A program made the translations under genes and the position numbers. The notes under the pieces are model-generated. The model had not been told where the DNA came from. It searched no databases and was given only the letters and a program-made list of their open reading frames with translations. Positions 1 through 29,764 of a stretch of 29,764 nt of DNA are shown here, one piece after another. Numbering within the stretch: position 1 is the stretch's first letter; the number at the start of each line of letters is the position of its first letter. The DNA comes from a virus, in the IMG/VR virus record IMGVR_UViG_3300030012_001576, positions 1 to 29,764 of that record, one strand, 5' to 3'.

Positions 1-83
1 TCCATATCCTGTCTAAAATGGTACATATCGTTTTTAAGTACGCTTAGTTCCATTAGTATTGCGTTTATATCTGCTTTTGTCAT
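1..83 (-). CDS. Partial small phage protein, N-terminal part only
   Basis: An open minus-strand frame begins with ATG at 83 and runs off the left edge, giving 27 residues that start MTKADINAILMELSVLKNDM. The peptide looks helical with a heptad-like spacing of Ile/Leu. Its ATG overlaps the stop of the preceding gene as ATGA, the coupling used by most genes here, which is the main reason for calling it real. The function is unknown; the remainder lies outside the window. Confidence 0.6.
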   Translation of the reverse strand, partial: MTKADINAILMELSVLKNDMYHFRQDM

Positions 84-259
84 TCGTCAGCGTCCTTAAT
101 AGTAAGATTACCTTCTTTTACTTGTTTAAGTATTTCTGCGTAATGTCTGTTAGCGGGGTCTATTGGTACAAAAATTACTTGCCCATCACAAACAATATTA
201 ATAGAGTCATTTTCTTCTGTAATTATATTTTTTATATATTTTGCTTCTGATATATTCAT
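80..259 (-). CDS. Small conserved phage protein with VPIDPANRHY motif
   Basis: This 59-aa frame starts at an ATG at 259 and ends in an ATGA overlap with the next gene. Residues 31-50 carry the pattern VPxDPANxxYxEILKxVxEG, followed by an acidic C-terminus. I remember this Asp-Pro-Ala-Asn pattern from small proteins encoded close to tail-fibre genes in many phages, usually without an assigned function. It lies 8 bases downstream of a fibre gene, at the end of the adhesin region. A role in the virion or in fibre assembly is possible but is inference only. Confidence 0.7.
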   Translation of the reverse strand: MNISEAKYIKNIITEENDSINIVCDGQVIFVPIDPANRHYAEILKQVKEGNLTIKDADE

Positions 260-267
260 GTTGACCT

Positions 268-1362
268 CTATAATTCTGCCGATGCTGTTAATGAAGCACT
301 AGAGCTTTTAGATATCAATACTGCGTCACCCGCTGTTCCACTTATCTGACTACTTCTGTATATAGTAAAGCTATTAGCACTAGCCGAATTTATCGCATCA
401 AATGTATCAAAATAATCACTCCCATTCATATAAGCATCAAAATGATTCGTACCACTACTAGCGATAACAGAAGGTGTTGTCCTCATTGTTACGGGCAAGT
501 CAATAACACAATCAACTCTAGCCGAATTTAAATAATATCCCATTGCAAAATTCACCGATGACGCTAATTTATCTGGAAATCCAACTGCAAAAAAATACCT
601 TTGACACTTAGCAAGTGTTGTTCCAAAATCTTCGTGCTGAAAATCTGATACTTGTGAGCCTACCTCTATTTGCACCCCTGTAATGAAAAAGGTTCTTGAT
701 GTACTGTCAAAAAATGATGAACCGCCCACATATCTGTTGTTGTTGTTAGTTGTTGCGAAAGCACTAGAATTTAGTGTTCCACTTGTGTATGTTGCACCCG
801 CATGAAGAGCTATATTAAAATTTAAACTTCTATCATTATCATCGTCAAAAGCTCCTGTAGTATCAGCGGGAAAAATTAATTCTATTCGTGTCCAATCTGT
901 AGTAACACTAAATGTTTTAGAACATTGTCTGCCGTTGTCTTGGTCATGTAATTCGCAAATATATGTTGCACTCGCATTACCTTTTACATAAAAAGAAACA
1001 GCAAATTCTTTAGCATCTGATGTACCTTTCGCAAATGCTTGTAAGTTTTGACCTTCTATTCTTTGTTGGATTAATAATTGCTCTCCAGAAGCAATAGATG
1101 TGTCCGCTGTTGTGCAAGCTACTTTTAAACTATTTGCAAAGCCACTAGGTGCAGAACTGTCTTGTGTCATTGTTAAACGTCCCGCTGTTGTTGCACCACT
1201 ATCAAGATACCACCTATCACAAACAAAATATCCATCACTAGCACCTATGCCTGTGCTTGACGTTCCTCTCTGTGCCAGATTCATGGCACCATTAATTATT
1301 AAATTAGACGAACCTTGCCCTACATTCTCTGTTCCTCTGCTTTGTACTTTAGTTAAAGGCAT
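268..1362 (-). CDS. Putative tail fibre / carbohydrate-binding virion protein
   Basis: The 364-aa protein is rich in Ser, Thr, Gly and Asn, has no signal peptide or membrane segment, and is predicted to be mostly beta strand. Near the N-terminus it has NLIINGAMNLAQRGT followed by an aromatic stretch (DGYFVCDRWYL), an arrangement I recall from phage fibre proteins with a jelly-roll carbohydrate-binding fold. Residues about 55-235 alternate hydrophobic and polar residues and end in ITGVQIEVGSQVSDFQ, typical of such domains. The start at 1362 is preceded by GGGGAA. It is the last large gene of the adhesin region downstream of the tail tip, so receptor or glycan binding is the likely role. No catalytic motif was seen. 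Confidence 0.7.
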   Translation of the reverse strand: MPLTKVQSRGTENVGQGSSNLIINGAMNLAQRGTSSTGIGASDGYFVCDRWYLDSGATTAGRLTMTQDSSAPSGFANSLKVACTTADTSIASGEQLLIQQRIEGQNLQAFAKGTSDAKEFAVSFYVKGNASATYICELHDQDNGRQCSKTFSVTTDWTRIELIFPADTTGAFDDDNDRSLNFNIALHAGATYTSGTLNSSAFATTNNNNRYVGGSSFFDSTSRTFFITGVQIEVGSQVSDFQHEDFGTTLAKCQRYFFAVGFPDKLASSVNFAMGYYLNSARVDCVIDLPVTMRTTPSVIASSGTNHFDAYMNGSDYFDTFDAINSASANSFTIYRSSQISGTAGDAVLISKSSSASLTASAEL

Positions 1363-1364
1363 CT

Positions 1365-1646
1365 TTATTCCCCAATAGAGTTTTCTGCATCTCTTTGTTT
1401 TCTAGTCTTATAATCTGACCTAGCGGTGATTAGCTTTACAAAGTCGGCTTGGTTGCTTGGTATTGGGTCTGTGAAAGAATCATCGTTCATAAGCTTTGTA
1501 GTCCATTCCTGTTGCATCCTTTTCCAACAATTGTGAATTTTGCCTGTCATTGCTTCTTGCACCCATTGATTTATGTCTAACAAGTCATTGTTCAATATAG
1601 ATTGTTGAGTGTCATCGACCTCTACTTTAATTGTAATTTTAGCCAT
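1365..1646 (-). CDS. Hypothetical protein in the fibre region
   Basis: A 93-aa protein beginning MAKITIKVEVDDTQ, with an N-terminal beta-like segment and then a helical, Trp-containing region (residues about 25-55) and a charged C-terminus. It sits between two fibre-like genes, with only two bases separating it from the next. I recall short proteins of this type (a K-I-x-V-E-V start and a WKxMQxEWT-like centre) near marine phage fibre genes, where they may be fibre chaperones or minor virion proteins. No enzymatic motif is visible and the function is unknown. Confidence 0.65.
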   Translation of the reverse strand: MAKITIKVEVDDTQQSILNNDLLDINQWVQEAMTGKIHNCWKRMQQEWTTKLMNDDSFTDPIPSNQADFVKLITARSDYKTRKQRDAENSIGE

Positions 1647-1661
1647 TTTTTTTCCTTTTCT

Positions 1662-2666
1662 CTAACAAACCAAATATCCACCAAAATATGTCGCATCAGC
1701 GTTTAAATCTACTGTAGCACTTCCACCATTTTGATAAAAAGACATATGACAAGTATCATTTGCGTCCATATCGAGTATCATTGACATATTTTGACCATAA
1801 TAATCGGTTGTAGCGTCAAACTGTCCTGTAGAAATTAACTGACCCACATTTCTATTGCTAGAACCAATCGTCCATTGCCACCATGCTACGTTTGTTTCTA
1901 TTGCTTCTGTTCTAGTATTAAAGAAAAACGCATATCTTCCTGTTACTGGTGCTGTGAACGTTCCGTTTGAACTGTCATAATCTGAGCCTTGATCAAATAT
2001 TTCTGTTCCAAATGTAATTTGGACACCAGTACTGACAGACATATTACTTAAATTGCTTGTAAGCCTTGCAAGAAATGCGGGTTGATTTGGCATAGTGAGT
2101 TCTGAAGGTGCTTCTAACTGCCCTATAGCGGTTGTACCAGACCCACTAATAGAATTTATCTTGAGTACGTTCCCCGCTGTTAGATTGCCTGTAGGGAGCG
2201 TTAAAGTGTAGGATTGACCCGCTGAATGTGCGGGTGACCGCAACTTTACCCCATGTGAGTTTTGTGAACAATTTAGCTGTAGTGTTCCGTCTGTCGTTCC
2301 ATCGCCTTTTATAGACAATCCCGCACTTGAAGAAGTCGAAACAAAGTTTGTCTTTGCGTTTGTTACTGTGCTATCGCTTGGAGTTCCTATGTCTAGCGTG
2401 TTTCCTAGTACAAGAATAAAATCTATTGAGTCGCTAGATGATAATGTACCGCTTGAGGGCAAGAATGTGATTGTAGAACCAGAAACTGAAAAGGCGGTAA
2501 GCGGTTCTTGTATAACACCATTCAAAGAAACCAACATATGCAACGCTGATTCTGGAACAAATGCCACCGAATCTTTAAGAAGATTATAGGTGTTGGTGCT
2601 TGATGTTGTTATCGCATCTAGCTTGATATAGTTCCCTACTTGGGGTGATTTGCCTATATATGCCAT
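1662..2666 (-). CDS. Tail fibre protein with C-terminal C1q-like head
   Basis: The 334-aa protein has an N-terminal module (MAYIGKSPQVGNYIKLD, residues 1-100) typical in my memory of fibre attachment ends in marine phages, with the LVSLNGVIQEP loop. A Ser/Gly-rich middle section (100-190) follows. Residues about 195-334 look like a C1q/TNF-type trimeric jelly roll: PAFLARLTSN, the ITFGTEIFDQG strand, NGTFTAPVTGRYAFFFN and a final YFGGYLVC. C1q-like heads on phage fibres bind receptors as trimers. It ends in ATG-proximal coupling with its neighbours: its own start overlaps the preceding stop as TAATG. The exact receptor cannot be read from sequence. Confidence 0.78.
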   Translation of the reverse strand: MAYIGKSPQVGNYIKLDAITTSSTNTYNLLKDSVAFVPESALHMLVSLNGVIQEPLTAFSVSGSTITFLPSSGTLSSSDSIDFILVLGNTLDIGTPSDSTVTNAKTNFVSTSSSAGLSIKGDGTTDGTLQLNCSQNSHGVKLRSPAHSAGQSYTLTLPTGNLTAGNVLKINSISGSGTTAIGQLEAPSELTMPNQPAFLARLTSNLSNMSVSTGVQITFGTEIFDQGSDYDSSNGTFTAPVTGRYAFFFNTRTEAIETNVAWWQWTIGSSNRNVGQLISTGQFDATTDYYGQNMSMILDMDANDTCHMSFYQNGGSATVDLNADATYFGGYLVC

Positions 2667-2932
2667 TAAGATTTTTCTTCCAGATGTTTTTGAGATTCTA
2701 AATGTTTTTGATAAGCGGTTTTAATATCATTTGTGTGGAACTGTTTTACAATTGCTTTCACATCTTCACTCTCATTAGAACTATCGCTGTCTGGTAAAAC
2801 AACGTGGCGGTGAAAAGAACGTGATATTTCTTTACCATCTTCTTTTATTATTGTTGCTGTTCGCACTTGTATCTGTTTAAATTGACCAACAACTTCTATT
2901 TTATCTTGTGTTATTTCTTTAGTTATTGCCAT
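2666..2932 (-). CDS. Hypothetical protein in the fibre region
   Basis: An 88-aa protein, strongly charged, with an N-terminal beta-rich half (KIEVVGQFKQIQVRTATII) and a helical Glu/Lys/His-rich C-terminal half. The motif EDGKEISRSFHRHVVLPD is a pattern I recall from small proteins beside phage fibre genes. The start has a good GGAG site 9 bases upstream. Its stop overlaps the start of the C1q-type fibre gene, so the two are probably translated together. A fibre-assembly helper is one possibility; nothing in the sequence proves it. Confidence 0.65.
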   Translation of the reverse strand: MAITKEITQDKIEVVGQFKQIQVRTATIIKEDGKEISRSFHRHVVLPDSDSSNESEDVKAIVKQFHTNDIKTAYQKHLESQKHLEEKS

Positions 2933-2944
2933 TAATTTCTCCTG

Positions 2945-3598
2945 TTACGCTATCTTATATGTAAAACTTCCAGCTATAGTGCCACTTTTGAAATGTCCTG
3001 TAGAGTTTCTAACAGTTCCGTCCATCTGATAGACATATATGTCTTGACCATTATAAATACCAAAAGTATAAGCGTCATTATTTGCGGTATCGGCATCGTC
3101 AGCAAGACCAGTCGTTCTCATTAAAACACCACCTTGCATATCTTGACCTATACTTGCATGACCTGTAAATGGTTTCGCTATGCGTAAATTAAATCCACTG
3201 AAACCAGATAGTGAGTATGTCATACTTATGTAAATGGTACACAAATCTCCAATTAATGTATATCGACCAAGTTGGCTTGAATATGTGATACCAGAAGAAG
3301 CACCTACAAAAGAAGGGGTGAAGCTACCTTCTTCATAATTGTCCATCAGCTCTCCTGTCATACCACTTTCATCACTTGTGGCACTAAAGTCTATACCATG
3401 ACCACTAGCAACAACAAGATTACCATCTGTTAGCGTTAAACCATTTGCTACTGTTAAAGAGTTTGCTATCGTTGGACTGTTTTCTATTTTTGCACCAGTA
3501 ACAGCATCATCCGCAATTTTCGCTGTTGATATTATACCATCCGTAATATCTGATGATGTAAGTGGAACTGTTGCAGGTTGTACTCCTATAAATGGCAT
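2945..3598 (-). CDS. Putative tail fibre / virion protein
   Basis: The 217-aa protein begins MPFIGVQPATVPLTSSDITDG, followed by the I-x-T-A-K-I-A-D-D-A-V-T-G-A-K-I run (residues about 24-40) that is very common in phage fibre shafts. A Gly/Ser/Thr-rich segment leads to a C-terminal beta domain (about 90-217) with EEGSFTPSF and repeated aromatic strands, a pattern common in fibre C-termini. The start is preceded by AAGGGGG. It lies between small virion-type genes and the C1q-type fibre gene, consistent with one of several adhesin subunits on the tail tip. Confidence 0.75.
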   Translation of the reverse strand: MPFIGVQPATVPLTSSDITDGIISTAKIADDAVTGAKIENSPTIANSLTVANGLTLTDGNLVVASGHGIDFSATSDESGMTGELMDNYEEGSFTPSFVGASSGITYSSQLGRYTLIGDLCTIYISMTYSLSGFSGFNLRIAKPFTGHASIGQDMQGGVLMRTTGLADDADTANNDAYTFGIYNGQDIYVYQMDGTVRNSTGHFKSGTIAGSFTYKIA

Positions 3599-3607
3599 CG
3601 TTCCCCC

Positions 3608-3955
3608 TTATGTTATTTCAAGTATGCTTAGTGTAGCGTCTATCTTTGCTTGAACACTACAATTTATTTTCAAAACATCGGTTGCCTGTAAACACACCTT
3701 TCCACCAGTAAGAACCTCTAACGTTGAGCCATTAGGTATGCTAACCCCTTTGACAACTGAAACATTTGAGTTTGTTTCTGTGTCGCTTGTGTCGGACTCT
3801 ATTTCTACATCTACTGTTACGGCTGTAGTATGAATGTTACAAAGCAATAACCCTATGATAACTGTGGTTGTGGAACTTGGTACTGTGTAAAGGGTTTCAG
3901 CCGAACCAGAACTAGGCATTGCTCCGTTGGTTTTTACCTTAAATGTGTTAGCCAT
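3608..3955 (-). CDS. Small beta-rich virion-type protein
   Basis: This 115-aa protein has no charged clusters and consists of alternating Thr/Ser/Val/Ile strands: TLYTVPSSTTTVIIGLLLCNIH, then VDVEIES, then a Gly/Lys turn and ATLSILEIT. The pattern (vytVP ... viiGl ... N) is one I recall for a widespread small virion protein family in marine phages, with an immunoglobulin-like look. A GGAG site lies just before the ATG at 3955. Its position after the tail tip gene suggests a tip-associated decoration or adaptor, but the function is unproven. Confidence 0.65.
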   Translation of the reverse strand: MANTFKVKTNGAMPSSGSAETLYTVPSSTTTVIIGLLLCNIHTTAVTVDVEIESDTSDTETNSNVSVVKGVSIPNGSTLEVLTGGKVCLQATDVLKINCSVQAKIDATLSILEIT

Positions 3956-3965
3956 GTTCTACTCC

Positions 3966-4280
3966 CTATCCTAGAGCAATCGCCAAAGGTAAAGCATTTG
4001 GGTCAGTTTCTGATATAGTACCAGTCGTTGACATTGTGCTTGTGATTGCATTGCTTGTTATATTTATTGAAAACAACTCAATATTGTCAGAACCATCGTT
4101 AATCTTTACTTTTAGTGTGCCACTTGTTCCATTATCGACCCATATAGTCCCGGTGGTGACCGAGCCAGGTGCTGAACTTCCTATATGTGAAGTATTCAAA
4201 GCCGTTAAAATATTATTCAATTCAGTCCTAAAAGAACTAAAACCTTGATTTGCTAAACTTACATCTGAAACTTGTGCCAT
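3966..4280 (-). CDS. Small tail-fibre-associated protein
   Basis: A 104-aa protein. The first 40 residues are helical (NQGFSSFRTELNNILTALNT), and the second part has the short repeat SSAPGSVTTGTIWVDNGTSG-like arrangement followed by LKVKINDGSDNIELF. This helix plus GxxWxD...LKxxxG arrangement is typical of short fibre or tip-connector proteins in phages. It is the first gene after the long tail tip gene, separated by 22 bases, with a GGAT site rather than a strong Shine-Dalgarno. It may trimerise through the N-terminal helix; this is inference. Confidence 0.65.
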   Translation of the reverse strand: MAQVSDVSLANQGFSSFRTELNNILTALNTSHIGSSAPGSVTTGTIWVDNGTSGTLKVKINDGSDNIELFSINITSNAITSTMSTTGTISETDPNALPLAIALG

Positions 4281-4302
4281 AATTTTATATATCCTTTTCT
4301 AG

Positions 4303-7300
4303 TTAACTTTGCAACCCAAATCCCTTTGCGATGTAGTCAAATGTTCTATCCACCGCACTCCCACTTGAGTTTGCAAATGCTATTGTGAACCCATTAACTG
4401 TTTTAGAACTTATTGTGAAAACATCGCCTGTAGCCATATTTTGTGCAGAAATACCGATTGCGGGTGCTTCAAAAAATGGGTTTGTATATGTTACTGTTTT
4501 TGTTCCACTAGATGTTGTCAAATTACTCTCTGCAAAAGTTCTCTCTTCCATATTCAATTTAATCACAATTTGCTTAACATTACTAGATGTTTGAGCATCA
4601 TCATTTGACAACTTTAAACGAAACTTTGCAAACTTAAATTTAAATGTTGCTGATTGTGTTATGTCTTGAAAGCTTGTGCAATCGGCAAGTGATGTGGTCG
4701 AGGTAGCAATTTGAACCCGGTGGAAAGCGTGTATTTGTTCCGTTCCATCAAAAGGTGCTTTGGCTTCATCGAATAATAACGCACCTCTACCACCATCGAA
4801 TAAATCATAGGGGTTTTCAGCGTCTAGCGTAATACTTGGTTCTATATTTCCATCGAATATTTGGGTTAGTGAAAGTGAATTAGTAAAATTATAAAACCCT
4901 TTTGCGTCTCTGTTTGTATTATTAAAGTTTGGGTTTGACGTTGTATCTGTTCCCCCTAGCTCAAAATCCCCTTCAACACTATCAAAATTACCTATTGTAT
5001 CGTCAAAATTAGTGACTGTATCTAACGATAATATAACATCCCCCGATGGGTCTATCTTTACAGCAAGCGGAAATGTTGCATCCATTTGGTCTGACGCTGT
5101 AAAAATATCGGGTGTTTCTGTGAATGTTGATATTTGTTTGTAGGCTTGTATAGCTGAAATATTGGTTGTGACTATGGTGGCTTCTGCCGATGTATTGCCG
5201 TTTTTATCTACTGCTTTGATAAGATACGAACCTACTCTGGCGGGTACTACTGCATTATCGCACTTTCTTCTAGGGCATCTAACAAGATTTGTTGAGTTTA
5301 GCCAGTTAGCACCAGTTGTAACATTTTGATAGCGTATTTCATAAAACGATATATCTAGGTCACTATTTGCTGAAGGTGGAGTCCATGTAAGCTTTAGATG
5401 GTCTTGACCATGCAACTCAACCCCGAAATCCTCAACATTGCTAGGCGGTTCAACACCCCCTACTATTGCCCTTGTGGTTGATATAAACGTACTCTTAGAC
5501 CCTATAGTGTTTACTGCCCTTACTCTGACTTGATACGTTGCACCATCAATCACATTAAGATGTTGATATTCCAGTATTTTTCCAACTGCTATTTCTCTAA
5601 ATGAATCAGTTACAGCGTTCCCATCGGGGTCTAATGTCTGCTTTATTTGCACCTCATAATTATCAACAAAAAGGTCTGTTGACGCTCCAATAGTGATTAA
5701 CATTCTGGTTATAACAATTCCATCGGCATACTCTACCAGTTCATCAGATAGTGTAATGCTTGCGGGTGGCTGTACTGAAAAGGGGTTTGGTAGTGTTGTA
5801 TCGGGTATTGTTGGCAACGCTTGTTGTGTTCCGAATGTATAAAAGCTATCTTGATGCTCCGAACATTGTAAACTTACTGTGTGGTCAGCATTTATTGATA
5901 TTCTTTGCACTCTAAAGGGTTTTGCGGAAAAGCTAGGGGTTGCATGGGTTACGTTTACAATATCCCCAACCGCTAAATCTAACGCTGTTGCATCGGCTCT
6001 TAGAGATATATCTAAACTTGAGCGTGACCGCCTTAGAATTATTTCTGCCATTTCTTGTGCTTGATGGGCGTTTGTTATCATAGTGTAATCAAAACGACCT
6101 TCTAAAAGCAACTCACCATCTTCTGTTTTCATGGTTGCGTGTTGGTCTGCGGATGCCAACCCTGTTTCGTCTACTGGTGGGAATTGTACTGTATCGGTCT
6201 GAAAGTTTTTATTTGGGTTTACAAAAGTAACGATAACCCTGTTATATCGTGAATTTTTGTTTTTACTTTGAACAGTAATACCCCCTATTATGTTATCTTC
6301 TGTAAGGGTGATTGATGCAGAGCCTGTTGTTTCCACTAAGACGTTATACTTACCGCTAGAAAAGTTAAGATAAGAGCGTGAACCTTTTACAAATTCTTTT
6401 ACGTTATTTATAGCTTTTCTGGACGTATCAACCACTATATGACTGTCCATAAGGTCTATTTGACTTGCACCGCTAAATGGTGTGATATTTGTATCACATA
6501 CATCTGTGGCGGTCTGCCAATCTGCAAAGTTACTATCAAAATAACTATTAGCTATACCCATTCCAAACCTTTCGTTTCTAAGGTAGTCTAATAGCTGTAA
6601 TATTGGGTTGTCTGAATATGCCCAAGTTGTACTATCGTCTTTTCTATGGCTACCGCTACCCCCTGTGACTGTGCTATCAAGATTTGGGTTGTAAATTTTT
6701 CTTCCTTTTATAGTTGCTTGCACTCTTGGCAATGAACCAAACTTATCAGCGTTCCATTCAAATCTAAGAGCTAGATAGGCAAGACCTCGTAATCTGTGGT
6801 TTGATGTCCATGACGTAAGTGTGGATAAAAGGGTTGATGCTGATTGTGAATCTGTTCCTAAATGTGCTTCTACTGTAATCAAGCTAGAGTCAGCAAAGAA
6901 GTTTGAATCGGAACTAGCTACTGTTCTTTGTGTGCCATCGGTCAATGCTCCGCTTAGAGTAACTTGATGATTATTTACAAATAATGTTTCAACGCTGTTT
7001 ATTTCCCCTTCACTGAGAACCACCGCCATATATAGATATTGATTATCTGTTCCTGACGTTTCAACAAAGACAACATTACCACCGACTTTTCTAGTTCCAT
7101 AAACTACAGGAATACTTGAATTAGCGGTGAATTTATTGACTAATATCCCTCTTGCCTGTTGTTCCTCAAACTCCTCTGAAAACTCTGGAACTTCTGGCTG
7201 TGGTACTACCCAACTTATTACCTCATCAACAACGTCCACCACGACATCTACAACACCAGTTACGACATCACCAACAAAATCAACAGTTTCCGTTATTACA

Positions 7301-7341
7301 TCGCCTACAAAATCAAATACATCTTCAACGAAACCACACAT
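4303..7341 (-). CDS. Tail tip / host specificity protein (lambda gpJ-like)
   Basis: At 1012 aa it is the longest protein here and resembles the lambda J family, the central tip fibre that contacts the receptor. Residues 1-48 are an unusual Val/Asp-rich, periodic segment. Residues about 60-530 form the hub-like region, with the GLAYLALRFEWN strand and the LLDYLRNERFGMGI helix typical of J proteins. Two fibronectin type III-like domains follow (about 535-640 and 645-745; LKLTWTPPSANSD in the second), then a beta-rich C-terminal receptor-binding part. Two close Cys pairs lie near residue 705 (VRCPRRKCD). Its ATG abuts the stop of the GNAT-like gene. Like J, it follows the distal tail genes and precedes fibre genes. 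Confidence 0.87.
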   Translation of the reverse strand: MCGFVEDVFDFVGDVITETVDFVGDVVTGVVDVVVDVVDEVISWVVPQPEVPEFSEEFEEQQARGILVNKFTANSSIPVVYGTRKVGGNVVFVETSGTDNQYLYMAVVLSEGEINSVETLFVNNHQVTLSGALTDGTQRTVASSDSNFFADSSLITVEAHLGTDSQSASTLLSTLTSWTSNHRLRGLAYLALRFEWNADKFGSLPRVQATIKGRKIYNPNLDSTVTGGSGSHRKDDSTTWAYSDNPILQLLDYLRNERFGMGIANSYFDSNFADWQTATDVCDTNITPFSGASQIDLMDSHIVVDTSRKAINNVKEFVKGSRSYLNFSSGKYNVLVETTGSASITLTEDNIIGGITVQSKNKNSRYNRVIVTFVNPNKNFQTDTVQFPPVDETGLASADQHATMKTEDGELLLEGRFDYTMITNAHQAQEMAEIILRRSRSSLDISLRADATALDLAVGDIVNVTHATPSFSAKPFRVQRISINADHTVSLQCSEHQDSFYTFGTQQALPTIPDTTLPNPFSVQPPASITLSDELVEYADGIVITRMLITIGASTDLFVDNYEVQIKQTLDPDGNAVTDSFREIAVGKILEYQHLNVIDGATYQVRVRAVNTIGSKSTFISTTRAIVGGVEPPSNVEDFGVELHGQDHLKLTWTPPSANSDLDISFYEIRYQNVTTGANWLNSTNLVRCPRRKCDNAVVPARVGSYLIKAVDKNGNTSAEATIVTTNISAIQAYKQISTFTETPDIFTASDQMDATFPLAVKIDPSGDVILSLDTVTNFDDTIGNFDSVEGDFELGGTDTTSNPNFNNTNRDAKGFYNFTNSLSLTQIFDGNIEPSITLDAENPYDLFDGGRGALLFDEAKAPFDGTEQIHAFHRVQIATSTTSLADCTSFQDITQSATFKFKFAKFRLKLSNDDAQTSSNVKQIVIKLNMEERTFAESNLTTSSGTKTVTYTNPFFEAPAIGISAQNMATGDVFTISSKTVNGFTIAFANSSGSAVDRTFDYIAKGFGLQS

Positions 7342-7785
7342 TTAAAACATTCTCCAATTACTTCCCATGTTTTCAAATCCTAATCTTTCAAAAACTGGGT
7401 CTTTGTGTAGACCTGTACTTATTGATAGTAACATTGGTAAACCTTCTGATACATTTTTGACTGAATCAATTATGACTTTCACTAAGTTATAGGTTCTATA
7501 TTGCTTTCTGACGTACAAAACATGGATATTCATTAGTTTATCTTTGCTGAACCAATATTCTGACTTGTGAAACATACACAACCCCATAATTGTTTCTGAA
7601 TCTAAATCTTTAGCAAAAATTATCTTTCCCTTTTCTAAAATAGTGTTGATGAATAGTGTAAGTTTTGGCTTGTCAACTTCTGGCAGTTTCTTATCAAATA
7701 GCTCACTTTCTTTGAACTCCATCAGCATTTCATAAATCATATCAAAATCTTTTTTTTCTGCTTGATATAAATGTACGCTACTCAT
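7342..7785 (-). CDS. GNAT-like acetyltransferase-fold protein in the tail cluster
   Basis: The 147-aa protein matches the layout of a GCN5-related N-acetyltransferase: an N-terminal helix pair (KKDFDMIYEMLMEFK), a central strand pair (KIIFAKD, TIMGLCMFHK), then IHVLYVRKQYRTYNLVKVII where the acetyl-CoA loop is expected, and a C-terminal VFERLGFENMGSNWRMF strand. The loop has RKQYRTYNL and lacks the usual Gly of the Q/RxxGxG/A motif, so activity is doubtful. It sits where lambda-type phages carry the NlpC/P60 tail peptidase gene, and overlaps the upstream gene as ATGA. It could be a structural use of the fold, as for GNAT-like virion proteins of T7-type phages, or a modifying enzyme. Confidence 0.7.
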   Translation of the reverse strand: MSSVHLYQAEKKDFDMIYEMLMEFKESELFDKKLPEVDKPKLTLFINTILEKGKIIFAKDLDSETIMGLCMFHKSEYWFSKDKLMNIHVLYVRKQYRTYNLVKVIIDSVKNVSEGLPMLLSISTGLHKDPVFERLGFENMGSNWRMF

Positions 7786-8348
7786 TCCCTACCCCATTTG
7801 ATGTCTACAAGATTTAGTGCGGAATACTCCATGCCTTTGTCAGAAGAAAAAAATCTTTTTTGTGAGTTATCTGATGTTGTTCTACCGCTTTTTTTTGAGA
7901 AGTTACCCCAATGTGACGTTACATTTAAACTCAATGTAGCAGTGTTTGTATTATCAGTAATTTTAAATTCATCTATTGTTCCATAAAACAAGAGAAATGG
8001 GTCTGCTATTAGTGATTGGTTTGCGTCCAAAAATCCCCTGTAGATAAACACATCATCATTAATTATGTTTTCGCTAAGTGCTATGGAAATATATGTTTGG
8101 TCTACGCCAGATAGAGAAACGACAAGACTGTTTTTTGAAGGGGAAGCCGTTTCACTTACTGCGGTTATTCCCCTTAAATGTCCATTTGATGCGTAGGTTC
8201 TTGAACTTCCTGAAACGCTTGATGTTATGTCAAAGCTTGCGTTTGTAAGATATACCCTTGATGCGAACCCTAAATCTAATAAAATAACTGGTTCAATATT
8301 TCCTGTGGCTAGTTCTGTTTTTACTGCACTTGTTAAACCTCTAGCCAT
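7782..8348 (-). CDS. Distal tail assembly protein (DUF2163-like)
   Basis: The 188-aa protein has features of the tail proteins placed just before the tip protein: PVILLDLGFASRVYLTNAS near the N-terminus, repeated strand-turn segments, the FYGTIDEFKITDN stretch (about residues 125-140) followed by LSLNVTSHWGNF, and a C-terminal KRFFSSDKGMEYSA. I compare it with the DUF2163/hub proteins of gene transfer agents and with lambda gpL by position. It abuts the preceding gene and overlaps the next by four bases, so it belongs to a tightly coupled tail-tip operon. It probably forms part of the ring connecting tube and tip. Confidence 0.68.
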   Translation of the reverse strand: MARGLTSAVKTELATGNIEPVILLDLGFASRVYLTNASFDITSSVSGSSRTYASNGHLRGITAVSETASPSKNSLVVSLSGVDQTYISIALSENIINDDVFIYRGFLDANQSLIADPFLLFYGTIDEFKITDNTNTATLSLNVTSHWGNFSKKSGRTTSDNSQKRFFSSDKGMEYSALNLVDIKWGRE

Positions 8349-8957
8349 TTATAAACTCTCTATTACATCGAACTCATAATTAAATAATAAGTTTCCATCC
8401 TTATCGTTTTGCCCTGTTGCGAACTCTTGAACGTCACTCCTAAGGTGGACTGTAAAAGGCACTGAATCATAGGTGACCGCACTATTATCCGCTAGTGCTT
8501 CTCTAAGGGGTGGTTCTATTGTGACTGTTGACGCATTACTGGATGACGTTGCATCTTCAACCACCATATAAACTTTATCGTGAGCAAACTTGATAAAATC
8601 ACCCGCTTTAAGTCTACCCGCACCATCACCCGCAAACCCATCTATGGCTATCGTTGTGTCAGCGACTGCATGAACACCATTAACTAACAAAGTTCCTGTT
8701 TCGTTGCCCTGTGCGTTTAGATAGCTTGGGAAGGTGACTGTAAAATTATCTTTTCTGTTTCTCTGCTTCATTATAAAAGCCATCACAGGTGCAAAGTCTG
8801 CCCTAGTCATGGGAGGATATGAAAGAGTAAAACTAAAGCGTTGACCTTGCACTTGTCTTCTAAATGTCTTCCCACTATCTGTTTCACTGAACAAAGTCTT
8901 TTGATTGCTCTTAATATTGATAGCTGTAAAATCTGTTTTTGGTAAAGCTCCACTCAT
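8349..8957 (-). CDS. Minor / distal tail protein
   Basis: The 202-aa protein is beta-rich, with RRQVQGQRFSFTLSYPPMTR (about 33-52), a segment typical of phage distal tail or baseplate ring subunits, and then the helix FAPVMAFIMKQRNRKDNFTV. A central GDFIKFAHDKVYMVVEDA strand pair (about 117-134) looks like a small embedded beta domain, and the protein ends in FNYEFDVIESL. It starts in an ATGA overlap with the tape measure gene, the place of the distal tail protein in siphoviruses. The role as a tube-end ring or tape-measure plug is inferred from position. Confidence 0.68.
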   Translation of the reverse strand: MSGALPKTDFTAINIKSNQKTLFSETDSGKTFRRQVQGQRFSFTLSYPPMTRADFAPVMAFIMKQRNRKDNFTVTFPSYLNAQGNETGTLLVNGVHAVADTTIAIDGFAGDGAGRLKAGDFIKFAHDKVYMVVEDATSSSNASTVTIEPPLREALADNSAVTYDSVPFTVHLRSDVQEFATGQNDKDGNLLFNYEFDVIESL

Positions 8958-10936
8958 ACGACTGCCATCTTACCCTTTTCATTCATTGCACTATTAATAA
9001 GGTTTACTATTACACCCCGACTGTTAACTAACAGTTCATTGAACCCTCTGGCATCCACAGTATTGATATTGAAATTCACTGTTACTTGTTTGCCCATACC
9101 CAGTTTATCGTTTGGCACTATTGTCCCGGCTTGGTCTGGAACAAAGAGTTCTGCACCCTTTTCACCCACGATGCTTGGTCTGCCTACTGGCGGTCTACCG
9201 CCTTTTTCAAACCCTCTAATTCTGTTTATGATACCAGCTCCAAAGGCTATAGCACCACCCACAGCAACCACATTGAATGGGAAGGGAATAGAAGCGAAAG
9301 TTTTCATAGCACCTTCATATAAACTAATCATGGATTTCTTTATGGCATCTGCTTTAAACATTGCCATTCCTTTTTCAAAAGCATTTTGTATTGCTTGCCC
9401 TATTAGCATTTCAACAGTTTTTCTAACAATGAAGGTTGATAAATCTTGAAAGCTTAGTTTTCCTGTCATAACGAAATCAGTTAATGATTGTTTCAATCCC
9501 TCAAATGTTCCCTTTCCTATATCTTGTATTTCTTGAAACATCTCTTTTTGTGTAGAAAAAGCATCGGTAAAGCCTTTTTTGAAATTTGCATAAACAGTAG
9601 TTAATTTTTCTATTTCGTCTTTTTGCCCTTTGGTTTTTTTCGTCACTTCATCCATTCCAACCGATATAGCTTCTAAAGGAACAGCCAAATAAGCCGTTTC
9701 TAATTCATGTAACATATTTTTTAGAGCTTCCATCTCTTGAGTGTTTAAATCGGCAAACTGCAGTTGATTTTTCATATCTTCCATCAACGCCCTATAGGAT
9801 TCATGAACTGCATCAAAACCTTTGACCCCATTATGTTCAAACATTTTAAATTGGTCTTTTATAATATCCATTTCGGCACGGAAATCCTCTATGCCTCTTG
9901 GCTGTTCAAACATTTCAAACATTTTATCTAATGCACCAGTGGCTTCGGCAACGGCTAAACCTACTCCCGCTAAAATACCTATCACAGTAGTTTTAGACAC
10001 TCTTGAGAAAGCAATCATAGCAACTCTAACCCGACCGATAGCAATAGCAAGATTTAGGAAAGATGTTGTAATTTTTGCAACCACAATACCCATGCCAATA
10101 GCTTTTAAGGTTTCAAAGTTTTCCGCTATTATCTTTATGCCTTTACCAACAGTTATAACAGCGTTTGATAAACCTTTTCCTATGGCTTTTGCTACACTAT
10201 CAATGGTTTCTTCATTTTCCTGTAAGGCTTTATCTAAAGCACCGAATTCTTGTTTTAGACCCACTAAAAATTCTTCTGCGACCGCCTTTTGAAAGCTAAA
10301 TATTTTATCGCCTATCATCGACAGTGTTCCAGTAAATGTCTGTGCTAAATCATCTGTCGCACCCGCAAACCTTCCACCTTTTCCAAACACTCGTTCAAAT
10401 GCTTCTGCTGTTTCTTCTGCAGTGACTGTTGCTCCGGCTTTGAAACCTAATAAATCTCTAACACCTCGTTCTCTGAAAATGTCCGCACTTGCAACACCCG
10501 CAGAGAATGACCTTTGTATTTGTTCAGCTGTGGTCTGAAAGTCCAACCCGGTGACACTTGCCACGTTTCCTGTTATCTCTAATATTTTCGCTAACTCTTT
10601 TGAGTCCTTTGCAACGACAGCAAGGTTTCCCGCACCCGCCTGTATTTGCTCTAAGCTAAATGGCACTTTGGAGGCAAACTTTGACATCACATCAAATGCC
10701 TTTGCACCCTCTTCCACGCTTCCAAAAAGAAACTTAAGTCTGATTTGTAAGGACTCAACTTGCCTACCAACATCAACAAAGGACTTTATAGCGACACCCG
10801 CACCAATACCAACTAATGCATTTCTTAAATTAAAAACCGATTGTTTAAGTTTATCAACGCCTGTTGTGGCTGACCTCATAGCTTGCCGGGTCTTATCCTT
10901 TGCTATAATGTCTATATTTACGTTTTTTGTTGCCAC
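8954..10936 (-). CDS. Tail tape measure protein
   Basis: The 660-aa protein has the hallmarks of a tape measure: a long helical N-terminus (KDKTRQAMRSATTGVDKLKQ), a domain at about 50-230 like that of lambda-type tape measures (SADIFRERGVRDLLGF), hydrophobic segments around 275-335 and 560-585 that could cross the host membrane, and a C-terminal KGGRPPVGRPSIVGEKGAELF tail region typical of the family. The start is GTG at 10936, whose G is shared with the stop of the frameshifted chaperone extension (TAGTG). Using the usual 0.15 nm per residue, the length would suggest a tail of about 100 nm. It guides tail length and takes part in DNA delivery. Confidence 0.92.
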   Translation of the reverse strand: MATKNVNIDIIAKDKTRQAMRSATTGVDKLKQSVFNLRNALVGIGAGVAIKSFVDVGRQVESLQIRLKFLFGSVEEGAKAFDVMSKFASKVPFSLEQIQAGAGNLAVVAKDSKELAKILEITGNVASVTGLDFQTTAEQIQRSFSAGVASADIFRERGVRDLLGFKAGATVTAEETAEAFERVFGKGGRFAGATDDLAQTFTGTLSMIGDKIFSFQKAVAEEFLVGLKQEFGALDKALQENEETIDSVAKAIGKGLSNAVITVGKGIKIIAENFETLKAIGMGIVVAKITTSFLNLAIAIGRVRVAMIAFSRVSKTTVIGILAGVGLAVAEATGALDKMFEMFEQPRGIEDFRAEMDIIKDQFKMFEHNGVKGFDAVHESYRALMEDMKNQLQFADLNTQEMEALKNMLHELETAYLAVPLEAISVGMDEVTKKTKGQKDEIEKLTTVYANFKKGFTDAFSTQKEMFQEIQDIGKGTFEGLKQSLTDFVMTGKLSFQDLSTFIVRKTVEMLIGQAIQNAFEKGMAMFKADAIKKSMISLYEGAMKTFASIPFPFNVVAVGGAIAFGAGIINRIRGFEKGGRPPVGRPSIVGEKGAELFVPDQAGTIVPNDKLGMGKQVTVNFNINTVDARGFNELLVNSRGVIVNLINSAMNEKGKMAVV

Positions 10937-11459
10937 TATCTACTTGCCTTTGCTAGTCTTTCTTGTCGTTCTCGTTCCTCATGTTGGATTTGAAAGTATG
11001 CAATCCACATATTAAATTCTTCAACGGACATTTGCAAGATTTCGGAAACTGTCTTATGTAGCTTTTCGGCTAAACCAAAGATATTATGTAACTCTACGTC
11101 ATTCTTCAGTTTTTTTTATAATCCTCAACGTCCTCATTTCCAGTTCCCATAATCTTTGTGGCAACGTCTGCTATTACATTTGTGTCAGCTTTTGTTTTGA
11201 AGGCAAGGATGTGGGTTGCATTAAACATCTTTTCGCCATCTTTTGTTAAGGCTTTTTCGATGATAACGTCAATGAGAACTAACAAATCTGTGTTTGTTGC
11301 ACCCTTAAATATCTTTTGTTTTTCAAGCATATTAAAAGGCTTTGTATAAATAGCCTTATCGCCTGTTAAACCCCACTCTGGAACTTCAATTATCTGTGTG
11401 TCTAGCTGACTAAAATGGTCACGAATACCATCAAAGTAGTCAATCTTTTCATCTGCCAT
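10936..11459 (-). CDS. Tail assembly chaperone, long form made by -1 frameshift
   Basis: After the zero-frame product, an overlapping frame continues without a stop from the slippery site to TAG at 10936. A -1 slip would add 57 residues to the 117-aa protein, giving about 174 aa. The extension has VELHNIFGLAEKLHKTVSEI, then MSVEEFNMWIAYFQI, then the charged HEERERQERLAKASR. This SxxEFxxWxAYFQ pattern followed by a charged tail is what the T part of lambda-type G/GT chaperones looks like. The extension cannot be a normal gene because it lacks a convincing start. It lies directly before the tape measure gene, as G-GT does in lambda. Function: keeping the tape measure soluble and recruiting tube subunits. 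Confidence 0.82.
11106..11459 (-). CDS. Tail assembly chaperone, short form (lambda gpG-like)
   Basis: The 117-aa zero-frame product lies between the tube protein and the tape measure, the position of lambda G. It has a short N-terminal helix, the DTQIIEVPEWGLTGDKAIYT strand region and a helical C-terminal half with LLVLIDVIIEKALTKDG, and ends in acidic VEDYKKN at the slippery site. The ATG at 11459 has no good Shine-Dalgarno; it starts five bases after the tube-protein stop and is probably translated by re-initiation. The sequence alone shows no homology I can name; the assignment rests on position and on the frameshift arrangement. Confidence 0.8.
   Translation of the reverse strand: MADEKIDYFDGIRDHFSQLDTQIIEVPEWGLTGDKAIYTKPFNMLEKQKIFKGATNTDLLVLIDVIIEKALTKDGEKMFNATHILAFKTKADTNVIADVATKIMGTGNEDVEDYKKN
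11109..11115 (-). promoter_or_regulatory. Programmed -1 ribosomal frameshift slippery site A AAA AAC
   Basis: On the minus strand the zero frame reads TAT AAA AAA AAC TGA. The last seven bases before TGA are A AAA AAC, a canonical X XXY YYZ slippery heptamer in the correct phase. A purine-rich GAGG lies a few bases upstream and may act as an internal stimulatory Shine-Dalgarno. A short TAGC/GCTA stem is the only downstream structure I could see. Confidence 0.85.
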
Positions 11460-11464
11460 TTAAC

Positions 11465-11851
11465 TTATACTGTGCCTATGGTAAGACCACCAGTTCCTTG
11501 TAATGAGACAGTTCGAGTTGTTACACCATCTAATGTAACACCAACTGACATTCCAGTAACGATACCAGTTCCAGAAAACTTTCTATCTCCAGATGCACTT
11601 CCTTCTGGCATGAACTCAAAACTTGCACTTGTGCCTTGCACTAATGTTGTTTGACCGCTGTCAGTTTCATCAAAGTTCATATCTATAGTCGCTGTAAACG
11701 TACCCCTTCCGACTAGATAAGACTTCATGGAACTTCCTAGTGCTGTATCCTCAACAACGTCGTGGGTAGTGTCGACAGTGAAGCCTGTGGCGTTTCCGAT
11801 GTTAGTTCCACCAACATGTACAACCCCTTCTTTTCCGTGATGTGTAGCCAT
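11465..11851 (-). CDS. Major tail (tube) protein
   Basis: The 128-aa protein begins MATHHGKEGVVHVGGTNIGN and continues with TGFTVDTTHDVVEDTALGSS, FTATIDMNFDETDSGQ and a C-terminal GVTLDGVTTRTVSLQGTGGL. These alternating strands with the central D-T-A-x-G turn are typical of tube subunits with the lambda gpV / T6SS Hcp-like fold that stack as hexameric rings. It lies between the small completion genes and the chaperone pair, the expected order. It is short for the family, with no extra immunoglobulin-like domain. Confidence 0.83.
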   Translation of the reverse strand: MATHHGKEGVVHVGGTNIGNATGFTVDTTHDVVEDTALGSSMKSYLVGRGTFTATIDMNFDETDSGQTTLVQGTSASFEFMPEGSASGDRKFSGTGIVTGMSVGVTLDGVTTRTVSLQGTGGLTIGTV

Positions 11852-11855
11852 TTAT

Positions 11856-12005
11856 TTACTCCTTTTCTTCTTTAGGTTTTTCGGCTTTTTTAGAAACCGC
11901 CTTCTCATCATGTACTTTATAACCATTTTTTTCAAAATGCTCTACATAATCTTCAGAACATTTTATTACACTTTCGCCTTTTTTCATAGTCACATTTTTA
12001 GCCAT
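11856..12005 (-). CDS. Small charged protein between tail terminator and tube genes
   Basis: A 49-aa frame starts with ATG at 12005, overlapping the preceding stop as TGATG, and ends four bases before the tube gene. The sequence begins MAKNVTMKKGESVIKCSEDY and has the phrase HFEKNGYKVHDE followed by a Lys/Glu/Ala-rich tail (KKAEKPKEEKE). A domain-like first half with a charged tail resembles short head-tail region proteins that I recall in many phages, some written with a Gly-Tyr/Lys motif. It fills what would otherwise be a 150-base hole in a tightly packed operon, and its coupling overlap supports it. Confidence 0.75.
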   Translation of the reverse strand: MAKNVTMKKGESVIKCSEDYVEHFEKNGYKVHDEKAVSKKAEKPKEEKE

Positions 12006-12448
12006 CATGCACTCCCTCTTGTAAATTCATATATAACCCTTGCAGTCATTCGCACTCCACCATAAGGATATATTGTACCCTCGTCGGTAGAAGCCTCAAC
12101 AATTTGAGTATCTATAGCATTTCCATTTCTTGTTATATCATTATCGAGAGTTTCTTCAACCACTTCTATAATTTGGTTTCTAACTGTATCTATATTTGAG
12201 TCTGTCCCTTTGCCAAAGGCAACAATCAGAAAGTCTATCGTGCCTCTATATGTTCCCGCTCCTGTATCGCCAATGCTTGAAACCTCTCTTGTTTCATCAC
12301 CCGATTGAATAAACAGTGCCGGGAACTGTGCATCAGAGAGTTCCTCAACCTCAAATGGCTCTCGGGTTATTTTTTTAAACTCAATAGGACTGGTGACCGC
12401 ATCAAGCTTAGTTATTATGTCTCCGGCTATGCTTTCTCTTTTGCTCAT
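12005..12448 (-). CDS. Putative tail terminator protein
   Basis: The 147-aa protein resembles minor tail proteins of the tail-terminator type: an N-terminal helix (SIAGDIITKLDAV), the EPFEVEELSDAQFPALFIQSG strand-turn, a central strand pair (TIDFLIVAFGKG), a helix (TVRNQIIEVVEETL) and the final MTARVIYEF strand. That alpha-beta order and the Y-E-F ending match lambda gpU-like proteins and their relatives that cap the tube at the head end. It overlaps the upstream gene by ATGA and lies just before the tube cluster. Assignment by fold pattern and position. Confidence 0.7.
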   Translation of the reverse strand: MSKRESIAGDIITKLDAVTSPIEFKKITREPFEVEELSDAQFPALFIQSGDETREVSSIGDTGAGTYRGTIDFLIVAFGKGTDSNIDTVRNQIIEVVEETLDNDITRNGNAIDTQIVEASTDEGTIYPYGGVRMTARVIYEFTRGSA

Positions 12449-12915
12449 AGTCTCATTTCTTTAAAATAAAAACTTGCGAACTCATCTTTAATTTTGTCTT
12501 CTTCTCTGTCACCGATTGCGAAAAAAGGTCTTCTGGTTTTTCTTTTTCCAACACCTAAAGTGTCGTGACGAAAGGCTATCTGTTCTCTTTCTTTATTAGT
12601 GAAAAGCAAGGTGTTCTTAAATCCATTTTGTCTGAAATCCAAACTTCGGAACATTTGCCCGGTGTCAGTTAAGTCAACAAATGCTGTCTGCCTACCTTTT
12701 TTTCTTCTGAGTTGAGCTGATTTTTTTGTGTATGGTATAAACCTACCACCATCTGGCTTTTGACCACTTTGCGTTCTTTTTGTAATCATAAGGATAGCCA
12801 TGTTAGAAACTCTGTTAAGACCCTTTTTTATAACTGCTTTTTGCTTTCTTGATATCCTTTTTAGAAAGTTTGTGAGTTCGATGCTGTTCACATCTACTTT
12901 TACATCAACTGCCAT
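12445..12915 (-). CDS. Head-tail joining / tail completion protein (HK97 gp10 or gpS-like)
   Basis: The 156-aa basic protein has an N-terminal LTNFLKRISRKQKAVIKKGLN helix, the pattern of the HK97 gp10 / phage virion morphogenesis family, followed by TKRTQSGQKPDGGRF and the Y-x-x-x-S/A-x-x-x-R-x-K region, then FVDLTDTGQMFRSL. The motif TGxMxxSL followed by strands and the RPFFAIGDRE phrase near the C-terminus are characteristic. Such proteins complete the connector or tail. Its start overlaps the preceding stop as TGATG and its end overlaps the terminator candidate as ATGA. Confidence 0.8.
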   Translation of the reverse strand: MAVDVKVDVNSIELTNFLKRISRKQKAVIKKGLNRVSNMAILMITKRTQSGQKPDGGRFIPYTKKSAQLRRKKGRQTAFVDLTDTGQMFRSLDFRQNGFKNTLLFTNKEREQIAFRHDTLGVGKRKTRRPFFAIGDREEDKIKDEFASFYFKEMRL

Positions 12916-13391
12916 CAGCGAACTAATCTCAAATGATGAATTGGCTCTTTTTCGGAGTCTGATACAGTTCCACCACCATCTTCATCGTATTCAACCCCAT
13001 CTCTGAGTATCGCTTGAAACTCCTCTTCATATCGGTCTCGGTAGAAATCTATCTGAACTTGAAATGCATCTTTGCCCTCGCCTGTGTCCGGGTCACGCCA
13101 TTTCGTTAGAATAGGATAAACATATTTCCATAGGCATAGATAAACCACTGATTGTGTCCATTGTGAGTCTGTGAGTTTAGAACTATCCATTTCAACAGAT
13201 GTTATCTTAGTGATGTCCTTATAGCGAACAGTGTGCCTGTATCTTTCCCACCATTCTTCTCTGACACGTCTTAAAACATCATTTTCAGCAAACTGTAATT
13301 GGTCTGCGAAATCTGTCACCCCGAAACCCAAAATATCTGGTTGTATTTTCTGCAGACTGGTGTTGGCAACGTTAAATTCGTTTGTAGCCAT
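12915..13391 (-). CDS. Head-tail connector / adaptor protein
   Basis: The 158-aa protein is predicted mostly helical, with FADQLQFAENDVLRRVREEW, LTDSQWTQSVVYLCLWKYVY (about 75-94) and FQVQIDFYRDRYEEEFQAIL helices, and an acidic DEDGGGTVSDSE loop near the end. The helical bundle and its place after capsid and before the gp10-like gene fit the gp6/gp15-type adaptor that binds under the portal. The centre is rich in Trp and Tyr. Starts with an overlapping TAATG to the previous small gene. Confidence 0.65.
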   Translation of the reverse strand: MATNEFNVANTSLQKIQPDILGFGVTDFADQLQFAENDVLRRVREEWWERYRHTVRYKDITKITSVEMDSSKLTDSQWTQSVVYLCLWKYVYPILTKWRDPDTGEGKDAFQVQIDFYRDRYEEEFQAILRDGVEYDEDGGGTVSDSEKEPIHHLRLVR

Positions 13392-13582
13392 TAGTCAGCC
13401 TTTTTTGTTTTCTTAGGCTTTGGTTCTTCTTCCATCACTGGCTTTGGTTCTGCTTTGGGTGCTTTTGGTTTACCTTCATCAAGTGTCCACCCTCGCAAAC
13501 CCCAAATGTTGATATTGTTTTCGTAATCCACTCTTCGTCTTTCGATTACTCTATCGCCTTTAACAAGCTTGACCATTTCCAT
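13391..13582 (-). CDS. Small basic/proline-rich protein after the capsid gene
   Basis: A 63-aa protein: an N-terminal half of charged strands (MEMVKLVKGDRVIERRRVD) with NINIWGLRGWTLDEG, and a C-terminal half of Lys, Pro, Ala and Glu repeats (KPKAPKAEPKPVMEEEPKPK). A short folded head with a low-complexity tail is often seen in head-tail region proteins. The position is just downstream of the capsid gene's terminator, the first gene of the connector block. Function unknown. Confidence 0.65.
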   Translation of the reverse strand: MEMVKLVKGDRVIERRRVDYENNINIWGLRGWTLDEGKPKAPKAEPKPVMEEEPKPKKTKKAD

Positions 13583-13595
13583 AATTATTGTCCCT

Positions 13596-13622
13596 TAAAA
13601 ATAAGGGGTGGTTTCCCACCCC
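13596..13622 (-). terminator. Rho-independent terminator after the major capsid gene
   Basis: On the minus strand a perfect 7-bp stem GGGGTGG / CCACCCC encloses a GAAA tetraloop and is followed directly by TTATTTTTA. It begins 8 bases after the capsid stop. The stem is the most GC-rich hairpin seen between genes in this window. Confidence 0.88.
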
Positions 13623-13629
13623 ATAGTTA

Positions 13630-14469
13630 TTATGTAGCTAGTGTGTCAGCTGTTAACTTAACTCCATAAGAATCATGGATTTCACTAACTCCATACACGG
13701 CAGTAGCAACAATTTCATCTGCTCTTAATGAAGCATCTCTTTGTGTTTCAAGCTTGAGGTCTTGCATCATTGCTAATGCAAGAGCGTCTTGAGAGAAAAC
13801 ACCACCGATTGAGTCATCAGAACCATCCACAGATATGTTTGAGGATTCGAATATCTGAACACCCGCAATCGTTCCAACAAAACCACTTCTCATGGCTTCG
13901 TTTGACAGTTCGGTATCTCTACCAACAAAGGTGTTTGTCAAAGACTTCTTTACGTTGAATATCTGCTTCGGGTGAAAGACACCATAGTAAGGAGCGGGAG
14001 CGTTTGCTGTTCTAAGCTCTGCACTTGCTTCAAAGATGTCTTGAACTGTTAATTCTTGACCCGCACCACCCGCTTTCTCTGTGGAAAAGCCTGTGAACAG
14101 TGCTGATAAGTCTGCATCTACTTTTCTAGCGATTGCCTCACCAAATAATCTACCAATGTCACCCGCAACGTTTCTGGATGCTGAGTTTCTTGCTAAATCA
14201 GTTAAGGTTGTCATCACACCAACTTCACTGGCTGTTATAGTCACAGAGGTCGGGTTGACGGCTGTATTTGATAGGTCAGTTGCCTCGTTTACCGCTGATG
14301 CTGATACTGTTGCATAGATTGGTACTTCAACAGACTTACCACCACCCGCTATTGTGTAGTTTCGGACAAGGTTTCTCATGATTGACTGTTCGCTTGCTAC
14401 GAACAATGCTTCTGCTACGATTTCGGTGTAGAGTTCCGAAATGGTACTACTGGTTGTTTCATTTGCCAT
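13630..14469 (-). CDS. Major capsid protein (HK97 fold)
   Basis: The 279-aa protein has the HK97-type layout: a short N-terminal helix (ISELYTEIVAEALFVASEQS), an E-loop-like strand region, then VEVPIYATVSASAVNEATDL, the P-domain spine helix region with DLSALFTGFS, and A-domain strands ending in the ATAVYGVSEIHDSYGVKLTAD C-terminus typical of the family in environmental siphophages. It is compact and has no N-terminal delta (scaffold) domain, in agreement with a separate scaffold gene upstream. The gene has a strong AGGAGTAA ribosome site and its own terminator. Hexamers and pentamers build the icosahedral shell. Confidence 0.9.
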   Translation of the reverse strand: MANETTSSTISELYTEIVAEALFVASEQSIMRNLVRNYTIAGGGKSVEVPIYATVSASAVNEATDLSNTAVNPTSVTITASEVGVMTTLTDLARNSASRNVAGDIGRLFGEAIARKVDADLSALFTGFSTEKAGGAGQELTVQDIFEASAELRTANAPAPYYGVFHPKQIFNVKKSLTNTFVGRDTELSNEAMRSGFVGTIAGVQIFESSNISVDGSDDSIGGVFSQDALALAMMQDLKLETQRDASLRADEIVATAVYGVSEIHDSYGVKLTADTLAT

Positions 14470-14494
14470 TGTTTACTCCTTTAAATAAAACAAA

Positions 14495-15205
14495 TTAAGG
14501 GTTTGAGTTAATAACTCGAGGTTTTGAATCTCTCTGCCTTTTATACTCGGCATACCTTTTTCTGTCCTCCGGGTTATTAAAATTTAATTCACTCAAATTT
14601 AAAGGCTTACTGAGTTCTTGCCTATCCACATTTGACACTGAGCCAGAACCGCTTGGGGTTGCTGAAACAAAGTGCGGGTTTTGTGTTAAGAACTCTTGGA
14701 CTAATTCGTCAGTCGTTAAGAGTTCCCCCGATTGATTGTATCTTGGCAGTCCGCTTTTGTCTAGAATTTCTACGTTTCCGCTTTCATTTAGCTTTATGTT
14801 ATTTTTTAAAAGTTCCACCACCTGGTCTGGATTGATTGCTTTATTTCTGGATGCAGAGGACAATAAAGACTTATTTATCTTTATATCTCTCAACTGATTT
14901 TGTAGCTCTTGCTTTTCTTTTGTGAACTCTTGAGTCTTATTTTTAAGGATTTCCTCAAACTCGCCTCTCTGAATCCTCTGCTTTTCTTCCGCTTCTTTTT
15001 GACTTTTAACAGCGTTCACTGCGACCTCTAAATCATCCACCCCGAGTTTTTTATACATCGAGCCTCTTTCTTTAGCCAAGCGTCGCTCAACAATATTGTT
15101 TACTTCCTCTTGTGTGAAAGAATGAGTCTTGGGTTGCTCTTGCTCAATTGGTTTTTCTTCTTCTTGGGTTTCTGTAGTTTGTTCTACTTGATTTTCTTCA
15201 GCCAT
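14495..15205 (-). CDS. Capsid scaffolding protein
   Basis: The 236-aa protein is hydrophilic and mostly helical. It begins with an acidic Gln/Glu stretch (EENQVEQTTETQEEEKPIEQ), then carries SFTQEEVNNIVERRLAKERG, a phrase common to phage scaffolding proteins, followed by a long coiled coil (about 70-115) and a C-terminal basic end (KRYAEYKRQRDSKPRV) of the kind that contacts the capsid. It lies immediately upstream of the capsid gene with 25 bases between them. No protease domain is visible here or nearby, so the scaffold may leave the prohead intact or be cut by a host enzyme. Confidence 0.85.
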   Translation of the reverse strand: MAEENQVEQTTETQEEEKPIEQEQPKTHSFTQEEVNNIVERRLAKERGSMYKKLGVDDLEVAVNAVKSQKEAEEKQRIQRGEFEEILKNKTQEFTKEKQELQNQLRDIKINKSLLSSASRNKAINPDQVVELLKNNIKLNESGNVEILDKSGLPRYNQSGELLTTDELVQEFLTQNPHFVSATPSGSGSVSNVDRQELSKPLNLSELNFNNPEDRKRYAEYKRQRDSKPRVINSNP

Positions 15206-15214
15206 TTCTTACTC

Positions 15215-16117
15215 CTATATATCCCAGTTAGGGTTGGTTGGAATCCAAGTGTGTCGGCATCGATATCCACCTCTAACGATGAATGGGTCTCCTGTGGACT
15301 TGCCTTGCCACCCTTGATTGTTCCAAATATCCCGAATTTCTTTTTCGGTTAATGTTTTGTTTAACATATTCCTACAGAAAGGTCTACTGTCTCTTACTAA
15401 CGTGCCTGTGTAAGTGAAATGCTCTAATCCACTGGCTTTTGCTTTGGCAACAGTGAACTGTCCGTGAAACTGCATCACAGAGTCGTGAGCTATCTGTCCG
15501 GCATATCTTCTGAGGTTGTTCCCGGCTCTATCACTTGCATATTGTGTCTGAAGCTTTCTGATGGCATCCTCCACCCGGCTTTTCATTGATGCTTTGTATT
15601 TGTTTTCATTAATAAAGTCTACTAGCTCATTTATCTCTGCTGAATTTGACCTTTTATAAACGCCATTTATGTGTGACCTTATATTGCTGACCATATCATC
15701 AAAGGGTCGACCCGCAATCACGCTTTGATATACCTCATCATTGATGACCTTTAAAAACCTCTCAGCTATATCCTCAAAACCGCTAAAGGCTTGATATTTA
15801 AGGGCATTGATGGTTTGCAAGTCTATATCTGTCAAATTTTTAAATTTTGCCGGGATGGGCATCTCACCAAAGGTGTCTAATACTTCTTTTGCAATCTTGT
15901 TATATTCTTCATTTATGATAGCATCTGCCTCTTCAAGGAAAACAGTCTCAATGAGGTTTCTAAGCTTTGGTTGGAGTTGAATTGCCAAGCGAACGGACAC
16001 CACGTCAACGTTCATTGATTTTGTGACCTCTTTGATAACATCCTCTTCAAGTTTATAGAGAACGTTAATCATCCTCTCCTCGTGTTGGTCAGCAAGTTTA
16101 TCGAGTATTCTTGACAT
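15215..16117 (-). CDS. MuF-like minor head protein
   Basis: I place the start at ATG 16117, which overlaps the preceding stop as TAATG, giving 300 aa; a GTG 24 bases further upstream extends the frame but has no ribosome site. The first 200 residues are helical. The C-terminal part (about 225-300) has the MuF signature: LEHFTYTGTLVRDSRPFCRN with the conserved D-x-R-x-x-C, then GDPFIVRGGYRCRHTWIP ending in the Cys-Arg-His pattern. MuF proteins are portal-associated minor head proteins that are injected or aid packaging. Here the gene follows the portal region, separated by three small basic genes. Confidence 0.85.
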   Translation of the reverse strand: MSRILDKLADQHEERMINVLYKLEEDVIKEVTKSMNVDVVSVRLAIQLQPKLRNLIETVFLEEADAIINEEYNKIAKEVLDTFGEMPIPAKFKNLTDIDLQTINALKYQAFSGFEDIAERFLKVINDEVYQSVIAGRPFDDMVSNIRSHINGVYKRSNSAEINELVDFINENKYKASMKSRVEDAIRKLQTQYASDRAGNNLRRYAGQIAHDSVMQFHGQFTVAKAKASGLEHFTYTGTLVRDSRPFCRNMLNKTLTEKEIRDIWNNQGWQGKSTGDPFIVRGGYRCRHTWIPTNPNWDI

Positions 16118-16404
16118 TAAAGAGGGAAGTCCTTTTTCCACGCTTTGATTGACCAGAATGCCGGAGACAACGATTTCTGACCCTTCACGTTTTTAAGGAC
16201 ACCACCCATACGGGCAAGGAAGGAACGCTGACGCACCGGGTTGTTTTTCTTGATTGACATTCCTCTAAACCCAAAGGTTACCTTTTTCACTTTGCCTGTA
16301 GACTTGTTTTTAACGTAAACACCGAACTTTTTTCTTTTATTTTCTTCAGCGGATAATCTAAAAGGTTTATTGAGTTTAACTTCCCGACCTCTGTATTTAG
16401 CCAT
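16117..16404 (-). CDS. Small basic phage protein with WSI-x-AW C-terminus
   Basis: The 95-aa basic protein begins MAKYRGREVKLNKPFRLS and continues with KFGVYVKNKSTGKVKKVTFG, FRGMSIKKNNPVRQRSFLAR and a final FWSIKAWKK. I recall a family in marine phages with the same order (Lys-Pro-x-Arg start, VYVxxxxxKVxxVxFG, RRKSFRARH, and a C-terminal WSCxMW). In my memory that family has Cys and His residues in the last 30 positions; they are absent here. Function unknown. It is coupled to the MuF-like gene by TAATG. Confidence 0.7.
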   Translation of the reverse strand: MAKYRGREVKLNKPFRLSAEENKRKKFGVYVKNKSTGKVKKVTFGFRGMSIKKNNPVRQRSFLARMGGVLKNVKGQKSLSPAFWSIKAWKKDFPL

Positions 16405-16420
16405 CTTTCATCTCTCTTCT

Positions 16421-16684
16421 TTACTTCTTTTTTCTCTTGGAGGCTCGTCTGATTATATCTTTGTCAAACGTTCCAGACCTTCCTCTTGATATTAGTTTGT
16501 TAACCCTTGCCATCGCCCAAGCATTCATTGGTATTTTAGGTCTGCTTCCCGCACCCAAAAAAGCACCTTGTCCTCTTCGGAAAGAGGCTTTGAGGTCTGC
16601 AAGATTAAATAGTTTTGATTTTTTTGCTTTGGCTCTGAGTGTTTTCAAAACGGATGCGGACAAAGGTTTTCTTCTTACTGCCAT
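16421..16684 (-). CDS. Small basic phage protein with WAMARVNKLI motif
   Basis: The 87-aa, Lys/Arg-rich protein has LRAKAKKSKLFNLADLKASF and a central IPMNAWAMARVNKLI helix, then a basic tail (RRASKRKKK). The order Lys-x-x-x-ThrLeu..., x-RG-x-x-A and PxxWAxARVNxxI is one I remember from short proteins of cyanophages and other marine phages, also of unknown role. It overlaps the upstream gene by TAATG. A DNA- or RNA-binding or prohead-core role would fit the charge but is not shown. Confidence 0.7.
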   Translation of the reverse strand: MAVRRKPLSASVLKTLRAKAKKSKLFNLADLKASFRRGQGAFLGAGSRPKIPMNAWAMARVNKLISRGRSGTFDKDIIRRASKRKKK

Positions 16685-16872
16685 TACGTTCTGTTCCTTC
16701 TTCTTAATAATGCTCTGGGTATTCTAGCTCCCGATTTATAGAGAGAGCTTATCTGTTTGAGTAAACTTGCTCTTGCACTTCTTTCAGCACCTTTTAAACC
16801 AGATAAATATTTTTTGGGAATACCCGTCTGCTTGTCTTTGGGTACTTTTCTACGTTTCTTCTTCCTCGCCAA
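16684..16872 (-). CDS. Very basic 62-aa protein with TTG start overlapping the portal gene
   Basis: The frame starts with TTG at 16872 inside the 3' end of the portal gene. It contains no Met codon, so the unusual start must be judged by its ribosome site: GGAGGG lies eight bases upstream, an excellent site. The 62 residues include KKKRRKVPKDKQTGIPKKYL, then LSGLKGAERSARASLLKQIS and a C-terminal RALLRRRNRT, about one third Lys and Arg. It overlaps the portal stop by 23 bases and is coupled to the next gene by TAATG. I recall marine-phage relatives with a KKYLxGLxxxER motif. Confidence 0.72.
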   Translation of the reverse strand: MARKKKRRKVPKDKQTGIPKKYLSGLKGAERSARASLLKQISSLYKSGARIPRALLRRRNRT

Positions 16873-18271
16873 CTGTCTGACCCTCCACCTCTGTTGTTTG
16901 GAACTGACCTCTCACTGTTCTGTTTGAGTCTATTTCGTCGTTTATTGTTTTGACCATATCGTTGTCATCAATCACCGACTGAGCTATTTGCTTGTCTAGC
17001 TCTTTGTTAAATGTTTCTGATTTGACGCCACTCGCCTTTGCCATTTGTAAATATTGGAGGTCATTTGCCCAGTCCCTTATATCAAACGTGTCTGGGTAGT
17101 TTACCGAACCATCAAACTCTGCATTTTGCCACCGAGCAAACAACGACCAAATTTGCTCTTCTGCATTTTCAAGATAGTCTGCCTTTTCAGACAACCGGGC
17201 ATTCAAAAGCTGAAACTCTGTTTGTAGAGCGATGCCACTTGCTATTTGTGTTCCTGTGGCTCTCACCGAACCCATGTGCGTTATCCTGTCGATTGCATCC
17301 ACTTTATTTTGAATGCATTTCATGATGCCATCTAAGTTTTGACCGCTAGGCTGTATGATATAGGGTTTGAGGTTTGCCTCTAAGTCCTCTGGAATCTCTA
17401 TGATTGAACCCGCTCCCGCACTTGCCTCGACGTTTGGTGTTTTAACAAGACTTGGGTGGTTTGCTAGTCTGATTAGCTGTTCTTTCTCTGAATAGTCGTT
17501 ATAGATTGACTGTTGCAAATAGGCTACATCGGCTAAGTCACTTATTCCTATGGGTCTTTTTGCACCTCTTAGATTGAACACATTGACTGCCGGGATGACT
17601 CCGATAGGGTTTTCTATCTCTTCAATAAGTCTTGCCTCACCTTCCGAGTACTCCTTTTCATACTCTTCGACCTCATATGTGCTTATTGTTTCCTCAGTGA
17701 AAACTTTTATTATTGCTCTATCCTCGTTTATATCCTCAACTATTGTGAGCATATCTAAATAAAATCTACCACTTGGAGACCTTGCGTAGTTCCAGTTCAC
17801 AACATTTTCTGGCGTGTAGATACTGATATAAGGTCTGATATCCTGTGCTAATTCTTCTGCTCTGGTATTGGCGTTTGACTGTGGCTTATCGACTATGACC
17901 CAACAGTTACCATAGATACTAGCGTTCATCTGGACTTCCCGCATTACTGTATTGAATGAGCGACCATCTAAGTCAGCATCCATAAGGAAAGACGTTAGCT
18001 CTGGGTTTCCGTCTAATGAACCATAATCTCTTGTTGGTGGAACTCTCCAGAGGAAACTGGTGTATATCTGAACAACGTTTTTACAATGATTATCAAGTGG
18101 CGTGTGCCTTATCCTTGCGTCATACTCTTCTGGTGACTCTAAAACATATCGGTGCAAATAATATCCATTTTTGTAATCGTTGCCACCTAAATAACTGCGG
18201 ATATAGAACTCCCAATTTGAGATGTTTGCATGCCAAAGATTATGTTTTTCAGTTAGTTGTTCCCGGTTCAT
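16850..18271 (-). CDS. Portal protein
   Basis: I take ATG at 18271 as the start (473 aa): it overlaps the terminase stop as TAATG and has GGTGGAG just upstream, whereas the in-frame GTG nine bases earlier sits inside that ribosome site. The protein has SPP1-gp6-like portal features: the N-terminal helical wing with HRYVLESPEEYDARIRHTPL, a clip and stem region around 200-290, the TGTQIASGIALQTEFQLLNA helix (crown-side), and a polar acidic C-terminus (VEGQTVGEEEET) typical of ring outer surfaces. Twelve copies would form the DNA entry ring. Next to terminase, as expected. Confidence 0.88.
   Translation of the reverse strand: MNREQLTEKHNLWHANISNWEFYIRSYLGGNDYKNGYYLHRYVLESPEEYDARIRHTPLDNHCKNVVQIYTSFLWRVPPTRDYGSLDGNPELTSFLMDADLDGRSFNTVMREVQMNASIYGNCWVIVDKPQSNANTRAEELAQDIRPYISIYTPENVVNWNYARSPSGRFYLDMLTIVEDINEDRAIIKVFTEETISTYEVEEYEKEYSEGEARLIEEIENPIGVIPAVNVFNLRGAKRPIGISDLADVAYLQQSIYNDYSEKEQLIRLANHPSLVKTPNVEASAGAGSIIEIPEDLEANLKPYIIQPSGQNLDGIMKCIQNKVDAIDRITHMGSVRATGTQIASGIALQTEFQLLNARLSEKADYLENAEEQIWSLFARWQNAEFDGSVNYPDTFDIRDWANDLQYLQMAKASGVKSETFNKELDKQIAQSVIDDNDMVKTINDEIDSNRTVRGQFQTTEVEGQTVGEEEET
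16881..16886 (-). promoter_or_regulatory. Shine-Dalgarno GGAGGG for the TTG-started basic gene
   Basis: On the minus strand GGAGGG lies eight bases before a TTG codon within the portal reading frame. It decides the start of the 62-aa basic protein, which has no ATG or GTG alternative. Confidence 0.7.
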
Positions 18272-19488
18272 TAACTCCACCTCTTAGGTTGGCTAGGCAC
18301 AAAATTCCTTTTGAGTGGAAAGTTATATTCAACTAAATATCCGAGAGCGTCGTTCATATGGTCATATCCACTATCTTTGTCGGGAATGTGAGTGCCTTCC
18401 TTGTAAATTTGTCTTTCTATGCTTTTGATTGCATTTTTACAGGATTTTACAATAAATAAACTATTTTGACCATTAACATTTTTTAGCTTGGCATTTACTG
18501 CGTTTATCCTATCCCTAACAAGAGGTGCTGAACTTTTACATCTTACATCAAAACCATAATTTTTCAATATAGCTAAATCTGTCATACCTCCGGCAGATGT
18601 TTTTCTCTGCCTTGCACTTGGGTCTGGATATATCACAATTTGCTTATTTGCATATCTGGTTCTAATTTCTTCACACATTTCGTTCGTATTACTACTATAT
18701 ATTTGTATCTCATCAATTACAAATATTCTATCATTAATTACAACACACACTACGGCACTCATTGGGTCAACGTTAAAGTCTAAACCTATATGAAGGATTG
18801 GTGAGTTCTTGTTGCATTTATCAATTATGTTTTTATCCCTTGAGAAGTTGTAATATATCATCCCGGAGTAGTTAACAAAGGTTGCCTCATACTCTTGTTG
18901 GAATGTCCTCAAGTCCAGGTCTTGTTTGGCTTGCTCTATCTCATCGTCAGATACCTGTCCACCTTCCAACGTTGTGTATTTGAAGGAAGACCAATCTTTA
19001 TTAGACTCACCTAATTTAAAAAGCTCATACGACCAGTTTCCAAACCCTCTGGGACTGCCACAGAATAAGGCGTGACCTTTGGTGTCTGAGAGCGTGGGTC
19101 GCAGAACTTCATACCAAGCCTCCTTATTAACGTCAGCAAACTCATCAATGCAGAGAAAGTCTAAACCAACACCTCTTAGGCTTTGCTCGTTGTCCGACCC
19201 CCTCAAAGTTATGGTTGAGTTGTTTTTTAAAGTTAATGTCAAATCACTGTGGTTTATATTCTTGACCCATTTATGATTTATCATTTTCTCTTTAAGTACG
19301 CTCCAACAGATAGCCTTTGCTTGACGATAGCTTGGAGCAACATACCATATTTTTTTATTTGGGTGGCTTGCAAACTTTGCCAGTTCGTTAATTGCTAAGA
19401 ATGTCTTACCAAAGCGTCTCCCGGTTATTAAAACTCTGAACCTTGCCTTATTGCTGATGACTTGCTTTTGAGGTTGGGTGAGAGGCAT
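18271..19488 (-). CDS. terL: Terminase large subunit
   Basis: The 405-aa protein has both enzymatic parts of a packaging motor. Walker A is GRRFGKT at 23-29, the Walker B with catalytic carboxylates is FLCIDEFAD at 111-119, and CGSP at 143-146 is the coupling motif. The RNase H-like nuclease has GLDFN (Asp 237), Asp 289 in YPDPS and the C-terminal GYDHMNDALG (Asp 376, His 377, Asp 380). It pumps DNA into the prohead and cuts it. Length is normal to short for the family. The start overlaps the small-subunit stop (TGATG). The motif set is generic, so cohesive-end versus headful packaging cannot be told. Confidence 0.95.
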   Translation of the reverse strand: MPLTQPQKQVISNKARFRVLITGRRFGKTFLAINELAKFASHPNKKIWYVAPSYRQAKAICWSVLKEKMINHKWVKNINHSDLTLTLKNNSTITLRGSDNEQSLRGVGLDFLCIDEFADVNKEAWYEVLRPTLSDTKGHALFCGSPRGFGNWSYELFKLGESNKDWSSFKYTTLEGGQVSDDEIEQAKQDLDLRTFQQEYEATFVNYSGMIYYNFSRDKNIIDKCNKNSPILHIGLDFNVDPMSAVVCVVINDRIFVIDEIQIYSSNTNEMCEEIRTRYANKQIVIYPDPSARQRKTSAGGMTDLAILKNYGFDVRCKSSAPLVRDRINAVNAKLKNVNGQNSLFIVKSCKNAIKSIERQIYKEGTHIPDKDSGYDHMNDALGYLVEYNFPLKRNFVPSQPKRWS

Positions 19489-19793
19489 CAGTCAACCGAC
19501 CACACCAATGGTTCGTCTAACTCTGTTTGTTCAATTCTATCTTGTTGACCCAACATATTCTTGCCAAGAAAGATTTGCATGGTCACATTGCCTTTTTCTG
19601 CTGATTTCCACTGAAGCTGTCTGAGTCTTATTTTCTGCTCTGCTCTACCTTTTGTCAGAAATTCGGAATAACTCTTTCTGAGGAGGCTTTCGTCACAACC
19701 ATAAAAGTCTGCTATTTCCGTGTTGGTGCAACCTAGAGATGACAACTTTTGTATTTGACTAGGTTCTATATTGTACTTTTTTGGTCTCGCCAT
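19488..19793 (-). CDS. Probable terminase small subunit
   Basis: The 101-aa protein begins MARPKKYNIEPSQIQKLSSLG and has a helix-turn-helix at about 12-40 (TNTEIADFYGCDESLLRKSY), then a helical part with the KIRLRQLQWKSAEKGNVTMQ phrase and FLGKNMLGQQD. The A-x-x-G-N-x-x-x-x-I/F-x-L-K-N pattern with an N-terminal HTH is characteristic of small terminase subunits that recognise the packaging site. It lies directly upstream of terL with a TGATG overlap. No good Shine-Dalgarno lies before its ATG at 19793. Confidence 0.78.
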   Translation of the reverse strand: MARPKKYNIEPSQIQKLSSLGCTNTEIADFYGCDESLLRKSYSEFLTKGRAEQKIRLRQLQWKSAEKGNVTMQIFLGKNMLGQQDRIEQTELDEPLVWSVD

Positions 19794-19919
19794 TCCTATT
19801 TATACCCCATAGTTAGGTTGGTGTGGCAAAAAGAAAACTCCCCTATGAAGTCCAATCAAACTGAGGTTGCCCACTTAATGCCACATTCTAGATTTATCGA
19901 ATCTTCAATAAAAAATCTA
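19794..19919 (-). other. Non-coding stretch upstream of the terminase genes
   Basis: These 126 bases contain no convincing gene. On the minus strand there is TATAAAT ten bases before the small terminase ATG, without a good -35 (TTGCCA would be 19 bases away). The segment also has a 7-bp inverted repeat TAGATTT / AAATCTA at its upstream edge and scattered GTGGC/GCCAC and GGTTG-type repeats. By position, it could hold a late promoter or the packaging site. None of these is proved. Confidence 0.35.
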
Positions 19920-20072
19920 CTATATTTTATTTTTTCTATTTTCTTTCCTTTTCTTTTCTGCCAGTTTTTTCATCAACTCCACTGTTTCCTTTTTAAACAC
20001 CCTTGTATTCCTTTGACCCGTGTCTGGAACTATTGGCTTGAGTGCAAATATTTTTTCATAATCTTTATTCAT
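19920..20072 (-). CDS. Small basic hypothetical protein (50 aa)
   Basis: A 50-codon frame starts with ATG at 20072, overlapping the preceding stop as ATGA, and ends at TAG 19920-19922. It begins MNKDYEKIFALKPIVPDTGQ, contains RVFKKETVELMKKLAEK and ends in a run of Lys, Arg and Asn. The coupling overlap and the open frame in otherwise empty DNA support it. It is the last gene of the early block before the terminase leader. Function unknown. Confidence 0.6.
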   Translation of the reverse strand: MNKDYEKIFALKPIVPDTGQRNTRVFKKETVELMKKLAEKKRKENRKNKI

Positions 20073-20269
20073 GGTAACTCCCAATAATATGACTTAACGC
20101 TACGACAGTTTTTTTTCATTGATATCGGGTCTCTGACCTGGTTTATCGCTGTCGCTAACGCTAAACACTCGGCATGATTATCAAAGACCAACCTATGCAC
20201 CTCAACATCTGCGGTCTCAATATCCGTGATGGTTATTAAATACATAGTGAATGTGATAACTTCCATCAT
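20069..20269 (-). CDS. Hypothetical protein
   Basis: A 66-aa protein beginning with two Met codons; the first ATG overlaps the methyltransferase stop as ATGA and the second as TGATG. The sequence starts with beta-like MYLITITDIETADVEVHRLVF and continues with a helix (HAECLALATAIN) and a basic SMKKNCRSVKSYYWEL end with two Cys. It resembles in size and layout the short host-takeover type proteins of phages, but I do not recognise the family. Confidence 0.6.
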   Translation of the reverse strand: MMEVITFTMYLITITDIETADVEVHRLVFDNHAECLALATAINQVRDPISMKKNCRSVKSYYWELP

Positions 20270-21444
20270 AATTTTTTAGCTTTCAACCCGGTGTAGTTTT
20301 CCCAACGTTTAACAATAACGTCAGCATACTTGGGGTCTAGCTCCACAGAATAACAAGCTCTGTTGAGTTTTTCCGATGCAATGATTGTTGAACCACTTCC
20401 ACCGAAAGGGTCATATATAATGTCCTCGCTTTTAGAACTATTTTTCAATGCCTTAACAATCAGTTCTATTGGTTTCATAGTGGGGTGCAATTCCGATGTT
20501 GTTGGGCGGTCTACTTCCCAGACCGATGTGTTTGTCCTGTCTCCATAAAACTTATGCTTTGCTCCGTTTAACCAACCATAAAAAATAGGTTCATGAATAT
20601 AATGATAATCTGACCTTCCCAACACTAAGCTGTGTTTTTTCCATATAATATTACACGAATGGTGGAGATTTGCTTTTTTAAACGCTGATAAAAAATTAAT
20701 AGAGTTTCTTTCTCCAAAACAAATGTAGTATGGAGAGCCTTCTTTAATATGCTTTTGACTAGCAACGATAAATTTTTCTATAAAGTTTTCGAACTCTTCC
20801 TCAGTCATACTGTCGTTCATAATTGACCTTTGTTTCCAACTTGGGTGCTTTGTTGCACCATAATCCACGTTGTATGGCGGGTCAGTAAACACCATGTCTG
20901 CTTTTGATTCTTTGAACAGTTTTGATAAAACCTCTTCACTTGTTGAGTCTCCGCATATTAATTTATGCTGACCCAATTGATATATATCCCCAACTTTTGA
21001 TTTAGGTTTTTCTGGAACTTCCGGGATTTCGTCATCTTCTGTTAGACCATCGCCTTCATTATTTAAAAACTTTTCAATTTCTAAATCATCGAAACCAAGC
21101 TCTTCCAGATTATAATCTTGCTCCAACAATTCGTTTATTTCAGAACTTAACAAATCCATATCCCAGTTTGAGTCTTCGTTTAATCTATTGTCAGCAATCC
21201 TGTACGCTTTTGCTTTTGCTTCTGAAAGGTCAGCAACAACTATGGGTACTTTTTTAAGTCCGAGCTTTTTTGCTCCTTGCAACCGGGTGTGTCCTACAAT
21301 CACAATCATATCTTTATCGACTACTATTGGTTGTTGAAAGCCATATTCTTTTATTGAACTCGCAAGTTTGTCTATTGCTTGGTCTTTTCTAGGGTTGTTG
21401 TGATAAGGGATTAACTTATCGGTAGCCACGTTTTGTATTTTCAT
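20266..21444 (-). CDS. ParB-like nuclease domain fused to DNA methyltransferase
   Basis: The 392-aa protein has two parts. Residues 1-100 are ParB-N/Srx-like: LIPYHNNPRK at 11-20, SIKEYGFQQPIVV and GHTRLQGAKKLG (51-62), the GHxR box. Residues 155-392 are a SAM-dependent DNA methyltransferase: GDIYQLGQHKLICGDS, the catalytic DPPY at 188-191 and the later SAM-binding DPFGGSGST at 345-353. The order of catalytic before SAM motif is that of beta-class N6-adenine or N4-cytosine enzymes. No restriction enzyme sits next to it, so self-protection against host restriction or a regulatory mark is likely. The ATG follows an AAAGGA site. Confidence 0.9.
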   Translation of the reverse strand: MKIQNVATDKLIPYHNNPRKDQAIDKLASSIKEYGFQQPIVVDKDMIVIVGHTRLQGAKKLGLKKVPIVVADLSEAKAKAYRIADNRLNEDSNWDMDLLSSEINELLEQDYNLEELGFDDLEIEKFLNNEGDGLTEDDEIPEVPEKPKSKVGDIYQLGQHKLICGDSTSEEVLSKLFKESKADMVFTDPPYNVDYGATKHPSWKQRSIMNDSMTEEEFENFIEKFIVASQKHIKEGSPYYICFGERNSINFLSAFKKANLHHSCNIIWKKHSLVLGRSDYHYIHEPIFYGWLNGAKHKFYGDRTNTSVWEVDRPTTSELHPTMKPIELIVKALKNSSKSEDIIYDPFGGSGSTIIASEKLNRACYSVELDPKYADVIVKRWENYTGLKAKKL

Positions 21445-21456
21445 TTTTTATTTCCT

Positions 21457-21669
21457 TTATTTTTTATTCTTGTAGTAATTCTTAGTTAAACGCTTTATTT
21501 TCCAACACATTTTTTTATCCAACTCTTTTCTAAGTTCTTCTAAATCGTAAATAGCATCGTTCAAACAATCCATTTTTATAACGTCATCCATTTCAAGAAA
21601 TGCTTTTTGTGGTCTTGCTACCGCCTGTTCAGACATTTCTTGATAATTTATTGAGATGATTTTTTTCAT
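21457..21669 (-). CDS. Hypothetical protein
   Basis: The start at ATG 21669 overlaps the preceding stop as ATGA; a GTG two codons upstream extends the frame but lacks support. The 70-aa product begins MKKIISINYQEMSEQAVARP, has an acidic helix (DDVIKMDCLNDAIYDLEELRK) and a very basic C-terminus (KIKRLTKNYYKNKK). It sits between a replication-type gene and the methyltransferase gene. No family recognised. Confidence 0.6.
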   Translation of the reverse strand: MKKIISINYQEMSEQAVARPQKAFLEMDDVIKMDCLNDAIYDLEELRKELDKKMCWKIKRLTKNYYKNKK

Positions 21670-22544
21670 AGCCACCCCCTCAAATCTAGATATTTTTCTG
21701 CTTGTTCCTTTGTAAACTCGCCCTCAGATATTGCCCGGTGGACATCTCCCGTGTGGTGTCGAGCAGTGGATACGACATATCCTTTGACAGTTTGGGTTTC
21801 CACACACTCTTTGAACTGCTTTAATCTGAAAGGATACATGTCTACCTTTTCGGTGCTGAGAGCCTTTGGGTTCTCATCAAGATATTTTTTTGCAGATAAC
21901 CAAAAGGCGGGTTGCTTTGCAAATTGCTTGTCTTCTACAGAGTCAAAATACTTATTGTACATCTTTGCTAACTCTTGAGGTTTTTCTATCCAATCTTTTT
22001 CTAGTTTTAGATAGTTTTTTTCTGCTGTCCCCTTGCTGACTTTATTCTTTACATCATTCCAAAAGGAAAGAAACTGTGAACTATAGTTCACCTTACTGTG
22101 TTTAGGTTTAGAGATAGGGGTAAGGGGTGTTGGTAGGGGGGTTTCCTCTGGGTTATTGTTAGGTTTTTTTGGTCTTCCACCTAGCTTGCCATTTCTCTTA
22201 GATGCTTCCATTCGCCTTGTTATATAAAGATATTCTTGAAGCTGTCTCTCGTTTTGATAATGGTCGTTAATATAAACAAAAAACTCTTTGATAATTAAGT
22301 CACACGAATGTTTCTCCTCATCTGTGTGGCAGTTTGCTATTCTATAGTAAGTCATGTTGTAGCTTGGTATGCCAATGCATCCCTTGTTCCAGTTCCAACA
22401 GAGCAATCTGATATATATTCCTATTTCAGTATTACTAAGATGTTGAGTCCCGGCTATAAAATCATTAGTGAATAAATACCAAGCTTTTAATTTTTCTTTT
22501 GGTTTTGAGTTTTCGTCTATTACTTCGAAATCGTCATTTGTCAT
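21666..22544 (-). CDS. DUF1376-type phage replication protein
   Basis: Residues about 18-115 match DUF1376 as I know it: LKAWYLFTNDFIAGTQHLSN, then E-x-G-x-Y-x-R-L-L-C (about 40-49), NWNKGCIGIP, and the RRMEASKRNGKLGGRPKK region following. A linker of Asn, Pro and Thr (about 127-150) leads to a helical C-terminal domain (about 155-292) with FWNDVKNKVSKG and aromatic-rich helices, ending in the KEQAEKYLDLRGWL motif. DUF1376 proteins in phages replace or precede replication initiators and helicase loaders, so initiation of DNA replication is the likely role. Its leader has a perfect TATAAT and GGAG. Confidence 0.82.
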   Translation of the reverse strand: MTNDDFEVIDENSKPKEKLKAWYLFTNDFIAGTQHLSNTEIGIYIRLLCWNWNKGCIGIPSYNMTYYRIANCHTDEEKHSCDLIIKEFFVYINDHYQNERQLQEYLYITRRMEASKRNGKLGGRPKKPNNNPEETPLPTPLTPISKPKHSKVNYSSQFLSFWNDVKNKVSKGTAEKNYLKLEKDWIEKPQELAKMYNKYFDSVEDKQFAKQPAFWLSAKKYLDENPKALSTEKVDMYPFRLKQFKECVETQTVKGYVVSTARHHTGDVHRAISEGEFTKEQAEKYLDLRGWL

Positions 22545-22566
22545 TTTTGAACTCCAATATTGTTTT

Positions 22567-22572
22567 ATTATA
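22567..22572 (-). promoter_or_regulatory. Candidate -10 box TATAAT before the replication protein
   Basis: A perfect TATAAT on the minus strand lies 22 bases before the ATG at 22544 and directly upstream of the GGAG-containing leader. No good -35 sits at 16-18 bases (best TTTAGG), so this is either an activator-dependent promoter or chance in AT-rich DNA. Confidence 0.4.
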
Positions 22573-22601
22573 ACCCTCTAAGCCAAAACCTAAAGGGTTA
22601 T
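22570..22601 (-). other. RNA hairpin between exonuclease and replication genes
   Basis: On the minus strand ATAACCCTTTAG pairs with TTAGAGGGTTAT (12 bp with two G-U pairs) around an eight-base loop. It starts five bases after the exonuclease stop. It is followed by AATAAAAC rather than a U-run, so it is not a standard terminator. It overlaps the -10 box. The G-U pairs make it more stable in minus-sense RNA than in plus-sense RNA. Confidence 0.5.
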
Positions 22602-22606
22602 TTTGG

Positions 22607-23383
22607 TTAATATCCCCAGACTTCCTTTCTAGCGTTAAGAACAGTCTCCTCTTTCCATATCCAGTTATCCGGGTTGGGAACTAAGCTGTTTTTAACGTCA
22701 TCTGGAGAATCTACTGTTTTGAGATAATTGCCCATAACCTTAATAATATGCTGACATATGCGATAAGGTTCGGTGTAATCATCAAGCGACATGGCAATGA
22801 ACTCGGCATCCTTTGTCTTGGTTGGGTTTTTTAAATACCATAAAATTTGCTTGGCATTTGTTGCCTTTTGATAAATTGCCTGTTGCATAGCATGAGAAAT
22901 ACTAACTCTCATCGGCAGGTTTTTAGACGTTTTCAAATCAATATAAAAATCTTCTTTTGTGTTTTTATCTTCGAAATGAAAGTCCGTATAACCAATGAAT
23001 GGTATGGTATCAATCTCAAGCTCCACCTTTTTTTGATACGCTAGCAGATTCCAAGAGAAAGCATAGTTTTGAAATTGCTTAATACCTAGTTCAAATAAAG
23101 GCACTAGATTGTTTCTCTCATCATCTATCTTTGGGTCTTTTATGCGTGAGCAATTAGCATCATATTCAGCTAGCATTTTCTCTGTGGCTTCTGATGCTGA
23201 TATTCCATGTAAGAACATATTTATTCCAGACTCCACAGATTGCCCTCTAACGGCTGATGCACTTGTCGGGAACTCATACCCAAAGACTCTCCTTAACGCC
23301 CAACGCTCCCGATAAAAAGCGAACTCGTTAAGGTGTGAAAAGGATAGAGGTAATAAATCAAACTTTTCAAAATGCTCAATCAT
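22607..23383 (-). CDS. RecB/Cas4-like PD-(D/E)XK exonuclease
   Basis: The 258-aa protein has the core of this nuclease family: RGQSVESGI at 46-54 (metal-site Glu helix), GYTDF at 131-135 with Asp 134, FYIDLKTSK at 146-154 with Asp 149 and Lys 151, and the QQAIYQ helix at 167-172. It is likely a phage recombination exonuclease, comparable with lambda exonuclease or Cas4-like proteins; no iron-sulphur Cys cluster is visible (only scattered Cys). A single-strand annealing protein was not seen next to it. Its ATG overlaps nothing; its stop is five bases from a hairpin. Confidence 0.85.
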   Translation of the reverse strand: MIEHFEKFDLLPLSFSHLNEFAFYRERWALRRVFGYEFPTSASAVRGQSVESGINMFLHGISASEATEKMLAEYDANCSRIKDPKIDDERNNLVPLFELGIKQFQNYAFSWNLLAYQKKVELEIDTIPFIGYTDFHFEDKNTKEDFYIDLKTSKNLPMRVSISHAMQQAIYQKATNAKQILWYLKNPTKTKDAEFIAMSLDDYTEPYRICQHIIKVMGNYLKTVDSPDDVKNSLVPNPDNWIWKEETVLNARKEVWGY

Positions 23384-23628
23384 ATCAAATCCATGTAGTC
23401 TTGAGTGTACTTTTTGTTTTCTTCAATTTGTTTTTTCAAATCAAAGCAAAGGTCATGAGCATTACTTTGTCTTCCAAATTTGATTATATACTCATTAAGA
23501 GCATCAATGAGATTATCCATAACCCTTATTTCGCTTGAGTGTTTGGATAGACCTCGCTCTTTTTGCTTGTCGATTTTTCTTTCCATTTCAAATTCAAAAA
23601 AGGTCTTTGAGTTATCATATTCAACCAT
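23380..23628 (-). CDS. Hypothetical helical protein
   Basis: The 82-aa protein is almost entirely helical and charged (EFEMERKIDKQKERGLSKHS in the N-terminal half, LKKQIEENKKYTQDYMDLI at the end) with a Cys at about residue 61. It overlaps the exonuclease start by ATGA and its own start overlaps the upstream HTH gene by eight bases. The tight coupling to the exonuclease suggests a partner or regulator in recombination, but no family is recognised. Confidence 0.6.
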   Translation of the reverse strand: MVEYDNSKTFFEFEMERKIDKQKERGLSKHSSEIRVMDNLIDALNEYIIKFGRQSNAHDLCFDLKKQIEENKKYTQDYMDLI

Positions 23629-23839
23629 TGCTTTTCTCCTTTACCAATTCGTATTCAGCAAAGGTTTTTTCATCGACTTTTTTCTTGTGAGTGATGATAT
23701 TAAACCCCTCTTGTCTTAAATTGAATATAACCGCACTCAATCTAAAACAACCAAACTGGTACAAGGCTTCTAATGGGGTGATTTTGTTACCTATTTCAAG
23801 GTACTCTAGGATATTTTCCCTTTGTGATTTTTTTGCCAT
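23621..23839 (-). CDS. Small helix-turn-helix protein
   Basis: A 72-aa protein with a winged-helix pattern: NILEYLEIGNKITPLEALYQ (first helices), FGCFRLSAVIFNLRQEGFNI (recognition helix and turn), then THKKKVDEKTFAEYELVKE as the wing. This RExxLxxLxxGxxxTPxxAL...RLxAxIxxLRxxGxxI order is a common phage HTH (the family often written as HTH_39 in Pfam). Similar proteins lie in replication/recombination blocks and are thought to be regulators. DNA-binding is likely, the target is unknown. Confidence 0.75.
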   Translation of the reverse strand: MAKKSQRENILEYLEIGNKITPLEALYQFGCFRLSAVIFNLRQEGFNIITHKKKVDEKTFAEYELVKEKSNG

Positions 23840-23851
23840 GATAATTCCTTT

Positions 23852-24202
23852 CTATAAATTCTTGGCTAATTCACGTTCATTGACAACTTTTGTCCTCATA
23901 TCGTCTCTAAACGCTTTGAAAGACTCAAACCTTATCTTGGCTCGATTCCTTCGTTTTAAGGTTTCACTGTATCTTTCAGTGAAGTCCCTAAACTTTTCAT
24001 GGGTGAATAATAACCCATCTAATTCCTTCATGTTTTTATACATTTTTTGTCGAGAAAATTGAAGTGTTAAGTCAGCCACTATCATCTTTTCTTCTTTTTT
24101 CATTATCTCAACAGCGGTGTCGAGGTCGGCAAATTCTAACCCAAGCTCTTCTTGCTGATGCGAGAGTTTGTTTGGGTCAAATTCAATTGAATATATATCC
24201 AT
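23852..24202 (-). CDS. Hypothetical helical protein of the recombination block
   Basis: I choose ATG 24202, which overlaps the upstream stop as TGATG, over the TTG one codon earlier. The 116-aa product is mostly helix, with LSHQQEELGLEFADLDTAVE and the RRNRAKIRFESFKAFRDDMR segment near the C-terminus. I recall similar proteins (a long helix with an R-x-x-A-K-x-x-x-E-x-x-K-A-x-x-x-x-x-R-T motif) of unknown function next to recombination genes in marine phages. A structural or coiled-coil partner role is possible. Confidence 0.6.
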   Translation of the reverse strand: MDIYSIEFDPNKLSHQQEELGLEFADLDTAVEIMKKEEKMIVADLTLQFSRQKMYKNMKELDGLLFTHEKFRDFTERYSETLKRRNRAKIRFESFKAFRDDMRTKVVNERELAKNL

Positions 24203-24465
24203 CAATCATTCTCCACGCACTCTGAGTAGGTTATCATGTAGCCTATCTTGTCTTTATAGCTGTCCCGGTGCTTGGGGTTTGTTTTGAGTCGCACAGTTTT
24301 TTGCCAATCGTTAGCGAGTGCCACTTGGTGCGGTTGGACTTCTATGCCAAATATAACCGACCATCCTTTTGCTATTTCTTCATGATTTGTCTTAATATCG
24401 CCATACTCTGTTCCTCTTGTTTTGACTATTTTTAAGACCTCTTCACATAAATCTCTACCAATCAT
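24202..24465 (-). CDS. DUF6378-like protein
   Basis: The 87-aa protein matches what I recall of DUF6378: an N-terminal V-x-x-R-G-x-x-Y-G-D pattern (VKTRGTEYGDIKTNHEEIAK), then a Trp and GIEVQPHQVALANDWQKTVRL, followed by NPKHRDSYKDKIGYMITYSE. The order H-x-x-x-A...W, then P-x-x-V-A, K-x-x-R, and H-x-D-x-x-x-D-x-x-G-Y is characteristic. These are phage proteins of unknown chemistry, possibly related to MazG-like nucleotide handling. The conserved acids and His are all present. It overlaps the HNH gene by 11 bases. Confidence 0.75.
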   Translation of the reverse strand: MIGRDLCEEVLKIVKTRGTEYGDIKTNHEEIAKGWSVIFGIEVQPHQVALANDWQKTVRLKTNPKHRDSYKDKIGYMITYSECVEND

Positions 24466-24748
24466 AGGGGTTCTGCTCCTTCCATTTTATTCTTTCTAAT
24501 AAGTCTTTTTTCCATTGTTCATTCAATTCTTTATCGGAATGACCTAGCGTATGACACTTGCGACATAAGGCATAAAGATTATCAATTCTATTAAGCCTGT
24601 TGTTTTTCACTCCACCGATGCCTTTTGGTATTAGATGATGAATATCAACCGCCTGTTCTTTCCGACAGTTCCAACACATGGGGATATCGTTTTCATGATA
24701 CCCCCAGAAGTCAGCGAAGAGCTTTTTATAGTTCTTTGAGGTTTTCAT
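24455..24748 (-). CDS. HNH endonuclease
   Basis: The 97-aa protein contains an HNH core: structural Cys pairs at 25/28 (CWNC) and 62/65 (CRKC), the catalytic IHHLIPKGIGG with His 37-38, the Asn of IDNLYAL (57) and the final His of KCHTLGH (66). This is a compact single-domain nuclease. In many siphophages an HNH protein next to terminase helps in packaging; here it lies in the early block beside an OB-like gene, so a nicking or recombination role, or a homing enzyme, is also possible. Its ATG lies inside the previous gene (23-base overlap). Confidence 0.88.
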   Translation of the reverse strand: MKTSKNYKKLFADFWGYHENDIPMCWNCRKEQAVDIHHLIPKGIGGVKNNRLNRIDNLYALCRKCHTLGHSDKELNEQWKKDLLERIKWKEQNPYDW

Positions 24749-25190
24749 GAAAGGCTCTTACAGCGTTTTTTGTAAGTTCTTGGATTTGATTGACCGAGAA
24801 GTGTCCCGACCCCATACTTCGACCCACGACACCCGTTACAAAAATATCGAGTCGCTGTGTATCGCTTTTATTCATGGTTTGACCAGGTGCTTTGGGTGGC
24901 ACATATGGTTGACCGCCATTTTGAGCATAAGCCTGTGGTGCTTGTTGGGGTTGATAGGATGCCTGTCCGTCATCCGGCATTGATGCTATTTCAACGTCTT
25001 TTATATTTGTGTATTGATTACCATTAGCTGACGTTTTTGTGTTTATAACAGTGTAATTTATCGCATCGCCTTTTTGTGGCATGGGGTTCAAAACTGTACC
25101 CCTATAATAAAGTCGAGTGCCATCTATCAAATCTATAGAGTAGTTTGGTACTCCATCTTTTGTATTATCGAATATTTTATCTATTATCAT
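24726..25190 (-). CDS. Putative single-stranded DNA-binding (OB-fold-like) protein
   Basis: The 154-aa protein has an N-terminal beta region (about 1-65) that could be an OB fold: DGTRLYYRGTVLNPMPQKGD and INYTVINTKTSANGNQYTNI, with an aromatic-rich strand typical of ssDNA contacts. Residues 70-105 are a Pro/Gln/Ala/Gly-rich flexible linker, and the C-terminal part is helical (FSVNQIQELTKNAVRAFHEN). The protein has no acidic SSB tail (it ends NLKEL). Position within the replication/recombination block fits SSB. The helical C-terminus could bind a partner. Uncertain but plausible. Confidence 0.55.
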   Translation of the reverse strand: MIIDKIFDNTKDGVPNYSIDLIDGTRLYYRGTVLNPMPQKGDAINYTVINTKTSANGNQYTNIKDVEIASMPDDGQASYQPQQAPQAYAQNGGQPYVPPKAPGQTMNKSDTQRLDIFVTGVVGRSMGSGHFSVNQIQELTKNAVRAFHENLKEL

Positions 25191-25200
25191 TTTATTTTCC

Positions 25201-25515
25201 TTATTTATTAATTACGTTATAACCTCGACCCTCAAGACACCTATTTAGAAAGTCTTGTCTTGTTTTCACTTTGGGACTCAGCCATAACACTCTCCATCTA
25301 AGATTATTATAAACGATTTTGCTTTTGTCCCAGACGTAATTCGTATTGTCCTCGACCAGACTTTTGCATGTATAATAATCATCGTGATATCGGTTCATGT
25401 CTCCTTTGACATTTGCCGACGATTTTCCTCTGCTATCAACTATGGGCATGGTGCTACACCCGCCCAAAAAGGCTATTGATATCAAAGCGAAAGCTGTTTT
25501 ATTTAATGTAATCAT
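25201..25515 (-). CDS. Phage-encoded lipoprotein
   Basis: The 104-aa protein starts with a typical lipoprotein signal: MITLNKTAFALISIAFLGGC, with the lipidated Cys at position 20 and Ser at +2, which favours sorting to the outer membrane in Gram-negative hosts. The mature part (about 84 residues) has Cys at about 50 and 93, aromatic residues (NRYHDDYYTCKSL, LRWRVLWLSP) and ends RCLEGRGYNV. The C-x-x-x-x-G-x-G end is a pattern I recall from small marine-phage lipoproteins. Superinfection exclusion or an outer spanin-like function are possibilities; it is far from the lysis cassette. A GGAG leader precedes it. Confidence 0.8.
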   Translation of the reverse strand: MITLNKTAFALISIAFLGGCSTMPIVDSRGKSSANVKGDMNRYHDDYYTCKSLVEDNTNYVWDKSKIVYNNLRWRVLWLSPKVKTRQDFLNRCLEGRGYNVINK

Positions 25516-25536
25516 TTGAACTCCAATTCATCTAAA

Positions 25537-25565
25537 ACTATAAAGATTTATTACCAAAATGCCAC
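25537..25565 (-). promoter_or_regulatory. Weak candidate promoter for the lipoprotein gene
   Basis: On the minus strand GTGGCA and TATAGT are separated by 17 bases, and the gene starts 22 bases after the -10. It lies inside the small membrane-protein gene, and four of six -35 positions match. Support is limited to these matches. Confidence 0.3.
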
Positions 25566-25640
25566 TAGTATAAAATAGGCAAATACAAAAAACGTGAGTA
25601 AAAATAATGCATCAAACATAAGTTCTAAAAATTTATTCAT
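25551..25640 (-). CDS. 29-aa single-span membrane protein
   Basis: A short frame begins with ATG at 25640, overlapping the preceding stop as ATGA. After MNKFLELMFDA the rest is one hydrophobic helix, LFLLTFFVFAYFILVAFW, of the length of a membrane span. It ends 35 bases before the lipoprotein gene. Coupling and the continuous hydrophobic segment support it, though small hydrophobic frames occur by chance in AT-rich DNA. The function is unknown; membrane-targeted early host takeover peptides of this size are known in phages. Confidence 0.5.
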   Translation of the reverse strand: MNKFLELMFDALFLLTFFVFAYFILVAFW

Positions 25641-25903
25641 CTTTTATCTGCTCCAAATTTTTCTATTTTATCTCTCATCAGCTTTTGCAAAACTAACTGA
25701 TTGAGATTTTTTCTGACTGAGAAATAAAGCGTGAGTTCTGCTTGGTCTCCGTTCTTTTCTAAGTCCTCTTTGTTCGCCTCTCTGGCTTTGGTTAGGAGTT
25801 CGGCATAATCTCTAACCAAGCCATAGTATTTTGCGACACTCATGTTGAGAACCCTAGCGTTATAAAGTGTTGAGTTCCCTATTTTTGTAGGTTTATCTAT
25901 CAT
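25637..25903 (-). CDS. Small terminase-like or regulatory helical protein
   Basis: The ATG at 25903 overlaps the preceding stop as ATGA, so I use it (88 aa) instead of a longer frame running back into the upstream gene. The product starts MIDKPTKIGNSTLYNARVLN, then MSVAKYYGLVRDYAELLTKA, and ends in a helical basic FSVRKNLNQLVLQKLMRDKI. The central helix with Tyr pairs resembles short phage early proteins. I do not recognise a family, and a terminase relation was considered but not supported. Confidence 0.6.
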   Translation of the reverse strand: MIDKPTKIGNSTLYNARVLNMSVAKYYGLVRDYAELLTKAREANKEDLEKNGDQAELTLYFSVRKNLNQLVLQKLMRDKIEKFGADKR

Positions 25904-26085
25904 TTGCTTCGTTCCCTGTTCATGCCTAGTAAAGCAAACCATCTTTTGATTGATTGTTTTGCTTCCTCTGTTTCCATCCATTCGCTTTGTTGAAGAGCAA
26001 TCAATCCTTCGTCCCGGCAATCCATCCAATAGTCTTCATAAGCGTTTTTATAAACCTCTTCTTTTGTAATAGGTGTGAGTTTCAT
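25900..26085 (-). CDS. Small acidic/aromatic early protein
   Basis: The 61-aa protein begins MKLTPITKEEVYKNAYEDYW and contains MDCRDEGLIALQQSEWMETE and a helix with KQSIKRWFALLGMNRERSK. It is helical, with several Trp and Tyr. Its ATG overlaps the preceding stop (TAATG) and its stop overlaps the next start (ATGA). This coupling places it firmly in the early operon. Function unknown. Confidence 0.6.
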   Translation of the reverse strand: MKLTPITKEEVYKNAYEDYWMDCRDEGLIALQQSEWMETEEAKQSIKRWFALLGMNRERSK

Positions 26086-26288
26086 TATTTTTCTCCCCTA
26101 TAAAGAATTTTGTCATCGTAAATAAGTGCTTTGATGTCTTGTAAGCAACCATAAATGGTTTTGCATTTTTCATCCAATTCAACGTTCTTTGCTGTGCAAA
26201 CATCAAATTTGAAAAGTGTTTTTTCCATTGACTCTATCTGCTTATGAAATTGTATTATTGCTTTGAATTTTTTTGTTGGCTTTGTCAT
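26085..26288 (-). CDS. Hypothetical early protein
   Basis: A 67-aa protein, Lys/Glu rich, with a helical N-terminus (KKFKAIIQFHKQIESMEKTL) and a C-terminal KTIYGCLQDIKALIYDDKI segment. Contains Cys at about 30, 41 and 48. It starts in a TAATG overlap with the first early gene. No similarity recognised; likely one of the small host-interaction proteins transcribed first. Confidence 0.6.
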   Translation of the reverse strand: MTKPTKKFKAIIQFHKQIESMEKTLFKFDVCTAKNVELDEKCKTIYGCLQDIKALIYDDKILYRGEK

Positions 26289-26602
26289 TATTCGCTCCCT
26301 TCAATTTTTTCTTTTAGCTTTTCCCAAGATAGACCATCGTTCTCATGTGGCTCGCACTTGTTTTCCCACTTGGCTATAAATCTTTTCAGCTGACCTTCAT
26401 GCCTTTTGTAAAATTTGTAATCTGGCTCTGAATAATGTAGGTCTTGCAAATTTGCCACCGCCATTTCTAACCGCCACTTTGCTTCATTCACAATATAGGT
26501 GTCTGGATAATAAGCATCGACGATATCCGAATCCATACCATCAATCTCAAATTGGGTGGTCAGTTCGTCCACCCTTAATGCATTTTTTACGATTAATCTC
26601 AT
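26288..26602 (-). CDS. First early-operon protein, unknown function
   Basis: The ATG at 26602 has GGAG six bases upstream and is chosen over a TTG four codons earlier, which would lie inside the Shine-Dalgarno leader. The 104-aa product starts MRLIVKNALRVDELTTQFEI, has an acidic DGMDSDIVDAYYPDTYIVNE segment, and then helices with NLQDLHYSEPDYKFYKRHEG and FIAKWENKCEPHENDG. It is acidic and aromatic. As the first gene after the promoter it may be expressed soon after infection. No family recognised. Confidence 0.65.
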   Translation of the reverse strand: MRLIVKNALRVDELTTQFEIDGMDSDIVDAYYPDTYIVNEAKWRLEMAVANLQDLHYSEPDYKFYKRHEGQLKRFIAKWENKCEPHENDGLSWEKLKEKIEGSE

Positions 26603-26631
26603 TTTGAACTCCAATTATTATTATTATTATC

Positions 26632-26641
26632 GTTTATAAAC
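26632..26641. promoter_or_regulatory. Perfect palindrome GTTTATAAAC at the early transcription start
   Basis: The 10-bp perfect palindrome lies three bases downstream of the early promoter's -10 box and covers the expected start point. This is a common place for an operator. A run of ATT triplets follows on the leader side (26613-26629). Confidence 0.45.
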
Positions 26642-26643
26642 CT

Positions 26644-26672
26644 AGAATACCATTTAGGTTATTTAAAGTCAA
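26644..26672 (-). promoter_or_regulatory. Early promoter, sigma70-like with extended -10
   Basis: On the minus strand TTGACT (26672-26667) and TATTCT (26649-26644) are separated by exactly 17 bases, and TGG before the -10 gives the extended -10 pattern. The predicted start near 26637 leaves a leader of about 35 bases with GGAG before the ATG at 26602. This is the best promoter match seen in the window. Confidence 0.72.
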
Positions 26673-26693
26673 GCGATGTTATATCTTTTTTAA

Positions 26694-26721
26694 TTGTAAA
26701 TAAGAATTATTTTGTTAAAAT
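26694..26721 (+). promoter_or_regulatory. Candidate promoter for the VRR-NUC gene
   Basis: TTGTAA and TAAAAT lie 16 bases apart on the plus strand in an AT-rich part of the divergent region. A start near 26728 would give a leader of about 118 bases that contains the whole inverted repeat. A second -10-like TATAAC at 26777 has no -35. Confidence 0.4.
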
Positions 26722-26783
26722 ATCGCCATTCCTCCTAAGACTAGCGGAATATACAAAGAGAACTCCAATTCATTTGTATAACG

Positions 26784-26846
26784 TAGGGGGTAAATTTTAA
26801 AACTTAGATGGGTGCAATCTCATTAAACCTTAGAACTTACCCCCTA
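26784..26846 (+). repeat. Inverted repeat ending at the VRR-NUC start codon
   Basis: TAGGGGGTAA (26784-26793) and TTACCCCCTA (26837-26846) are perfect complements, 43 bases apart. The right arm ends on the A of the ATG. Inside lies a second stem, GATGGG / CTCATT (26807-26824), with a six-base loop. No Shine-Dalgarno precedes the ATG; the arms would hide it in RNA or serve as a protein-binding site in DNA. Confidence 0.8.
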
Positions 26847-27208
26847 TGACAAAAGAATCCGACATACAAATAGCATGCAACGACTACCTTAATTACCTAT
26901 CCAAGTACTATCACTTCCGACATTTTCACGTTCCGAATGAGGGACAAAAGTCTATCGGATATCATTTGAAGATGAAAAAGATGGGTTTAAAGTCTGGTTG
27001 CCCAGATATTATTATTGAGTACCCGGAAGGTAGAATTCTTTATATTGAGCTTAAAAATGAAAAGGGAAGATTGTCCGAGTCTCAAAAGTTGTGGGCGGTA
27101 CAGTCTAAAGCTCTTGGCACACCTCACTTTATTGTCAAGGGGTGTTTAACGGAGTGCTTGGATGAAATCAAACAAATCATCGAAACAAGCATCCCTGTGA
27201 GGCGTTGA
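26846..27208 (+). CDS. VRR-NUC domain nuclease
   Basis: The 120-aa protein is a complete VRR-NUC domain: an N-terminal Glu helix (ESDIQIACNDYL), HVPNEGQKS, the GLKSGCPDIII with catalytic Asp, the YIELKNEKGRLS with Glu-x-Lys, and SQKLWAVQSKALG. The active set Glu, Asp, Glu, Lys and the later Gln/Trp are present. Small single-domain VRR-NUC proteins occur in phages and can cut branched DNA or act as Holliday junction resolvases. This is the only gene here on the plus strand, divergent from the early operon and convergent with the basic small genes. Its start lacks a ribosome site, see the inverted repeat entry. Confidence 0.9.
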   Translation: MTKESDIQIACNDYLNYLSKYYHFRHFHVPNEGQKSIGYHLKMKKMGLKSGCPDIIIEYPEGRILYIELKNEKGRLSESQKLWAVQSKALGTPHFIVKGCLTECLDEIKQIIETSIPVRR

Positions 27209-27217
27209 GGATTTTGC

Positions 27218-27373
27218 CTAGCTCTTTATCCTTTTAACGGACAACAGTCTCTGTACCGCCTTTAAATTGCCCTTGTAGGGCATTTTGTTTTTCCGGGTCT
27301 TTGCCCTTCTTTTCCTCATAGGTCTTTTATCTATTAATTCAGAGATGGTAGCTGTCGTTGTGAAACCACTCAT
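27218..27373 (-). CDS. Small very basic protein (51 aa)
   Basis: A 51-codon frame begins with ATG at 27373, overlapping the preceding stop as ATGA, and ends at TAG. It starts MSGFTTTATISELIDKRPMR, followed by KRRAKTRKNKMPYKGNLKAV and a RLLSVKRIKS end, about a third Lys/Arg. Coupling supports it. It converges with the VRR-NUC gene, leaving nine bases between the stops. Function unknown; nucleic-acid binding is possible from charge. Confidence 0.62.
   Translation of the reverse strand: MSGFTTTATISELIDKRPMRKRRAKTRKNKMPYKGNLKAVQRLLSVKRIKS
27268..27292 (+). terminator. Candidate terminator for the VRR-NUC gene
   Basis: On the plus strand TGCCC pairs with GGGCA around a TTGTA loop and is followed by TTTTGTTTTT. 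It lies 60 bases after the VRR-NUC stop. It is inside the convergent 51-aa gene, so the same bases code for Met-Pro-Tyr-Lys-Gly on the other strand. Confidence 0.6.
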
Positions 27374-27552
27374 TTTCCAACCTTCCTCATCGCTCTTGTG
27401 TGTGCTTGAGCGAATGTTTTACCAGACTCTAAGTCTTTAGCCATCTCCTTCATATGCTTCAACGAGTGATGCCGGGCATGGCGGTTCATAGCTTTCTTTT
27501 GAGTCTTGTTAAGTTTGGTTGTGAATTTCTTAATAGATTTGACTAAAACCAT
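27370..27552 (-). CDS. Small basic protein with RHxxHHSxxHM motif
   Basis: The 60-aa protein contains TKLNKTQKKAMNRHARHHSL and KHMKEMAKDLESGKTFAQAH, then TRAMRKVGK. The order Lys-x-Gln-x-x-Ala-Met-x-Arg-His, His-His-Ser, His-Met, Gly-Lys-x-Phe-x-x-Ala-His is one I know from many marine phage and cyanophage genomes, always annotated as hypothetical. The evenly spaced His residues may bind metal. The gene is coupled to both neighbours. Function unknown. Confidence 0.78.
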   Translation of the reverse strand: MVLVKSIKKFTTKLNKTQKKAMNRHARHHSLKHMKEMAKDLESGKTFAQAHTRAMRKVGK

Positions 27553-27642
27553 TTAACGCTTTTTCCTTTTCATCTTTTTGGTTTTTTTCTTTTTCTTTTT
27601 CATGGGTGATGAATGTGAGCCTTTTCCATAATGATATGGCAT
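27553..27642 (-). CDS. 29-aa lysine-rich peptide
   Basis: The frame starts with ATG at 27642 sharing its A with the preceding TAA (TAATG) and ends immediately before the next gene's ATG. It reads MPYHYGKGSHSSPMKKKKKK with a further Lys/Arg tail. I remember peptides of this kind (Met-Pro-Tyr-x-x-Gly followed by Lys runs) in marine phages. It is short, so confidence rests on its exact fit between neighbouring genes. Confidence 0.55.
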   Translation of the reverse strand: MPYHYGKGSHSSPMKKKKKKTKKMKRKKR

Positions 27643-27743
27643 TACTTCTTTCCTTTCTTTTTCTTTTTACCCTTTTTTTGACTTTTTAGAATTGCTTCCT
27701 GTAGTCCTTTTGGTAGTTTTTTTTGTTTTGGTGTTAGTGCCAT
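27642..27743 (-). CDS. 33-aa lysine-rich peptide with LTPKQKKLPKGLQEAI motif
   Basis: The frame runs from ATG 27743 to TAA at 27642. It begins MALTPKQKKLPKGLQEAILK and ends in a run of Lys and Gly. The LTxKQKxLPxxLQxAI phrase is familiar from small marine phage proteins. An AGGGGG-type site (GGGGGTTATC) lies before its ATG. It overlaps the longer 58-aa frame by 77 bases in another frame. Confidence 0.62.
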   Translation of the reverse strand: MALTPKQKKLPKGLQEAILKSQKKGKKKKKGKK

Positions 27744-27843
27744 GATAACCCCCTTTGGTTTTTTGGTTCAATGATTTTCTTAAAAAATAACTCGCAATCT
27801 TTGAAAAGAAGTCATAGAGCTTCAAGTATATCTTACTCATCAT
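27667..27843 (-). CDS. Small basic protein with SKIYLKLYDFFSKI start, overlapping next gene
   Basis: The ATG at 27843 overlaps the endolysin stop as ATGA. The 58-aa frame reads MMSKIYLKLYDFFSKIASYF followed by a Lys/Thr/Ser-rich tail. An MxxIYLKLYDWF-type start is one I recall for tiny phage proteins of unknown function. Its second half lies in the region where the 33-aa peptide is also encoded, in a different frame. Either both are made or one tail is not functional; the first half is the more convincing part. Confidence 0.58.
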   Translation of the reverse strand: MMSKIYLKLYDFFSKIASYFLRKSLNQKTKGGYHGTNTKTKKTTKRTTGSNSKKSKKG

Positions 27844-28295
27844 GTTACAAGCTCGAAATGAGGTGCATCGATGAATGCCCGACGTGATTGAGAGCGTCTA
27901 AGGTCTATATATGAATTCATTGCTTCTTCAGCTGTGCCTTCCCAATCCCGGAGGTCTGGTATGTGCCATGACGCTCCCCATCTGATTCCGACTCCTTCTC
28001 GCACTGATGCTTCTTTAAACGCATCTGCGATATCATCATAAAGGTTCAGTTCCCAAGAGATGCGGTTGCCAATATATGCAACTACGTCGACTGCATCTCC
28101 TGTGAGGTGCTTGCTTTTCATGGTTTGCGATGCTCCCCTTGCGACCAGGTCTTCCTGTTCTTTTTCAGTTCTGAGACCGCATGTGACTCCGAAGTCGACG
28201 TTCGTCAGTCCGATGGCGGTGGTTACCACTGAGTGTAATTCATTTTTCACTCCGTCTAACCGACCCAAACTTCTCTGCGATAATGTGAATGCCAT
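27840..28295 (-). CDS. Endolysin, M15/VanY-like peptidase
   Basis: The 151-aa protein is a single-domain peptidoglycan peptidase of the M15 type (L-alanyl-D-glutamate or D-Ala-D-Ala specificity). It has the first zinc motif SKHLTGDAVDV at 61-71 (His 63, Asp 70), the RWGASWHIPDL Trp-rich segment at 105-115, and the second His in DAPHFEL (146). CGLRTEKEQEDLVARG at 39-54 fits the family's helix. It lacks a signal peptide, so it needs a holin. It lies just after the holin gene. Confidence 0.9.
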   Translation of the reverse strand: MAFTLSQRSLGRLDGVKNELHSVVTTAIGLTNVDFGVTCGLRTEKEQEDLVARGASQTMKSKHLTGDAVDVVAYIGNRISWELNLYDDIADAFKEASVREGVGIRWGASWHIPDLRDWEGTAEEAMNSYIDLRRSQSRRAFIDAPHFELVT

Positions 28296-28296
28296 T

Positions 28297-28683
28297 TTAT
28301 TTCCCCTTTGTGTCTGTTTTGAACGCTTTATCTACGCTACGCATACCCGCTATTCCAAGCATTCCAAGTAACAACGGCATCATAACACTCATGTCCGCTT
28401 GAGGTATAACAACACCAAACCCGGCACAGATGGGCGATATGAGATAATTTATCATCAATGAAAGTCCGCAAATCCAACCAATCAAGGGTCTCCACGACGA
28501 TTGAAACCAGTTTCCTTTTGCTTCCTCTTGATTTACTTTTATTTGAGCCAACGCTAATGCCTGTGCGTGTTTATCTGCCATCGTTGCTAACTCATGGGCA
28601 AGCTTGGCTTTCTGGTCTTTGTCTTCGATGAATTTATCGAGCAACCCGGTCACTGGCTCAACGAGTGAAGTTAACAAACTCAT
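28297..28683 (-). CDS. Holin (3-TM, gene-transfer-agent type)
   Basis: The 128-aa protein starts with amphipathic and charged helices (LTSLVEPVTGLLDKFIEDKD, ALAQIKVNQEEAKGNWFQSS) and then has membrane segments WRPLIGWICGLSLMINYLIS, PICAGFGVVIP and MMPLLLGMLGIAGMRS, ending in a charged tail. The W-R-P-x-x-G-W pattern followed by a Gly-rich C-terminal segment (G-M-L-G-I-A-G-x-R) is the mark of the 3-TM holin family. It is one base upstream of the endolysin and overlaps the previous gene by ATGA. It would form the inner-membrane hole. Confidence 0.88.
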   Translation of the reverse strand: MSLLTSLVEPVTGLLDKFIEDKDQKAKLAHELATMADKHAQALALAQIKVNQEEAKGNWFQSSWRPLIGWICGLSLMINYLISPICAGFGVVIPQADMSVMMPLLLGMLGIAGMRSVDKAFKTDTKGK

Positions 28684-28892
28684 TTTGGCTCTCCCCCTTT
28701 AGCTTCCTTGTTTATGAACACCGCAAAGCTTCCTGTCATTGCTCCTGTCACAACCGATATTAGTGAAGCCATCTGGGTGCTAAGTTCTGGTTGTGCTAAT
28801 GCATACTCAATACATCTAATGTAAACAAGCGTCATCACGAGCATCATAAATCTTGGTATTATCTGCCATTTATTTAGTGTTTCTGGTGTCAT
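28680..28892 (-). CDS. Small membrane protein, possible second holin or antiholin
   Basis: The 70-aa protein has two membrane segments, IIPRFMMLVMTLVYIRCIEY and MASLISVVTGAMTGSFAVFI, with a short polar link and a charged, Gly/Lys-containing end (NKEAKGGEPK). Two-span proteins of this size beside holin genes in phages act as holins or antiholins. It overlaps both neighbours by ATGA, so it is made in step with the holin. The assignment is by topology and place. Confidence 0.68.
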   Translation of the reverse strand: MTPETLNKWQIIPRFMMLVMTLVYIRCIEYALAQPELSTQMASLISVVTGAMTGSFAVFINKEAKGGEPK

Positions 28893-29428
28893 TTTTTAAA
28901 ACTTTCATTAAGTGAATCAACTACGCTGTCTATGTTAGGCTCTTTGCCATGAGGGTCATATTTGCAACGATATTGTGATGGGCACTCTCCTTCAACCACC
29001 AACGTGTAAGTATTGTTTGCTCCCTTATATAAACACACTTGCTGTCCACTTTTTGCTCTTACTCTTTTGTATCTTCTACATATAACATATTTTGGGTTTT
29101 CTCTCATCCCTTTTCTTATTTCTTGTTCCCAAGTCCAATCACTAAATTTTTTGAGATAACAAGAAAAGCACTGAAATATATTATCTGACTTAGCTAAATA
29201 TATGGTTTGTCCATCGACACACAGCCATTCAAAAGTTTCTTGACCACCCTCTTTTCTAACACAATTATCCGAACCAACCTCTGTCCAACCCCATGAGTGA
29301 GTAAATGAAAAGACCCAAAAAACCGATGCCAACACTACACACAATGACAACGACAATAATCGTGATAACTTTTTCTCTGAATCTCTGTTTATCGTAAACC
29401 TCCTTTTGCCTTCTTTTTCTGATTTCAC
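28889..29428 (-). CDS. Cys-rich exported protein overlapping the upstream membrane-protein gene
   Basis: The frame (up to 179 aa from GTG 29428) has a hydrophobic segment LLSLSLCVVLASVFWVFSFT (about 24-43), then a periplasm-like part with eight Cys (NCVRK, WLCVD, FQCFSCYLK, VICRR, QVCLY, ECPSQYRCKYD), enough for four disulphides. The GTG has a poor ribosome site because GGAAGG abuts it. A start at one of several TTG codons before the hydrophobic segment would give a normal signal peptide. The first 164 bases overlap the upstream gene in another frame. It ends ATGA-coupled to the small membrane protein. Function unknown. Confidence 0.65.
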   Translation of the reverse strand: MKSEKEGKRRFTINRDSEKKLSRLLSLSLCVVLASVFWVFSFTHSWGWTEVGSDNCVRKEGGQETFEWLCVDGQTIYLAKSDNIFQCFSCYLKKFSDWTWEQEIRKGMRENPKYVICRRYKRVRAKSGQQVCLYKGANNTYTLVVEGECPSQYRCKYDPHGKEPNIDSVVDSLNESFKK

Positions 29429-29762
29429 CTTCCATTCTCACCAACTCGTCCCATGCCGACTGACCATGCGAAAATTGGATGAAGGTGCGTAAGTCATTCC
29501 TTTGTGCCTCCAACTGCTTTTTCGCGGTGAATGCTTCAATGGCTTCTTGCTCAATACTTTTGCCATTCATAACCTTTTTTAGTAAAGATGGGTTTTTTGC
29601 TGACTTGTGAGCGTTATCAATGTCGGATACAGCACCCATCCACCTAGATAGGTCTTGCGACATGGATTCAAGCTCTCTCCCGGCATGAAATGCCCTTTTT
29701 ATGCCGTTGAAAGCGGTGCTTGCGACTGCTAGGCTTGCACTTATACTAACAGGGTCAAACAT
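29265..29762 (-). CDS. Conserved tail-anchored membrane protein of marine phages
   Basis: The 165-aa protein starts MFDPVSISASLAVASTAFNG, has an amphipathic helical body (AGRELESMSQDLSRWMGAVS, KSIEQEAIEAFTAKKQLEAQ), an R/K-rich stretch (EIRKRRQKEVYDKQRFREK) and a single membrane span near the C-terminus (VITIIVVVIVCSVGIGFLGL, about 132-151). I recall a protein with the same order in pelagiphages and cyanophages: a D-P-x-S/T-A start, an AGRExExxxxxLxxWxGAxSD helix, IEQEAxExFxxKKxxxxxxxxLRxxI, and the C-terminal span. Function unknown there too. As first gene of the lysis cassette it could help to control lysis. It is complete within the window. Confidence 0.72.
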   Translation of the reverse strand: MFDPVSISASLAVASTAFNGIKRAFHAGRELESMSQDLSRWMGAVSDIDNAHKSAKNPSLLKKVMNGKSIEQEAIEAFTAKKQLEAQRNDLRTFIQFSHGQSAWDELVRMEGEIRKRRQKEVYDKQRFREKVITIIVVVIVCSVGIGFLGLFIYSLMGLDRGWFG

Positions 29763-29764
29763 TT

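What the first reader, a model, noticed from the sequence alone, without database searches (positions are those of the whole stretch)
26784..26846. Perfect inverted repeat ending on the start codon of the only plus-strand gene
A 10-bp perfect arm pair with a nested 6-bp stem encloses the leader of the VRR-NUC gene and its right arm includes the A of ATG. There is no Shine-Dalgarno. This looks like built-in translational control, leaderless expression, or a dimer-bound operator for tight control of a toxic nuclease. The arms are not seen as a plain terminator because no U-run follows.
Basis: partly seen in the sequence, partly recalled or inferred. Interest (0 to 1): 0.6.

Follow-up and report, generated by a model that had tools for sequence, protein, structure and literature searches.

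The report
Phage leader RNA targets early genes
In a family of uncultured ocean phages, the RNA in front of a DNA-junction nuclease gene folds into one hairpin that hides the nuclease's start codon and a second whose loop is complementary to the ribosome-binding sites of the phage's early genes and has changed in step with them, so it is probably a built-in RNA switch that turns early genes off.

Summary
The inverted repeat is real and is a conserved RNA hairpin, P2 (window 26782-26848), that base-pairs all three bases of the VRR-NUC AUG. Over 189 related loci (53 distinct arm pairs) it is kept through compensatory changes. G·U pairs outnumber A·C mismatches 50:1, and the arm spacing varies freely, so the folded molecule is plus-strand RNA, not a DNA operator. 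There is no Shine-Dalgarno (SD), terminator tail or Rfam match.

The surprise lies just upstream. A second hairpin, P1 (26750-26780), occurs in every relative with room to show it. Its arms change completely but its loop keeps xxCUCCAA. That loop is the reverse complement (8-13 nt) of the ribosome-binding sites of several leftward early genes (window: genes starting at 26602, 25515 and 22544). The bases beside the SD core covary with P1: 54 of 59 divergent-gene sites match against 26 expected by permutation; 16 of 16 orthologous 25515-type sites pair better with their own P1. The control tail-gene site does not (1 of 7).

Best reading: the VRR-NUC leader is a bifunctional RNA, combining a start-codon lock with an antisense seed loop against early-gene SDs. 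Pairing and co-evolution are shown by sequence; repression and timing are inferred. Works like T4 e/49 hairpins plus c4 antisense RNA, but is a member of neither.

The parts
26694..26721 (+). Candidate promoter of the rightward transcript: TTGTAA-16-TAAAAT with a TG before the -10
   Evidence: Consensus scan only, 9 of 12; about 2 such sites expected by chance in the region
26728..26750 (+). P0: weak 5' hairpin AUUCC...GGAAU; a hairpin of changing sequence sits here in many relatives
   Evidence: Folds; not tested statistically
26750..26780 (+). P1 hairpin: UAUACAAA/UUUGUAUA plus GAA/UUC around the loop CUCCAA (26763-26768); the antisense seed
   Evidence: In all relatives with enough upstream sequence (56 distinct forms by MFE; stem list); arms replaced, loop kept
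26782..26800 (+). P2 5' arm (UAGGGGGUAA core, SD-like AGGGGGU)
26807..26824 (+). Nested stem-loop GAUGGG-UGCAAU-CUCAUU inside P2; replaced wholesale in other lineages
26830..26848 (+). P2 3' arm, covering the VRR-NUC start codon
26846..27208 (+). VRR-NUC gene, 120 aa, probable Holliday-junction resolvase-type nuclease
   Evidence: Pfam PF08774, 31.6 bits against cut-off 23.8; PHROG 5702 Holliday junction resolvase
27268..27292 (+). Intrinsic terminator-like hairpin after VRR-NUC (TGCCCTTGTAGGGCA TTTTGTTTTT)
26606..26616 (-). Target 1: ribosome-binding site AATTGGAGTTC of the divergent gene starting at 26602; 11-nt complement of P1, -15.7 kcal/mol
25518..25530 (-). Target 2: TGAATTGGAGTTC before the 104-aa lipoprotein-like gene starting at 25515; 13-nt complement, -21.2 kcal/mol
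22549..22558 (-). Target 3: ATTGGAGTTC before the 292-aa DUF1376/primosomal-like gene starting at 22544; 10-nt complement, -14.8 kcal/mol

Best explanation
The 5' leader of the VRR-NUC transcript is a two-module regulatory RNA. Module P2 folds the start codon into a stable hairpin and keeps the nuclease translationally locked on the full-length transcript until something opens it (cleavage, a transcript start inside the hairpin, or a helper). Module P1 presents a CUCC-centred loop that base-pairs in trans with the Shine-Dalgarno regions of several early mRNAs made from the opposite strand and blocks 30S binding, so making this transcript helps switch early genes off. Shown here: the conserved RNA folds, the complementarity, and the covariation of seed and targets. 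Inferred: that pairing happens in cells, that it represses, when the transcript is made, and how P2 opens.
For: P2: 53 distinct arm pairs from 189 loci, own arms 11.09 of 12 paired against 9.87 +/- 0.12 when arms are swapped between phages (0 of 5000); core cells 465 Watson-Crick, 50 G-U, 1 A-C. Independent count: 10 of 13 pairs with changes on both sides, covariation score 0.372 against 0.203 shuffled and 0.06-0.14 slid. The hairpin is kept even where the start codon has moved into it. P1: present in all relatives with enough upstream sequence, arms replaced, loop kept. Seed and targets: 9-nt complements at ribosome-binding sites average 3.2 per genome with own P1, 0.6 with other-class P1, 1.0 with randomised flank; own greater in 29 of 29 genomes. 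Divergent-gene flank matches own P1 in 54 of 59, permutation mean 26.3, maximum 37 in 10,000 permutations. Orthologous 25515-type sites: -17.7 own against -10.1 kcal/mol other, 16 of 16. Specificity: 73% of early TGGAG sites match the P1 flank, against 25% of other GGAG sites in the same region and 11-25% elsewhere. About 7 changes of P1 class on the VRR-NUC tree; close relatives G019 and G028 (distance 0.04) differ in seed and in two targets together. Targets are transcribed from the strand opposite the one that carries P1 in the rightward transcript.
Against: No expression data exist here; no transcript, small RNA, pairing or repression has been observed. Some targets do not follow their P1 (divergent gene of L021, L048, L058, L079; C sites of G012 and G019). 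The phages are related and recombine, so counts are not independent. GGAG/CUCC complementarity is partly expected for any SD, so the evidence rests on the flanking bases. The rightward promoter is a weak consensus match. No separate terminator that would make a discrete small RNA was found between P1 and the gene.
Confidence: 0.72

Rival explanations
1. P2 alone matters: a T4 e/49-type hairpin that hides the start codon; the P1 resemblance to early ribosome-binding sites is a by-product of shared SD sequence.
For: P2 is the strongest and most widespread feature; T4 genes e, soc, 49 and I-TevI are regulated this way (PMC3014915), gene 49 being the endonuclease VII resolvase by my own knowledge.
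Against: Does not explain why the bases flanking the SD core covary with P1 across about 7 changes, nor why the tail gene and other GGAG sites do not.
Confidence: 0.15
2. DNA operator: a phage regulator binds GGAGTTC-type sites in DNA; P1 and the early ribosome-binding sites are its operators.
For: Operators shared by several sites co-evolve with their protein, which would also give matching motifs within each phage.
Against: Target sites sit at SD spacing in front of internal operon genes; P1 is embedded in a stem whose arms are replaced with compensation; some pairings rely on G-U (D site in G004/G017, P1 UUCC in L078/G027); P1 and targets have opposite orientation on the transcripts.
Confidence: 0.06
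3. P1 acts in cis: its CUCC loop forms a pseudoknot with the G-run of the P2 5' arm as an alternative to P2, making a switch for VRR-NUC only.
For: CUCC can pair with GGGG/GGGA a few bases downstream, and both are highly conserved.
Against: A 4-bp pseudoknot cannot compete with the -27.7 kcal/mol hairpin at equilibrium (my estimate); does not explain covariation of the P1 flanks with early genes.
Confidence: 0.05
4. The hairpin is mainly an RNase III-type processing site that cuts the transcript, releasing a P0-P1 small RNA and freeing the VRR-NUC start.
For: Would link both modules and explain why the stem is kept while its inner part is swapped.
Against: No cleavage data; several lineages have only about 13 bp in P2, short for RNase III (my knowledge).
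Confidence: 0.12

Closest known systems
T4 gene e / soc / 49 / I-TevI inhibitory hairpins (PMC3014915)
   Same: [quoted passage not shown] one of these genes (49) encodes a junction-resolving endonuclease (own knowledge).
   Different: No late promoter inside the hairpin was found to be conserved here; the T4 hairpins are not described as carrying an antisense module.
c4 antisense RNA of phages P1 and P7 (Rfam RF01695; Citron and Schuster 1990, cited in PMC12197685)
   Same: Loops of a structured phage RNA complementary to a ribosome-binding region; specificity differs between related phages.
   Different: No Rfam match; several early targets, none shown to be ant; encoded on the opposite strand from its targets, in the leader of a nuclease gene.
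T4 RegB endoribonuclease (PMC3014915)
   Same: Inactivates phage early mRNAs at GGAG in their SD sequences.
   Different: RegB is a protein that cuts; here an RNA loop would pair with GGAG and its phage-specific flank.
Stand-alone VRR-Nuc proteins psNUC, stNUC, saNUC (PMC4103454)
   Same: Small single-domain VRR-Nuc proteins; those tested are dimeric Holliday-junction-cleaving enzymes.
   Different: Activity of this protein not tested.

Membership tests
T4 e/49-type start-codon hairpin | AUG and/or SD paired in a stable hairpin | tested here: met
   All three AUG bases paired in the window; conserved in 189 loci
T4 e/49-type start-codon hairpin | A second promoter inside the hairpin gives a transcript lacking the 5' arm | tested here: inconclusive
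   TATA-like bases before the G-run in many but not all relatives; short-loop forms leave no room; no RNA data
T4 e/49-type start-codon hairpin | Measured repression of translation | not testable with these tools
   No expression data
c4 antisense RNA (RF01695) | Matches the Rfam covariance model | tested here: not met
   No c4 hit up to E = 5
c4 antisense RNA (RF01695) | Loop complementary to a ribosome-binding region | tested here: met
c4 antisense RNA (RF01695) | Target is ant | tested here: not met
   Two of the three targets in the window (25515, 22544) look like a lipoprotein-like gene and a DUF1376/primosomal-like gene; the divergent gene at 26602 has no family match
Trans-acting base-pairing small RNA | One seed with covarying complement in several mRNAs | tested here: met
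Trans-acting base-pairing small RNA | A discrete transcript and chaperone (Hfq) dependence | not testable with these tools
   No RNA data
Intrinsic terminator | U-run after the stem | tested here: not met
   The stem is followed by coding sequence, usually ATGACNAAAGAATC, in the relatives; P2 not called by the scan
VRR-NUC (PF08774) | Score above Pfam gathering threshold | tested here: met
   31.6 against 23.8 bits

The most novel reading that the evidence does not exclude
A marine phage lineage uses the leader of one mRNA as a multi-target antisense regulator of its early genes, with seed and several SD targets co-evolving between lineages, so that co-infecting relatives would have private RNA regulatory codes, a form of RNA-level heteroimmunity, while the same leader locks its own nuclease.
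Probability: 0.35. Interest if true: 0.87.

Novelty: new variant of a known kind. Interest (0 to 1): 0.74.

Why it matters
Phage-encoded base-pairing RNAs that control the phage's own programme are few, and no trans-acting one had been functionally characterised from T4 (PMC3014915, as of 2010). Here the seed, several targets and about 7 co-evolutionary changes can be read from sequence alone, in uncultured phages whose nearest cultured relatives infect SAR11 bacteria. It gives a directly testable model for how such small-genome phages shut off early genes, and natural seed/target swaps as ready-made specificity mutants.

Tried and rejected
Leader peptide between the G-run and the AUG (ATG GGT GCA ... 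CTA TGA in the window): not kept in relatives with the hairpin. Hammerhead or other known RNA in the inner cassette: no Rfam match. Intrinsic terminator: no U-run. Alternative normal start: none in frame with an SD. VRR-NUC in cultured relatives HTVC111P, 112P, 026P, 202P: no match; their strand-switch genes are unrelated. Relatives in GTDB genomes: none. P0 as a second seed: no consistent target seen.

Full report
Observation. The repeat reported at 26784-26846 is there. The 10-bp arms are exact, and as RNA they extend to 12 bp that take in all three bases of the AUG, then 6 bp, then the nested 6-bp stem. Its fold is 5.7 s.d. below shuffled sequence. A G+C-rich perfect repeat of this size alone is expected about 0.2 times per window, so the case rests on comparison.

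Setting. The window is a 29,764-base virus record with nearly all genes on the minus strand. Its terminase is 55-57% identical to those of Pelagibacter phages HTVC026P, 111P, 112P and 202P, which lack this gene. The plus-strand gene is a VRR-NUC protein. Stand-alone VRR-Nuc proteins that were studied resolve four-way junctions as dimers (PMC4103454). The gene lies alone between divergent candidate promoters and a terminator-like hairpin.

The start-codon hairpin (P2). Searches gave 189 loci with VRR-NUC and upstream sequence, many of them overlapping re-fetches of the same contigs, reducing to 53 distinct arm pairs. Own arms pair at 11.09 of 12 positions, against 9.87 when swapped between phages, never reached in 5000 shuffles. 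The core holds 465 Watson-Crick, 50 G·U and 1 A·C combination. G·U without A·C means that selection acts on plus-strand RNA. An independent count gives double-sided changes in 10 of 13 pairs and a covariation score well above shuffled and slid controls. The distance between the arms varies from almost nothing to about 57 nt, and the inner part is exchanged wholesale: none, the window's small stem, or a 45-nt cassette. In L051, L053, L059 and L291, and again in L305 and L306, the AUG has been lost and an in-frame AUG lies inside the hairpin instead, while the stem is preserved; in L304 the AUG has become ATA and an in-frame ATG lies three codons upstream, in the 3' arm. This rules out a fixed-spacing operator and fits a lock on translation initiation, as in T4 e, soc, 49 and I-TevI (PMC3014915).

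The upstream hairpin (P1). Immediately upstream, all relatives with room to show it have a second hairpin whose arms differ completely between lineages but whose loop keeps xxCUCCAA (UUCCAA in the L078 lineage).

What the P1 loop matches. In the window the loop sequence GAACTCCAATT is the exact complement of the ribosome-binding site of the divergent gene (26602); the match is 13 nt at a 104-aa lipoprotein-like gene (25515) and 10 nt at a DUF1376/primosomal-like gene (22544). Predicted duplexes are -14.8 to -21.2 kcal/mol; nine other genes' sites tested gave -2.7 to -9.9. In 28 of 29 further genomes (the exception, G030, has the early region missing from the piece fetched) such sites occur at the corresponding or other early genes, and the bases next to GGAG change with the P1 loop: GAACTC with GGAGTTC, GATCTC with GGAGATC, ATATGCTC with GGAGCATAT, TTATACTC with GGAGTATAA, GTTCTC with GGAGAA. 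The L078/G027 form relies on a G·U pair and is weaker.

Tests. Own P1 finds 3.2 ribosome-binding sites per genome with at least 9 nt, other-class P1 0.6, randomised flanks 1.0. Divergent genes match in 54 of 59 distinct cases, against 26 by permutation. For orthologues of the 25515 gene the own duplex is better in 16 of 16; for the 22544 gene in 7 of 9; for family D in 7 of 11, the four failures being genomes whose D site lacks the motif. In lineages where the 25515-type site is missing, family D carries the matching site. Controls: the tail gene has an AATTGGAG-like site that does not follow P1 (1 of 7); early TGGAG sites match at 73%, other GGAG sites at 11-25%. The P1 class changes about 7 times on the VRR-NUC tree, once between relatives only 0.04 apart with two targets changing as well. 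Relatedness and recombination make the counts non-independent, and exceptions exist (L021, L048, L058, L079, G012, G019).

Mechanism. Most likely the leader is bifunctional: P2 locks the nuclease, P1 pairs with early SDs and blocks ribosomes. Shown: the folds, complementarity and covariation. Inferred: transcription from the candidate promoter, pairing in cells, repression, timing and the opening of P2. 'Early' itself is inferred from gene content and position.

Comparison. It works like the T4 start-codon hairpins and like c4 antisense RNA, but matches no Rfam family, and its targets differ from c4's. T4 achieves a comparable early shut-off with the RegB nuclease, which cuts GGAG in early SDs. 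A search of the held literature found no description of this arrangement; subscription papers and preprints were not searchable.

Noticed in passing
L043 about 3925-3985, L206 about 3600-3665 and the 21 stretches: A 45-nt cassette (UACUUAAAUAAAUCGCAGUAUUUAUAGGAAGUGAAACAGA) is nearly invariant inside P2 of many phages while the stems that carry it differ; no Rfam match.
   Followed up: partly
L032 and L041 (contig IMGVR_UViG_3300030106_000204): One 30,338-bp contig carries VRR-NUC at both ends, one copy with the short P2 and one with the 45-nt cassette, suggesting population-level exchange of the P2 interior.
   Followed up: no
window 26615-26632 and relatives: A run of TAA/AAT repeats sits directly upstream of the SD of the divergent gene in most relatives.
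   Followed up: no
L051, L053, L059, L291, L305, L306, L304: The start codon has been lost at the usual place and an in-frame ATG is found inside the hairpin, adding a few residues to the protein.
   Followed up: partly
G007, upstream of the family-A gene: The ribosome-binding region ATGGGGGGTAAACTA of an early gene resembles the 5' arm of P2.
   Followed up: no
window 25201-25515: Target 2 encodes a small lipoprotein-like protein (GCSTMPIVDSRG) conserved in nearly all these phages; function unknown.
   Followed up: no
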